From the NCBI RefSeq assembly GCF_023555385.1, contig NZ_JAJSED010000001.1, positions 1,488,001 to 1,552,000 of the forward strand: DNA of 64,000 nucleotides, in the 5' to 3' direction. Below the pieces are notes generated by a model. That model saw only the letters and a program-made list of their open reading frames with translations, made no database searches and had not been told where the DNA came from. Shown in pieces: positions 1 through 64,000 of this stretch. The DNA comes from Guyparkeria hydrothermalis. Lineage in GTDB: Bacteria > Pseudomonadota > Gammaproteobacteria > Halothiobacillales > Halothiobacillaceae. Positions within the stretch are counted from its first letter, which is position 1. Each line of letters starts with the position of its first letter. A program made the position numbers and the translations under genes.

Positions 1-641
1 CGCCGCAGGCCGCCGCCCTCGGCGCCCATCACCAGCGCGACCGGCTCACGGGCGAAGTCGCTCTCGTACAGGGACACCGGCCCCTCGCCCGCCGCACCCA
101 CGATCCACAGGCCGCGGGCCTTGAGGTCGGCGAGTGTGCGGGCGAGATTGGTGACCTGGATGAAAGGCAGTCGTTCGGCCGATCCGGCCGAGGTCTTGCG
201 GGCCGCCGCGGTGAGTCCGCAGGCGCGATCCTTGGGCGCGACCACCGCCAGCACGCCGGCCGCCTCGGCACCGCGCAGGCAAGCACCGAGGTTGTGCGGG
301 TCGGTCACACCGTCGAGCACCAGCAGCAACGGCGACTCGGTCGCCTCGTCGAGCAAGGCGATCAGGTCGTTTTCGTCACCGGCCTGGCTGAGCGCGACCC
401 GCGCGGCCACGCCCTGGTGGCGCAAGGGCTTGCCATCGCTGCGCAGCTTGTCGAACCAGGCGGGGTCACGGTTCTCCACCGGCACGCCGGATCGGTTGGC
501 CAGCGACTGCAGCCGGCGGGCACGCTTGTCGTCACGCGACGAGAGGACTACCTGTTCGACTCGCTCGGGGTGGTCGCGCAGGGCGGCCTCGATGGCGTGA
601 AAGCCGCCGATCCAGGTCAGCTCACCGGAGGGACGAGCCAT
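1..641 (-). CDS. rlmB: 23S rRNA (guanosine-2'-O)-methyltransferase RlmB, 3' end cut by window edge
   Basis: SPOUT-class RNA methyltransferase. In E. coli RlmB methylates the 2'-O of G2251 in the P-loop of 23S rRNA using S-adenosylmethionine. About 213 residues are visible of a family length near 245, so only the C-terminal end is missing. The N-terminal substrate-binding domain (WIGGFHAIEAAL) is followed by the SPOUT motif DGVTDPHNLGACLRGAEAAG and, at the edge, the SAM-knot motif MGAEGGGLRR. The gene starts 11 bp after the rnr stop on the same strand, the rnr-rlmB order known from E. coli, so the two are probably co-transcribed. No reading-frame damage is seen in the visible part. Confidence 0.93.
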   Translation of the reverse strand, partial: MARPSGELTWIGGFHAIEAALRDHPERVEQVVLSSRDDKRARRLQSLANRSGVPVENRDPAWFDKLRSDGKPLRHQGVAARVALSQAGDENDLIALLDEATESPLLLVLDGVTDPHNLGACLRGAEAAGVLAVVAPKDRACGLTAAARKTSAGSAERLPFIQVTNLARTLADLKARGLWIVGAAGEGPVSLYESDFAREPVALVMGAEGGGLR

Positions 642-652
642 CGTCGGGCCGA

Positions 653-3037
653 TCAGTCGGACGAGTCGCCGGAGGACTCGCCACCCTGATCCGCGCCCTG
701 GTCGCCGCCCTCATTGCCGCCGCTCTGCGGCTTGCGGCGACGGCGACGGCGCGGACGGCGCTTCTTGCCACCGCCCTCGCCGGAACCGGACTTGTCTTCG
801 CCGCCACGCGACTCCTCGCCTCGGGAGACGTCACCCGACTCCCCTTCGTCGTCCGACGGCTCCTCGTCATCCGGCAGCATGAAGTCGATCTTGCGCTCGT
901 CGAGGTCGACGCGCGCGACCCGCACCCGGATGGTGTCGTTGAGCGAGTAGGTCTTGCCGCTGCGCTCGCCCTTGAGCGAGACGGTCACCGGGTCGAAGTG
1001 ATAGAAGTCGCGCTTGAGTGCGGTGATGTGCAACAGGCCCTCGACGAAGAAGTCCTTGAGCTCGACGAACAGGCCGAAGCCCAGCACCGAGGCCACCCGC
1101 CCTTCGTAGACGTTGCCGACCTTGTCGAGCATGAACTCGCACTTGAGCCAGTCGGTGGCCGCCCGCGTCGCCTCGTCGGCACGTCGCTCGTTGTTCGAGC
1201 AATGCTCGCCGACCAGCAGCATTTCCTCGTGGCTGTACGGGAAGTTCTCGGCCGCACCGGTACGCAACACGTGCCGGATGGCGCGATGCACCATCAGGTC
1301 CGGGTAGCGACGGATCGGAGAGGTGAAGTGCGCGTAATGCTCGTGGGCGAGACCGAAGTGGCCCAGGTTATCCGGCGCGTAGACCGCCTGCTGCAGCGAG
1401 CGCAGCAGCAGCGTCTGGATGGTGGCGAAGTCCGGACGCCCCTGCGCCTCGGCGATCAGGGCGTTGAAGTCCGCCGGGGTCGGCTTGTCGCCGCCACCGA
1501 GGGTCAGGCCCTTCTCCTTGAGCGAGGCACGCAGGTCGTCGATCTTCTCCGCGCCCGGACGGTCGTGCACCCGGTAGAGCGACGGGATCTTGCGCCGGGC
1601 GAGGAAGCGACCGGCGGCGACGTTCGCCGCGATCATGCACTCCTCGATGATCTTGTGGGCATCGTTGCGCTCGTAGGGCACGATCGCCTCGATCTTGCGG
1701 TTCTCGCCGAAGACGATCTTGGTCTCGATGGTGTCGAAGTCGATCGCCCCGCGCGATTCGCGCTCGGCACGCAGTACCTTGTAGAGCGAGTGCAGCGCCT
1801 CGAGCGGCTTGATCACGTGGCTGTGCTTGTCGCGCTCTTCCTGGTCGTCGTCGAGCAGCATGGCCGCGACGTTGTCGTAGGTCAGGCGCGCGTGGCTGCG
1901 CATCACGCCCTCGAAGAAACGCGAGCGGATGATCTGCCCCTGGCTGTTGATCAGCATCTCGGCACACAGGCAGAGGCGATCGACGTCCGGGTTCACCGAG
2001 CACAGACCGTTGGAGAGGATCTCGGGGAGCATCGGCACCACGCGCCCCGGGAAGTAGACCGAGGTCGCGCGGCGGAAGCCTTCCTCGTCCAGCGCCGAAC
2101 CGATGCGCACGTAGTGCGAGACATCGGCAATCGCCACCAGCAGGCGGAAGCCCTTGGGGGTCGGCTCGCAGAAGACCGCGTCATCGAGATCCTTCGAGTC
2201 GGCGCCGTCGATGGTCACCAGCGGCACGTCGCGCAGGTCGACCCGGCCGACCTTGTCTTCCTCGGCGACCTGGTCGCTCATGTCCTCGACGTGCTCCGTC
2301 ACCGGCTCCGGCCACTCGTGCGGGATGCCGTGGGCGCGGATGGCGACGTCGATCTCCATGCCCGGCGACATGTGGTCGCCGAGCACCTCGATGACCTTGC
2401 CGACCGGCTTGTGACGCTGGGTGGGCTGCTCGACCAGGGCGACCCGGACGATCTGGGCGTCCTTCGCTCCGCCCAGGGCCTCCATCGGAATCAGCACGTC
2501 CTGGGTCATGCGGGTGTTGTCGGGGATGACAAACGCCACGCCTGCCTCGATCACCAGCCGGCCGACGATCTCGGCGTTGGCCCGCTCGATCACCTCGACC
2601 AGCGCACCCTCGGGCCGACCGCGGCGATCCTCGCCGACCACCTGCACCACGGCGCGGTCGCCGTGCAGTAGCGCGCGCATGATCCGCGGCGAGAGGAAGA
2701 CGTCGTTGCCACCCTCGTCCGGCACCAGGAAGCCGAAGCCGTCGCGGTGACCGATCACCCGGCCGCGCACCAGCTCTGCCTTGGTGACCGGCACGTAGCC
2801 GCCGCGCCGGTTGCGAATGGCCTGCCCGTCGCGCTCCATGGCGCGCAGGCGGCGGCGCAATCCCTCGATGCGCTCCTCGTCACCGTCGTAGCCGAGCTCG
2901 GTGATCAGCTTGTTGAGCGTGATCGGCCCGTCCTGCTTTGCCAGCAGATCGAGCAGGAACTCGCGACTGGCGACGGGGTTGTCGTATTTCTCGGCCTCGC
3001 GCGGGGCGTTCGGGTCTTCGAGGTTTGAATCGGTCAT
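653..3037 (-). CDS. rnr: Ribonuclease R (3'-5' exoribonuclease)
   Basis: RNase II/RNB-family processive exonuclease that degrades structured RNA, takes part in rRNA quality control and matures tmRNA. The product has 794 aa (E. coli 813). Order: N-terminal winged-helix region, cold-shock domains, RNB catalytic domain with DGADSKDLDD (D277, D283, D285 and D286 match the Mg-binding aspartates of E. coli D272-D281), then an S1 domain (VYEGRVASVLGFGLFVEL). The last 72 residues are low complexity: an acidic stretch, a run of eight basic residues broken by one Pro, then a Gly/Asp/Ser tail. I chose the ATG giving MTDSNLEDP because an AGG-type Shine-Dalgarno precedes it. A longer frame upstream starts inside the promoter region and has no family similarity. 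Confidence 0.97.
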   Translation of the reverse strand: MTDSNLEDPNAPREAEKYDNPVASREFLLDLLAKQDGPITLNKLITELGYDGDEERIEGLRRRLRAMERDGQAIRNRRGGYVPVTKAELVRGRVIGHRDGFGFLVPDEGGNDVFLSPRIMRALLHGDRAVVQVVGEDRRGRPEGALVEVIERANAEIVGRLVIEAGVAFVIPDNTRMTQDVLIPMEALGGAKDAQIVRVALVEQPTQRHKPVGKVIEVLGDHMSPGMEIDVAIRAHGIPHEWPEPVTEHVEDMSDQVAEEDKVGRVDLRDVPLVTIDGADSKDLDDAVFCEPTPKGFRLLVAIADVSHYVRIGSALDEEGFRRATSVYFPGRVVPMLPEILSNGLCSVNPDVDRLCLCAEMLINSQGQIIRSRFFEGVMRSHARLTYDNVAAMLLDDDQEERDKHSHVIKPLEALHSLYKVLRAERESRGAIDFDTIETKIVFGENRKIEAIVPYERNDAHKIIEECMIAANVAAGRFLARRKIPSLYRVHDRPGAEKIDDLRASLKEKGLTLGGGDKPTPADFNALIAEAQGRPDFATIQTLLLRSLQQAVYAPDNLGHFGLAHEHYAHFTSPIRRYPDLMVHRAIRHVLRTGAAENFPYSHEEMLLVGEHCSNNERRADEATRAATDWLKCEFMLDKVGNVYEGRVASVLGFGLFVELKDFFVEGLLHITALKRDFYHFDPVTVSLKGERSGKTYSLNDTIRVRVARVDLDERKIDFMLPDDEEPSDDEGESGDVSRGEESRGGEDKSGSGEGGGKKRRPRRRRRRKPQSGGNEGGDQGADQGGESSGDSSD

Positions 3038-3352
3038 GGATACCTGAAAAGTGCGTCTGGAAAGTCGCTCGCGAAACACGGACTTAATCTTACGTGTCGG
3101 CGAGAGATATAGCCGGCCATCATAAAGGAAACTCCGCACCAATAGCCAATGCCTTGGCTTACCGGCCTTTTTCGCCACCAAGCCCGCAATTCAACGGCGG
3201 ACCCGATGTAAAAATCCGAAAGCCCGGGCAGACTCGGCGACACCGCGGGCATGCACGCCGGAAAGCGCCGCAGGGAGTTCGGCGCTTCGTGCGGAGTTTC
3301 CGGGAGCAGCGTCATCGGAAAGCCGGGGCCCCAACCTATATACTCCCACCCC
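3038..3352. other. Intergenic divergent promoter region between rnr and uvrB
   Basis: About 315 bp without a credible gene. It must hold the divergent promoters of rnr and uvrB. On the minus strand a TATGAT hexamer (3119-3124) is a possible -10 for rnr, but no good -35 lies at normal spacing. On the plus strand TATACT lies just before uvrB. I see no LexA-type palindrome (CTGT-N8-ACAG), although uvrB is an SOS gene in E. coli. Extended reading frames from both genes run into this stretch but look like chance translation of GC-rich DNA. Confidence 0.5.
3339..3344 (+). promoter_or_regulatory. Possible -10 element of the uvrB promoter
   Basis: TATACT, one mismatch from the sigma-70 -10 consensus, ends 8 bp before the uvrB ATG. 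Transcription from it would begin almost at the start codon, giving a leaderless or nearly leaderless mRNA. The matching -35 is poor, so this is tentative. Confidence 0.3.
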
Positions 3353-5401
3353 ATGTCCGAACACCGTTTCCAGATCGCAACCGACTACCAGCCGGCCGGC
3401 GACCAGCCGCAGGCCATCGAGACGCTCGTCGAGGGCCTCACCGACGGCCTGATGCACCAGACCCTGCTGGGCGTGACCGGCTCGGGGAAGACCTTCACGA
3501 TGGCCAACGTCATCAACGAGGTGCAGCGCCCGGCCATGGTGCTTGCGCCCAACAAGACGCTGGCCGCACAGCTCTACGGCGAGCTCAAGGGGTTCTTCCC
3601 GCACAACGCGGTCGAGTACTTCGTCTCCTACTACGACTACTACCAGCCGGAGGCCTACGTGCCGGCGTCGGACACCTTCATCGAGAAGGACGCCTCGGTG
3701 AACGAGCACATCGAGCAGATGCGCCTGTCGGCCACCAAGGCCCTGTTCGAGCGACGCGACGTGATCATCGTCGCCACCGTCTCCTCGATCTACGGTCTGG
3801 GCGATCCGGAGGCGTATCTCAAGATGATCCTGCACCTGGTGCGCGGCGAACCCGTGACCCAACGCCAGGTGATCCGTCGGCTGGCCGAGATGCAGTACAC
3901 CCGCAACGACATGGAGTTCCGGCGCGGCACCTATCGCGTCCGCGGCGACGTGATCGACATCCACCCGGCCGAGGCCGACGACGAGGGCGTGCGCATCGAG
4001 CTGTTCGACGACGAGATCGAGCAGATCACCCTGTTCGATCCGCTCACCGGCCAGGTGCGCCGTCGGGTGCCTCGCTACACCGTCTATCCCTCGTCGCACT
4101 ACGTCACCCCGCGCGGGCGGCTGCTGAGCGCGATCGAGCAGATCAAGGTCGAGCTCGACCAGCGACTCAAGGATCTGGAATCGCAGGACAAGCTGGTCGA
4201 AGCCCAGCGACTGGCGCAGCGCACGCGCTTTGACATCGAGATGATTCAGGAGCTCGGTTACTGCAACGGCATCGAGAACTACTCGCGCTATCTCTCAGGG
4301 CGTCAGCCCGGCGAGCCACCTCCCTGTCTCTACGATTACCTGCCGGCCGACGCGCTGCTGATCATCGACGAGTCGCACGTGACCGTCCCGCAGCTCGGCG
4401 GCATGTACAAGGGTGATCGTTCGCGCAAGGAGACCCTGGTCAACTTCGGCTTCCGCCTCCCTTCCGCCATGGACAACCGGCCGCTGAAGTTCGAGGAATT
4501 CGAGCGCCTGATGCCGCAGACGGTTTACGTCTCCGCCACGCCAGGGCCCTACGAGGAAACCCATTCCGACCAGGTGGCCGAGCAGGTGGTACGACCCACT
4601 GGACTGGTCGACCCCGAGATCGAGGTGCGGCCCGTGACGAGTCAGGTCGACGACCTGCTCTCCGAGATCCGCCTGCGGGTCGAGAAGAACCAACGGGTGC
4701 TGGTGACCGTGCTGACCAAGCGCATGGCCGAGGACCTGACCGACTACCTGATGGAACACGACGTGCGCGTGCGCTACCTGCACTCCGACATCGACACCGT
4801 CGAGCGCATGGAGATCATCCAGGATCTGCGCCTGGGCGAGTTCGACGTCGTGGTCGGCATCAACCTGCTGCGCGAGGGCCTCGACATCCCCGAGGTCTCC
4901 CTGATCGGCATACTCGATGCCGACAAGCAGGGTTTCCTCCGCTCTGAACGCTCCCTGATCCAGACGATCGGCCGGGCCGCGCGCAACCTCGAGGGCAAGG
5001 CAATCCTCTACGGCGACACCATCACGGATGCCATGCGCAAGGCGATCGACGAGACCGAGCGCCGCCGCGAGAAACAGCTGGCGCACAACGAGGCGATGGG
5101 CATCACGCCGCGCGGCATCGAGAAGAGCGTCGAGGACATACTCGAATCGGGGGAGTCACGTATTCCGGGCGCCCGCCCCGGGCGCAAACGGCGTGGTGCA
5201 GACAAGGCGGCGGAGCCCGCCGCCGACTACGCCGCCCTGTCACCGGACCAGGCCGCCAAGCGGATCAAGCAGCTGGAGGCCGACATGCATCGGCACGCGC
5301 GCGACCTCGAGTTCGAGGCGGCCGCCCAGGCACGGGACGAACTGCAGAAGCTCAAAGAAGGCTTCTTCGGCGCGATCGAGCCGGGATACAGTGACGACTA
5401 G
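3353..5401 (+). CDS. uvrB: UvrABC excinuclease subunit B
   Basis: Damage-verifying helicase-like subunit of nucleotide excision repair. It is loaded by UvrA and then recruits UvrC. The product has 682 aa (E. coli 673). Walker A GVTGSGKT is at residues 39-46, the beta-hairpin that clamps DNA is marked by [13 protein letters not shown], the helicase C-terminal half carries [14 protein letters not shown], and a UVR domain that contacts UvrC closes the protein. [19 protein letters not shown] matches the family N-terminus, so the longer upstream frame was not used. No purine-rich ribosome-binding site precedes the ATG. The gene is monocistronic and ends at a strong terminator shared with the convergent neighbour. 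Confidence 0.98.
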
Positions 5402-5420
5402 GCGGCAAGGCCACTGACAC

Positions 5421-5454
5421 AAAAAAGGCCGGCCCACATGGGCCGGCCTTTTTT
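5421..5454. terminator. Bidirectional rho-independent terminator after uvrB
   Basis: A six-A run, a perfect GC-rich stem GGCCGGCCC with ACAT loop, then a six-T run. It is symmetrical, so it can stop transcription of uvrB (plus) and of the convergent coiled-coil gene (minus). Confidence 0.95.
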
Positions 5455-5475
5455 CTTCTGCGATGCGATCGAGCG

Positions 5476-6093
5476 TTAGCCGCCCTGCTTCTGCATCTGC
5501 ATCGCCTTCTGGCGCAGCTCCTTCATTTCGCGCGCCTTGCTCTCCATCTTGGAGAAGAGCTTGTCCGCCTCCGGATTGCTCTCCTGCATCTCCGCCTTCA
5601 CGTCGGCACGCAGCTCCTGAGCCATGCTCTGGACTTCCTCGTCCTCGAACGCCTTCTGCTGGCGCTGCTGGAATTCACGCTGCTTTTCACGGAACGCCTG
5701 GACTTCGGCCTTGCTCGGCTGCTTGTCGCCACCCTGGTACTTCGCCATGGTGGCCTTCATCTCTTCGAATTCCTTCTTCGCGTCGTAGCCGTCACCGGAC
5801 ATCTTCTCGGCGATCATGTCCTGAAGCTCGTCGCGCTTCTCACCCAGCTCCGGGTTGTTCTTGTAGGCCTGCTGTTCGAGGCGGCTGAGCTCGGCCTGGG
5901 TCTGCTGGAGCTCCTGTTGTACCGCGCGCATCTCTTCCATCAGCTGGCGCTGTTCGTCGGTCAGCTCCGGCGCCTGCCCCTGAGCCGATGGCGCACCGCC
6001 CTGCTGGGCTACCGCTGCACCGCTGAAGGCGAGCACCGCGGAAACACCGGCAGCCATCATGGACTTGCGCAACTTCTGGTTCCAAACGGTCAT
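5476..6093 (-). CDS. Secreted coiled-coil protein of unknown function
   Basis: I do not recognise a family. The 205-aa product starts with a Sec-type signal peptide (basic LRK, hydrophobic core, cleavage likely after AAVAQ-type residues near 28-30), so it should be periplasmic. The rest is almost entirely charged and Gln-rich helix: heptad-like stretches at about 45-75 and 120-200, rich in E, K, Q and M, with no cysteine after the signal. This resembles periplasmic helical chaperones such as Skp/OmpH or Spy in general character, but I see no diagnostic motif. It is monocistronic, with a divergent DUF302 gene upstream and the shared terminator downstream. The frame is solid; the function is open. 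Confidence 0.8.
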   Translation of the reverse strand: MTVWNQKLRKSMMAAGVSAVLAFSGAAVAQQGGAPSAQGQAPELTDEQRQLMEEMRAVQQELQQTQAELSRLEQQAYKNNPELGEKRDELQDMIAEKMSGDGYDAKKEFEEMKATMAKYQGGDKQPSKAEVQAFREKQREFQQRQQKAFEDEEVQSMAQELRADVKAEMQESNPEADKLFSKMESKAREMKELRQKAMQMQKQGG

Positions 6094-6338
6094 GCAATCA
6101 CTCCTCGTTTAAATGTATCGGCTTTGCATCCGACATGCGGGGCACCGAAACCCATGGAAACGTGCGACCTTACGGCACGGCGGAAAGTTCCACCTGGGCG
6201 ATGCCGGGGCCGAGAGAATCACTGCATCCTAGGAGAGCCCGCCCCACATATCAACCAACGCGCATACTCGCGCGCCCGAACCCGTCCCTTTTGCTAAGCT
6301 CGGCGATCAATTCATCGGATGAGAGGCAACCCAAGACC

Positions 6339-6728
6339 ATGATCGACGAGAAAACCAGTCCCCACGACTTCGAAACGACCTGTCAACGGCTGACGGACGC
6401 GGTGCCGGCCAACGGTTTCGGTCTACTGCACATCCACGACATCCACGGCACGCTCAACGCCAAGGGCGTCGACTTCGCTCCGCAGTGCCGGGTGTTCGAG
6501 GTCTGCAATCCCAAGCGGGCCGCCGAGGTGCTCGCGGTGCGCATGGACCTGGCAAACGCCCTGCCGTGCCGAATTGCCGTATACGAGCGTGATGGGGACG
6601 TGATCGTCTCCATGATTCGCCCCTCCGAGATGCTCGCCATCCTCAGTGACGACAAGGATCTGGCGAGCGTCGCGACCGACGTCGAGCAGACCATGAACCG
6701 CATGATGGACGAGACGGTCAGCGCCTGA
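6339..6728 (+). CDS. DUF302 family protein
   Basis: Small 129-aa soluble protein resembling the DUF302 (TT1751-like) alpha/beta domain. Typical features are the N-terminal FETTCQRLTDAVPANGFGLLHIHDIHGTL segment, the FEVCNPKRAAEVLAV motif and the PCRIAVYERDGDVIVSMIRPSEML strand pair. No signal peptide or membrane segment is present. The biochemical role of the family is not established. The ATG was chosen because GAGAGG precedes it and the family N-terminus begins there. The 245 bp upstream, shared with the divergent coiled-coil gene, contain no other gene I can support. A strong terminator follows. Confidence 0.85.
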   Translation: MIDEKTSPHDFETTCQRLTDAVPANGFGLLHIHDIHGTLNAKGVDFAPQCRVFEVCNPKRAAEVLAVRMDLANALPCRIAVYERDGDVIVSMIRPSEMLAILSDDKDLASVATDVEQTMNRMMDETVSA

Positions 6729-6760
6729 CGCACTCGACGCATCCAAAGCGCAGCACAAAC

Positions 6761-6791
6761 AAAAAGCCCGCCTTGAAGGCGGGCTTTTTTT
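6761..6791. terminator. Bidirectional terminator between DUF302 gene and rplQ
   Basis: AAAAA, a GCCCGCCTT/AAGGCGGGC stem with a very small loop, then seven T. It serves the DUF302 gene (plus) and the end of the long ribosomal protein operon at rplQ (minus). Confidence 0.95.
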
Positions 6792-6830
6792 GCGAGGCGA
6801 ACGGGCTCGACGCCCACAGCCAACCGAAAC

Positions 6831-7229
6831 TTACTCGGCGGCAGCTTCCTCGGTCGCAGCGGCCGGCTCGGCCTTGCGCTCGACCAGTTCGACGTAGGCC
6901 ATCGGGGCCGCGTCGCCGGCGCGGTAACCGCACTTCAGGATGCGCAGGTAACCACCGTTACGCTCCTTGAAACGCGGACCAACGTCCGTGAACAGCTTGC
7001 CGACGGTCGTCTTGTTACCGACCTTGGCGAAGGCACGGCGACGGGCAGCGACGCTGTCGTCCTTGGCCAGGGTGATCAGCGGCTCGGCGACGCGGCGCAG
7101 TTCCTTGGCCTTCGGGACGGTCGTCTTGATGACTTCGTGCTCGATCAGGGCGTTGGTCAGCGAACGCATCAGCGCCTTGCGCTGCGAGGCGTTGCGACCC
7201 AGTTGCCGACCGGATTGACGATGACGCAT
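6831..7229 (-). CDS. rplQ: 50S ribosomal protein L17
   Basis: Large-subunit protein, last gene of the alpha operon. The product has 132 aa (E. coli 127). The family N-terminus [20 protein letters not shown] is intact, followed by the conserved GGYLRILK segment. The C-terminal Ala/Glu tail ([13 protein letters not shown]) is typical of bacterial L17 proteins. It lies 23 bp after rpoA and directly before the operon terminator. Confidence 0.98.
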
Positions 7230-7252
7230 GTCAAATACTCCAAAAAATATCG

Positions 7253-8248
7253 TTAAATCTTGGACTCGCTCAGATTCTGGAGCTCGGCCGGCGGCCAGTT
7301 CTCCAGCTTCTGCCCCAGGGACAGGCCCTGCTTGGCGAGTACGTCCTTGATCTCAGTCAGGGACTTCTTGCCAAGGTTCGGGGTCTTGAGCAATTCCATT
7401 TCCGACCGTTGGATCAGGTCGCCGATGTAGTAGATGTTCTCAGCCTTGAGGCAGTTCGCCGAGCGGACGGTCAGCTCCAGGTCGTCGACCGGACGCAGCA
7501 GGACCGGGTCGACCGACGGGGCCTGCTCTTCGACCGGCTCCGCCTTCTCAGCCTTCAGGTCTACCAGCACGGACAGCTGGTCAACCAGAATGCCGGCGGC
7601 CTGCCGGATCGCGTCCTCGGCGGAAATCGAACCGTTGGTCTCGATGTCCAGCACCAGCGAATCGAGGTCGGTCCGCTGCTCGACACGAGCACGCTCGACC
7701 GAGTACGCCACACGGCGCAGCGGCGAGAACGACGCGTCGATCAGCAGTCGACCGACCGCAGTCTCTTCGTCTTCGCGACGGGCGCTCGCCGGGACGTAGC
7801 CCATACCGCGCTCGACCTTGAAGGTCATGTTCAGTTCGGCGTCATCACGCAGCGTGGCGATGACGTGATCCGGATTCATGATCTCCACCGAGTGATCCGC
7901 CTTGATGTCGGCGGCAGTCACGGTGCCCGGACCGGCCTTCTTGATGCTGAGCACAGCCTCTTCGCGGCCGTGCATGGTGATCGACAGACCCTTGAGGTTC
8001 AGCAGGATCTCGAGCACGTCCTCCTGGACGCCCTCAAGAGCACTGTACTCGTGCAGGATCCCTTCGATCTCCGCTTCGGTAACGGCCACGCCCGGGATGG
8101 ACGAGAGCAGGATACGCCGCAACGCATTGCCCAGCGTGTAGCCGAACCCACGCTCCAACGGCTCCAGCACCACGCGCGCATGGGTGTCGTCGATCGTTTC
8201 CACGTCGACCAGGCGCGGCTTGAGAAGCTCTGTAGAACCCAGTTGCAT
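7253..8248 (-). CDS. rpoA: DNA-directed RNA polymerase alpha subunit
   Basis: Scaffold subunit for assembly of core RNA polymerase. The N-terminal domain (to about residue 235) dimerises and binds beta and beta-prime. The C-terminal domain contacts UP elements and activators. The product has 331 aa (E. coli 329). [20 protein letters not shown] marks the N-terminal domain. The C-terminal domain holds [17 protein letters not shown] and [13 protein letters not shown], including the DNA-contacting Arg/Asn pair. It lies between rpsD and rplQ as in E. coli. Confidence 0.99.
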
Positions 8249-8268
8249 TACGTACCCCCGAAAACCGT

Positions 8269-8892
8269 TTACTTCGAATACAGCTCGACGACGAGCGATT
8301 CGTTGATGTCCGCCGGCAGTTCATCCCGAGTCGGGACGGCCTTGAAGACGCCTTCCATCTTGCTGGAGTCGACCGAGATCCACGGCACGACTTCGCGCTG
8401 TGCGGCCAGTTCGAGGGCATCCTTGACGCGCTGCTGCTTCTTCGCCTTTTCGCGCACGGATACGGTGTCCTCGGTGGAGACCTGGTACGACGGGATGTTT
8501 ACCACTTCGCCGTTGACCATGATGCCGCGGTGGGAAACCAGCTGACGCGCTTCAGCGCGAGTGGCGCCAAAGCCCATGCGGTACGCGACGTTGTCCAGTC
8601 GGCACTCGAGGATCTGCAGCAGGTTCTCGCCGGTTGAGCCTTTCATCTGCGCCGCACGCTTGTAGTAGTTGCGGAACTGGCGTTCGAGAACACCGTAGGT
8701 GCGACGAAGCTTCTGCTTCTCACGCAGCTGCAGACCGTAGTCTGAAACCTTCTGGCGACGGCCGGAGCCGTGCTGACCGGGGGCGCGGTCGTGATGGCAC
8801 TTGTCTTCCAGTGCGCGCACGCCGGACTTCAGGAACAGATCCGTGCCTTCGCGCCGGGCGAGTTTACAAGTAGGACCGAGATAACGAGCCAT
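8269..8892 (-). CDS. rpsD: 30S ribosomal protein S4
   Basis: Primary 16S rRNA-binding assembly protein of the 30S body. In E. coli it is also the translational repressor of the alpha operon. The product has 207 aa (E. coli 206). [21 protein letters not shown] and the S4 RNA-binding motif ([24 protein letters not shown]) are intact. Only one of the cysteines of zinc-binding S4 forms is near the N-terminus, so this is the zinc-free type. Confidence 0.98.
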
Positions 8893-8911
8893 AAGTCAAA
8901 TACTCCTTCCG

Positions 8912-9301
8912 TCAAACGCGACGCTTTTTGGGCGGGCGGCAGCCATTGTGCGGGATCGGGGTGACATCGGTGATGACGCCGACCTTGAACCCAACCGAGT
9001 TGAGCGCACGAATGGTCGATTCACGGCCAGGGCCAGGGCCCTTGACCTCGACGTCGACGTTCTTGACCCCGTAGGCCTTCGCCGCTTCGCCCGCACGCTC
9101 GGCCGCAACCTGGGCGGCAAACGGCGTGGACTTGCGCGAACCACGGAAGCCGGAGCCCCCGGAGGTCGCCCAGCTGAGCGTATTGCCCTGACGGTCGGTG
9201 ATCGTCACGATCGTATTATTGAACGACGCATGGATATGCGCGATCGCATCGGTGACGACGCGTTTTACCTTCTTACGGGTACCTTGACTTGCTTTAGCCA
9301 T
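8912..9301 (-). CDS. rpsK: 30S ribosomal protein S11
   Basis: Platform protein of the small subunit that contacts the codon-anticodon region with S7. The product has 129 aa, the same length as in E. coli. Conserved [21 protein letters not shown] and the C-terminal [15 protein letters not shown] (site of the isoaspartyl modification in E. coli) are present. Alpha-operon gene between rpsM and rpsD. Confidence 0.98.
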
Positions 9302-9335
9302 TAAGATCCTACTCTCGAAAGAATATTAAGCCTGA

Positions 9336-9692
9336 TTAGCGCTTGACCAGGCGACGCGGACCCTTGCGAGTCCGTGCGTTCGTGCGTGTGCGCTGACCAC
9401 GCAGCGGCAGACCACGACGATGACGCAGACCACGATAGCAACCAAGGTCCATCAGACGCTTGATGTTCATGGAAACGTCACGGCGCAGGTCGCCTTCAAC
9501 CACATACTTGCCGACTTCCGCACGCAGAGATTCGACCTCTGCCTCGGACAGGTCGCGCACCTTGCGGTCCGGAGCCACGCCAGTGGCTTCACAGATCTGC
9601 TGGGCGCGGGTATGACCGATTCCGTAGATGGAAGTTAGGCCAATGACCACATGTTTTTGAACGGGAATGTTGATCCCTGCAATACGTGCCAT
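9336..9692 (-). CDS. rpsM: 30S ribosomal protein S13
   Basis: Head protein of the 30S subunit, forms bridges to L5 and touches tRNA in the P site. The product has 118 aa (E. coli 118). [26 protein letters not shown] and the basic C-terminal [16 protein letters not shown] are diagnostic. It follows secY after only 80 bp, without the small rpmJ (L36) gene that normally precedes rpsM. Confidence 0.98.
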
Positions 9693-9772
9693 CGATTTAT
9701 CACCCCAAAAAAGAGCGCGAGAGCTTAACGCAATGCGCCGTCAATAGCAAACGGATGTAACGGGCTGCCTGC

Positions 9773-11107
9773 TTACAGCCCGTTCTTGAAATGAGCCTTC
9801 CGAACGAGGCTGTCGTACTGGTGCGAGACCAGGTGCGACTGGACCTGCGACATGAAGTCCATCAGCACAATCACGATGATCAGCAGTGACGTGCCCCCGA
9901 AATAGAACGGTACGTTCCAGTACAGGATCAGGAACTCCGGCAGCAGGCAGACCGCGGTGATGTACAGCGCGCCCCAGAACGTCAGCCGAGTGAGCACCTT
10001 GTCCACGTAGCGCGCCGTCTGTTCGCCCGGGCGGATACCCGGAACGAACGCGCCGGAGCGCTTCAGGTTGTCGGCGGTCTCGCGAGCGTTGAACACCAGC
10101 GCCGTGTAGAAGAAGCAGAAGAAGATGATCGCGGCTGCGTAGAACAACACGTACAGCGGCTGACCCGGCGAGAGCGTGTTCGACAGATCCGCGAGCCAAC
10201 CCATGCCTTCCTGCTGGCCGAACCAGTTACCGACCGTCGCCGGGAACAGGATGATGCTCGAGGCGAAGATCGGCGGGATCACGCCGGCCATGTTCAGCTT
10301 CAGCGGCAGGTGCGACGACTGCTGCCCGGCCATGCCGCGGCCCTGCTGGCGACGCGCGTAGTTCACCGTGATACGACGCTGGCCGCGCTCGACGAAGACC
10401 ACGAACGCGGTGACCGCGAGGATCAGCACGCCCAGGATCAGCATCGTGAACACGTGCAGCTCACCGGTGCGCACCAGCTCGGCCGTGCCGCCGATCGCGC
10501 TCGGTAGGCCTGCGACGATGCCGGCGAAGATGATCAGCGAGATGCCGTTGCCCACACCACGCTCGGTGATCTGCTCACCCAGCCAGACCAGCAGCATGGT
10601 GCCACTGACCAGGGTCAGCGTGGCAATGAACAGGAAACCGAGGCCCGGAGCGAAGACCAGCGGCGAACCGCCAACCGACTGCCCCTGCAGGGCGATCGAA
10701 ACGCCCATTGCCTGAACCAGACCAAGACCCAGGGTCCCGTACCGGGTGTACTGGGTGATCTTGCGTCGGCCGGCCTCGCCTTCCTTCTTCAGCTTCTCGA
10801 GCGACGGCACAACGGCCGTCAGTAGCTGGACGATGATCGCCGCGGAGATGTAGGGCATGACACCCAGGGCAAACAGGGACATCCGAGACAGCGCGCCACC
10901 CGAGAACATGTTCACCATGCCCAGAATGCCGCCGGAGTTCTGCTCGAACAGCGCCTTCATGACGTCGACGTCGATGCCCGGCAACGGGATGAACGTCCCG
11001 ATGCGGTACACCACGAGCACCATGATGACGAAGAAAATACGTTGCCGGAGCTCGGTCAGTCGACCGGCCCCGGCAAGTGCGCCTATCCCTGTGTTTGCCT
11101 GTGCCAC
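9773..11107 (-). CDS. secY: Protein translocase subunit SecY
   Basis: Channel-forming inner-membrane subunit of SecYEG for export and membrane insertion of unfolded proteins. The product has 444 aa (E. coli 443), with ten predicted membrane helices. Family segments [32 protein letters not shown] (plug and lateral gate region), [24 protein letters not shown] and the C-terminal [19 protein letters not shown] are present. The start codon is GTG, with a GGAG site overlapping the end of rplO, 3 bp upstream, so translation is coupled. Confidence 0.98.
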
Positions 11108-11110
11108 GCT

Positions 11111-11539
11111 TTACTCCGCTGAACCACCGGCCGCTTCGATCGCCTGACGAGCGCCCTTGGATACCGGAATGCCCTTCACCTTGAGCGCTTTCTCCACGTC
11201 ACCCTGAAGGATGATCTTGACGCTCTTGACGTCGTTGCGGATCAGGTTCGCAGCCTTGAGCGACTCGAGCGTGACCTCACCGTCGAGACGGTTGAGTTCC
11301 GCGGTGCGGATCTCGGCCCGGCTCAGCGACTTGGCCGCCTTGAAGCCCATCTTCGGCAGGCGACGCTGCAGCGGCATCTGACCGCCCTCGAAGCCGGTCT
11401 TGTGGAAGCCGCCGGAACGCGACTTCTGGCCCTTGTGACCACGACCGCCGGTCTTGCCGACGCCGGAGCCGATGCCGCGACCCACACGGGTCGCGTCTTT
11501 GCGGCTGCCCTCGGCGGGGGAGAGTTTGTTCAAACGCAT
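11111..11539 (-). CDS. rplO: 50S ribosomal protein L15
   Basis: Large-subunit protein binding 23S rRNA late in assembly. The product has 142 aa (E. coli 144). The [41 protein letters not shown]-type Gly/Lys-rich N-terminus is characteristic. Its ATG overlaps the rpmD stop by one base (TAATG), which indicates translational coupling. Confidence 0.98.
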
Positions 11540-11736
11540 TACTTAGCTTCCTGTACTTCGAGCATGTAGTGGACGCGATTGATCATGCCCCGGTTTTCCG
11601 GGGTATCGGCCACTTCCACCTCTTGATGCATACGACGGATGCCCAGGCCGCGAACGCAGGCCTTGTGGGACTCGAGTCGATTGTTCATCGACCGGACCAG
11701 ACGCACCCGGATCTTGCCGTTAGCCTTCTGACTCAT
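11539..11736 (-). CDS. rpmD: 50S ribosomal protein L30
   Basis: Small large-subunit protein of 65 aa (E. coli 59). [31 protein letters not shown] is the family signature. Its ATG overlaps the rpsE stop (ATGA) and its stop overlaps the rplO start, so the three genes are tightly coupled. A few extra residues at the N-terminus (MSQKANG) account for the length difference. Confidence 0.97.
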
Positions 11737-12248
11737 GCTTCATCCCCCAGGATTTCCTCGACGCGCTTGCCGCGCTTGGCGGCAACCGCTTCCGGCGAAT
11801 GGATCTGGGAGAGACCGTTGATGGTCGCCCGGATCACGTTCATGTGATTGCGGGTCCCGATGCACTTCGCCAGGACGTTGCGCACGCCCGCGGCCTCGAA
11901 GACGGCACGCATGGCACCACCGGCGATGACGCCGGTACCTTCGGAGGCCGGCTTCATGAAGACGCGACCCGCGCCGTGCACGCCCTTGGTCTCGTAGTAC
12001 AGGGTCCCGTCGCGCAGCGGTACGTCGACCATGCTGTTGCGAGCCCGCTCCATCGCCTTCTGGATGGCGGCCGGCACTTCTTTGGCCTTGCCATACCCGA
12101 AGCCGACACGGCCTTCGCCGTCACCCACCACGGTCAGCGCGGTGAACGAGAACTGGCGACCACCTTTGACCACCTTGGACACGCGGTTGATGGTGACCAG
12201 CTTCTCGATCAGGCCTTCGTTCGAGACGTCGTTTGCATTACGGCTCAT
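11733..12248 (-). CDS. rpsE: 30S ribosomal protein S5
   Basis: Small-subunit protein near the mRNA entry site, important for decoding fidelity and mRNA unwinding. The product has 171 aa (E. coli 167). The double-stranded RNA-binding-like N-terminal domain ([23 protein letters not shown]) and the C-terminal [22 protein letters not shown] segment are intact. The residues where spectinomycin-resistance changes occur (VVKGGRQ loop) look wild type. Confidence 0.98.
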
Positions 12249-12260
12249 TGCATTACCTCT

Positions 12261-12614
12261 TTAGAACTTCAGGCCGGCTTCGCGTGCCGCATCGGCAACT
12301 GCCTGGACACGCCCGTGGTAAATGAAACCCGAGCGGTCGAACGCCACGGTGTCGATGCCCTTGTCCAGGGCTGCCTTGGCGATGGCCTCGCCAACCTTCT
12401 TGGCGGCGGCCACGTTGCCACCGTACTCGCCGTCGGCCAGCACGCCCTTGCCCAGAGTCGACGCGGTCGCGACGACCGTGCCTTCCGGTGCGAAGAGCTG
12501 CGCGTAAGTATGGTTGCTGCTCCGGTGCACGCTCAGGCGATGCACGCCGAGCGACTTGATCTTGGCCCGGGCGCGACGTGCGCGGCGGAGCCGCTGTTTG
12601 GTACTTTCGTTCAT
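12261..12614 (-). CDS. rplR: 50S ribosomal protein L18
   Basis: Binds 5S rRNA together with L5 and L25. The product has 117 aa (E. coli 117). [33 protein letters not shown] and the terminal [26 protein letters not shown] are diagnostic of the family. Spc-operon position between rplF and rpsE. Confidence 0.98.
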
Positions 12615-12628
12615 CGCGTCACCCTCGA

Positions 12629-13156
12629 TTATTTCTTCTTGGCTTCCTTACGCAGGATGCGCTCATCCGCGTACTTAACGCCCTTGCCCTTGTAAGGCTC
12701 CGGCGGACGCATGGCCCGCACGTTGGAAGCCACCTGGCCGACCTTCTGCTTGTCCGCGCCCTTGATGATGATCTCGGTCGCCGACGGAGTTTCCGCCGAA
12801 ACGCCTTCCGGGAGCGGGAAGTCGATCGGATGCGAGTAACCCAGCTGCAGGTTCAGGGTCTGGCCCTGCACCTGAGCGCGGTAACCCACGCCGACCAGTT
12901 GAAGCTTGATCTCGAAACCGTTGGCAACACCGTCGACGCTGCCCTGCGCCAGAGAGCGCATGGTGCCAGCCATCGGAATGTCGGCATCGCTGTTCGGCGT
13001 AAACTGAATCTGGTTGTCCTCGAAGGTCACACCGACCGTCGGGTGAACGTTGAGGCTCAGCTCGCCGTTCTTGCCCTTGAAGGACAGAACCTGGTCATCA
13101 AGCTTAACCTCGACACCCGAGGGGACCGCGACCGGCTTTCGTGCTACTCGACTCAT
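12629..13156 (-). CDS. rplF: 50S ribosomal protein L6
   Basis: Large-subunit protein at the base of the L7/L12 stalk near the sarcin-ricin loop. The product has 175 aa (E. coli 177). Two homologous L6 domains are visible. The C-terminal signature [24 protein letters not shown] is complete. Spc-operon order is conserved on both sides. Confidence 0.98.
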
Positions 13157-13171
13157 AAATCCCCCAACCGG

Positions 13172-13564
13172 TTACGATACAAAGCAGACGACTTCGCCAC
13201 CGATGTTGCGGCGACGTGCTTCACGGTCCGGCATCACACCCTCAGAGGTGGAAACCACGGCTACGCCCAGGCCACCCAGGACCTGCGGCAGGTTCTCGGC
13301 GCCGAAGAACTTGCGCGAACCCGGACGGGAAACGCGGTTGATCTTCTCGATAACCGGCTTGCCTTCGAAGTAGCGCAGACCGAGGACCAGCGTCGGCTTC
13401 TTGTCGCCTTCGACGCGGACGTCGGCGATGTAGCCTTCGTCCACCAGCGTCTGGGCAACAGCCTTCTTGAACTTGGAGGCCGGCATACGGACTTCCGTCT
13501 TGCGTGCGGCCTGGCCATTGCGGATGCGCGTCAGCATATCCGCGATCGGATCATTCATACTCAT
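13172..13564 (-). CDS. rpsH: 30S ribosomal protein S8
   Basis: Primary 16S rRNA-binding protein of the central domain. In E. coli it represses the spc operon at the rplE site. The product has 130 aa (E. coli 130). [20 protein letters not shown] and the C-terminal [21 protein letters not shown] are diagnostic. An ATG two codons downstream is a possible alternative start, but the E. coli protein also begins MSM. Confidence 0.98.
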
Positions 13565-13576
13565 CGCGCTATCTCC

Positions 13577-13882
13577 TTACCAGCTGGACTTGCGCAGGCC
13601 CGGGATTTCCCCGGCCATTGCCAGTTGACGGAGCTTGTTACGCCCCATGCCAAACTTCCGGTAGACGCCCTTCGGACGGCCGGTCAGCGCACAACGGCGC
13701 ACTTGGCGGGTGTAAGAAGAATCGCGCGGCAGCTTCTGCAGCTCGGCGGAGGCCGCCATCTTCTCGTCGAAATCCACCTCGGGATCCGCGACGATTGCGC
13801 GCAGCTTGGCGCGCTTGTCGGCGTACTGGCGAGCCAGCTTCTGGCGCTTGGCCTCGCGAGCGATCATGCTTTTCTTAGCCAT
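13577..13882 (-). CDS. rpsN: 30S ribosomal protein S14 (long, zinc-independent form)
   Basis: Head protein of the 30S subunit. The product has 101 aa, the same as E. coli, which is the long form without the CXXC zinc ribbon. Only one cysteine (RRCALTGRPKGVYRKFG) is present. The C-terminal LRQLAMAGEIPGLRKSSW is the family signature. Confidence 0.98.
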   Translation of the reverse strand: MAKKSMIAREAKRQKLARQYADKRAKLRAIVADPEVDFDEKMAASAELQKLPRDSSYTRQVRRCALTGRPKGVYRKFGMGRNKLRQLAMAGEIPGLRKSSW

Positions 13883-13900
13883 AGTCTCGTTTCGTCTCTG

Positions 13901-14440
13901 TTAACGACGGAAGGGGAAACCGAAGCCGTCGAGCAGTGCCCGGGCCTGGTCGTTGTCCTTCGCAGTCGTTGTGATCGTGATATCCATACCCCGGACCTGA
14001 TCGACCTTGTCGAAGTCGATTTCCGGGAAGATGATCTGTTCACGAACCCCGAGGCTGTAATTGCCACGACCATCGAACGACTTCGGGCTCAGGCCACGGA
14101 AGTCGCGGATGCGGGGACTCGCCACATGGATCAACCGATCGAGGAATTCGTACATCGTACGTCCCCTGAGGGTGACCTTGACACCCAGCGGCATGCCTTC
14201 ACGGAGCTTGAAGCCCGCGATCGACTTGCGCGCATACGTCACCACCGGCTGCTGACCGGTGATCAGACCCATTTCTTCCACTGCGTTATCGATTACTTTC
14301 TTGTCACGAGCGGAATCACCCAGGCCCATGTTCAACGTAATCTTGGTCAGCTTCGGAACGGCCATTACGTTGTCGATGCCCAGCTTCTTACCGAGCTCGG
14401 CACGCAACGTGTTGGAGTAGTATTCCTGAAGTCGAGCCAT
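13901..14440 (-). CDS. rplE: 50S ribosomal protein L5
   Basis: 5S rRNA-binding protein of the central protuberance, contacts S13 and P-site tRNA. The product has 179 aa (E. coli 179). Segments [44 protein letters not shown] and [22 protein letters not shown] are conserved. Spc-operon gene between rplX and rpsN. Confidence 0.98.
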
Positions 14441-14454
14441 TTCTCTGATTCCTA

Positions 14455-14775
14455 TTAAGCGTCAACGACTTCGCCGTTGGATTTGAAGTAACGAACCTTC
14501 CGACCGTCTTCAAGCGTCTTGAAGCCGACCCGGTCGCCTTTTTCGGAGGCCGGATTAAACAGCATCACGTTGGAGATATCAACGGGCTTCTCCATTTCAA
14601 TGATGCCGCCGGTGCGGCCGATCATCGGGTTGGGCTTCTGGTGCTTCTTCACCATGTTGACCCCTTCGACGACCACCCGCGCGCCGTTCTCGACGACCCG
14701 GAGCACGGTGCCGCGACGACCCTTGTCTTTGCCGGCAACGACGACCACGTCGTCGCCCTGACGAATCTTGCGCAT
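14455..14775 (-). CDS. rplX: 50S ribosomal protein L24
   Basis: Assembly-initiating protein that binds the 5' part of 23S rRNA near the exit tunnel. The product has 106 aa (E. coli 104). The KOW motif ([24 protein letters not shown]) and the [11 protein letters not shown] segment are intact. Confidence 0.98.
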
Positions 14776-14787
14776 CTCGAACCCCTC

Positions 14788-15156
14788 TTAAATAACTTCC
14801 GGCGCCAGCGAGACGATCTTCATGAACTTCTCGCCACGCAGCTCACGGGTGACCGGGCCGAAAATACGGGTACCGATCGGCTGGAGCTGGGCGTTCAGCA
14901 GGACCGCCGCGTTACCGTCGAAACGGATCAGCGAGCCGTCCGGACGACGAACACCCTTTGCGGTACGTACGACGACCGCGTTGTAGACCTCGCCCTTCTT
15001 GACGCGACCGCGCGGGATCGCGTCCTTGACGGACACCTTGATTACGTCGCCGATCTCGGCGTAACGGCGGTGCGAGCCACCCAGCACCTTGATGCACTGG
15101 ACCTTGCGCGCGCCGCTGTTATCTGCCGAATTCAGCACTGTTTGCATCTGGATCAT
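14788..15156 (-). CDS. rplN: 50S ribosomal protein L14
   Basis: Large-subunit protein at the interface with 16S rRNA, and target of the silencing factor RsfS. The product has 122 aa (E. coli 123). [28 protein letters not shown] and [24 protein letters not shown] are diagnostic. First gene of the spc segment. Only 11 bp separate it from rpsQ, and I see no promoter there. Confidence 0.98.
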
Positions 15157-15167
15157 GACGAAACTCC

Positions 15168-15437
15168 TTACTCAGCAGAGCGTTCGACAACGCGGACCAG
15201 GGTCCAGCTCTTGTTCTTGGAGATCGGCTTGGTCTCGCGGATCTCGACACGGTCACCCTGACGGCAGGTGTTTTCCTCGTCATGCACGCGGAACTTGGTC
15301 GTCCGGGTCATGTACTTGCCGTACAGCGGGTGCTGAACTCGACGCTCGACCGCCACCGTGATGGACTTGTCGCCCTTGTTACTGGTTACGACCCCTTCAC
15401 GGGTGCGTACGTTCTTTTCTTCGGATACCGTCGTCAT
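15168..15437 (-). CDS. rpsQ: 30S ribosomal protein S17
   Basis: Primary 16S rRNA-binding protein with an OB fold. The product has 89 aa (E. coli 84). [28 protein letters not shown] and [24 protein letters not shown] are family segments. A frame eight codons longer exists, but the ATG giving [11 protein letters not shown] follows the rpmC stop by a single base, which is the usual coupled arrangement, so I chose it. Confidence 0.97.
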
Positions 15438-15438
15438 C

Positions 15439-15630
15439 TCAGGCACGCTCCTTTTCCGCAATCACGGTCTTGATACGAGCAGCGTTGCGCCGCGCCTCGC
15501 GAACCAGGTGAGTCTTCACTTCCTGGCCCGTGGCGTGCTGCATGCGCAGGTTGAATTGCTCGCGCTTGACGGCCACCAGCTCTTCGCGCAGCTCGTCGAC
15601 GGATTTTTCACGCAATTCTGTTGCAGTCAT
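15439..15630 (-). CDS. rpmC: 50S ribosomal protein L29
   Basis: Small helical protein at the tunnel exit, part of the docking site for SRP and trigger factor. The product has 63 aa, the same as E. coli. [19 protein letters not shown] and [13 protein letters not shown] are diagnostic. The ATG overlaps the rplP stop by one base (TGATG). A GTG one codon upstream is an alternative, but alignment with L29 favours the ATG. Confidence 0.97.
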
Positions 15631-16043
15631 CACATCACCAACCGTGTTACGAACGTGGTCTTCACGGGCAGCTTGGCGGAGGCACGCTCGAAAGCTTCAC
15701 GTGCAACGTCCTCGCTGACCCCCTCGATTTCGTACAGCATCTTGCCCGGCTGCACCTTGGCAACCCAGTGCTCGACGCTGCCCTTACCCTTACCCATACG
15801 GACTTCCAGGGGCTTCTGGGTAATCGGGGTGTCCGGGAAGATCCGGATCCAGATCTTACCGCCCCGCTTCACGTGACGAGAGATGGCGCGACGACCAGCC
15901 TCGATCTGACGGGAAGTAATATTTCCGCGCTCAAGCGTCTTCAGGCCGAACTCGCCAAAGCTAACCTTGTTGCCGTTGTTGGCAACGCCGCGGTTCTTGC
16001 CCTTGAACTGCTTGCGGAATTTTGTGCGTTTTGGCAGCAGCAT
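15630..16043 (-). CDS. rplP: 50S ribosomal protein L16
   Basis: Large-subunit protein near the A site and the binding site of L7/L12-stalk factors. The product has 137 aa (E. coli 136). [19 protein letters not shown] and [38 protein letters not shown] are diagnostic. The arginine of the hydroxylation site used by RoxA (YcfD) in E. coli lies in the conserved segment EVRMGKGKG. Confidence 0.98.
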
Positions 16044-16071
16044 TTTTCAAAGCTCCACTTCAATTCGTTGA

Positions 16072-16743
16072 TCAGGCGGCCGACTTGCCGTCGTCGCTGC
16101 CCGGCACACCGAACACCTCGCCTTTGAAAATCCAGACCTTGACACCAATGATGCCGTAGGTGGTCTGGGCCTCTGCCATGCCGTAGTCGATGTCCGCACG
16201 CAGGGTGTGCAGCGGCACGCGGCCTTCGCGGTACCACTCGGTACGCGCGATCTCGGCGCCACCCAGGCGACCGGCCACGTTGACCTTCACGCCACCGGCG
16301 CCGAGGCGCATGGTGGTTTGCACGGCGCGCTTCATGGCGCGACGGAACATCACGCGGCGCTCGAGCTGCTGAGCGATCGATTCGGCGACCAGCTGCGCGT
16401 CGAGCTCCGGCTTGCGGATCTCTTCGACGGAGACCTTCACCGCGCTGCGCTCCAGGCCCAGCATCGGGGCGATCTCGGTGCGCAGGCGCTCGATGTCCTC
16501 ACCCTTGCGGCCGATGACGATGCCCGGACGCGCGGTGTGGATGGTGACCGCGGCCGAACGGGCCGGGCGCTCGATCTGCACACGCGAGACGGACGCATCC
16601 TTCAGACGCTGACGGATGTACTTGCGCGTACGCACGTCCTGCTCGAGGTGTTCGGAAAAACTCTTGTTATCGGCGTACCAGCGAGAGCTCCAGTCGGAGG
16701 AGATCCCAAGCCGGAAGCCTACCGGATGTACTTTGTGACCCAT
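16072..16743 (-). CDS. rpsC: 30S ribosomal protein S3
   Basis: mRNA entry-channel protein of the small-subunit head with helicase activity. The product has 223 aa (E. coli 233). [25 protein letters not shown], the KH domain [15 protein letters not shown] and the C-terminal [12 protein letters not shown] are conserved. The C-terminal tail after GEVF is short. Confidence 0.98.
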
Positions 16744-16752
16744 GACTGCTCC

Positions 16753-17085
16753 TTAGCGCTCGCTGACGACGACTTTGATGTGGCTGGTCCGCTTGAGGAT
16801 CCGCACACCGCGGCCTTTCGCCCGCGCACGGAATCGCTTCAGAGTCGGGCCTTCGTCGACCATGATCTCGGAGATGCACAGACGATCGACGTCCGCGCCC
16901 TCGTTGTTCTCCGCGTTGGCGATCGCCGACTCGACGACCTTGCGGATGATCGCGGCACCCTTCTTGGTCGAGAACTGGAGATCTTCCAGGGCCGAGGCGA
17001 CGTTCGCGCCACGCACCTGGTCGGCTACCAGACGAGCCTTCTGCGGGGAGATCCGGGCAAACCGGTGTAGTGCTTGTGCTTGCAT
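16753..17085 (-). CDS. rplV: 50S ribosomal protein L22
   Basis: Lines the exit tunnel with its beta-hairpin, where macrolide-resistance changes occur in other bacteria. The product has 110 aa (E. coli 110). [21 protein letters not shown] and [20 protein letters not shown] are diagnostic. AAGGAGG lies 7 bp before this ATG. A GTG one codon upstream is less well spaced and was not used. Confidence 0.97.
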
Positions 17086-17097
17086 CACGGAACCTCC

Positions 17098-17373
17098 TTA
17101 ACGCTTGGCTTTCTTATCGGCGGCATGACCACGGTAAGTGCGCGTGGGTGCGTACTCGCCGAGTTTCTGGCCAACCATGTTCTCGTTGATCAGCACCGGA
17201 ACGTGCTGACGACCGTTGTGCACCGCGATGGTCAACCCGATCATGTCGGGAAGGATCATCGAGCGGCGCGACCAGGTCTTTATGGGCCGGCGGCTGTTGG
17301 CGGCCGCGGCCTCTTCCACTTTCTGCATCAGGTGATGGTCCACGAAAGGACCTTTCTTGAGTGAACGTGGCAC
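17098..17373 (-). CDS. rpsS: 30S ribosomal protein S19
   Basis: Head protein of the 30S subunit in complex with S13. The product has 91 aa (E. coli 92). [21 protein letters not shown] and [22 protein letters not shown] are diagnostic. The start codon is GTG, preceded by a GAGGG site. Confidence 0.98.
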
Positions 17374-17394
17374 CTTGAAGCCCTCTTGATTGCG

Positions 17395-18222
17395 TTATTT
17401 CTTGTTACGACGGCGAACGATGTACTTGTCAGTACGCTTGTTCGTACGCGTCTTGTAACCCTTGGTCGGCACGCCCCACGGGGTGACCGGGTGACGACCA
17501 CCGGAGGTGCGACCCTCACCACCACCGTGCGGGTGGTCGACCGGGTTCATCACCACACCGCGAACGGTCGGACGAACGCCGCGCCAGCGCTTCGCGCCCG
17601 CCTTGCCGAGCTGACGCAGGCTGTGCTCCTGGTTGGAGACCTCGCCTACGGTCGCGCGGCACTCGGTCAGCACCTTGCGCATCTCGCCCGAACGCAGGCG
17701 GATGGTGGCGTAGGAGCCTTCACGAGCGACCAGCTGAGCGGCACCGCCGGCACTACGCGCCAGCTGAGCGCCCTTGCCCGGCTTGAGCTCGATCGCGTGG
17801 ATGGTGGTACCAACCGGGATCGAGTACAGCGGCAGGGCGTTGCCCGGCTTGATCGGCGCCTCGACACCGGACACCACGGTTTGACCCGCCTTCACGCCGC
17901 GCGGAGCGACGATGTAGCGGCGCTCACCGTCGGCGTACTTCAGCAGCGCAATGTGCGCCGAGCGGTTCGGGTCGTGCTCGATCCGCTCAACCTGGGCGGT
18001 GATGCCGTCCTTGTTGCGCTTGAAGTCGATCTTCCGGTAGTGGTGCTTGTGACCACCGCCAATGTGACGGGTGGTGATGCGACCGGCGTTGTTACGGCCG
18101 CCCGAACCATGCTTCTTCTCGAGCAGCGGCGCATAGGCCTTGCCCTTGTAGAGACCGGAACGATCGGTCTCGACGACGCCACGGCGACCCGGAGAAGTCG
18201 GTTTTGCAACTTTGATAGCCAT
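17395..18222 (-). CDS. rplB: 50S ribosomal protein L2
   Basis: Universally conserved protein close to the peptidyl-transferase centre. The product has 275 aa (E. coli 273). The N-terminal [16 protein letters not shown], the SH3-like core, and the functional [17 protein letters not shown] segment with the conserved histidine of the peptidyl-transferase region are intact. The spacing to rpsS is 21 bp. Confidence 0.98.
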
Positions 18223-18240
18223 TAGTTGATTCCCCTTCGT

Positions 18241-18534
18241 TTAGCCGGCCGCGCCGAAGTCGATGGTCTGCCCTTCGGCTAGCGTGACGTACGCCTTCTT
18301 GGTGTCAGCACGACGACCCGCCATGCCACGGAAGCGACGCACCTTGCCGCGCTGGTTCGCAACCTGGACGGCCTTGACGCTCACCTCGAAGACCTGCTCG
18401 ACGGCGGCCTTGATCTCCGGCTTGGAAGCCGTGGTGGCGACCTGGAACACGTACTGATTGAACTCGCCGGCGCGGGCGGTCTTCTCGGTGACCACCGGGG
18501 CGCGCAGCACGTCGTAAAGCTTTTCCGAATTCAT
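18241..18534 (-). CDS. rplW: 50S ribosomal protein L23
   Basis: Exit-tunnel protein that docks trigger factor and SRP. The product has 97 aa (E. coli 100). LYDVLRAPVVTEKTARAGEFNQYVFQV and the VNQR-type NQRGKVRRFRGMAGRR loop are diagnostic. The ATG that overlaps the rplD stop (ATGA) was chosen. A GTG three codons upstream also keeps frame. Confidence 0.96.
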   Translation of the reverse strand: MNSEKLYDVLRAPVVTEKTARAGEFNQYVFQVATTASKPEIKAAVEQVFEVSVKAVQVANQRGKVRRFRGMAGRRADTKKAYVTLAEGQTIDFGAAG

Positions 18535-19139
18535 GACAGCCACTCCTCAACCATCTTCAGGGCGCCCTGGGTGATGACCACGTGATCCGCGTCCACCAGG
18601 CTGACCGGCTCGAGGGTACCGGCGGTGCGGTAACCCAGCTCGACCACGTTGCGCGAACCCAGCAGCAGCGCCTCGTCCATCGCCTCGGTGACGATCAGGC
18701 GCTTGCCCTTGTCCAGACCGAGGTCATTGAGCGCCTTCACGACCTGCTTGGTCTTCGGCGCGTCGACGGTGAGCGACTCGACCACGACCAGACGGTCCTG
18801 ACGCAGCAGCTCGGAAAAGATCGAACGCATCGCGGCGCGGTAGGCCTTGCGGTTCATCTTCTGCGAGAAGTCGCGCGGACGAGCGGCGAAGGTGACACCA
18901 CCGGTGCGCCAGATCGGCCCACGAGTGGTACCGGCGCGAGCGCGGCCGGTGCCTTTCTGGCGCCACGGCTTGGTGTTGCCACCGGAAACCTCGGCACGGC
19001 TCAGCTGCTTCTTGGAGCCGGCACGGCCGCCGGCGAGGTAAGCAACCACGGCCTGATGCACCAGCGCTTCGTTGTATTCCCGGCCGAAGACCTGATCGGA
19101 GACGTTCAGCGCGGAACCATTCTTTACTTGGATATCCAT
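18531..19139 (-). CDS. rplD: 50S ribosomal protein L4
   Basis: Tunnel-lining protein of the large subunit. In E. coli it is also the feedback regulator of the S10 operon, by attenuation in the leader and by blocking translation. The product has 202 aa (E. coli 201). MDIQVKNGSALNVSDQVFGREYNEALVHQ aligns with the E. coli start, so an upstream GTG was not used. An AGG site precedes the ATG. RQKGTGRARAGTTRGPIWRTGGVTF is the tunnel loop. A terminator-like hairpin upstream of rplC may be the site at which this protein acts. Confidence 0.97.
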   Translation of the reverse strand: MDIQVKNGSALNVSDQVFGREYNEALVHQAVVAYLAGGRAGSKKQLSRAEVSGGNTKPWRQKGTGRARAGTTRGPIWRTGGVTFAARPRDFSQKMNRKAYRAAMRSIFSELLRQDRLVVVESLTVDAPKTKQVVKALNDLGLDKGKRLIVTEAMDEALLLGSRNVVELGYRTAGTLEPVSLVDADHVVITQGALKMVEEWLS

Positions 19140-19150
19140 ACCTGCCGACC

Positions 19151-19795
19151 TCACGCTTTGATCTTGACCGAGGGACGAACGAGCACGTCGCCACCGGTGG
19201 CGCCCGGAACGGCACCCTTCACCAGCAGCAGACCCTTCTCGGCATCCACGCGGACCACTTTCAGGTTCATCGCGGAGACACGCTCGTCACCCATGTGACC
19301 GGCCATCTTCTTGCCCTTGAACACGCGACCCGGGGTCTGGTTCTGACCGATGGAACCCGGCACACGGTGCGAGAGCGAGTTACCGTGAGTGGCATCCTGG
19401 GTACGGAAGTTGTGACGCTTAACGGTACCGGCAAAGCCTTTACCCTTGCTGGTGCCCGTCACATCAACCGAAGGCACGTCGGCGAAGATCTCGACAGTGA
19501 TCTCGCTGCCCGACTCGTAGTTCGCCAGCACGTCCTCGTCGACACGGAACTCGCGAACAGCGCGACCGGCGGCAACCTCGGCCTTGGCAAAATGCCCGGC
19601 CATCGGCTTGGTCACGCGATTGGGACGGCGCTCGCCCACGGTCACCTGGAGGGCGGTGTAACCGTCGACATCCTGAACCTTCTTCTGAGTCACACGGTTC
19701 GGCTCGACCTCGATGACGGTCACCGGCGTGGATACGCCGGAGTCGTCAAATACTCGGGTCATGCCGACCTTGCGACCGACAACACCTAAAGCCAT
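19151..19795 (-). CDS. rplC: 50S ribosomal protein L3
   Basis: One of the earliest large-subunit assembly proteins. Its loop reaches the peptidyl-transferase centre. The product has 214 aa (E. coli 209). [37 protein letters not shown] and the loop region [34 protein letters not shown] are diagnostic. The glutamine methylated by PrmB in E. coli falls in this loop. It is the first gene after the 174-bp rpsJ-rplC gap, which carries terminator, promoter and attenuator candidates. Confidence 0.98.
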
Positions 19796-19848
19796 TGTTG
19801 TTTCCTCTTATGTACTTCGGCGCCGATTTCGATTGACCGGATCGCCGG

Positions 19849-19887
19849 AAAAAACCAGCCCGACGCGCGTTTAGCACGCATCGGGCT
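19849..19887 (-). terminator. Attenuator-like hairpin in the leader of rplC
   Basis: Reading the minus strand, a stem AGCCCGA...TCGGGCT with an inner GC extension is followed after two bases by six T. This is the structure of a rho-independent terminator, yet it lies about 55 bp upstream of rplC and just downstream of a promoter candidate. It could therefore be an attenuator controlling the rplC-rplQ part of the locus. No regulator contact is visible from sequence alone. Confidence 0.65.
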
Positions 19888-19902
19888 GAACAAGAGCGCG
19901 GC

Positions 19903-19930
19903 ACTATAACAGAAAACGCGCCGAGCCAAA
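19903..19930 (-). promoter_or_regulatory. Candidate promoter for the rplC operon
   Basis: On the minus strand TATAGT (19903-19908) is a good -10. TTTGGC (19925-19930) at 16-bp spacing is a weak -35, partly inside the rpsJ terminator stem. The start site would fall near 19896, about 10 bp before the attenuator-like hairpin. Confidence 0.45.
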
Positions 19931-19950
19931 AGCGTTTTGGCCGGCGCGTT
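19913..19950 (-). terminator. Terminator hairpin after rpsJ
   Basis: On the minus strand AACGCGCC...GGCGCGTT encloses a second stem GCCAAAA/TTTTGGC and is followed by four T. It directly follows the rpsJ stop. It would end, at least partly, the rpsL-rpsG-fusA-tuf-rpsJ transcript. Confidence 0.65.
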
Positions 19951-19969
19951 CAGGCTGCTAGGAAGCGGA

Positions 19970-20281
19970 TCAGTTCAGACGAATCTGGACGTCCACGCCA
20001 GCGGCCAGGTCAAGCTGCATCAACAGGTCAACCGTCTTGTCGGTCGGGTCGACGATGTCGAGTACGCGCTTGTGGGTGCGGATCTCGTACTGGTCACGCG
20101 CGTCCTTGTTGACGTGCGGGGAGGTCAGCACGGTGTACCGCTCCTTGCGGGTCGGCAGCGGGATCGGGCCTTTGATCCGCGCGCCACTGCGGCGCGCGGT
20201 CTCGACGATCTCCGCGGTAGAACGGTCGATCAGGCGGTGATCGAAGCTCTTCAGCCGGATGCGAATCGTTTGTCCTGCCAT
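19970..20281 (-). CDS. rpsJ: 30S ribosomal protein S10 (NusE)
   Basis: Small-subunit head protein that also acts, as NusE with NusB, in transcription antitermination and couples NusG to the ribosome. The product has 103 aa (E. coli 103). [28 protein letters not shown] and [32 protein letters not shown] are diagnostic. It lies 6 bp after tuf, joining it to the str operon, and a terminator separates it from rplC. Confidence 0.98.
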
Positions 20282-20287
20282 ATCTGA

Positions 20288-21478
<1,191 letters not shown>

Positions 21479-21523
21479 GTCTTACATCCTCAACTGGAAA
21501 CAAATTCAGGAGACCGCGGTGCC

Positions 21524-23620
21524 TCAGGAAGCGCCCTTGCTGACTTCCTCGACCACGCTCTTCGGTGCCTCGGCGTAACGGCCAAACTCCATCGAGTACG
21601 TCGCACGGCCCTGGGTTGCAGAACGCAGGTCGGTGGCGTAGCCGAACATCTCGGACAGCGGCACCTCGGCCTTGATCTGCTTGGAACCACCGGCGGTGTC
21701 TTCCATGCCCTGGACCATCCCGCGGCGACGGTTCACGTCACCGATGACGTCGCCCATGTACTCTTCCGGCGTCTCGATCTCGACGCTCATCATCGGCTCG
21801 AGCAGGGCCGGAGAGGCTTTCTGTGCGCCTTCCTTGAAGGCCATCGAACCGGCGACCTTGAACGCCATCTCGTTGGAGTCGACCTCGTGGTACGAGCCGT
21901 CGTACAGCGTGACCTTCACGTCGACCATCGGGTAACCCGCGATGACGCCGTTCTGCATCTGCTCCTCGACACCACGCTCGACGGCCGGGATGTACTCCTT
22001 CGGCACCACGCCACCAACGATCTGGTTGATGAACTCGAAGCCTTCGCCTTCCTCGTTCGGCTCGATGCGGAGCTTGACGTGACCGTACTGGCCGCGACCA
22101 CCGGACTGGCGAACGAACTTGCCGTCCTGCTCGACCGATCCGCGGATCGTCTCGCGGTAGGCCACCTGCGGCTTGCCGATGTTCGCGTCCACCTTGAACT
22201 CGCGACGCATGCGGTCGACGAGGATCTCGAGGTGCAGCTCGCCCATGCCGGAAATGATGGTCTGGCCGGACTCTTCGTCGGTGCGGACACGGAAGGACGG
22301 ATCCTCCTGGGCCAGACGACCGAGGGCCTGGGACATCTTTTCCTGGTCCGACTTGGTCTTCGGCTCGACGGCAACGGAGATAACCGGGTCCGGGAATTCC
22401 ATCCGCTCGAGGATGATCGGATCCTTCGGATCACAAAGCGTCTCACCAGTGGTGACGTTCTTCAGACCGACCGCGGCGGCGATGTCGCCCGCGTAGACCG
22501 ACTTGACCTCTTCACGGCTGTTGGAGTGCATCTGCAGGATACGGCCGATGCGCTCGCGGTTGCCCTTGGTCGAGTTCAGGATGCCGTCACCGGCGTTCAC
22601 CACTCCCGAGTAGACACGGAAGAAGGCCAGCGAACCGACGAACGGATCGGTCATGATCTTGAACGCCAGGGCAGCGAACGGCTGGTCGTCGCCGGTCTTA
22701 CGACGGGCTTCGGTGCCGTCCGGCAGTTCGCCCTTGATGTCCGGAACTTCGGTCGGAGCCGGCAGGTATTCGATGACCGCGTCGAGCAGACGCTGGATGC
22801 CCTTGTTCTTGAACGCGGTGCCGCAGAGCGCCGGGATGATCTCGTTCTCGAGCGTGCGCTGACGGATGCCCTGCTTGATCTCCTCGTCGGAGAGCTCGCC
22901 GTTCTCGAGGTACTTCTCCATCAGCTCTTCGGAGGACTCGGCGGCCGCTTCGATCATCTCTTCGCGGTACTGCTCGGCCTGCTCCTTGAGCTCTTCCGGA
23001 ATCTCCCGCTCGTCATAGGTCATGCCCATGTCGTCGGTGTTCCAGTAGATCGCCTTCATGCGGATCAGGTCGACCACGCCCTCGAAGTTCTCCTCGGCAC
23101 CGATCGGGATGACGATCGGCACCGGGTTCGCGCCCAGACGCTTCTTGAGCTGATCCATAACGCGGAAGAAATCGGAGCCCTGACGGTCCATCTTGTTGAC
23201 GAACGCCAGACGCGGCACGCCGTACTTGTTGGCCTGGCGCCATACGGTCTCGGACTGGGGCTGAACGCCACCGACCGCACACAGAACGAACACGGCCCCG
23301 TCGAGAACCCGCAGCGAACGCTCCACCTCGATGGTGAAGTCCACGTGCCCCGGGGTATCGATGATGTTCAGGCGGTGCTTCTGGAACTGCTGATCCATCC
23401 CCTGCCAGAAGGCAGTCGTCGCCGCCGAGGTGATGGTGATGCCGCGCTCCTGTTCCTGGTCCATCCAGTCCATGGTGGCAGCGCCGTCATGCACCTCACC
23501 AATCTTGTGGGACACACCGGTGTAGAACAGAATGCGCTCGGTGGCCGTGGTTTTGCCGGCATCAATGTGCGCCATGATGCCAAAGTTGCGATAGCGCTCG
23601 AGCGGAGTCGTACGGGACAC
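21524..23620 (-). CDS. fusA: Elongation factor G
   Basis: Translocation GTPase, which also works with RRF in ribosome recycling. The product has 698 aa (E. coli 704). AHIDAGKTT (G1), DTPGHVDF (G3), NKMDR (G4) and domain IV with [15 protein letters not shown] are present. The start codon is GTG with an AGAGG site upstream. [20 protein letters not shown] matches the family start. It is the standard EF-G, not the spd-type paralogue, as judged from its place between rpsG and tuf. Confidence 0.98.
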
Positions 23621-23649
23621 GAAAAGTACCTCTTAAATAAAGCGGCGGA

Positions 23650-24120
23650 TTACCAGCGGAAGTGGGCGAAGGCCTTGTTGGCCTCGGCCATGCGGTGCGT
23701 GTCTTCACGCTTCTTGACAGCGGAACCACGACCTTCGGCGGCATCCGACAGCTCACCGGCCATCTTCTGGGCCATGGTCTTTTCACCACGCTTGCGGGCG
23801 GCCTCGATCAGCCAGCGCATGGCCAGCGACGAACGGCGCACCGGGCGCACTTCCACGGGCACCTGATAGGTGGCACCACCAACACGGCGGGACTTGACCT
23901 CGACCGACGGAGCGACGTTTTCCAGCGCCTTCTCGACGACGTCGACCGGGTGACCCTTGCCCTTGGACTCGATCATGTCCATCGCGTCGTACAGCAGACG
24001 CTCGGCAACGGCCTTCTTGCCGCTGAGCATGATCATGTTGATGAATTTAGCGACGGTTACGTTGCCGAATTTCGGATCCGGCAGAATCTCGCGCTTGGGG
24101 ACTTCTCTTCTACGGGGCAT
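23650..24120 (-). CDS. rpsG: 30S ribosomal protein S7
   Basis: Assembly initiator of the 30S head. In E. coli it also represses translation of its own operon. The product has 156 aa, the length of the short E. coli form. [20 protein letters not shown] and [25 protein letters not shown] are diagnostic. Str-operon gene with 18 bp to rpsL and 29 bp to fusA. Confidence 0.98.
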
Positions 24121-24138
24121 GTCAAATCCTACCGTTGA

Positions 24139-24513
24139 TTAGTTCTTCGGACGCTTGGCGCCGTACTTCGAACGACCCTGACGACGCTTCTCGACACCCT
24201 GGGTATCGAGGCTGCCGCGGACGACGTGGTAACGCACACCCGGGAGGTCCTTTACACGACCGCCACGGATCAGCACGACCGAGTGTTCCTGCAGGTTGTG
24301 ACCCTCACCACCGATGTAGCCGGTGACCTCGTAGCCGGACGTCAGGCGCACACGGGCAACCTTACGCAGGGCCGAGTTCGGCTTCTTCGGGGTGGTGGTG
24401 TAAACGCGCGTGCATACGCCGCGACGCTGGGGGCAACGCTCCAGCGCCGGCACGCTGGTCTTTTCGACCGCACGCTTGCGCGGCTTACGCACTAGCTGAT
24501 TAATAGTAGCCAT
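24139..24513 (-). CDS. rpsL: 30S ribosomal protein S12
   Basis: Decoding-centre protein. The product has 124 aa (E. coli 124). Lys43 and Lys44 in [12 protein letters not shown] and the second streptomycin loop [14 protein letters not shown] are wild type, so this allele predicts streptomycin sensitivity. The ATG giving [14 protein letters not shown] matches the family. A frame seven codons longer was not used. First gene of the str operon behind a near-consensus sigma-70 promoter and a leader hairpin. Confidence 0.98.
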
Positions 24514-24532
24514 GTATCCGTATTCTCCGACC

Positions 24533-24566
24533 AAAAACTAGCACGACGGGCCCAGTCGCCCGCCGT
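24533..24566 (-). terminator. Hairpin in the rpsL leader (rpoC terminator or attenuator)
   Basis: On the minus strand ACGGCGGGC pairs with GCCCGTCGT (nine pairs, one G-U) around a six-base loop, with five T after a 5-base gap. It lies downstream of both the rpoC stop and the str promoter, so it can reduce read-through from rpoBC and may also attenuate new str transcripts. Confidence 0.5.
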
Positions 24567-24577
24567 AAAGGGCAGTG

Positions 24578-24606
24578 ATTCTAAGCAGTTGCCGCGTTGG
24601 TGTCAA
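24578..24606 (-). promoter_or_regulatory. Sigma-70 promoter of the str operon
   Basis: On the minus strand TTGACA (24601-24606, perfect -35) and TAGAAT (24578-24583, one mismatch to TATAAT) are separated by exactly 17 bp. The start site would be near 24571, giving a leader of about 58 nt before rpsL. This is the best promoter match in the ribosomal block. Confidence 0.8.
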
Positions 24607-24613
24607 CGCGACA

Positions 24614-28828
<4,215 letters not shown>

Positions 28829-28863
28829 TGACTACCTGCCTAACGTGTTCTGTCACACGGCAC

Positions 28864-28895
28864 CATGGGCCCGGGAGTTACCCGTCGGGCCCATG
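28864..28895 (-). repeat. Strong intercistronic hairpin between rpoB and rpoC
   Basis: A perfect 10-bp inverted repeat CATGGGCCCG/CGGGCCCATG with extra GGG/CCC pairing inside. No T-run follows, so it is not a terminator. A role as an mRNA processing or stability element between rpoB and rpoC is the likely reading. Confidence 0.6.
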
Positions 28896-28904
28896 CCCCG
28901 GAAA

Positions 28905-33071
<4,167 letters not shown>

Positions 33072-33308
33072 CTACTTTCCTCGTCGGGACAATCTGAGTG
33101 TGATCGCCAGCGAACTGGCGATGCACGCCGTGGCGCGCGGGGACCCATTCCCCCTGGGTGGAGCGGCACGGGTCCGCTCCGGGCAACCTTTCGGGATCAG
33201 ACCGGTGATCCGATCACGAAAGGCGGCCCAACAAGCACATAAAGGCCGGCGACCCGAAGGCCACCAGCCCGTACCTGGGTGCTGTGGTTAAGCGACCCTT
33301 GCACTCGT
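33072..33308 (-). promoter_or_regulatory. rplL-rpoB intergenic region with hairpin array
   Basis: No gene. On the minus strand a perfect 8-bp stem capped by a UUCG tetraloop (33103-33122) is preceded by GGAGCGG/CCGCTCC (33160-33180), ACCCA/TGGGT and GGATCA/TGATCC stems. In E. coli this interval holds a partial attenuator and an RNase III site that set rpoBC expression below rplJL. The layout here suggests the same function. No T-run follows any stem. Confidence 0.55.
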
Positions 33309-33689
33309 TTACTTGAGCTCGACGGAAGCGCCTGCCTCTTCGAGCTTGGCCTTCATGGAGTCGGCCTCTTCCTTCTCGACGCCTTCCTTGATGGTGCTCG
33401 GAGCGCCTTCTACCAGCTCTTTGGCTTCCTTGAGGCCGAGACCGGTCAGCTCGCGGGTCGCCTTGATGACGGCAACCTTGTTGGAGCCGAACGAGCTCAT
33501 GACCACGTCGAACTCGGTCTGCTCTTCAGCGCCACCAGCGGCTTCGCCACCACCGGCTGCCGGAGCAGCGGCTACGGCTGCAGCGGCGCTTACGCCGAAC
33601 TTCTCTTCCATGTCGGAGATCAGCTCAACGATCTCCATGACGGACATGTTGGAGATTGCTTCGAGAATATCGTCTTTTGTAACTGCCAT
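33309..33689 (-). CDS. rplL: 50S ribosomal protein L7/L12
   Basis: Stalk protein that recruits translational GTPases, present in several copies bound to L10. The product has 126 aa (E. coli 121). The N-terminal dimerisation helix pair is followed by an Ala/Gly-rich hinge ([21 protein letters not shown]), then the C-terminal GTPase-contact domain with [27 protein letters not shown]. The longer hinge accounts for the extra length. Confidence 0.98.
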
Positions 33690-33719
33690 GATTGAGTACC
33701 TGAAAAATGATGAAAAAGG

Positions 33720-34247
33720 TTAAGCCGCTTGTTTCTGGTCGCGAACGGCTGCCACGGTGCGGACCAGCTTGCCCGGTACCTCGTTGAAGGTACGAGCCAG
33801 CTTGGTGACCGGCGCCTGCATCGTCGCCATGAGTTGCGCGAGCGCTTCCTCACGGGTCGGCAGGCTGGCAACGCGATCGAGAGCGGAAGCCGGGAGGAGT
33901 TCGCCACCCAAGGACACGAACTGGACGTCAAGCGCTTCCATCTCCTTGGCAGCGTCCTTCATCAGACGCGCCGCGGAGCCCAGGTCGTCCATCGAGAACG
34001 CGAGGATGAGCGGGCCGCGCAGGGCCTCGGTCATGCATTCGTACTCGGTGCCTTCCAGGGCGCGCTTGGCCAGGGTGTTCTTGACGACACGCAGGTAAAC
34101 ACCCTGCTCGCGTGCCTTCACACGCAGCTCGGTGACCTGCGAGACCGTCAAGCCTCGATACTCGACGCCAACCGCCGAGTAGGCCTTGGATGCAACCTCG
34201 GCGACTTCGGCGACAACCAGCTTCTTACGATCGAAGGTTAGTGCCAC
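33720..34247 (-). CDS. rplJ: 50S ribosomal protein L10
   Basis: Base of the L7/L12 stalk. The L10-(L7/L12) complex represses its own mRNA in E. coli. The product has 175 aa (E. coli 165). VEYRGLTVSQVTELRVKAREQGVYLRVVKNTLAKRAL is diagnostic, and the C-terminal helix that binds L7/L12 dimers is present. The start codon is GTG. The 264-bp interval upstream is long enough to be an L10 leader. Confidence 0.97.
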   Translation of the reverse strand: MALTFDRKKLVVAEVAEVASKAYSAVGVEYRGLTVSQVTELRVKAREQGVYLRVVKNTLAKRALEGTEYECMTEALRGPLILAFSMDDLGSAARLMKDAAKEMEALDVQFVSLGGELLPASALDRVASLPTREEALAQLMATMQAPVTKLARTFNEVPGKLVRTVAAVRDQKQAA

Positions 34248-34511
34248 GTCTCTTACCTACGGTTGCGAAGGGACAAGCCCTTCATGATTGGAAATTCGGT
34301 TCGAAACCCGTTCGAACCGCCCTTCTCAACGGCCACCCAGACATGTATTCATCGGGACTCTAGCCGTCTGCGCAGGCTTTCGCGATTAAGCGGGAGAGCG
34401 AACTCGCCCGCGCCTGCGGTCTTTGACGCCACCGGCACTCGTGCCGGCAGTCCAAAGAACGTAACCGGCCCCGACGCAAGGTCGAGGCCGGCAATTCGTC
34501 ATATAACGCGC
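34248..34511 (-). promoter_or_regulatory. Probable L10-type leader between rplA and rplJ
   Basis: No gene is seen in these 264 bp. Minus-strand RNA would form an 11-bp stem with one G-U pair just after rplA (34465-34491) and a CCGGCAC/GTGCCGG stem (34432-34447), then further imperfect pairing up to rplJ. Size and position fit the autoregulatory L10 leader of proteobacteria. I could not fold it or compare it with the family model, so the assignment rests on position. Confidence 0.45.
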
Positions 34512-35207
34512 TTACTCGGCGATCGAACCCTGATCGACCGACAGGCCCGGCCCCATCGTGGTGGAGACGGAAACGCGCTTCATGTACACACCCTTCGCGC
34601 CGGTCGGCTTGGCCTTGTTCAGGTCGCCGATCAGTGCGTTGAGGTTCTCGATCAGTGCCGCCGGCTCGAAGTCCACCTTACCGATGGTGCAGTGGATGAT
34701 GCCGTTCTTGTCGGTGCGGTAGCGCACCTGACCAGCCTTGGCATTCTTGACCGCATTGGCGACGTCCGGCGAGACGGTGCCGACCTTCGGGTTCGGCATC
34801 AGACCGCGCGGGCCGAGGATCTGACCCAGCTGGCCGACCACGCGCATCGCGTCCGGAGAGGCGATGACGACGTCGAAGTCCATGCGACCCTGCTTGACCT
34901 CTTCTGCCAGGTCCTCCATGCCGACGATATCGGCACCGGCTTCCTTGGCGGCCTCGGCGTTCGCACCCTGGGCGAACACGGCGACGCGCACGTCCTGACC
35001 GGTGCCGCGCGGCAGCACGGTCGAGCCACGAACCATCTGGTCCGAACGACGCGGGTCAACGCCCAGGTTGACGGAAACGTCGACCGACTCGTTGAACTTG
35101 ACGGTGGAGAGCTCTTTCAGCAGGGAGAAGGCTTCTTCAGCACCGTACTGGCGATTGCGATCGATCTTCTCGGCGATCAGCTTCTGACGCTTGCTCAGCT
35201 TGGCCAT
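34512..35207 (-). CDS. rplA: 50S ribosomal protein L1
   Basis: L1-stalk protein involved in E-site tRNA release. In E. coli it also represses rplKA translation. The product has 231 aa (E. coli 234). [16 protein letters not shown] and [39 protein letters not shown] are diagnostic. The ATG one base after the rplK stop was chosen. A frame three codons longer is ignored. Confidence 0.98.
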
Positions 35208-35208
35208 C

Positions 35209-35640
35209 TCACACACCCTCCACGTTCAGGCCCATGCTGCGGGCGCTACCAGCGATGGTGCGCACACGGGCGTCGAGATCTTTCGCCGTCAGGTCCGGCT
35301 CCTTCGTGGTGGCGATTTCCTCGAGCTGCGCTCGGGTCACGGTGCCCACCTTGGTCTTGTTCGGCTCGGCCGAACCGCTCTTGATGCCCACGGCCTTCTT
35401 CAGCAGGACGGCCGCCGGCGGGGTCTTCATGATGAAGGTGAACGACTTGTCCTGATAGACAGTGATCACCACCGGGACCGGAAGGCCCGGCTCGATGTTG
35501 CCCGACGCCGCGTTGAACTCCTTACAGAAGCCCATGATGTTGACGCCGTGCTGACCCAGCGCGGGACCGATGGGGGGTGACGGGTTGGCCTGGCCGGCCG
35601 GCACCTGAAGCTTGATATAAGCTGAGACTTTCTTAGCCAT
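35209..35640 (-). CDS. rplK: 50S ribosomal protein L11
   Basis: GTPase-associated-centre protein, needed for RelA activation and the target region of thiostrepton. The product has 143 aa (E. coli 142). [35 protein letters not shown] is the conserved N-terminal domain, and [19 protein letters not shown] ends the rRNA-binding domain. Gene order nusG-rplK-rplA as in E. coli. Confidence 0.98.
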
Positions 35641-35703
35641 GATGACCTCTCGTGTGGGTAGATAGCGCCCGGCTCGCGGCCAGGCTCCCCGTTAGTCGAC
35701 TGA

Positions 35704-36237
35704 TCAGGTCTTCTCGACCTGGTCGAAGTTGAGCTCCACCGGAGTGGAACGCCCGAAAATACTGACGGCCACGCGCAGGCGGCTCTTCTCGTAGTTGACT
35801 TCCTCGACCGTGCCGGTGAAGTCGTTGAACGGGCCGTCGCAGACCCGAACCATCTCGCCGACGTCGAACAGCGTCTTCGGCTTCGGCTTTTCGGTGGAGT
35901 CCTTGACCCGATTGAGGATCTGGTCGGCCTCGCGCTCGCTGATCGGCGTCGGCTTGCCGCCGGAGGTGCCGATAAAGCCCAACACCCGTGGCACCGACTT
36001 GATCAGGTGCCACGCCTCGTCGGTCATCTCCACCTGGACCAGCACGTAGCCCGGGAAGAACTTGCGCTCGGAACGACGCTTGACGCCATCGCGCATCTCG
36101 ACCACCTCCTCGGAGGGGACGAGAATCTCGCCGAACAGATCCTGCAGGCCGGCGCGCTCGATGCGCTCCTGCAGCGCCTTCTTGACGCTGTTTTCGTACT
36201 GTGAGAACGCCTGGACGACGTACCAGCGCATCGCCAT
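35704..36237 (-). CDS. nusG: Transcription termination/antitermination protein NusG
   Basis: Elongation factor that suppresses pausing, links RNA polymerase with the ribosome through S10 and stimulates Rho. The product has 177 aa (E. coli 181). The NGN domain begins [23 protein letters not shown]. The C-terminal KOW domain holds [29 protein letters not shown]. The start was set at MAMRWYVV because a perfect AGGAGG lies 7 bp upstream. A frame 13 codons longer crosses this site and was rejected. Confidence 0.98.
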
Positions 36238-36248
36238 GCTTAAGCCTC

Positions 36249-36620
36249 CTAACCGGTAATGCTGCGAACGATCCAACCCAGCAGCGAGTCGACGCCCCAG
36301 AGGAACAGGCCGATCAGGATGACGAGCAGAATGACCACGAGGGTCGTCTGCGTGGCCTCCTGACGCGTCGGCCAGACCATTTTCTTGACCTCGAGCCGCG
36401 AGTCGAAGGTGAACTGCCAGATCGACCGCCCGACAGCCGTGGTGTATGCCACGGCGATCGCGAGCCCCGCTCCCGCCACGACGGCCAGAATACGCAGGAA
36501 CAGCGGTTGGCCTTCAAGCAGGTAATAGCCCACGATGCCGGCCAGGATCAGCGCGATCGCGATGGCGATCTTGACCGAATCCAGACCGGAGGACGTGGAC
36601 TGCACGGACTTTTCCGACAT
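36249..36620 (-). CDS. secE: Protein translocase subunit SecE
   Basis: Essential clamp subunit of the SecYEG channel. The product has 123 aa (E. coli 127) with three predicted membrane helices, like the E. coli form, rather than the one-helix short type. Conserved [20 protein letters not shown] lies before the last helix. It overlaps no neighbour and is followed after 11 bp by nusG. tRNA-Trp lies 75 bp upstream. Confidence 0.97.
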
Positions 36621-36695
36621 GTTAGGAACTCACGCTTCAAAGACAGCACCCGCCGGCCGGCGAACCGGGCCCGGCGGGCACCCCCTGCACGGAAG

Positions 36696-36771
36696 TGGCA
36701 GGGCAGGAGGGACTCGAACCCCCAACCTACGGTTTTGGAGACCGTTGCTCTGCCAGTTGAGCTACTGCCCT
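36696..36771 (-). tRNA. tRNA-Trp (anticodon CCA)
   Basis: 76-nt cloverleaf including an encoded 3' CCA, with seven-pair acceptor stem (AGGGCAG/CTGCCCT) and G as discriminator. The anticodon loop reads CTCCAAA, so the anticodon is CCA. It lies between tuf and secE as in many gammaproteobacteria. Confidence 0.97.
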
Positions 36772-36791
36772 AGTGTTTTTCGCCTACCGCG

Positions 36792-36824
36792 AAAAAAGAG
36801 CGCGAAGTCTATCCGACTCCGCGC
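36792..36824 (-). terminator. Rho-independent terminator after tuf copy 2
   Basis: On the minus strand GCGCG-g-AGTC / GACT-t-CGCGC around a five-base loop is followed by TC and six T. It lies 22 bp after tuf and 20 bp before tRNA-Trp, so it separates the tRNA-tuf unit from tRNA-Trp-secE-nusG. Confidence 0.8.
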
Positions 36825-36845
36825 CTCGACGCAACCCGTTGCGGA

Positions 36846-38036
<1,191 letters not shown>

Positions 38037-38072
38037 CGCATCCTCCGCCAACCGGGACAAGCAAATGGAATG

Positions 38073-38148
<76 letters not shown>

Positions 38149-38262
38149 ATGGTTATGAACCGACGACCGGGCCGTCGATGCAAACTCTTCAAATGAAGCG
38201 ACCCACACTGTGGATCGCATCGGTCCGTTCCGGACCCGGGCGGATGGCCCGAATCACAGGAC

Positions 38263-38336
<74 letters not shown>

Positions 38337-38379
38337 AGACCGTTTGAATCCCGCAAGCGGTAGCGAGATTCGTCTTGTC

Positions 38380-38464
38380 TGGTGGTGGGGGCAGGATTCG
38401 AACCTGCGAAGGCTGAGCCGGCAGATTTACAGTCTGCTCCCGTTGACCGCTTGGGTACCCCACC
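38380..38464 (-). tRNA. tRNA-Tyr (anticodon GTA)
   Basis: 85 nt with long variable arm, as expected of a class II bacterial tRNA-Tyr, and encoded CCA. Acceptor GGTGGGG/CCCCACC, discriminator A, anticodon loop CTGTAAA giving GTA. Position of tyrU in E. coli. Confidence 0.97.
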
Positions 38465-38598
38465 CGGGAAGCGCGCCATTCTTCACAAAACAGACCGGGC
38501 TGTCAACACCCGGTCGGGCGATATCGGCAACGCAATCAGGCGCGTCTCGCGTTACCGATCGGCTCCCGCGAAAAGCGCTTCCGCGGGGCCTGTGCCTG

Positions 38599-38674
38599 TG
38601 GTGCCGGCTGTGGGACTCGAACTCACGACCTACCGCTTACAAGGCGGTTGCTCTACCAACTGAGCTAAGCCGGC
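38599..38674 (-). tRNA. tRNA-Thr (anticodon TGT)
   Basis: 76 nt with encoded CCA, acceptor GCCGGCT, discriminator A. The anticodon loop CTTGTAA gives TGT for ACA codons. First gene of the tRNA-tuf unit, the position of thrU in E. coli. Confidence 0.96.
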
Positions 38675-38685
38675 AATGGGCGCGC

Positions 38686-38715
38686 ATTTTACGCACATCG
38701 CGTCACGTTTGCCAA
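38686..38715 (-). promoter_or_regulatory. Promoter of the tRNA-tuf operon
   Basis: On the minus strand TTGGCA (38710-38715) and TAAAAT (38686-38691) are 18 bp apart. The first tRNA begins about 11 bp after the -10. The bases after the -10 are very GC-rich (GCGCGCC), like the discriminator of stringently controlled stable-RNA promoters in E. coli. Confidence 0.7.
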
Positions 38716-38741
38716 GCGATCTCGCGCCGTCTGCGAACCGG

Positions 38742-39605
38742 TCAGCGTCGGGCCTTGGCCAGCCGCACCATCCCGGCGAGCACCAGGTCACTCTCGACCC
38801 GCACGTCGACCTCCGGGGAGACCAGTGCCGCAAGCCGCTCGGCGTCTCCGCCGGCGAGGACGACCAGCAACTCCCCCTGGTCGGCGAGAGCCTGTCGCCA
38901 GACGGCCAGCATCTCGTTGACCCCGGCGGCGAGCAGCCAGTGGCGCCCGACATCGATGGCCGTGGTGGTGTCGACGGCAAGCCCCAACTGGCGGGTGGCC
39001 TCGGCCACCCCCGGGGAGTCGTCGGCGTTCAGTTCGGATGCGGGTGCGTCATCGGCCGAAAGCAACGGCTCGACCGCCTCCCCCAGTCCAGGCGCGGCTG
39101 AGCGCAACCCTTCGAGCTGGGCCCGCCAGCCGGGCAGGATCAGCCCGCCGCGGTGCTGACCGTCGGCCTCGAGCACGTCGAGCGTGACGGCGGTGCCGGC
39201 ATTGATCACCGCCAGCGGACGACCCTCGACCAGAGCATGGGCCTCGATCATGGCGCAGAAGCGATCAATGCCCAGTCGCGCCGGGTCCTCGTAGGCAACC
39301 CGGACATGGCAGCACTTGCGCGGCACCGACAACCAGCGCCGCTTCGCGGTCGGGCAGATCTCGGCCAGGGCGGTCTCGAGCCATTCGCGACGGCGCGGCT
39401 CGACGACCGACGCCAGCACGATCTGTCGCGGCGACCGCCCTTTCTCGTCGACCAGCAGGGGCTCGAGCCGGGTCGCTAGCGCACCGACCGCATCCGGCTC
39501 GGCGGGCTCAGGCCACGTGACGGAGAACGGCTCGGCACTCGCCTGGGTGCGACGCGCGAGGCGTCCCTTGATCCGGCTGTTGCCCGCATCGATGTAGCAA
39601 TTCAC
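38742..39605 (-). CDS. coaX: Type III pantothenate kinase
   Basis: First committed step of coenzyme A synthesis: pantothenate to 4'-phosphopantothenate, ATP dependent, cytoplasmic. The product has 287 aa, slightly longer than the usual 240-260. Phosphate loop DAGNSRIKG at residues 6-14, LGIDRF at 111-116 (catalytic Asp114), GTAVTLD at 137-143 and GGLILPG at 153-159. It follows birA by 35 bp in the same direction, the birA-coaX pairing common in proteobacteria. Type III kinases usually need a monovalent cation and resist CoA feedback. Confidence 0.93.
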   Translation of the reverse strand: MNCYIDAGNSRIKGRLARRTQASAEPFSVTWPEPAEPDAVGALATRLEPLLVDEKGRSPRQIVLASVVEPRRREWLETALAEICPTAKRRWLSVPRKCCHVRVAYEDPARLGIDRFCAMIEAHALVEGRPLAVINAGTAVTLDVLEADGQHRGGLILPGWRAQLEGLRSAAPGLGEAVEPLLSADDAPASELNADDSPGVAEATRQLGLAVDTTTAIDVGRHWLLAAGVNEMLAVWRQALADQGELLVVLAGGDAERLAALVSPEVDVRVESDLVLAGMVRLAKARR

Positions 39606-39640
39606 AGGTACAGGCGTTCCTCTGTTGTTCGTTTGGGCCG

Positions 39641-40462
39641 TCAGCTCCGCAAGGGAGCCGCACGCACCCGATCGTTCGGTCCGACCGCCACCCGGCGCCC
39701 GTCATCCCGACGGATCTCCAGGCGGCCGTCGGCGCAAATCTCACCGCCGACGCCGCGGTACGCCTCCCCGCGCTCGGGAAGGACTTCCACCGGCACATCG
39801 AACCAGCGGTGCCGGCAACGCAGGCGTTCGAGCCGATCACCCCAGCGCGCGGGCGAGGCGAGCAGATCGACCGCCGAGGCGATCAGTTCCAGCGCCAGGT
39901 CGACCGTGTCAGCCGGCCCCTCGCCACCGGGGACGCTCTCCAAGGCGGCCGGTCGATAGTCATCACCCAGTTCGCCCCCCGATGACTCGGCGGGCAGACG
40001 CCAGTTGATCCCGACGCCGGCCAGCCAGGCGACCCGACCACCGAAGCGGGCGCGCTCCAGCATCAGGCCACCGAGCTTGCCGCCATCCAGATACAGGTCG
40101 TTGGGCCACTTGAGCTCCACCGGCACCCCGCCGCGGCGCAGCCGCTCGGCCAGTTCGCCGGCCAGCGCCAGGCTCGGCGGCGCGGTGACGGGCCGCGACT
40201 CGGCGGGCACCGCCACCGAGAACCACAGCCCATCGCCCGGTCCGCTCAGCCAGCGCGCCCCACGCCGGCCGACACCGGCCGTCTGGGTGGCGGCGAGGGC
40301 CACGCAGGGTACCGCGCCTTCGGCCAATCTCATCGCCGAGCGGACCTCGTCATTGGTCGAGGTCGTCCGCGACTCGACGGACAACCGCCAGCCCCGCTCG
40401 TCGGCGAGCGACTGCAGGCGACGTGCGAGGGAATCGAAATCGAGCGCGGACTCGCGAGGCAT
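39641..40462 (-). CDS. birA: Biotin-[acetyl-CoA-carboxylase] ligase without DNA-binding domain
   Basis: Activates biotin to biotinyl-AMP and transfers it to the carrier lysine of AccB. The product has 273 aa, against 321 in E. coli. The N-terminal winged-helix repressor domain is missing (class I ligase), so it should not regulate biotin genes. Visible: STNDEVRSAM near 35-44, the biotinyl-AMP loop in the variant form GVGRRGARW (63-71), LKWPNDLYLDGGKLGGLMLE (117-136) and a C-terminal SH3-like domain. The start MPRESALDF was chosen because the longer frame reads through the divergent promoter region. Confidence 0.9.
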   Translation of the reverse strand: MPRESALDFDSLARRLQSLADERGWRLSVESRTTSTNDEVRSAMRLAEGAVPCVALAATQTAGVGRRGARWLSGPGDGLWFSVAVPAESRPVTAPPSLALAGELAERLRRGGVPVELKWPNDLYLDGGKLGGLMLERARFGGRVAWLAGVGINWRLPAESSGGELGDDYRPAALESVPGGEGPADTVDLALELIASAVDLLASPARWGDRLERLRCRHRWFDVPVEVLPERGEAYRGVGGEICADGRLEIRRDDGRRVAVGPNDRVRAAPLRS

Positions 40463-40532
40463 GGCGGATGGTCCCGTCGGTCGACAGTCATGCAAGGGGT
40501 CAGGAAGGTGGCCGGCGAGGCCCCTACGGCGT

Positions 40533-40559
40533 TCAAGTTTTGCGGATCGGGCCCGATTA
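40533..40559 (+). promoter_or_regulatory. Sigma-28 (FliA) promoter of the motor genes
   Basis: TCAAGTTT (40533-40540), 11 bp, CCCGATTA (40552-40559). The E. coli FliA consensus is TAAAGTTT-N11-GCCGATAA, so 13 of 16 bases match with the exact spacing. Transcription would begin about 75 bp before the motA start. No comparable sigma-70 promoter is visible in this 179-bp divergent region. Confidence 0.7.
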
Positions 40560-40641
40560 TACTGGCTCGGGCGCAAGAAAAGCGTGACATCGCCGAATCC
40601 AAAGGCCCGAACGATCGACGCGAGAAGACGAGAGGAGCCCC

Positions 40642-41397
40642 TTGGACAAAGCAACCCTTATCGGCATCGTCTCCGCCCTGGGCGTGGTGACACTCGCCAT
40701 CGGGCTGGGACAGTACCCGCTCGGGTTCGTCAGCATCCCCGGCGCCCTGATCGTGGTCGGCGGCACCCTGTCGATCACGATCGCGATGATCACCTTCCGC
40801 CAGTTCATCCACTCCTTCGGGGTGATCAAGCAGGCCTTCGTCCAGCGACGACACAGCCTGACCGCGCTGATCGACGAGATCGAGGAGCTGGCCCACGTCG
40901 CGCGCCACGACGGCGCGCTGGCACTCGAGGACCAGGACATCAGCCACCCCTTCATCGAGAAAGGGGTGCGCATGATCGTCGACGGCCAACCGATCGAGAA
41001 CATCGAGCGCACCCTCGAACGCGACATCGAGCTGACCGAGGAGCGTCACGACGGCGGCGTGCAGATGTTCAAGGGCATCTACGACGTCGCCCCCGCGATG
41101 GGCATGATCGGCACCCTCGTCGGCCTAGTGCAGATGCTGAGTTCACTCGACGACCCGTCGACCATCGGGCCGGCCATGGCCACCGCCCTGCTGACCACCT
41201 TCTACGGCGCGGTGATCGCCCAGGCGATCGCCCTTCCCGTCATGACGAAGCTGCACATGCGCGCCACCCAGGAGTCCCGCGAGCAGCGGCTGATCCTCGA
41301 GGGCATTCGCGGCATCCAGGACGGCATCAACCCGCGCATCCTGCGCGGGCTGCTGGAAACCTTCCTGCCCAGCCGCGAGCGCCAGGAGGACACCTGA
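40642..41397 (+). CDS. Flagellar motor stator protein MotA/PomA type
   Basis: Ion-channel subunit of the flagellar stator. The product has 251 aa, the size of Vibrio PomA (253) and Pseudomonas MotC rather than E. coli MotA (295). The N-terminus MDKATLIGIVSALG resembles PomA. Four membrane segments, with the proline-containing DVAPAMGMIGTLVGLVQML helix 3 and ALLTTFYGAVIAQAIALP helix 4, flank the cytoplasmic loop. The start codon is TTG, supported by GAGGAG just upstream. A sodium-driven motor is likely from the family but is inference. Confidence 0.92.
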   Translation: MDKATLIGIVSALGVVTLAIGLGQYPLGFVSIPGALIVVGGTLSITIAMITFRQFIHSFGVIKQAFVQRRHSLTALIDEIEELAHVARHDGALALEDQDISHPFIEKGVRMIVDGQPIENIERTLERDIELTEERHDGGVQMFKGIYDVAPAMGMIGTLVGLVQMLSSLDDPSTIGPAMATALLTTFYGAVIAQAIALPVMTKLHMRATQESREQRLILEGIRGIQDGINPRILRGLLETFLPSRERQEDT

Positions 41398-41400
41398 GCC

Positions 41401-42240
41401 GTGAAGCGCATCCGGCGCCAGCGCATCGGCAGCAGCGGCGGCTGGCTGACCACCTACGCCGACATGGTCACGCTGCTGCTGACCTTCTTCGTTCTGATGC
41501 TCTCGATCTCGGTGGTCGATGTGGAACGCTACAAGGCCGTGGCCGAAACCCTGCGTGACTCCCTCGGCGGCATCCCGCCGGATGCCCCCGCCACACCGAC
41601 CGAATCAGCCGCCCCGCTGGCTCCCGGGGCAGCCGACCCGGACAGCATTATCGAGGGGCCGCCGCCGACCCAGCTGATCGAGCTCGAGGCGCCGACGACG
41701 GCGAAGACCGACGATGACGGCGTGCAAGCGCTCGAGGACCTGCGCCGGGAGCAACTGGAGGAACGCGCGGAGGAACTGCGGGCGAGCATGCGCGATGCGA
41801 TCGAGGCCGGGGATCTCGAGATCGAGACTACCGACGACGCCGTCATCATCCGTATCAAGGAAAACGCGTCGTTCCCGTCGGGCAGCGCCGACATGCAGCG
41901 CGCCTTCGAGCCGGTGCTCGACCGGATCGCCAACGAGCTGGCCGAGAGCAACGACCGCATCGTGGTCACGGGATACACCGACGACGTGCCGATCCGGTCG
42001 GGACGCTTCCGCTCCAACTGGGACCTGTCCGCCGCACGGGCGGTCAGCGTATTGATGTCGCTACGCGGCGAAGGCATCGCTGCCGGCCGGCTATCGGCCC
42101 GCGGCATGGGGGAGAATAAGCCGATCGCGCCCAACGACAGCGCCGCCAATCGGGCGCTGAACCGCCGGGTGGAGGTGGCACTCGTGCCGGCCTGGGCGGA
42201 CGCCGAGCGACCTGCCGCGGGCACCGCGCCACTCGACTGA
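41401..42240 (+). CDS. Flagellar motor stator protein MotB/PomB type
   Basis: Peptidoglycan-anchored partner of the MotA-like subunit. The product has 279 aa, GTG start 3 bp after the motA stop. GGWLTTYADMVTLLLTFFVLMLS is the single membrane helix with the ion-carrying Asp21. A flexible linker and the OmpA-like peptidoglycan-binding domain follow (VVTGYTDDVPIRSGRFRSNWDLSAARA...NRRVEVAL). The linker is rich in Ala, Pro, Thr and acidic residues. Both stator genes are isolated from any other flagellar gene in this window. Confidence 0.94.
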   Translation: MKRIRRQRIGSSGGWLTTYADMVTLLLTFFVLMLSISVVDVERYKAVAETLRDSLGGIPPDAPATPTESAAPLAPGAADPDSIIEGPPPTQLIELEAPTTAKTDDDGVQALEDLRREQLEERAEELRASMRDAIEAGDLEIETTDDAVIIRIKENASFPSGSADMQRAFEPVLDRIANELAESNDRIVVTGYTDDVPIRSGRFRSNWDLSAARAVSVLMSLRGEGIAAGRLSARGMGENKPIAPNDSAANRALNRRVEVALVPAWADAERPAAGTAPLD

Positions 42241-42254
42241 CGAGCCGAGTCTCC

Positions 42255-44039
42255 CTAGCCGCGCGCCTCGTCGGCCACCGCCAGCCATTGCGCGCGGCGT
42301 GACTCGGTCTGCGCATCGCCGGTGCTGCGTTCCAGCCGGTGCTGGTTGAGGCATTCGGGGGCGAGCGTGAGCGTGAACTCGAGCAGGCGCCCCTGGCGGA
42401 AGGCATGCAGCGTGAGCCGGTCACCGGCACGGTGGCGTGCAATGCGCTCGGCCCAGTTCGCCCCGCCGACGGCAAAACCGTCGATGGCGATGATCCGGTC
42501 GTCCACGGCCAGCCCGGCGGCGGCAGCCGGGCGGTCCTCGAAGACCAGCATCACGCGTGCGGCACGGTCATCGCGCGGGTCGATCCGCACGCCGGCATCC
42601 GGCCCGCCCTGTTCGGCACGCGGCAGCATCGACACGCCGAAGCGCGCCAGCAGGCCGGCTACGTCCAGCGTTTCGGTAGAACGCAGGGCACGATCGAAAA
42701 ATTCGCTCATCGGTTCGCCCATGGCCGCTTCGATCAGCCCCTCGACGCGCTCACCCTCGGGCAACGGCTCCTCGCCGTGCTCGTCCCAGAGCCGACGCAT
42801 CACGTCCATCAGGCTCGCACCACGCTCGCGCAGCATCAGGTCGAGCATCAGGGCCACGATCGCGCCACGGGTGTAATAGCTGACGATCGCGTTCACCGCG
42901 TTGGCGTCCTGCTGGTAGAAGCGCGTCCAGGCATAGAAGCTCGACTCCTCCAGCGTCTGGCGCGACCAGCCCTTGCCGCGCATGGCGCGGTTGACGGTTT
43001 CCTCGAGCGCGCCAAGGTACTGCGACTCGTCGATCAGACCGGCGTGACGCACTAGCCAGTCGTCGAAGTAGCTGGTAAAGCCCTCGAACACCCACAGCAG
43101 ACGCGTGTGCGCCGGCCGGTCGAGCGGCAGGCCGGCGAAGGCCGCCGGGCGAATGCGCTTGACGTTCCAGTTGTGGAAGTACTCGTGGGCGCACAGGCTC
43201 AGAAACCGCTGGTATTCCTTGCTCACCCCGGCGGCGGTCACCGACGGCAGGTGCGAGCGGGGGAAGATCAACGCGGTGGAGTCGCGATGCTCCAGGCCGC
43301 CAAAGCCGTTCTCGTCGAGGGCCACCAGGAACAGGTACTCGTCGAACGGCGCGCCGTCGAACAGCTCGATCTCGGTCTCACAGATGCGCGCGACATCCGC
43401 GGCAATCCGGTCGAAATCGGTTTCCGGCAGGGCATTGGTGAACACCATGCGGTGCAGTACGCCACCGGCGGTAAAGCGCCGCTCGACGAAGTCGGCGATC
43501 TCGACCGGATGGTCGATCAGCGCCTCGTAGTCGGGGGCGGCATATTCACCGAAGCCGCGCTCGTCGATCGCGATGTCCGGCAGCGTGGTCGCCACGCGCC
43601 AGTCCGACGGCAGACCCTCGCCTGCCAGCGTCACCTCGTGGCGGGCGTGCTCGGCACCGTGGACACGGAGAAAGACGCTGGTGCCGTTGAAGAACACGTG
43701 GCTCGAATCGGCGTGTGCGCTGCGCACCGAGAAGTCCGCGCAGTAGACCCGATAGTGAACGGTTATATCGTGGTCGTTGCCGGCGACATCCCAGGTCTGC
43801 TGATCGACCGGCGTGATCGCCACCGGCTCACCGGCGGCACCGGTCGCCCGCTTGCCGACCAGGTGTCGGGCGAAGTCACGCACGAGATAGCTGCCGGGAA
43901 TCCACGCCGGCAGGCTGAGGCGGTAACCCTCGGCGGCAGCCGGCAGGCTCAACTCGACGTCGATGTAGCGGCTGTGGTGACCGGTGAAGGCCAGCCGGTA
44001 GCGCGGTTCGATCGAGGTGCTGGCTTCCGGCTTGAGCAT
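42255..44039 (-). CDS. M61 family metallopeptidase with PDZ domain
   Basis: Zinc peptidase related to glycyl aminopeptidase. The product has 594 aa. An N-terminal beta-sandwich domain (RYRLAFTGHHSRYIDVEL...AWIPGSYLVRDFA) is followed by the catalytic domain with HEYFH (H285, E286, H289) and the third ligand E319 in FEGFTSYF, then a C-terminal PDZ domain (about 490-560). I see no signal peptide, so it is probably cytoplasmic, as for other bacterial M61 proteins. Its ATG overlaps the slyD-type gene's stop by one base (TGATG). The physiological substrate is unknown. Confidence 0.9.
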   Translation of the reverse strand: MLKPEASTSIEPRYRLAFTGHHSRYIDVELSLPAAAEGYRLSLPAWIPGSYLVRDFARHLVGKRATGAAGEPVAITPVDQQTWDVAGNDHDITVHYRVYCADFSVRSAHADSSHVFFNGTSVFLRVHGAEHARHEVTLAGEGLPSDWRVATTLPDIAIDERGFGEYAAPDYEALIDHPVEIADFVERRFTAGGVLHRMVFTNALPETDFDRIAADVARICETEIELFDGAPFDEYLFLVALDENGFGGLEHRDSTALIFPRSHLPSVTAAGVSKEYQRFLSLCAHEYFHNWNVKRIRPAAFAGLPLDRPAHTRLLWVFEGFTSYFDDWLVRHAGLIDESQYLGALEETVNRAMRGKGWSRQTLEESSFYAWTRFYQQDANAVNAIVSYYTRGAIVALMLDLMLRERGASLMDVMRRLWDEHGEEPLPEGERVEGLIEAAMGEPMSEFFDRALRSTETLDVAGLLARFGVSMLPRAEQGGPDAGVRIDPRDDRAARVMLVFEDRPAAAAGLAVDDRIIAIDGFAVGGANWAERIARHRAGDRLTLHAFRQGRLLEFTLTLAPECLNQHRLERSTGDAQTESRRAQWLAVADEARG

Positions 44040-44581
44040 CAGGACTCCTGCCCCGGGAGATCCGGCACGGAGGAGTCGCTGGTCATCAGGTGGTGGCCGC
44101 CCGGGTGGACACGGCCGTGCTTGACCTCGTCCGGATGGGCGTCGCGCACCGAGCCGACCCGGGCGGTGAAGTGGAGACGAAAGCCGGCCAGGGGGTGGTT
44201 GAGGTCCACCTTGACCGTCTTGTCGCCCACCTCGAGGATCAGCATCTCGATCCGACCTTCGGGGCCGTGCGCCTCGACCATGTTCCCCGGCTCCAGCTCG
44301 GCCTGCGCCTGGATGCGCTCGCGCGGCACCTCGACGACCCCCTCGGGATCGTGCAGCCCGTAGGCCTGCTCGGGCTCGACGACCACCTCGACCTCGTCGC
44401 CCTCGACGTGTCCCTCGAGCGCGGACTCGAACCCTGGGATCAGGTTGCCGTGACCGTGGATGTACTCGAAGCCATCGACATGGGTATCCGCCAGAAGCGC
44501 CCCGTCATCGTCGCGCATCTCGTGATAGACACGCACCACCTTGTCCTTCTCCACCGGCATGCTCTGTTGGGTGTCACTCAT
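44039..44581 (-). CDS. slyD: FKBP-type peptidyl-prolyl isomerase, SlyD type
   Basis: Prolyl isomerase and chaperone with an inserted IF domain. SlyD also binds nickel through its His-rich tail in E. coli. The product has 180 aa (E. coli SlyD 196). YIHGHGNLIPGFESALEG is the FKBP motif, VDLNHPLAG closes the fold, and the C-terminus carries a short His-containing segment (HPGGHH), much weaker than in E. coli. The protein is strikingly acidic. The symbol is by similarity of architecture; an FkpB-like role cannot be excluded. Confidence 0.85.
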   Translation of the reverse strand: MSDTQQSMPVEKDKVVRVYHEMRDDDGALLADTHVDGFEYIHGHGNLIPGFESALEGHVEGDEVEVVVEPEQAYGLHDPEGVVEVPRERIQAQAELEPGNMVEAHGPEGRIEMLILEVGDKTVKVDLNHPLAGFRLHFTARVGSVRDAHPDEVKHGRVHPGGHHLMTSDSSVPDLPGQES

Positions 44582-44603
44582 CTCTCGTCGTCCTCTTGAA
44601 GGT

Positions 44604-45518
44604 TCAGCTCGCCAGCCCGTGCCAGAACGGCAGGCTCAGCAGCGCCAGCAGGGTCGAGGCGCTCGCCGTGGTGGCATACAGGCTGGTATCGAGACCAAAG
44701 CGGTCGCAGATCACCAGCCCCAGCACCATCACCGGCATGGCCGCTTCCAGCACCACAGCCGTCAGTGTCAGGCCCTCGGCGCCCACGGCCAGCGCAAAAC
44801 CCAGCGCCGCCAGCGGCATCCATAACAGCTGGATCGCGATCGCCGGGCTGACCGTCAACAGCTGTCGGCCGGTCAGGGTCTCCAGCCGCAGGCTCATACC
44901 CAGGGCCACCAGCATCACCGGCACCACGGCCGCGCCGATCCGGTCGAGCCACTCGGCAGCCCAGTCCGGCTGCGGCACGCCGGCGAGATTCAGCCCCGCC
45001 CCGGCGACCGCCGCCCACAGCGGCGGCACCTTGAGCAGTGTCTTGATCGGGTGAACCGCCTCCTCGCTCTCGCCGAAGCGTGCCGCCAGCAGGATGCCCA
45101 CCGACAACAGCAGCGGCGTGCAGGCAAACAGGTCGTACTGGATGGCAATCGCCTTGCCCGCATCGCCGAACAGGCTCCCCAGCAACGGCAACCCCATGTA
45201 GGTCGCGTTGGGGAAGCTCGCCGCCAGCAGCAAGGCGCCGAACTGCAGCCGGCCCAGGCGCATCATCCGCCCAACCAGCGCCATCAACGCCATGGAGGTA
45301 AGCACCGCCACGGCGGCCGTGCCGGCGATGCGCAGGGTGTCGACCCCGAGCGGTGCACGCCACAGCACCGAGAACACCAGCGCCGGCAGGAACAGGTAGT
45401 AGACCGACGAGGTCAGCGCGCCACGGGCGCGATCGGCGGTCCAGCCGCCCAGCGGCAGGTACCGCCAGACGTGCCCCAGCGCGATGGTTCCGGCCATCTG
45501 CAGGATGACCGAGATCAC
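44604..45518 (-). CDS. AEC family transporter
   Basis: Predicted inner-membrane carrier of the auxin efflux carrier family. Bacterial members transport malate and other small organic anions. The product has 304 aa with about ten hydrophobic segments in two five-helix halves. Conserved-looking segments are FGALLLAASFPNATYMGLPLLGSLFGD and AAMPVMVLGLVICDRFGLDTSLYATTASASTLLALLSLPFW. The start is GTG with GAGG 7 bp upstream. An ATG seven codons later is possible. The substrate cannot be told. It lies between a thioredoxin gene and slyD on one strand. Confidence 0.87.
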   Translation of the reverse strand: MISVILQMAGTIALGHVWRYLPLGGWTADRARGALTSSVYYLFLPALVFSVLWRAPLGVDTLRIAGTAAVAVLTSMALMALVGRMMRLGRLQFGALLLAASFPNATYMGLPLLGSLFGDAGKAIAIQYDLFACTPLLLSVGILLAARFGESEEAVHPIKTLLKVPPLWAAVAGAGLNLAGVPQPDWAAEWLDRIGAAVVPVMLVALGMSLRLETLTGRQLLTVSPAIAIQLLWMPLAALGFALAVGAEGLTLTAVVLEAAMPVMVLGLVICDRFGLDTSLYATTASASTLLALLSLPFWHGLAS

Positions 45519-45538
45519 CGGCTCACCTCGTTTGTTCG

Positions 45539-45565
45539 CCGGGACGCCACCGTGGTGGCACCCGG
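45539..45565 (-). repeat. Intergenic hairpin after the thioredoxin gene
   Basis: CCGGG and GCCACC pair with GGTGGC and CCCGG around a 2-base turn, with small bulges, just after the thioredoxin stop. No T-run follows, so it more likely stabilises the upstream mRNA 3' end than terminates transcription. Confidence 0.4.
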
Positions 45566-45567
45566 GA

Positions 45568-45945
45568 TCACTGGTCCTTGGCCTCCGCTTCGGCCTTCTC
45601 GACCTCGGCGCGCACCTCGTCCATGTCGAGGTCCTTCACCTTGGTGATCAGCTCGTCGAGCGCGTTGCGCGGCAGCGCACCGGCCTGGTTGAACAGCAGG
45701 ATCTGCTCGCGGAACACCATCAGGGTCGGGATCGAGCGGATCTGGAAGTGGCCGGCGATCGCCTGCTCTTCCTCGGTGTTCACCTTGGCAAAGCCGACGT
45801 CCGGATTCGCCTCGGCGGCCTGCTCGAAGATCGGACCAAAGGACTGGCAGGGACCGCACCAGGGTGCCCAGAAATCCAGCAGCAGGATGTCGTTGTCCTT
45901 GAGAAGGCCCTCGAGATTGTCCGCAGTGGCGGTATGAACGGTCAT
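45568..45945 (-). CDS. Thioredoxin family protein
   Basis: Disulfide reductase of 125 aa. The active site WCGPC (C30, C33) lies in LLLDFWAPWCGPC, and the cis-proline appears in IRSIPTLMVF (both normal thioredoxin features). The body matches thioredoxin. The C-terminus carries about 20 extra charged residues (VRAEVEKAEAEAKDQ) predicted as helix. No signal peptide, so cytoplasmic. It may be a TrxA paralogue; without genome context I cannot say whether it is the main one. Confidence 0.92.
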   Translation of the reverse strand: MTVHTATADNLEGLLKDNDILLLDFWAPWCGPCQSFGPIFEQAAEANPDVGFAKVNTEEEQAIAGHFQIRSIPTLMVFREQILLFNQAGALPRNALDELITKVKDLDMDEVRAEVEKAEAEAKDQ

Positions 45946-45964
45946 AAAGACACCTTTGGGTCAT

Positions 45965-46007
45965 GCCGACAGCGTCGGCCGCATGTAGGCCCGGTCCACA
46001 CCGGGCC
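45965..46007 (-). repeat. Two tandem hairpins upstream of the thioredoxin gene
   Basis: GCCGAC/GTCGGC with a 3-base loop (45965-45979) and GGCCCGGT/ACCGGGCC with a 4-base loop (45988-46007) fill most of the 78-bp space between the LON-domain gene and the thioredoxin gene. No T-run is attached. They could cap the 3' end of the upstream operon or structure the thioredoxin leader. Confidence 0.5.
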
Positions 46008-46023
46008 ACGAAACTTCTCGTCG

Positions 46024-46614
46024 CTAGCGTCGCGCGCCGGCCAGCCAGCCCTCAACGTGCGCGACCATCGCCTCGACGCTCTCGCATTCGAGCAGCGCCT
46101 GGCGCGCCGGCAGCCCCAGCGGCAGGCGCTCGGCAAGTCGGCAGCACAGCCACGTCAGCTCGGATGACTCGTCCGGGCAGAGTGTGGGCTCGAGCCGCTT
46201 GAGCGCGGCGATCAGCTGCTCGTGTCGTTCGGCGGCGATCGAATCTCCCGAACTGGGGCCGGCTGCGAGGTTTTCAACCCGTGCCTGCACCAGGCCGCGG
46301 TCGTCGACCTGGTGCGAGACCACGCGAAAGCGCGACTCGCCCTGGGCACGCACACCCAGTAACCCTCCAGCGAGCACATTCGCGTCGGCCACGCGGGCCG
46401 TCGTCCCCACCCCGGCGATGCGCGGTGGGCCGTCTTCAAGCCCCACCTCGCGTCCCTCGGTGATCAGCACCACGCCGAAGGGGCGATCGTGTCGCAGGCA
46501 CCAGCGCACCAAGTCGAGATAACGCGCCTCGAAGATACGCAGCGGCAGCTCGCCGCCGGGATACAGCACCGCCCGCAGCGGGAACAGCGGCAGCTGTGCC
46601 TCGTCAGTCGCCAT
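46024..46614 (-). CDS. LON substrate-binding domain protein
   Basis: Protein of 196 aa consisting of the N-terminal LON (PUA-like) domain without ATPase or protease parts. LPLFPLRAVLYPGGELPLRIFEARYLDLVR is the family start. The rest of the domain carries GVGTTARV and FRVVS. Its biochemical role is unknown, although such proteins are often encoded near ubiX and mpl. The ATG giving MATDEAQLPLFPL overlaps the 3' end of ubiX by 11 bp, so it belongs to the mpl-ubiX operon. Confidence 0.88.
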   Translation of the reverse strand: MATDEAQLPLFPLRAVLYPGGELPLRIFEARYLDLVRWCLRHDRPFGVVLITEGREVGLEDGPPRIAGVGTTARVADANVLAGGLLGVRAQGESRFRVVSHQVDDRGLVQARVENLAAGPSSGDSIAAERHEQLIAALKRLEPTLCPDESSELTWLCCRLAERLPLGLPARQALLECESVEAMVAHVEGWLAGARR

Positions 46615-47233
46615 CCCGGTCGCCCCAGCGGGCATGAAGCTGGTGCGGCACCCCGATCTGGTCGAGGATGCGCGCCACGGTGAAGTCGATCAGGTCCTCG
46701 ATCGTGCGCGGCCGGTGATAGAAGGCCGGCGCCGGCGGCAGGATCACCACGCCGAGCTCGGCCAGGCGCGTCATCTGCGACAGGGCGATGGCCGTCAGCG
46801 GCGCCTCGCGCGGCACGATCACCAAGTCGCGGCGCTCCTTGAGGCAGACATCGGCGGTGCGCTCGATCAGCGAGTCCGACAGGCCATTGGCGATCGCCCC
46901 GAGCGTGCCGGTGGTGCAGGGGCAGACCACCATGGCATCCGGCGGATTGGAGCCGGAGGCGAACGGCGCGGTCCAATCCTCGCGGGCGAAGCCGGTCACC
47001 TGCCCCGGCTTTGCACCAAAACGCCCGCCCAACTCGGCGGCCAGCGCGTCGTGGCGAGCGGGAAACGGCTCGTCGAGCTCAAGTGCAGCCACGGCATGAG
47101 CTGCCTTGGACGCAATCAGGCTCACCTGGCAGTCCGCCGCGATCAGGCAATCGAGCAGGCGCAGCGCGTACGGCAGCCCGGAGGCACCGGTCATCGCCAG
47201 CACGACGTGCTCGGTGGCCGCGCCCCGCCTCAT
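46604..47233 (-). CDS. ubiX: Flavin prenyltransferase UbiX
   Basis: Makes prenylated FMN from FMN and dimethylallyl monophosphate, the cofactor used by the decarboxylase UbiD in ubiquinone synthesis. The product has 209 aa (E. coli 189). VLAMTGASGLPYALRLLD binds the phosphate, and VVCPCTTGTLGAIANGLSDSLIERTADV and VPREAPLTAIAL are family signatures. Its ATG overlaps the mpl stop (ATGA). Confidence 0.95.
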   Translation of the reverse strand: MRRGAATEHVVLAMTGASGLPYALRLLDCLIAADCQVSLIASKAAHAVAALELDEPFPARHDALAAELGGRFGAKPGQVTGFAREDWTAPFASGSNPPDAMVVCPCTTGTLGAIANGLSDSLIERTADVCLKERRDLVIVPREAPLTAIALSQMTRLAELGVVILPPAPAFYHRPRTIEDLIDFTVARILDQIGVPHQLHARWGDRDGD

Positions 47234-48594
47234 GCCGCCTCCGCACGCAGCATCTCGACCAGCCGGGCGGGGAAGCCCCCGAAACCGCCGTTGCTCATCG
47301 AAACCACCCAGTCGCCGGGTTGGCGCTCGCCGGCCACCGCCTCCAGCAATTCATCCACCGACGTCCCCACAATCAGTCGGTCACCCAGGGGGGCCAGGGT
47401 CTCGGCCGGGTCGAAACCCAACCCGTCGGGGGCATGCAGGAACACGCGGTCGGCCGATGACAGCGATCCGGCCAGCCCGGCGGCATGCACGCCGGCGCGC
47501 ATGGAATTGGAACGGGGGTCGAGCACGGCCACCAGCCGCGCCCCATCCGGCATCTGTTCGCGCACCGCCGCCAGCGTCGCGGCGATGGCCGTGGGATGAT
47601 GGGCAAAGTCGTCGATCACTCGCACGCCATGCACCTCGCCCTTCAACTCCAGCCGACGCGCGACGCCGCCGAAGTCGACGAGGGCCGCCAAGGCCTCGGC
47701 CGCCGGCACACCGGCGAAACGGGCCAACGCCAGCGCGGCGAGCGCGTTGCGACGATTGTGATCGCCGCGGATCGAGGCAGGCATCGGCCCGAGCGATTCG
47801 CCTTCGCAGATGACCTCACCCTCATCCAGACACCACGTCGCACCCGACTGGCAGCGATCGGCGAACCGCTCGACCGGCGCCCATACGCCCTGGCCGAGTA
47901 CCCGCTCGATTGCCGGCTCACCCACGGGAGCGATCACCTTGCCCCGGCCGGGCACCAGTCGCAGCAGATGCGCAAACTGTCGCTCGATCGCCGCCAGATC
48001 ATCGAATATATCTGCATGATCGAATTCAAGATTGTTAATCACCAGTCCGCGGGGCCGGTAATGCAGGAACTTGGAGCGCTTGTCGAAGAAGGCCGTGTCG
48101 TACTCGTCGGCCTCGATGACAAAGAACGGCGTCTCGCCCAGCCGGGCACTGACGCCGAAGCCGCCCGGCACCCCGCCGATCAGGAACCCCGGGGCCATGC
48201 CGACGCGCTCGAGGATGTGCGCAACCATCGAGGTGGTGGTGGTCTTGCCGTGGGTGCCAGAAACCGCCAGCACGAAGCGGTCGCGCAGCACCTCCTCGCC
48301 CAGCCATTGCGGGCCCGAGCGATAGCGATGAAACCCCTCGAGCAGCTGGTCGATCACCGGCATGTCGCGGCGCATCACGTTGCCGATGATGATCTCGGCA
48401 TCGTCCGGCAAGGGTGCGTCCATCTCGGTCTCGACCGCGATGCCCGCGTTCGCGAGCTGGTCGCTCATCGGCGGGTAGATGGCATGGTCGCGCCCGGAGA
48501 CCTGGTAGCCCATCTCGCGGGCCAGCAGCGCCAGCGAGCCCATGAAGGTGCCGGCAATGCCGAGGATGTGAAGCTTGCGCGATTGATCGGTCAT
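47230..48594 (-). CDS. mpl: UDP-MurNAc:L-alanyl-gamma-D-glutamyl-meso-DAP ligase
   Basis: Cell-wall recycling enzyme that joins the recovered murein tripeptide to UDP-MurNAc. The product has 454 aa (E. coli 457). HILGIAGTFMGSLALLAREMGYQVSGRD and the ATP loop SGTHGKTTTTSMVAHILE are diagnostic of Mpl rather than MurC, MurD or MurF. ATG overlaps the upstream stop (ATGA). The longer frame upstream reads the neighbour gene out of frame and was not used. Confidence 0.95.
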   Translation of the reverse strand: MTDQSRKLHILGIAGTFMGSLALLAREMGYQVSGRDHAIYPPMSDQLANAGIAVETEMDAPLPDDAEIIIGNVMRRDMPVIDQLLEGFHRYRSGPQWLGEEVLRDRFVLAVSGTHGKTTTTSMVAHILERVGMAPGFLIGGVPGGFGVSARLGETPFFVIEADEYDTAFFDKRSKFLHYRPRGLVINNLEFDHADIFDDLAAIERQFAHLLRLVPGRGKVIAPVGEPAIERVLGQGVWAPVERFADRCQSGATWCLDEGEVICEGESLGPMPASIRGDHNRRNALAALALARFAGVPAAEALAALVDFGGVARRLELKGEVHGVRVIDDFAHHPTAIAATLAAVREQMPDGARLVAVLDPRSNSMRAGVHAAGLAGSLSSADRVFLHAPDGLGFDPAETLAPLGDRLIVGTSVDELLEAVAGERQPGDWVVSMSNGGFGGFPARLVEMLRAEAA

Positions 48595-49142
48595 GTGGGC
48601 AATCCGTTCTCGCCGGGAAGCAGTTGCACCGCCAGCCCCGTGTAGATCAGCGAACTGAGTATGAAGTAGCCTAAGGCGGCAAGCACGCCCAGCGCGGCGC
48701 CGAAGTCCAGGGTACGCCGGTAGATCTGGCCCAGCACCACCAGGTTCCAGGCGAACAGGGCGATCATCGCCAGCGACCACCAGCCGATGGCACCGTCCCC
48801 CACGTCGCCCGATGGCTGCATCACGACCAGCGGCCAGGCCACCAGCCCCAGCATGGCGGTGGCGCCAAACAGGGCCGTGAGCATCTGCGGGATGCGTGGC
48901 CGGTGGTCACGCAACACGGCGAGCCCCGCGGAATAGCCCGCCAGCACCAGCGAGTCGGCAGCGAGAAGCAGCAGGCCACCGCCGAGACCACCAACTCCTT
49001 CCCCGGTCATCGCGACATCCAGCAGCACACCGACCACCAGATAGAACACCACGGCCACCAGCAATGGTTGCTGGCCGGCCGGCATGTCCTCCGGCCCGGC
49101 GCGAAGGAAGAGCAACAGGAAGAACTGGCGAATCAGTGACAA
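48591..49142 (-). CDS. Small integral membrane protein of unknown function
   Basis: 183 aa with about five hydrophobic helices. Not a family I recognise. Short conserved-looking motifs are RAGPEDMPAG at about 15-24 and WWSLAMIALFAWNLVVLGQIYR near 120-141. It is the first gene of the mpl-ubiX-LON unit and overlaps mpl by four bases, so it is likely co-translated with mpl. A membrane step of cell-wall recycling is a guess only. The start codon in this frame is TTG with a GGGGG stretch upstream. No ATG lies near it, so the exact start is uncertain. Confidence 0.7.
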   Translation of the reverse strand: MSLIRQFFLLLFLRAGPEDMPAGQQPLLVAVVFYLVVGVLLDVAMTGEGVGGLGGGLLLLAADSLVLAGYSAGLAVLRDHRPRIPQMLTALFGATAMLGLVAWPLVVMQPSGDVGDGAIGWWSLAMIALFAWNLVVLGQIYRRTLDFGAALGVLAALGYFILSSLIYTGLAVQLLPGENGLPT

Positions 49143-49272
49143 GGCCGTGCCCCCGAATGAGGATTACTGCAGACCGCAGATCGGGCTGCAAACGGCTGCA
49201 AGCCTAGCGCAAAACGGGGCGCTGCGTCTGCGGCAGCACCGAGCATCCGCTCGGGCGCCACCCTCGGATCGG

Positions 49273-50400
49273 CTAACGGCGCAGGTCGCGCAGGTACCAC
49301 CACTCGAAGAAACGCTTGGCCCAGTGAAGCAAGCGGCACGGCGGGGTCACCAGCTGTCGCTTGTCGTTGCGGAATACCAGCGTCGCCCGGTCGAGCATGT
49401 CCATCACGCAGACCAGCTCCCACTTGAAGGTCCGGTTGGCCGGCTGGCCGTCGATCTCGGCGACCAGGTTCTTGGCCGCCGCGCCGGCCTGCAGGTCGGC
49501 CATGTGCGCCTGCTTCGGTGCCCAGTCCGGTGCCGGATAACTGCCGGAGTCGCCAGCGACGTAGACCCGCTCGAACCCCTTGACGCGGGCGTGCTCGTCG
49601 GCCTCGATCATGCCGCCGGGCGAGGTGGGAAACGGCGCGTTCTCCAGCCAGGCCGGGCCGGTCATGCCGGGCATGAACAGGATCAGATCGGCCTCGAACT
49701 CGCCCTTCTCGGTAATGACCCGGTTGGCCTCGAATTGCTTCGGCTTGGCGCCGATGTGGGTCTCGATATCGAACTTCGCCATGCGATCGAGCAGGCGATC
49801 GACGGCCTTCTCGCCCAGGCGATTGCCGGGACGCGGCGAGGGATTGAAGAAGACCAGCTTGAATTTGTCCCGCCGTCCTTCTCGCCGCAGCAGCCGGTCG
49901 AGGCCGAACAGCAGCTCGAAGATCGGCCCGCCACGCACCGCGGCCGGCTCCTTGGGGTTGCCGCCGAAACCGATGGCAATGGTGCCGCCGTCCATCTCGG
50001 CGAGCCGGTCGCGGATCTGCTCGGCGGCATCGATGCCCTCGCACAGGGTGATGGCGTGCTCGATGCCGGGCAGTTTCTTCAGGAAGCGCCCACCGCTGGC
50101 GACGATCAGCCCGTCGTTCTCGACCTCGCCACTGTCGGTGGTCACCCGGCGGCCATCCTCGCTGACACCCGTGACTCGCCCGGCGTGAAAATGCACGTCC
50201 AGCCGCTCGAGCAGGGGCCGGATGTCGTGAAGGATGTCGTCGCGGCCACGCAGCCCGGCCGGCACCCAGATCAGACTCGGGTAGTACTGGAAGGTAGGCT
50301 CGGGCGCGATCAGGGTGATCTCTGCCTGCGGGCTCTGCCGCCGCAGTCTTCGAATTGCCGTCAGCGCCCCGAACCCCGCACCAATGACCGTCAGTTTCAT
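49273..50400 (-). CDS. SQR/NDH-2-like FAD oxidoreductase
   Basis: FAD-dependent disulfide-oxidoreductase fold of 375 aa. N-terminal FAD site VIGAGFGALTAIRRL, second site and GD motif in ERVYVAGDSGSYPAP, and an amphipathic C-terminus (CRLLHWAKRFFEWWYLRDLRR) of the kind that anchors SQR and NDH-2 in the membrane. Cysteines lie at 120 (ITLCEGID), 331 (LVCVMDML) and 355. Classical SQR uses three cysteines; the middle one, near 155-165, is missing here. It may be a sulfide:quinone oxidoreductase of a divergent type or an NADH dehydrogenase-like protein. The start is the ATG giving MKLTVIGAG. The gene is monocistronic between unrelated neighbours. Confidence 0.75.
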   Translation of the reverse strand: MKLTVIGAGFGALTAIRRLRRQSPQAEITLIAPEPTFQYYPSLIWVPAGLRGRDDILHDIRPLLERLDVHFHAGRVTGVSEDGRRVTTDSGEVENDGLIVASGGRFLKKLPGIEHAITLCEGIDAAEQIRDRLAEMDGGTIAIGFGGNPKEPAAVRGGPIFELLFGLDRLLRREGRRDKFKLVFFNPSPRPGNRLGEKAVDRLLDRMAKFDIETHIGAKPKQFEANRVITEKGEFEADLILFMPGMTGPAWLENAPFPTSPGGMIEADEHARVKGFERVYVAGDSGSYPAPDWAPKQAHMADLQAGAAAKNLVAEIDGQPANRTFKWELVCVMDMLDRATLVFRNDKRQLVTPPCRLLHWAKRFFEWWYLRDLRR

Positions 50401-50468
50401 GCCATGCCCTCCCTGAAAGCTCGTCGATTCGTGGTGCGCCTTATCTTGGCATAAGGATTTTCTAATGT

Positions 50469-51095
50469 TCAATCGCGTTGCCGTCGCGCCAGCAGGGGGC
50501 GCGTAAGCGGACGCGCCAGCAACAGCAGCAGGAGCACGACGGCGAGCACGATCGGCGTGCGGGTATCGAACTTCACCGACAGGAAATAATGCAGAACGAC
50601 CAGCGCGGTGGCCGGATAGACCAGCCGATGCAGCGCCTTCCAGCGCCAGCCCAGTCGGCGCATCCAGCCGCGGGTCGAGGTAATCGCGAGCGGCAGCAGC
50701 ATCAGGAAGGCGATCACGCCGAAGGTGATGTGCTCGCGCTCGATCACATCCTCCCAGATGGCCGCCAGAGCCAACTGCCGATCCACCACCAGCCACAGCG
50801 ACAGGTGCAGTGCCGCATAGAAGAACGCGTACAGCCCTACCATGCGCCGGTAGTCGATCAGACCCGCTCGCGGCACCAACCGTTGCAGCGGGGTGATCGC
50901 CAGCCCGATCAGCAACAGGTAGAGGGCCGTGTCACCCAGAAAGCGCAGACTGTCGACCACCGGCTCGTAGCCGAGCTGGTGGGTCGGGATCGCCCAAGCG
51001 AGGTAGGCAAGCGGGCCCAGCTGCGCCAGGAACAGCAGCCACCAGGCAGGACGGTTGGCCAGCCAAGGACGACGCACCATGGGACGACGTACCAT
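50469..51095 (-). CDS. msrQ: Heme-binding membrane subunit MsrQ
   Basis: Inner-membrane b-type cytochrome that passes electrons from the quinone pool to MsrP. The product has 208 aa (E. coli 211) with six predicted helices and the family segments HQLGYEPVV, GLIDYRRMVGLYAFFYAALHLSLW and WKALHRLVYPATALVVLHYF, whose histidines would ligate heme. The ATG overlaps the msrP stop by one base (TGATG), so the pair is translationally coupled. A second in-frame ATG five codons later gives MVRRPWLANRP and is possible. Confidence 0.92.
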   Translation of the reverse strand: MVRRPMVRRPWLANRPAWWLLFLAQLGPLAYLAWAIPTHQLGYEPVVDSLRFLGDTALYLLLIGLAITPLQRLVPRAGLIDYRRMVGLYAFFYAALHLSLWLVVDRQLALAAIWEDVIEREHITFGVIAFLMLLPLAITSTRGWMRRLGWRWKALHRLVYPATALVVLHYFLSVKFDTRTPIVLAVVLLLLLLARPLTRPLLARRQRD

Positions 51096-52036
51096 CAGTA
51101 GTGCTTCTCGAGATCCATGCCCTGATAGAGATGCGCGACCTGGTCGGCGTAGCCGTTGAACATCTGGGTATCCCGACGCCCCCACTCGCCGATGCGCCGC
51201 TCGGTGGCCTGGGACCAGCGCGGGTGGTCGACATTCGGATTCACGTTGGCGTAAAAGCCGTATTCGCGCGGCAGGGCCGCCATCCAGGTCGAGGTGGGCA
51301 TCTCGCGCACCAGGCTGATGCGCACCAGCGACTTGCCGCCCTTGAAGCCGTACTTCCACGGCACGACCAGCCGGACCGGGGCCCCGTTCTGCGGCGCCAA
51401 TGGCTTGCCGTAGATGCCCGTGGCCAGGAGCGTGAGCGGATGCTGCGCCTCGTCGAGACGCAGCCCTTCGACGTAGGGCCACTCAAGTACCGCGCGCTTC
51501 TGCCCGGGCAACGGGTTCTCGGGGCGATAGACGGTCTCAAAACGCACGAAGCGCGCCGCCGAAGTCGGCTCGACCCGGTCGAGTAGCGCCTTGAGCGGCA
51601 CCCCGTCCCAGGGAATCACCATCGACCAGCCCTCGACACAACGCATGCGATAGATGCGTTCCTCCGGCGCCTGCAGCGCGGTCAGATCGTCGATGGAAAA
51701 GCGTCCGGGTTTGGCGACTTCGCCATCGACCTCGAACTCCCACGGCGAGAGCCGATCGATCAGCGCGGCGAGCGCATCGGCATTACGGGCCGGATCGGTC
51801 TTGCCGGTACCAAGCTCGTAGTAGTTGTTGTAGCCGGTGATGGCATCGAACTCGGTCAGTTGCTCCGACAGCGGCTTGCCCTCGTCGGCACGGCCGCACC
51901 CCGGCAGGGCAAGCGCCGCGCCGGCACCGACCACCGAGCGCAGGAACGTCCGCCGGGCATTGCGGTCCATTGCCAAGCGAGGCTCGGTAACCTCCCATTC
52001 GCGCGGCTCGTGTCGGGGGCGAATACGGTGTCGCAT
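51095..52036 (-). CDS. msrP: Periplasmic methionine sulfoxide reductase catalytic subunit MsrP
   Basis: Molybdopterin enzyme that repairs methionine-S- and R-sulfoxides in envelope proteins. The product has 313 aa (E. coli 334). The Tat-type signal [10 protein letters not shown] is followed by a hydrophobic stretch ending in LPGCG, and the molybdenum-ligating Cys133 lies in [19 protein letters not shown]-terminal [25 protein letters not shown] is conserved. The ATG giving [13 protein letters not shown] has an AGAGG site 6 bp upstream. A longer frame lacks it. Confidence 0.94.
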
Positions 52037-52205
52037 GGCGGGCCTCTGAAGTGATACATGCCGATGGGGCGATCGCGCGGGTAGAATCCCGAGCGTCACC
52101 CGTTTTAGTAAGACCCGAGTATCGACGCAAAGGTTGCGCTCTGCAGGACGCGCGACCCGACCACTCCGTCACGATCCATTCATGCCTACCAGAGACTGCC
52201 ACCCG

Positions 52206-53219
52206 ATGTCCGATACCGTCGCCGACCACCGACGCGACTTGGCCCGCGCCTTCCTCGACCGGCATGCGCCCGGTTACGGCAGCCTGCAGGCCGCCTCCAG
52301 CGATGCCAGCAACCGGCGCTACTGGCGTGCGGAATATCCGGACGGGAGCACCCGCATCGTCATGGACTCCCCGCCGGAGAAGGAACCGGTCGAGCCGTTT
52401 CTCGATGTGCACGGCCGACTGGAGGCAGCCGACCTGCCCGTGCCGCAGGTGCACGCCCGCGACCTCGAGCACGGTCTTCTGCTGCTCGACGACCTCGGCA
52501 GCGACACCCTGTTCGCCTGGCAGGCACAGGCCGAGCCGGCCGAACGGGCGGCCGCACTCGCGGACTGCCGCGCCCAGCTGGTCTCGGTCGCCCGCGTCGA
52601 GACAAGCGGCCTGCCCGCCTTCGATACCGCCCGGCTGACCACCGAGATGCAACTGTTCGACGAGTGGTATCGGGCCGGCCACCTGGCCGCGGACTGGTCA
52701 CCCGAGCAACAGGCCACCTGGCAACGTCTGCGCGACCAAATCGCCGAGCGGCTGGCCGCCATGCCGCCGGTATTCGTCCACCGCGACTATCACAGCCGCA
52801 ACCTGATGCGCTGGAGCAACGAGTGGGCGATCATCGATTTCCAGGATGCCGTCACCGGCCCGCTGCCCTACGACCTGGTCTCGCTGCTGCGCGACAGCTA
52901 CATCGACTGGCCGAGCGACTGGGTCGAGCGCGAGATCGACGATTTTCACGAACAGGCACGAGAGGCCGGGCTGACCGAGGCAAGCCGCGAGGCATTCGTC
53001 GAGGACTTCGCCTGGGTGGCCGTACAGCGCCACCTGAAGGTACTGGGCATCTTCGCCCGCCTGAGCCGTCGCGACGGCAAACACGGCTATCTCGACGACC
53101 TACCGCTGACCTGGCGCCACCTGCAGTGGGCGCTCGTCCGGGCACCGGAGCTCGCCCCGCTGCGCGAGCTGATTGCCGACCTGGAGCCGGAGAACGCCCC
53201 GGAGAATGCACGTGACTGA
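52206..53219 (+). CDS. amgK: N-acetylmuramate/N-acetylglucosamine kinase AmgK
   Basis: Anomeric sugar kinase of the phosphotransferase (APH-like) fold that phosphorylates recycled MurNAc at C1 in the Pseudomonas-type recycling shortcut. The product has 337 aa. N-terminal SDASNRRYWR loop and the catalytic segment VFVHRDYHSRNLMRW with the HxD-type residues plus IIDFQDAVTGPLPYDLVSLLRDSYIDWP are diagnostic. It overlaps murU by 14 bp. The start MSDTVADHRR is supported by content; an ATG eight codons upstream cannot be excluded. Confidence 0.92.
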   Translation: MSDTVADHRRDLARAFLDRHAPGYGSLQAASSDASNRRYWRAEYPDGSTRIVMDSPPEKEPVEPFLDVHGRLEAADLPVPQVHARDLEHGLLLLDDLGSDTLFAWQAQAEPAERAAALADCRAQLVSVARVETSGLPAFDTARLTTEMQLFDEWYRAGHLAADWSPEQQATWQRLRDQIAERLAAMPPVFVHRDYHSRNLMRWSNEWAIIDFQDAVTGPLPYDLVSLLRDSYIDWPSDWVEREIDDFHEQAREAGLTEASREAFVEDFAWVAVQRHLKVLGIFARLSRRDGKHGYLDDLPLTWRHLQWALVRAPELAPLRELIADLEPENAPENARD

Positions 53220-53916
53220 CACGACCGCGATGACCACTGCCATGATCTTGGCCGCCGGCCGCGGCGAACGGCTGCGCCCGCTGACCGACCACACGCCCAA
53301 GCCGCTGATCGAGGTCGGGGGCAAGCCGTTGATCGAGCATCACCTTGAACGCCTGGCCGCGGCCGGCATCACGCGGGTGGTGATCAACCTCGCCCATCTT
53401 GGCGAGCAGATCCGCCAGCACCTCGGCGCAGGCGAACGCTGGGGGCTGACGATCGAGTACTCGGAGGAAGGAAGCTGTGCCGAGGAGGCGCTCGAGACGG
53501 CCGGCGGCATCCGTCAGGCGCTCGACCGGCTGGGTTCGCGGTTCTTGCTGATCAACGGCGACGTACTCTCGGACATCGACTACGCGGCCTTAGCCGGGCG
53601 CGACCTGCCGATCGGCTGCCGCTTCCACCTGGTGCTGGTGGACAACCCGGCCCACAACCCGTCGGGCGACTTCGCCCTCGATGACGACCGGCTGATCGAG
53701 GCTAGCAACGAGGCGCTGACCTATGCCGGCATCGGCCTGTTCAACACGGCCCTGTTCACCGACCTGCCGCCGGGACGGCGAGCACTGGGCCCGGTGCTGC
53801 GCGAGGCGATCGCGCTGGGACAGGGCTGCGCCCACCATCACCGCGGCGAGTGGCTCGACGTGGGCACGCCCGATCGGCTGGCCGAGGCTGACCGCCGTCT
53901 CAACGCCAAGCCATAA
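53206..53916 (+). CDS. murU: N-acetylmuramate alpha-1-phosphate uridylyltransferase MurU
   Basis: Nucleotidyltransferase that makes UDP-MurNAc from MurNAc-1-P and UTP, completing the AmgK/MurU bypass around the fosfomycin target MurA. The product has 236 aa. AMILAAGRGERLRPLTDHTPKPLIEVGGKPLIEH is the sugar-nucleotidyltransferase signature, and LLINGDVLSDIDY holds the metal-binding Asp. The first ATG overlaps amgK. A second ATG eight codons later (MTTAMILAAG) is an alternative start. It is convergent with dctM, 21 bp away, with no terminator visible. Confidence 0.92.
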   Translation: MHVTDTTAMTTAMILAAGRGERLRPLTDHTPKPLIEVGGKPLIEHHLERLAAAGITRVVINLAHLGEQIRQHLGAGERWGLTIEYSEEGSCAEEALETAGGIRQALDRLGSRFLLINGDVLSDIDYAALAGRDLPIGCRFHLVLVDNPAHNPSGDFALDDDRLIEASNEALTYAGIGLFNTALFTDLPPGRRALGPVLREAIALGQGCAHHHRGEWLDVGTPDRLAEADRRLNAKP

Positions 53917-53937
53917 CCACCGACCGGTAGCGACCGA

Positions 53938-55221
53938 TCAATAGAAGGCGAGGTCGCGCAGGAACAGCGCAATCTGCGGGAAGGAGATCAGCAGCACCGT
54001 CATCGTGATCAGCATGATGATGAACGGCGGCGTGCCCTTGACGATGTCCATGTACGGTCGTCGGAACACCGCCATCGCGGTGAAGATGTCGTAGCCGAAC
54101 GGCGGCGTCGCCGAACCGATCGCCGACTGCAGCACCACCAGCGTGCCCACCAGCACCGGATCGACGCCCGAGGCCTGGATCGCCGGCATGAAGATCGGCG
54201 TCAGCACGAAGATCGCCACGATCGGGTCGACGAACATGCAGGCGACGAAGTAGGACACCGCGATCAGTATCAGCAGGTAGGTCGGGTTGGCGGAGACCTG
54301 GTCGAGGATCGGGCCGAGCACCTCGGAGGGGATCTGCGCCAGCGAGATCACCCAGGAGAAGGCCTGACCGGCACCGACGAGAATGAACACCACCGCGGTG
54401 ATCAAACCGGTCGACAGGGCGATGCCCGGCAGATCGGAGAGCTTGATCGAGCGATAGATCACCATCTCCAGGATCAGGGCGTAGAACACCGACATGGCCG
54501 CCGCCTCGGTCGGGCTGAACAGCCCCGAGTAGATCCCGCCGAGCACCACCACCGGGAAGCCCATCGGCAGGATCGCGCCCTTGAAGGCACGCAGGCGCCC
54601 CATCCAGCCGACCCGCTCGGCCGGCTGGATGCCCAGCCGCCGGGCGACGAACCAGCTGTAGAGCGAAAACATCAGCATGATCACCACGCCCGGGCCGATG
54701 CCGGCGATGAACAGCTCGCCCACCGAGACGTTCGCCGCCACGCCGTAGATGATCGCCGCGATCGACGGCGGGATCAGCAGGGCGATGTCCGAGGAGTTGA
54801 CCAGCAATGCCAGCGTGAAGCTGTCCTTGTAGCCGGCCTTGAGCATCTTCGGCCGCAGCGCACTGCCGATCGCGACCACGGTGGCCTGGGTCGAGCCGGA
54901 CACCGCGCCGAACAGGGTGCAGGTCACCGCGGTGGTGATGGGCAGGCCGCCGCGGCGGTGGCCGATGAACGCGCGTACGAGGTCGAGCAGGCGATCGGCC
55001 GTGTGCCCCTTGGTCATGATGTCCGCGGCGAGGATGAACATCGGCACGGCCACGAGGACCGACGGGCGCACCCCGCCGATCATCTGCTGGACGATCTGGG
55101 TCGGGTCGACGCCCGGGAAGGAGGCGAGCAGCAGCGCCAGCGCCCCGACGATCAGCGGCACCATCATGGGGAAGCCCAGCAGGAGCAGCAGGAACATCAG
55201 GACGAACATCACGGTAAGCAT
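53938..55221 (-). CDS. dctM: TRAP transporter large permease subunit
   Basis: Main channel of a tripartite ATP-independent periplasmic transporter, driven by sodium. The product has 427 aa with about twelve helices. FGAVSGSTQATVVAIG, NSSDIALLIPPSIAAIIYGV and FSPTEAAAMSVFYALILE are DctM family segments. It overlaps the dctQ stop by one base and has the typical order dctQ-dctM. The solute is not evident; the binding-protein gene is divergent and next to the acetyl-phosphate genes. Confidence 0.93.
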   Translation of the reverse strand: MLTVMFVLMFLLLLLGFPMMVPLIVGALALLLASFPGVDPTQIVQQMIGGVRPSVLVAVPMFILAADIMTKGHTADRLLDLVRAFIGHRRGGLPITTAVTCTLFGAVSGSTQATVVAIGSALRPKMLKAGYKDSFTLALLVNSSDIALLIPPSIAAIIYGVAANVSVGELFIAGIGPGVVIMLMFSLYSWFVARRLGIQPAERVGWMGRLRAFKGAILPMGFPVVVLGGIYSGLFSPTEAAAMSVFYALILEMVIYRSIKLSDLPGIALSTGLITAVVFILVGAGQAFSWVISLAQIPSEVLGPILDQVSANPTYLLILIAVSYFVACMFVDPIVAIFVLTPIFMPAIQASGVDPVLVGTLVVLQSAIGSATPPFGYDIFTAMAVFRRPYMDIVKGTPPFIIMLITMTVLLISFPQIALFLRDLAFY

Positions 55222-55865
55222 CAGCGGGCCTCCTTGTCCGACTTGCCGGCCGAAGCGGTGTCGTCATCCTCGAGGAGCTTGCCCTCCTCTTCGGCGTACA
55301 GGTCCGCGTCCTCGTAGGTCTCCTTCTCGAGGAACGAACGGTAGAGTTCCTTCGAGACGAGATTGCGCACCGTGGTCAGGGTGTACTGCAGACCGGCCAT
55401 GAACAGGCCGACCGGCACCAGCACGTACAGCGTCCAGATGGGTATCCCCAGCGACGGCGTTGCCTGGCCGATGGAGCGCACCTGCGCCTCGTAGAGCACG
55501 GCGTAGTAGGCGAGATAGAACATCACGACCGCCGAGCCGGTAGTGATCAGGATATTGAGCCCCTTGCGCCAGCGACCCTTGAGCTGGTCGTAGATGGCCG
55601 ACATGCGGATGTTGCGCCCGTGCCGGGCGGCCTTGGCCACGCCGACGAAGGTGATCATCACCAGCAGTGCCTGGTTGATCTCGCCGGCGAAGGGCAACCC
55701 CTGCTTGAGCAGGTTGTCGCCGAGGACGTTGGCGATATTGAGGGCGGCCATCAGGAGGATGGCCCCGGAGAGAACGATGTTCTCGATCCAGCCGATCAGC
55801 CAGTCGAGGCGGATCAGCATCCGTCCCGGCAACGACCGGGACAGCTTTCCCTGCGCTTGCGGCAT
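55221..55865 (-). CDS. dctQ: TRAP transporter small permease subunit
   Basis: Four-helix membrane partner of DctM. The product has 214 aa, with MLIRLDWLIGWIENIVLSGAILLMAALNIANVLG as first helix and the family GRNIRMSAIYDQLKGRWRKGLNIL cytoplasmic loop. The C-terminus is extended and acidic (YEDADLYAEEEGKLLEDDDTA). The ATG giving MPQAQGKLSRS has a GGGAGAA site upstream. The longer frame beyond it crosses the intergenic region and is not used. Confidence 0.88.
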   Translation of the reverse strand: MPQAQGKLSRSLPGRMLIRLDWLIGWIENIVLSGAILLMAALNIANVLGDNLLKQGLPFAGEINQALLVMITFVGVAKAARHGRNIRMSAIYDQLKGRWRKGLNILITTGSAVVMFYLAYYAVLYEAQVRSIGQATPSLGIPIWTLYVLVPVGLFMAGLQYTLTTVRNLVSKELYRSFLEKETYEDADLYAEEEGKLLEDDDTASAGKSDKEAR

Positions 55866-56152
55866 TGATTTCTCCCGACCGGACCGACCCTGAGCGGCGG
55901 GTCCGGCTGACGTTCTTGTTCTTGCCTTCCAGACGGTCGACGGGGTGACGCAACGGGCATCCCGCCGGCCGGTTGTCGATCGCCACGAATGGGTCGCATC
56001 GCTCGGACTGTCACTGCAGTGTAGTCGGGCCACGATCCGGGTGTCCAACGGCGTCCGGCCGCCTCGACATGCTAAGGTCAGGGAGATCGCGGCGCTCGCC
56101 CCGCCCGGGGTGAGCGCCAAACGAACGATAAGCAAGAAACAGGGAGAGACCG
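55866..56152. promoter_or_regulatory. Divergent control region between dctQ and dctP
   Basis: 287 bp without gene, shared by dctQM (minus) and dctP (plus). It contains the palindrome CACTGCAGTG (56012-56021), flanked by partly matching GACT/AGTC arms. The block resembles an operator for a dimeric regulator. No regulator gene lies nearby and no sigma-54 site of the TGGCAC-N5-TTGC type was found. Confidence 0.35.
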
Positions 56153-57223
56153 ATGGAAAGCAAGCGATTCCTTCACAAGGGCGCCCTCTGGATGGGTGCC
56201 GTGGCGATGGCCGCGGGCCTGACCCTGACCGGCTGCGGCCAGAATGGCGACGACGAGCAGGCCAAGTCGGGTGAGAGCGAGCAGGTCTGGCGTTTCGCCC
56301 TTGAGGAAACCAAGGGCGGCGTGCAGTGGAAATACGCCGAGAAGTTCAAGGAACTGATCGAGAGCGAGCACGAGAACGTCGACGTCAAGATCTACCCCTA
56401 CGGCACGCTGGGCAGCTCGCAGGACATCACCCAGCAGATCCAGAACAACACCATGCAGTTCGCCTTCGCCTCGGCGGGTCACGTCGGCTCGACCATCCCG
56501 GAGGCCCAGGTCTTCACGCTGCACTTCCTGTTCTCGCAGGACGACTCGGTCAACGAGGAAATTTTCGCCAGCAACCCGGTGGTCTACGAAGAGCTGGGCG
56601 CGGCCTACAACGAGAAGGGTCTCGAACTGCTGTCGATCATTCCCGAAGGCTGGATGGTCTGGAGTGCCAACAAGGCGATCACCCAGCCGTCCGACTTCGA
56701 GGGCGTGAAGATTCGCGTCAAGCCGTCCGACCTGCTGCTGGCCACCTACGAGGGCTACGGTGCCAACCCGAAGCCGATGGCCTACTCGGAAATCTACGGC
56801 GGCCTGCAGCGCGGCCAGATCGACGCGCAGACGCAGCCGATGTTCGCCATCCGCGACATGAGCTTCTACGAGGTGCAGGACTACCTGATCGAGGCGCGTA
56901 ACGCCCAGTTCGTCTCCACGGTCATCACCAGCCCGGGCTTCCTCGAGGGTCTGCCGGAAGACATGCGGGCCAGCGTCAAGGACGCTATCAAGGAGCTGGA
57001 CCCGTACATCTGGGACGTGCAGAAGGAGCTCAACGCCAACGCGACCGAGGAGATCAAGTCGAAGAGCGACATCGAGTTCATCGAGCTGACCGCTGATCAG
57101 GTCGAGGCATTCCGCGCCAGCGTCGAGCCGGTATTCGACCAGTACGTCGAGATGGCCGGTCCGCGCGGCGAGAAAATCCTCAACGCGATCCAGGAAGCGG
57201 TGGCCGAGGGCGGCAGCGAGTAA
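56153..57223 (+). CDS. dctP: TRAP transporter solute-binding protein, lipoprotein form
   Basis: Periplasmic binding component of the TRAP system. The product has 356 aa. The signal peptide ends in LTGC, a lipobox with Cys28, so the protein is predicted to be membrane-anchored by lipid rather than free, which is less usual in Gram-negative TRAP systems. The DctP fold is shown by VKIYPYGTLGSSQDITQQIQNNTMQFAF and VKIRVKPSDLLLATYEGYGANPKPMAYSEIYGGLQRGQIDAQ (the binding-site Arg lies in KIRV). The protein is very acidic. It ends at a strong terminator. GGGAGA precedes the ATG. The bound solute is unknown. Confidence 0.93.
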   Translation: MESKRFLHKGALWMGAVAMAAGLTLTGCGQNGDDEQAKSGESEQVWRFALEETKGGVQWKYAEKFKELIESEHENVDVKIYPYGTLGSSQDITQQIQNNTMQFAFASAGHVGSTIPEAQVFTLHFLFSQDDSVNEEIFASNPVVYEELGAAYNEKGLELLSIIPEGWMVWSANKAITQPSDFEGVKIRVKPSDLLLATYEGYGANPKPMAYSEIYGGLQRGQIDAQTQPMFAIRDMSFYEVQDYLIEARNAQFVSTVITSPGFLEGLPEDMRASVKDAIKELDPYIWDVQKELNANATEEIKSKSDIEFIELTADQVEAFRASVEPVFDQYVEMAGPRGEKILNAIQEAVAEGGSE

Positions 57224-57250
57224 GGCAGTCTCGCCCCGCCCGCATCGACA

Positions 57251-57277
57251 AGGCGCGCCCCTCGGCGCGCCTTTTTT
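57251..57277 (+). terminator. Rho-independent terminator after dctP
   Basis: Perfect stem AGGCGCGCC/GGCGCGCCT with a 4-base loop, then a T-run of six. It separates dctP from ackA, so the latter probably has its own promoter in the 57278-57403 interval. Confidence 0.93.
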
Positions 57278-57403
57278 GTGCCCGCGGTTTTCCTACCGCG
57301 GCGGGGGCGACAACCCACTGACAAATATCGAGATTCCGGGCTACGATTGACTTGGAACAATCGCCGAACACCGGACTACCCGCACATCAAGAGGATCGAA
57401 TCG

Positions 57404-58552
57404 ATGGCCGGAGATGAGCAAGGTCAGGGACGCTGGCTGGCAATAAACGCGGGCTCGTCCTCGCTCAAGGTCGCGGTCTTCGATGCCGCCGGCAATCGGC
57501 GCTATAGCTGCGCGGCAGAGGAGCTCGCCGACGCGGAGGCCCCATTGGGGACCGCACATGCCCGCGCCCTCGACGAGCTGATCACCGCGCTGCCGTCGGC
57601 AGATTCCGGCCCCTTTCACGCCATCACGCACCGCGTGGTCCATGGCGGCGAGCGCTTCCACGCCCCCACCCGCATCGACGACTCGGTCCTCGACGCCCTG
57701 CACGAGATCGAACCGCTCGCCCCGCTGCACAACCCCATCGCCACGGCCTGCATCGAGCTGGCCCGCGAACGCTTCCCCGACACGCCGCACTACGCCCTGT
57801 TCGACACGGCGTTCCATCACGACCTCCCTCCCGAGGCACGCCACTACGCCCTGCCCGACTGGTGCCGGGAAAAACTGGGCATCCGCCGCTACGGTTTCCA
57901 TGGTCTATCCGTGGCCAACGCCCTGCGACAGTTGGCCGAGGCCATCGACCACCCGCCACAACGGCTCAACCTGATCGTGATGCACCTGGGCAACGGTGCG
58001 AGTGTCACGGCGATCCGCGGCGGGCACAGCATGGCCACATCCATGGGAATGACGCCACTCGAAGGCCTGGTCATGGGCACCCGTGCCGGCGACCTCGACC
58101 CGGCCATCCCCGGCGTGCTCGAACGACGCGGCGGACTCTCCAGCGACGAGGTCGACCACTTGCTCAACCACCAGTCAGGCCTGCTCGGGCTCTGCGGCAC
58201 GCGTGACCTGCGCGAGATCCATGCAGCGATCGACACGGGCAGCGAGGCGGCCAGCACGGCCCTGGCCATGTACATCCACCGCATCCGCCACTACCTGGGC
58301 GGCTACCTGGTCAATCTGGGCCGTCTCGATGCACTGGTTTTCACCGGTGGCGTCGGCGAACACGATCCGGTCGTGCGCGAGTCGGTCTGCGAGGGGCTGG
58401 GCGTGATGGGGCTCGCGCTCGACACCAATGCCAACCGCCGTCACGACAGCGGTCCTCGAGCCCTACACCAGCCGCACAGCCCGGCCGGCATATGGGTGGT
58501 TCCGGCCGACGAGGAACGGGAAATGGTCCGGCAGGTCCAGACGATCGCCTGA
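57404..58552 (+). CDS. ackA: Acetate kinase
   Basis: Converts acetyl phosphate and ADP to acetate and ATP. The product has 382 aa (E. coli 400). [57 protein letters not shown] and FTGGVGEH are the ASKHA-type acetokinase motifs in order. AGAGGA lies upstream of the chosen ATG. It is followed 79 bp later by xfp in the same direction, so it probably takes acetyl phosphate from phosphoketolase. No pta gene is present nearby. Confidence 0.95.
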
Positions 58553-58631
58553 CACCGAGCCGACACATCCGGCTGCTTTCATTCCCGGGCACACAGCGGC
58601 ATCGCACCCCCGAGCCACGGAGACACACGCC

Positions 58632-60995
58632 ATGCAGCAAAGCGACATCAAGGTCATCGACGGTTTCTGGCGGGCGGCCAACTACCTGTCCGTCGGGCAG
58701 ATCTACCTGCTCGACAACCCCCTGCTGCGCGAACCGCTGACCCCCGAACACATAAAGCCACGGCTGCTGGGCCACTGGGGCACCACACCGGGGCTCAACT
58801 TCATCTACGCGCACATGAACCACCAGATCGTGGCGCGCGATCTCGACGCCATCTACCTGACCGGCCCCGGCCACGGCGGCCCGGGCCTGGTGGCGAGCGC
58901 CTGGCTGGACGGCACCTATTCGGAAACCTACCCGCGCATCAGCCGCGACGAGCCCGGCATGTGCCGGCTATTCCGCCAGTTCTCATTCCCCGGCGGCATT
59001 CCCTCGCACGTCGCCCCGGAAACACCGGGGTCGATCCACGAAGGCGGCGAATTGGGCTACGTGCTTTCGCATGCCTTCGGCGCAGCGTTCGACAACCCGG
59101 ATATCGTGGTCTGCGCGGTGGTCGGTGACGGCGAGGCGGAGACTGGCCCGCTGGCCACCTCCTGGCACTCGAACAAGTTCCTCGATCCGGCGCGCGACGG
59201 CGCAGTCCTGCCGATTCTCCACTTGAACGGCTACAAGATCGCCAACCCCACCGTGCTCGCCCGCATCCCGGAAGAGGAGCTCGAGTCGCTACTGCGCGGC
59301 TACGGCTATCGCCCCTATTTCGTCAGCGGCGACAACCCGGACCAGATGCACGCACTGATGCTCGACACCCTCGGCGAGGTGCTCGACCAGATCGACACCA
59401 TTCAGCGCCGGGCGCGAGACGAGGGCGACACGACACGGCCCCGCTGGCCCATGATCGTGCTGCGCACGCCCAAGGGCTGGACCGGTCCCGACGAAGTCGA
59501 AGGCAAGCCGGTCGAGGGCACCTGGCGCTCCCACCAGGTGCCGGTCAGCGACGTGCGGAGCGACCAAGGCCACCGCGAGCTCCTCGAGGACTGGATGAAA
59601 AGCTATCGTCCCGACGAGCTGTTCGACGAGCACGGCCACCCGCGGGACTGGTTGACGGCACGCACACCGACAGGCAACCGGCGGATGTCCGCCAACCCGC
59701 ATACCAACGGCGGGCTGTTGTGCCGCCCGCTCGACCTGCCCGACTTCCGCGACTACGCCATCCCGGTCGAGGCGCCGGGCCAGACCCGCGCCTCGTCGAC
59801 CCGTGCGATGGGGAGCTTCCTGCGTGACGTCATCGAGCGCAACCGCGAGCAGCGCAACTTCCGCCTGTTCGGCCCGGACGAGACCGCCTCGAACCGCCTC
59901 GACGACGTCTTTTCCGTCACCGACCGCGCCTGGGATGCCGAGACCCTCCCCACCGACGAGCACCTCGGACGTGACGGGCGGGTGATGGAAATCCTCTCAG
60001 AGCACACCTGCCAGGGCTGGCTGGAGGGCTACCTCCTGACCGGCCGGCATGGCCTGTTCGCCTGCTACGAGGCGTTCATCCACATCATCGACTCGATGTT
60101 CAACCAGCACGCCAAGTGGCTGAAGACCAGCCGCGAGATCCCCTGGCGCGCGCCCATTCCGTCGCTTAACTATCTCTTGACTAGCCATGTCTGGCGCCAG
60201 GACCACAACGGCTTCTCGCATCAGGACCCGGGCTTCATCGACCACGTGGTCAACAAAAAGGCGAGCGTGATCCGCGTCTATCTGCCACCGGACGGCAACT
60301 GCCTGCTGTCGGTCACCGACCACTGCCTGCGCAGTCGCGACTACGTCAACGTGATCGTCGCCGGCAAGCACCCCGAGGCGCAGTACCTCGACATGTACGC
60401 GGCCATCAAGCACTGCACCGCCGGCGTCTCGATCTGGGAGTGGGCCAGCAACGACGACGGCGTCGAGCCGGACGTGGTGATGGCCTGCGCCGGCGACGTG
60501 CCCACCGAGGAGACCCTCGCGGCGGTCGACCTGTTGCGCCGCCACCTGCCCGAGCTGCGGGTTCGGGTGGTCAACGTGGTCGACCTGATGAAGCTGCAGC
60601 CCGACAGCGAGCACCCGCACGGACTGTCGGACCGCGCCTTCGACTCGATCTTCACCCTCGACCGGCCGGTGGTGTTCGCCTACCACGGCTACCCGTGGCT
60701 GATCCATCGGCTGACCTATCGGCGCACCAATCACCACAACCTGCACGTGCGCGGCTACAAGGAGGAGGGCACGACCACCACGCCGTTCGACATGGCGGTG
60801 AAGAACGAGATCGATCGTTTCCATCTCGTCATCGACGTGATCGAACGCGTTCCCGGCCTCAAGGTCCGCGGCGCGCACTTGCGCCAGAAGCTCGAGCAGC
60901 GCCTGATCGATCACGAGCACTACATCCGCGAACACGGGGAAGACATGCCGGAAATCCGCGACTGGTGCTGGCCAGGGCCTTCACCTAGCGGCTGA
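58632..60995 (+). CDS. xfp: Xylulose-5-phosphate/fructose-6-phosphate phosphoketolase
   Basis: Thiamine diphosphate enzyme that splits xylulose-5-P (and often fructose-6-P) with phosphate into acetyl phosphate and glyceraldehyde-3-P or erythrose-4-P. The product has 787 aa (family 785-830). N-terminal [42 protein letters not shown], the ThDP loop [34 protein letters not shown] and the C-terminal HSDLxx-type segment are visible. The start [10 protein letters not shown] has a GGAG site about 10 bp upstream; the longer frame overlaps ackA. The operon with ackA would yield ATP from pentose phosphates. Confidence 0.95.
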
Positions 60996-61150
60996 CGTCA
61001 AAGCACGCTCCGGATTTAAATAGGGTTTTCCGCATATTTTCCGGTAAAGTGGCCTTAGAGAGCCTATGCCCGACTACTGCCCCGAGTGCCGCTTAACAGC
61101 GTGAACACTGCTGTGCTGCCTTGCTCGTCCACCGGATCCGAACACTTTCG

Positions 61151-63202
61151 ATGTCAGGTTTTACCTCACTGCCTCGTTCCTTCATCGCACTGCTCATCGG
61201 CATCGCTAGTAGCACCGCCCTCGGGGCAACCGCCTCCACACAGGCAGCACCAACATCCGCCACCTCCGAAGCGGACGCTCTGTGGCAGCAGGTCGAACGT
61301 GTTTATGGCGCGCTGGATGCCGACACCCTGAGCCACAAGCCGTGGCAGGCAGGCATCACACGCCTGTTCGACGACACGCCCTGCACGGCACCCGCACCGG
61401 AAAGGCTCGAAGCGGCCGCACACCGATCAACAGCTGATCGCCACGAGGCTGACCCAGGCCTGGCGCTGAATGCCTATGCCAGTTCGGGGTCCACCGCAGC
61501 CGAACCCTCGGAGCGGACCGATGGTTATGTGGAAGTGTCGTGGGACGTGCTCAAGGGAGGGCTTCTCGAATCCCGACACGAGGCGGAGCAGGCGCGACTC
61601 CGCGCGAGGCTCAGCGAAATACTCGGCGACATCAACGGCGAACGACGCGAACTCCGCTGCCTCCGCGGTCTGGTCCACCAGCGTTTCCTGTCCGACCGGC
61701 TGCGCTGGCTGACGCTGAAATACGACCTTATGCGGCAAGCCCATCAGGTCGAACGTCGTGGCTATTTCCAGGGCTGGGCACACCTTGATGAACTGATGGT
61801 CAGCGAGTCGGACCTTGTGCGCTTGCAAAGGGAGATGGAAACCAGTCACCGGGTGCTGGCCCTCGGCCATCCGGGATCGCCCCAATCTCCCCGGAACTTT
61901 CCTCTCGTCGACGTCGACCTGCAGGCGATACTGACCGCCATTCAGAACGACCAGCGCCTGGACGACCTTCGGCAAATCCAGCAATCCCTGGCCGGAGAGA
62001 GCGACAGGAGTTATCAAAACCGCCTGCGCCTGTTCGTGCGCCAGAACCTCGACCCGGATGTAAGACGCGACGTCTCGGTCGGAGCCCGATTCAGCATGCC
62101 CCTGGCGATGGGCGCCACAGCCCGGCGAGCAGCTCTGCGACACGAGCAGGAGGCCATCAGCGAGCGGGCAACACTGCAACGCTGGGAACGAGCAACATCA
62201 GCCCAAAGTGCCTACCTCGACTTTCAGGAACAGCTCGACAAGACAATCCGCCAGCACTACCGAGTGGGGCGAGCCTGGGAGAGACTTCGCCGGTCCATCA
62301 CCAGCCAGCGGCTCGGCCCACAGGAGGCAGAGATTCCCGTGGCCGTCACCCGTGCCCGCGCACTGGCCGACGCCAGGCTGGAAATGCTCGCCGCCCAAGA
62401 GGTGCTGTACCGGCGCCTGTTCGAGGTATTCCAGGCCGCCGGGGTACCAGTCCACGCCGCAGCACTGAAACCGGTTCACCTCCCCGGCACGACCGACCGG
62501 CGCCGCCTTGGAAGCCGCCTCATTTACGTATGGTCGGACTCGCTGAACCGGCTTCCCAACGAGCTTCTGGTGGACTTCCTGGTAGCGAAAGGAGTTCATC
62601 GAGCCGCGGTATCCGGTGGCGTGGGCGCGGACACCCGAAAACTCCGCGACCTCTACCTCCTGGCAGAAGAACAGGGCATCACGGTGTCGGTTTTGCGGGG
62701 CAGCCCGGAGTGGGCACTGCCCTCGGAGCATGAGCGCATCCTGCCGATGCTGCGACGTGACGCTGACCTGACCGGCAGAATCCATCTCGACATCGAACCG
62801 CATTCGCTGCCGGAATACGATGCGGATTCGCAGCGCGTTCTGTTGGGCTACCTCACGTTGATCGAACGGCTTCGCGCGACATCAGGCGCGGACACCCACA
62901 TCGCCGTCAGCGTCCCGACTCACTGGCCCGAGGCCATTTACGAGCAACTGACGCCACTAATCGATGAGGTGGTGGTCATGGCGTACGGGGTGACCGACCA
63001 CGAAAAACTCAGCGACCGCTTGAGCAATGCGTTGGCGACACTGCCCCCCTCGAAAACACGAATTGCCCTGCGCCCCTCCGACTTCCGCGACGAGTGGCAA
63101 CTCGAGCAATTCATTGAAGCGCTGGCAGCAGAGACCGGCATTACCCGATTCGCGATCCATGATCTCGACACCTACATGGGCCTGGGCGCTCAAACAAAAT
63201 GA
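61151..63202 (+). CDS. TolC-like outer membrane protein fused to a C-terminal TIM-barrel domain
   Basis: 683 aa with a Sec signal peptide (cleavage near ALGA, residue 26). Residues 100-430 look like an outer membrane efflux protein. Two repeated strand-helix units, YVEVSWDVLKGGLLESRHEA (126-145) and VSVGARFSMPLAMGATARRAA (308-328), begin long coiled helices, as in TolC. Residues 455-680 form a separate alternating beta/alpha pattern: IYVWSDSL, AAVSGG, TVSVLRGSPEW, IHLDIEP (D547, E549), HIAVSVPTHW, EVVVMAYG (607-613), RIALRPSDF, RFAIHDLDTY. That order of eight strands suggests a TIM barrel. DIE and MAYG recall GH18-type hydrolases, but this is not proven. It overlaps the adaptor gene (ATGA). 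Base composition looks less GC-rich than the rest. Confidence 0.75.
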   Translation: MSGFTSLPRSFIALLIGIASSTALGATASTQAAPTSATSEADALWQQVERVYGALDADTLSHKPWQAGITRLFDDTPCTAPAPERLEAAAHRSTADRHEADPGLALNAYASSGSTAAEPSERTDGYVEVSWDVLKGGLLESRHEAEQARLRARLSEILGDINGERRELRCLRGLVHQRFLSDRLRWLTLKYDLMRQAHQVERRGYFQGWAHLDELMVSESDLVRLQREMETSHRVLALGHPGSPQSPRNFPLVDVDLQAILTAIQNDQRLDDLRQIQQSLAGESDRSYQNRLRLFVRQNLDPDVRRDVSVGARFSMPLAMGATARRAALRHEQEAISERATLQRWERATSAQSAYLDFQEQLDKTIRQHYRVGRAWERLRRSITSQRLGPQEAEIPVAVTRARALADARLEMLAAQEVLYRRLFEVFQAAGVPVHAAALKPVHLPGTTDRRRLGSRLIYVWSDSLNRLPNELLVDFLVAKGVHRAAVSGGVGADTRKLRDLYLLAEEQGITVSVLRGSPEWALPSEHERILPMLRRDADLTGRIHLDIEPHSLPEYDADSQRVLLGYLTLIERLRATSGADTHIAVSVPTHWPEAIYEQLTPLIDEVVVMAYGVTDHEKLSDRLSNALATLPPSKTRIALRPSDFRDEWQLEQFIEALAAETGITRFAIHDLDTYMGLGAQTK

Positions 63203-64000
63203 AATTGAGAAACCGACGCAGCTACCTGTCTACGGCGCCAGACAGCCCGCCCCCCAAGGCGAATGGGCCGCGCATCACCCACTACATTTACCTGCTCTTG
63301 CTCCTCGGTGTGCTGGGGTACGTTGGCTATATCGCATGGCAGCGGCTGATGTTCATCGAAGCCAGGGGACAGGTCGAGGTGGAGCGGATTACGGTCAGCG
63401 CCAGCCGAGGCGGGAGAATCAGCCAGCTGCCTATCAGCGACGGCGAGCGCGTTCGCGCAGGAGAGTTGCTCGCCCGCATCGCCCCTCCTCAGGAATGCCA
63501 TGAGGAGAAAGACACCTACCAGCTGGACGAGCTACGCCTGGAGACATCGCTGACCGCCAGCGAGGTCGCTCTTCTGTCGGAACGACTCGCGACAATGCGA
63601 GCCACTTTGCTCGAACAAAATCGCCTGCGCCGCGCGCTGGAGATCGACACACGACTGGACAATCGCACTCGAGAGCTCAGTGACGCCATCGCATCGACCC
63701 AAGACGAGCTTGCCCGAAAACAAGCTCGTCTTGGGTTGCAGCAAGACCGGCTGGCACAGCTCGAACAACAACTCGCCAAACAACCACCGCCCCCCGATTG
63801 CCAACCGGAAATCATCGCGGCCCCAGTCGATGGGCGCATCCACCGTGTGGCGCGCAAGAACGCTGAAGTGGCGACGCGCGCGGAGCCTATTTTGACCCTC
63901 GTCCCCGATTCGCCGAAGGTCCGGATTAACGCCGTGCTACCCAACGAGGCCCTGGATCACCTGATGGTGGGTCAGACGGTTGCGATCACCTTCCCCGATG
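63199..64000 (+). CDS. HlyD-type membrane-fusion (adaptor) protein, cut by window edge
   Basis: The first 267 residues are visible. One N-terminal membrane helix (about 28-47), then a lipoyl half (VSASRGGRISQLPISDGERVRAGELLARI, 66-94), a long coiled-coil hairpin (about 105-193), the second lipoyl half (APVDGRIHRVARKNAEVATRAEPILTLVP, 208-236) and a beta-barrel start. Such adaptors link an inner-membrane pump or synthase to a TolC-like channel; Alg44 of alginate systems has the same periplasmic plan. Cys100 and Cys201 sit at the two junctions of hairpin and lipoyl halves and could form a disulfide. A 16-bp perfect inverted repeat lies in the hairpin-coding part. The reading frame stays open to base 64000. 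Confidence 0.85.
   Translation, partial: MKLRNRRSYLSTAPDSPPPKANGPRITHYIYLLLLLGVLGYVGYIAWQRLMFIEARGQVEVERITVSASRGGRISQLPISDGERVRAGELLARIAPPQECHEEKDTYQLDELRLETSLTASEVALLSERLATMRATLLEQNRLRRALEIDTRLDNRTRELSDAIASTQDELARKQARLGLQQDRLAQLEQQLAKQPPPPDCQPEIIAAPVDGRIHRVARKNAEVATRAEPILTLVPDSPKVRINAVLPNEALDHLMVGQTVAITFPD
63697..63736. repeat. 16-bp perfect inverted repeat inside the adaptor gene
   Basis: ACCCAAGACGAGCTTG (63697-63712) is the exact reverse complement of CAAGCTCGTCTTGGGT (63721-63736), with an 8-base spacer. It encodes the descending coiled-coil segment around TQDELARKQARLGL. The transcript would carry a very stable hairpin inside the coding region. Confidence 0.9.

Follow-up and report, generated by a model that had tools for sequence, protein, structure and literature searches.

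The right-hand end of the window (the whole 64,000-nucleotide stretch of Guyparkeria hydrothermalis DNA that was analysed) holds the beginning of a four-gene operon, here called A-B-C-D, that continues beyond it (Table 1). The frame of gene A is open from an ATG at 61151 to a TGA at 63202, with an alternative in-frame start, TTG, at 61121, and its product begins with a hydrophobic, signal-type helix (residues 9-24 in the predicted model). A preliminary description of this DNA, made from the sequence alone, had proposed just such a single frame with a signal peptide, overlapping an HlyD adaptor gene by four bases, and both proposals hold. Further along, B and C overlap by 4 bases and C and D by 8. 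Beyond D lie a DsrE-like gene, Ppx/GppA and an FhaC/FhaB-type pair. The latter, downstream of the operon (L009:12672-20000), is a pair for two-partner secretion, in which the transporter is of the FhaC type and the FhaB-type protein is very large.

Table 1. Features of the A-B-C-D operon, in window positions except for genes C and D (L009 position + 57000 = window position)
Feature	Position	Strand	Description	Basis
Gene A	61151..63202	+	683 aa; TolC-type outer-membrane channel fused to GH18-like barrel	ORF, predicted structure, Foldseek
Predicted signal peptide of A	61151..61225	+	about residues 1-25, without lipobox cysteine	sequence and model helix; cleavage inferred
TolC-like part of A	61397..62440	+	residues 83-430, two structural repeats	model, Foldseek, OEP matches among relatives
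GH18-like eight-strand barrel of A	62513..63190	+	residues 455-680	model, Foldseek, profile match to 10yv
D547-I548-E549 of A	62789..62797	+	end of strand 4; candidate catalytic D-x-E pair	conservation in relatives
M610-A-Y612-G of A	62978..62989	+	on strand 6	M and Y conserved in 70/71 relatives
ATGA overlap joining A and B	63199..63202	+	4 bases; B starts with ATG at 63199	
Gene B	63199..64000, runs 188 bases beyond window	+	HlyD-type periplasmic adaptor, 329 aa	HlyD_3 8.6e-17
Gene C	G000:C1:1552185-1553582 (L009:7185-8582), outside window		465 aa; TackOD1 and GGDEF-like domain	TackOD1 5e-58; GGDEF-like 1.3e-10
Gene D	1553575-1554882, outside window		435 aa; family-2 glycosyltransferase, PgaC/NodC-like	

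The window's A has zero family matches in Pfam and NCBIfam. An AlphaFold2 model made with 71 relatives, of the monomer only, reached a mean pLDDT of 89.8 and a pTM of 0.81 (pLDDT 75 with five relatives). In this model, about residues 83-430 adopt the TolC fold, made of two helix-strand-strand-helix-helix repeats: H83-100, E104-111, E124-132, H138-206 and H212-238 in the first and H268-285, E291-299, E308-315, H322-388 and H392-430 in the second. The top Foldseek matches in the PDB are all of the TolC/OprM type (TolC, ST50, OprN, VceC, CusC and OprM; best E 6.5e-12), bearing out the two TolC-like repeats that had been read from the sequence. In Pfam, OEP (PF02321) is matched by 23 of the 71 relatives of A (best 3.3e-21) and not by the window's A. 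The fold of residues 83-430 is thus the one common to TolC/OEP channels (PF02321), to which A adds some 230 C-terminal residues that form a putative enzyme domain.

This C-terminal part (455-680) is predicted to be an eight-strand beta/alpha barrel, with strands at 455-460, 484-488, 511-516, 543-546, 583-589, 606-610, 636-640 and 666-669. Strand 4 is followed by D547 and E549, and strand 6 carries M610 and Y612, an arrangement shared with GH18-type enzymes. DIE (547-549) and MAYG (610-613) are exactly where the preliminary description had placed them, and model and Foldseek agree with the eight-strand barrel that it proposed for residues 455-683, with E549 after strand 4. The PDB neighbours of the barrel in Foldseek include PgaB (1.8e-5), a GH18 endo-beta-N-acetylglucosaminidase, GH20 and GH191; the endo-beta-N-acetylglucosaminidase was matched as its inactive mutant D187A-E189A, which has the same D-x-E spacing as A. 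In the five-sequence model, the barrel also matched a fungal GH18 (4ac1). By phmmer, residues 483-602 of A (in its 693-aa form) match 10yv, “Putative GH97 from Cellulomonas fimi” (2.8e-4), and a five-member profile of A matched this C. fimi putative glycosidase with an E of 1.5e-5. A profile comparison (HH) between the barrel and PgaB of a congener found no relation (0.2% probability), the PgaB profile being shallow.

The domain is called GH18-like rather than a member of GH18 because the full signature, DxxDxDxE, is absent from A, where G542 and H545 replace two of the D residues. The Pfam GH18 family is weakly matched by 7 of the 71 relatives (best 5.4e-6), and among the scores listed no member reaches the cut-off, the relatives all staying below 29.6 bits and the window's A having no match. 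This incomplete signature and the unreached cut-off are compatible with a barrel that is not an enzyme at all, but a polymer-binding or gating domain that retains the chain at the mouth of the tunnel and does not cleave it. So is a Methylococcaceae A found by the profile search (L068:735-2744), whose barrel lacks the D-x-E and M-x-Y residues while the domain and the operon have been kept. However, almost every relative has retained D547, E549, M610 and Y612 at an overall identity of only 15-30%, with D547 and E549 present in 70 of the 71 aligned, and pure binding would not need the exact D-x-E pair. The conservation of D and E among the profile-search matches is inflated, since the probe contained HLDxEPH, but D-x-E is also kept in 14/14 A proteins (the window's included) that were found only via their neighbouring TackOD1 gene and hence independently of the motif. 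Several of these lack the exact probe sequence and have HLDLEVEQ, NLDLEPNQ or HFDIEPQ instead. From sequence comparison, the barrel motif is not a chance pattern, and a non-enzymatic barrel is considered unlikely. Hydrolytic activity, the preferred reading, remains an inference from the predicted fold and the conserved residues. At L118:7899-8684 and L133:2229-3095, the GH18-like barrel occurs by itself, with no channel part.

A was not found on plasmids by tblastn, and a single-sequence search of genome contigs with A gave no match. A profile search of the contigs did succeed, finding 130 relatives, with 80 loci kept. These are in Gamma- and Betaproteobacteria, Hydrogenothermaceae, Nitrospirae, Desulfobacterales and Planctomycetota, and mostly in Bacteroidota (for example Crocinitomix and Chryseobacterium). 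Genomes of the class were also searched for TackOD1 and the surroundings of the matches fetched, which yielded the same A-B-C-D order in other gammaproteobacteria. Before further TackOD1-found genomes were added, the gene orders were A-B-C-D at 67 loci, C-D-A-B at three and C-D-B without A at six, the rest being partial or having extra copies; with the additions, 72 distinct loci, spread over Pseudomonadota, Bacteroidota and other phyla, hold all of A, B, C and D. One version of A (L044:9933-12443) has an additional N-terminal AMIN domain (5.1e-13).

Pairwise distances were compared between the two halves of A, B, C and D. Their correlations are 0.84-0.93, while shuffled labels give no more than 0.20, and the four genes thus travel together, with shared descent of the hosts contributing to the correlation. 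A member of the Desulfurellaceae (L104) encodes channel and hydrolase in two different genes within the same operon, an arrangement that speaks for a functional link between them. Rather than being a local oddity, the channel-hydrolase fusion is ancient and spans several phyla. No additional gene family recurs beside the operon beyond lineage-local synteny.

A sister operon, C-D-B without the fused A, is found at L042, L045, L046, L049, L052, L054, L155, L157, L159-L161 and L166. With so many such operons, it follows that a TolC-hydrolase is not required throughout the wider family. At L046, a GH16 enzyme follows B, which points to a glucan or galactan there and argues that this branch, at least, makes another polymer.

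The preliminary description had expected A to have a dedicated HlyD partner, a glycosyltransferase to lie to the right of the window and a c-di-GMP or PilZ protein to be encoded downstream. B and D fulfil the first two expectations. In place of the third stands C, with the zinc domain TackOD1 and a GGDEF-like domain that lacks the catalytic motif. The function of the TackOD1 domain has been called obscure (PMC5847659). The GGDEF catalytic motif is present in 0/97 C proteins, ruling out C as an active diguanylate cyclase. The inhibitory RxxD site (R and D at the usual spacing) is kept in 68 of the 97, including the window's C. PelD is a degenerate GGDEF receptor, and C resembles it in its degenerate GGDEF-like domain with RxxD often kept; there are no c-di-GMP binding data for C, and sensing is inferred. 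The C proteins of Chryseobacterium and Paenimyroides are only about 320 aa long, shorter by about the length of the GGDEF-like part.

An RLS/RLT motif is a feature of TolC-binding adaptors (PMC3391258), and at the aligned position of the hairpin tip it was found in 1 of 102 B proteins. The match to it in the window's B, RTRELSDAIAST, is not conserved and is attributed to chance. Since B is without a conserved RLS/RLT motif, contact between A and B would be of another kind.

TolC and HlyD proteins are familiar chiefly from efflux and type I secretion. Among NCBIfam families, B is indeed best matched by a type I HlyD, if well under the cut-off. The operon might thus export a small molecule, peptide or glycolipid, with the glycosyltransferase and the barrel decorating or trimming the cargo. 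However, no lineage has an ABC, RND or MFS pump as a recurrent neighbour of the operon, and D, besides GKNE, DDGS and DADS, carries the processive QRxRW motif. Together with the polysaccharide operon, pgaABCD, that congeners hold at the same site, this makes export of a small cargo very improbable.

In the window genome, A-B-C-D sits between phosphoketolase and DsrE-Ppx/GppA. Across the genus, this site contains A-B-C-D in one genome, pgaABCD in three and nothing in five. In the five (L198-L202), phosphoketolase and DsrE-Ppx are adjacent, about 1.1 kb apart, while about 7.5 kb separates them in the three (L195-L197). PgaA, PgaB, PgaC and PgaD all pass the NCBIfam cut-offs in L196, as do the members tested in L195 and L197, PgaA and PgaD. 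A PgaB-type glycosidase domain is confined to L195-L197 among 11 genomes of the genus and is absent from the window genome; no genome with both A-B-C-D and pgaABCD was found in the genus. The phosphoketolase/DsrE-Ppx site (window 60996-64000; L195, L196 and L197 compared with L198-L202) is one at which exopolysaccharide operons are exchanged.

Homology to the empty site stops at about the phosphoketolase stop. GC content is 58-65% in the operon and 64-68% in its surroundings, and A was not found in the ten congeners and sixteen other family members examined. Since the site holds pgaABCD or nothing in congeners, A was not found in relatives and the GC content is lower, the operon was most probably acquired, at a site where relatives have another exopolysaccharide operon. 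Both the lower GC content and acquisition by transfer had been suggested earlier from the sequence, and site occupancy now adds to the case for the latter.

The swap with pgaABCD is the strongest context evidence for function. It could also mean that the operon makes PNAG itself via a different export route, having replaced pgaABCD in the window genome. This would suit the shared site, the lack of any genus genome found with both operons, the best NCBIfam match of D, which is PgaC_IcaA (2e-46), and the PgaB glycosidase among the fold neighbours of the barrel. However, D scores 158.7 bits against a cut-off of 422.3, and the operon has no deacetylase, PgaD or PgaA, in a genome without the PgaB-type glycosidase domain. 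Cleavage of in situ PNAG by PgaB needs an active deacetylase (PMC5933820). PNAG as the product is accordingly doubtful.

The reading preferred here, and held to be likely, is that A-B-C-D is a self-contained synthase-dependent exopolysaccharide machine that has its TolC-type channel and GH18-like hydrolase in one protein. It is of the general synthase-dependent kind, with a processive family-2 glycosyltransferase (QxxRW), a pore and a degrading enzyme together in one operon, as judged from motifs and predicted folds, the activities being inferred. The preliminary description would have been refuted by the lack of a barrel, the lack of a TolC fold or downstream genes unrelated to export, and none of the three came true. 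Against the preferred reading stand the absence of biochemical data, the incomplete signature, the negative profile comparison with PgaB, the loss of residues in L068, the C-D-B operons without A, the GH16 enzyme at L046 and the missing RLS/RLT motif.

In the proposed mechanism, D would polymerise the sugar in the inner membrane and thread the chain across that membrane, B would span the periplasm as an HlyD-type bridge, and A would form a TolC-like trimeric outer-membrane tunnel through which the polymer exits, although only the monomer has been predicted. The C-terminus of TolC is periplasmic, and the GH18-like barrels would therefore lie outside the tunnel wall, in the periplasm beside it, three per trimer. 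There they may cut polymer that is overlong or leaks from the conduit, the job of the separate AlgL, PelA, BcsZ and PgaB elsewhere. With the barrels in this position, clearing of leaked polymer fits better than trimming inside the tunnel. C would be a regulatory or assembly subunit whose GGDEF-like domain is unable to make c-di-GMP and may sense it via RxxD. Enzymes that use a D-x-E pair in the manner of GH18 typically act on N-acetylhexosamine polymers, and D comes closest to PgaC/NodC, so the best guess by analogy is a polymer containing N-acetylhexosamine. AlgL has been shown to clear alginate from the periplasm, in a study which also states that every synthase-dependent operon encodes an enzyme that can degrade the polymer (PMC8829089).

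Among known systems, pgaABCD is likewise a four-gene operon with a family-2 synthase, an outer-membrane pore and a TIM-barrel glycosidase, found at the same site in congeners. However, PgaA is a TPR beta-barrel porin, PgaB is a separate deacetylase-glycosidase and there is no HlyD or TackOD1 protein, whereas the pore of A-B-C-D is TolC-type and fused to the hydrolase. In cellulose secretion, the porin BcsC is of the TPR rather than the TolC type, and BcsZ has a cellulase in place of a GH18-like barrel. The closest system to A in fusion logic is BcsZC, a hydrolase-porin fusion in the cellulose operons of Zymomonas (PMC7112194). Channel-hydrolase fusion thus has one precedent, and the earlier statement that no such fusion is known was too strong.

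The XcsAB-TolC route proposed for cyanobacterial cellulose, which is experimentally unvalidated, comes closest in its parts and shares a synthase, an HlyD-like adaptor, a TolC-type channel and a hydrolase (XcsC) with A-B-C-D. Unlike in A-B-C-D, the parts are not in one operon, TolC being encoded elsewhere, the synthase has PilZ and XcsC is a separate protein (PMC12430437). The alginate machinery (Alg8-Alg44-AlgK-AlgE-AlgL) shares a synthase, an HlyD-like adaptor part (Alg44), a pore and a degrading enzyme that clears the periplasm (PMC8829089). Here, in contrast, B has no PilZ, there is no TPR protein and the enzyme is fused to the channel instead of free; the alginate pore is not TolC-type.

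No description of the A-B-C-D operon was found in the literature searched, which mostly did not cover subscription papers, so that an earlier description cannot be excluded. The operon is coherent, widespread and real, a new form of synthase-dependent polysaccharide secretion. On balance, if with less assurance than the exopolysaccharide reading as such, it can be taken as an undescribed multi-phylum polysaccharide machine that combines a family-2 glycosyltransferase, an HlyD adaptor, a TackOD1/degenerate-GGDEF regulator and a TolC tunnel with three hydrolases, and that swaps with pgaABCD at one site.

With synthase, adaptor and dedicated channel in one operon, it becomes possible to ask whether a TolC-type channel can serve as the exit for a synthase-made polysaccharide. 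Since channel and hydrolase are moreover a single chain, the question can be tested by single-gene deletions in cultured bacteria. The TackOD1 domain gains a first cellular setting, and the operon suggests that Bacteroidota and Pseudomonadota have a new biofilm polymer.

What the first reader, a model, noticed from the sequence alone, without database searches (positions are those of the whole stretch)
63697..63736. Very stable hairpin inside a coding sequence
A 16-bp perfect inverted repeat with an 8-base loop is far longer than expected by chance and lies in the middle of a gene. Part of it may follow from the repetitive coiled-coil code, yet the exact match extends over third positions. It could slow ribosomes, set the ratio between adaptor and downstream gene products, or mark a recombination or regulatory site.
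Basis: seen in the sequence. Interest (0 to 1): 0.5.

Follow-up and report, generated by a model that had tools for sequence, protein, structure and literature searches.

The report
Perfect hairpin inside a membrane-adaptor gene
A perfect 16-base-pair hairpin really does sit inside a bacterial membrane-adaptor gene, but it is most likely the scar of a one-off DNA-copying slip (an inverted copy of a neighbouring stretch) rather than a regulatory signal.

Summary
Window 63697-63712 and 63721-63736 are perfect 16-bp inverted repeats around an 8-nt loop, predicted to fold at -36 kcal/mol (z -8.9). They lie inside a 329-codon HlyD-type adaptor gene of a four-gene, probably polysaccharide-export operon. 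It is the longest hairpin inside coding sequence in a 474-kb sample of this genome; the next has 13 bp. Synonymous shuffling gives 0.027 such hairpins per 397 kb, and those are built from preferred codons. This one is built from rare codons: 0 of 725 shuffled hairpins of 14 bp or more were as rare.

None of 9 distinct homologues (24-34% identity) has the pairing. The arms are not a repeated element, and there is no Rfam hit at gathering score and no terminator tract. Arm 1 has ordinary codons for this gene; arm 2 is a run of rare codons. This fits an inverted copy of arm 1 over arm 2 by short-range template switching. That is inferred, not shown: there is no ancestral sequence. Regulation is unsupported but not excluded.

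The parts
63697..63712 (+). arm 1 of the inverted repeat; likely template (source) arm, codons 167-172 of the HlyD-type gene
   Evidence: perfect complement of 63721-63736; codon adaptiveness of codons 167-171 is 0.45 against a gene mean of 0.53
63713..63720 (+). 8-nt loop CCCGAAAA
63721..63736 (+). arm 2 of the inverted repeat; likely inverted copy, codons 175-180 (CAA GCT CGT CTT GGG TTG), all rare codons
   Evidence: codon adaptiveness 0.17-0.18; 6-codon windows this low are 0.2% of genome windows; inverted copies of coding DNA are that low in 11% of cases, ordinary coding windows in 0.4%
63199..64000 (+). HlyD-type membrane-fusion/adaptor gene, 329 codons, runs on to about 64188 beyond the window
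   Evidence: Pfam HlyD_3 E 8.6e-17; ORF in L002:1501-2490
61121..63202 (+). upstream gene of the same operon (693 aa, no Pfam or NCBIfam match); its stop overlaps the HlyD start (ATGA)
   Evidence: same gene order in L015

Best explanation
The hairpin is the footprint of a short-range template-switch mutation (quasipalindrome or sequence-directed mutagenesis type). During replication the polymerase briefly used the nascent or sister strand of the neighbouring stretch (63697-63712) as template and wrote its reverse complement over 63721-63736 without changing length, so the frame stayed open and the coiled-coil segment tolerated the new residues. The perfect stem is then a by-product, with no selected role in ribosome pausing or regulation. 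Shown: the perfect repeat, its excess over synonymous chance, the codon asymmetry, the absence of pairing in (distant) homologues, the lack of length change. Inferred: the copying event, its direction and its neutrality.
For: Perfect, uninterrupted 16-bp pairing with a short 8-nt spacer. Chance hairpins in synonymous shuffles use preferred codons: none of 725 shuffled hairpins of 14 bp or more from 2,945 shuffles had codon adaptiveness as low as the real 0.276, the lowest being 0.345. Arm 2 is the rare-codon arm: ordinary coding windows are as poor as arm 2 in 0.4% of cases, inverted copies of coding windows in the same register in 11%; arm 1 looks like a source (87% of sources reach its value, 19% of copies do). 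0 of 9 distinct homologues has the stem; pairs at the same register are 2 to 7 of 16. The segment has the same length as in the homologues, so no insertion. Precedent: in yeast REG2 a 5-bp repeat became a perfect 16-bp coding repeat in one inferred template-switch event, and 39 coding genes were affected (PMC8604942: abstract, passages and one section read). The same mechanism acts at quasipalindromes in E. coli (PMC7202029, abstract and start of introduction read).
Against: No close relative is available, so the ancestral sequence and the single event are not shown. The homologues at 24-34% identity are too distant to reconstruct what arm 2 was. Given the peptide, the perfect stem has only one synonymous spelling, so selection for the stem would force the same rare codons; codon rarity argues against chance, not against selection. 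Part of the rare-codon run (codons 173-174) lies in the loop, and the gene as a whole has lower GC3 (0.74) than the genome sample (0.83). Residues L178 and L180 in arm 2 match homologues at a conserved leucine pattern, so a wholesale overwrite had to be lucky or partial. The genome sample shows only a slight excess of 6-7-bp coding hairpins (+5% and +9%) and no clear one at 8-12 bp, so there is no strong genome-wide sign of the process.
Confidence: 0.62

Rival explanations
1. Chance: the stem arose by ordinary point mutation and codon choice, and was noticed because many windows were read.
For: Synonymous shuffles give 0.027 coding hairpins of 16 bp or more per 397 kb, about 0.14 for the whole coding genome by extrapolation; 290 of 361 genes have at least one place where a 16-bp hairpin is possible without changing the protein.
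Against: 65 of 92 such shuffled hairpins come from one site in another gene, and all 92 use more preferred codons (adaptiveness 0.43 or more against 0.276 here). At this site the chance is 3e-9 to 3e-7, with 11 permissible sites (several of them shifts of the same stem) in the gene; 3,000 recodings of the gene reached at most 12 bp.
Confidence: 0.2
2. Selected RNA hairpin: the stem slows ribosomes or protects the mRNA and so tunes co-translational membrane insertion or operon stoichiometry.
For: Very stable (-36 kcal/mol), on the coding strand, accompanied by rare codons; the only perfect spelling of this peptide was used.
Against: 0 of 9 homologues has a stem there, though all are distant; the gene order is the same in L015 without it; ATGA overlaps at both gene ends can couple translation instead; no Rfam family at gathering score.
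Confidence: 0.13
3. DNA-level element: cruciform, protein-binding palindrome, recombination or mobile-element end, or uptake signal.
For: A 16-bp arm with an 8-nt spacer is in the size range studied as cruciform-forming in E. coli (PMC6060812, passages read).
Against: The 12-base core occurs only in the two arms in the whole 2.39-Mb genome, fewer than its backward control; no insertion relative to homologues; inside a gene.
Confidence: 0.05

Closest known systems
Template-switch arm homogenization in coding genes (S. cerevisiae, e.g. REG2; PMC8604942)
   Same: Perfect coding inverted repeat of 16 bp with a short spacer in one lineage, absent in others, frame kept, residues changed.
   Different: There the ancestral state is known from sister strains; here no close relative is held.
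Quasipalindrome-associated template-switch mutation of E. coli (thyA, lacZ reporters; PMC7202029)
   Same: Bacterial process that turns an imperfect into a perfect inverted repeat.
   Different: Demonstrated experimentally there; inferred from one sequence here.
[quoted passage not shown]
   Same: Explains coding inverted repeats by sequence-directed mutagenesis.
   Different: Concerns repeats of 6-9 bp; this one has 16.
Coding palindromes in Nematomorpha mitochondria (PMC6649704; start of abstract in the search listing only)
   Same: Perfect inverted repeats inside protein-coding genes.
   Different: Those are numerous and up to 284 bp; here a single short one.

Membership tests
Template-switch (quasipalindrome) mutation product | Perfect or near-perfect inverted repeat with short spacer | tested here: met
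   16 of 16 pairs, spacer 8 nt
Template-switch (quasipalindrome) mutation product | One arm shows a clustered multi-nucleotide change relative to a close ancestor | not testable with these tools
   no homologue above 34% identity found
Template-switch (quasipalindrome) mutation product | One arm has the statistics of an inverted copy, the other of ordinary coding DNA | tested here: met
   arm 2 falls at 0.4% of source windows and 11% of copies; arm 1 fits a source; cannot separate copying from selection
Template-switch (quasipalindrome) mutation product | Absent from other lineages | tested here: met
   0 of 9 distinct homologues, all distant
Functional conserved RNA structure in coding sequence | Pairing conserved with covariation in homologues | tested here: not met
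   2-7 of 16 register pairs in 9 homologues, longest perfect stem in the segment 7 bp; only distant homologues were available
Intrinsic terminator | GC-rich stem followed by a run of T | tested here: not met
   no T run after the stem on either strand; the pattern scan does not list the 16-bp stem
Repeated element, uptake signal or mobile-element end | Copies elsewhere in the genome | tested here: not met
   arm core found only twice in 2.39 Mb, the two arms
HlyD-type periplasmic adaptor (host gene) | HlyD domain match above curated cut-off | tested here: met
   HlyD_3 62.3 bits against cut-off 22.2

The most novel reading that the evidence does not exclude
A lineage-specific selected RNA hairpin in the coiled-coil part of an adaptor gene, born by a single template switch and kept because it pauses translation while the membrane adaptor folds or is inserted.
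Probability: 0.08. Interest if true: 0.45.

Novelty: new member of a known kind. Interest (0 to 1): 0.2.

Why it matters
If it is a template-switch scar, it is a natural bacterial example of a single copying error rewriting up to six adjacent codons of a gene that stays open, of the size reported for yeast REG2. Such events can be mistaken for selected RNA structure or positive selection. It does not change the picture of the operon.

Tried and rejected
Rejected: chance from coiled-coil coding; repeated or uptake element; intrinsic terminator (the terminator scan found 3 sites against 0.9 expected, one on the minus strand touching the arms with a 6-pair stem that is not this stem); known RNA family (only a below-threshold mir-187 match, 17.5 bits against 58, a chance hairpin match); insertion or foldback assembly artefact (segment length equals that of homologues).

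Led nowhere: search for close relatives in genus (11 genomes; apart from the own genome 4 of 10 gave weak matches, E 3.1e-5 to 8.2e-4), order (27), two further orders (2 and 11 genomes), class (369), phylum (398), plasmids and genome contigs. Peptide compatibility does not discriminate: 2,437 sites in 361 genes could hold a 16-bp hairpin synonymously. Paper search for the operon gave nothing specific; 0 of the 8 papers listed mentions TackOD1.

Dropped rows: L014 was left out of the homologue comparison because only residues 1-120 match, short of the hairpin; L015, L017 and L018 repeat L010, L011 and L012, and L039, L040 and L041 are the same genome places as L010, L011 and L013; all were counted once. 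Searches ended in script errors: the part printed before the error is used, and the rest was redone. Gene boundaries in the background sample come from my own simple ORF scoring, not from a gene finder; the HlyD gene entered the shuffles as its 801-base part inside the window.

Full report
What is there. Folded as RNA with ten flanking bases on each side it gives -36 kcal/mol against -13 (sd 2.58) for shuffles, z -8.9, with one further G-U and one C-G pair at the base. It covers codons 167-180 of an open frame that starts at 63199 and runs beyond the window to 329 codons. The protein is an HlyD-type membrane-fusion adaptor (HlyD_3, E 8.6e-17).

Surroundings. The gene is the second of four genes in a row: a 693-aa protein without Pfam or NCBIfam match, the adaptor, a TackOD1 plus GGDEF-like protein, and a family 2 glycosyltransferase. 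The stop of gene 1 overlaps the start of the adaptor, and the stop of the adaptor overlaps the start of gene 3, each as ATGA. In homologous locus L015 the four genes stand in the same order with the same kind of overlap. Function as an exopolysaccharide export operon is an inference from these domains.

Is it more than chance? I sampled 473,901 bases of the same genome, window included. Inside genes it is the longest perfect hairpin with loop 3-30; the next has 13 bp, while intergenic hairpins reach 17 bp. In 361 genes (397,380 bases), observed counts at arm 11, 12, 13 and 16 are 4, 3, 1 and 1; 4,596 shuffles of synonymous codons within genes give 6.07, 1.91, 0.55 and, for 16 or more, 0.027. 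Scaled to the whole coding genome, about 0.14 would be expected, so mere existence somewhere is only mildly surprising. The composition is what speaks against chance: in 2,945 further shuffles, 65 of the 92 hairpins of 16 bp or more came from one other gene, all 92 had codon adaptiveness of 0.43 or more, and among 725 of 14 bp or more none was as low as the real one (0.276). For this gene, 3,000 recodings never exceeded 12 bp, and the chance of the perfect stem at this site given the peptide is 3e-9 with genome codon usage or 3e-7 with the gene's own usage.

Anatomy of the pairing. First codon positions pair with first positions, and second with third. With a fixed peptide there is just one synonymous spelling that pairs perfectly. 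Codons 175-180 (CAA GCT CGT CTT GGG TTG) are all non-preferred; the 6-codon windows starting at codons 173-175 are the three poorest of 324 in the gene, and the window 175-180 is at the 0.2% level of the genome sample. Arm 1 is ordinary for this gene. If one takes coding windows and writes their inverted copy in the same register, copies have median adaptiveness 0.31 against 0.71 for sources (11,276 stop-free windows); arm 2 (0.18) falls at 11% of copies and 0.4% of sources, arm 1 (0.45) is reached by 87% of sources and 19% of copies. Hence arm 1 is the likely template and arm 2 the copy.

Comparison with relatives. The gene is not in the other ten genomes of the genus held (only weak matches, E 3.1e-5 or worse, in 4 of 10) nor in the other 26 genomes searched of the order (E 1e-15 limit). 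Relatives were found in 5 other genomes of 369 in the class, in 4 genome contigs records of which 1 was new, in 1 further genome of an order search of 11 and in 3 further genomes of a phylum draw of 398. Nine distinct full-length homologues (24-34% identity) were compared: longest perfect hairpin anywhere in each gene 6-8 bp, pairs at the same register 2-7 of 16, no length difference in the segment. The stem is therefore not a family feature; whether it is shared by close relatives is unknown, since none is held.

Mechanism. The best-supported account is a short-range template switch in replication that wrote an inverted copy of arm 1 over arm 2. The literature gives direct parallels: 39 protein-coding genes changed by template switching in S. 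cerevisiae, among them REG2, where a 5-bp repeat became a perfect 16-bp repeat (PMC8604942; abstract, passages and the section on nonsynonymous substitutions read); E. coli quasipalindrome mutation (PMC7202029; abstract and start of introduction); creation of perfect RNA stems by template switching (PMC8794818; abstract and start of introduction); and an excess of short inverted repeats in prokaryotic coding DNA, explained in the same way (Ladoukakis and Eyre-Walker 2008 as cited in PMC4060949; passages read; PMC6060812, passages read, reports that the same study found fewer such repeats in E. coli genes than in its control). In this genome sample the excess of short coding hairpins over shuffles is slight (6 bp: 2,834 against 2,705 sd 53; 7 bp: 857 against 784 sd 26) and not clear at 8-12 bp, so the process leaves little general trace here. 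Selection for the stem cannot be excluded, because it would force the same codons; it simply has no positive support: no pairing in homologues, no Rfam match at gathering score, no terminator tract, no copies elsewhere, and gene overlaps that may already couple translation.

Verdict. Observation confirmed; regulatory reading unsupported; probably a mutational scar of a known kind. Interest is low to moderate.

Noticed in passing
window 61121-64000 and L008:1-2983: Four-gene operon (693-aa protein of no known family, HlyD adaptor, TackOD1 plus GGDEF-like protein, GT2) whose adaptor gene was not found in the other genomes held of its genus and order, with the same gene order in L015; looks like a sporadically distributed exopolysaccharide export system.
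   Followed up: partly
L022:5703-5746 and L030:13330-13367: Perfect 17-bp hairpins outside the genes called, without a T tract inside the stem, the longest in the genome sample.
   Followed up: no
L036:1856-1887 and L032:11381-11412: Two intergenic 13-bp hairpins share the core TTTTCTTG...TGTCCAAGAAAA, possibly a dispersed repeat or operator.
   Followed up: no
L032:2438-4387, about base 1030 of the gene: A gene whose peptide favours a 16-bp synonymous hairpin so strongly that 65 of 92 shuffled long hairpins fell there, though the real gene has none of 13 bp or more.
   Followed up: no
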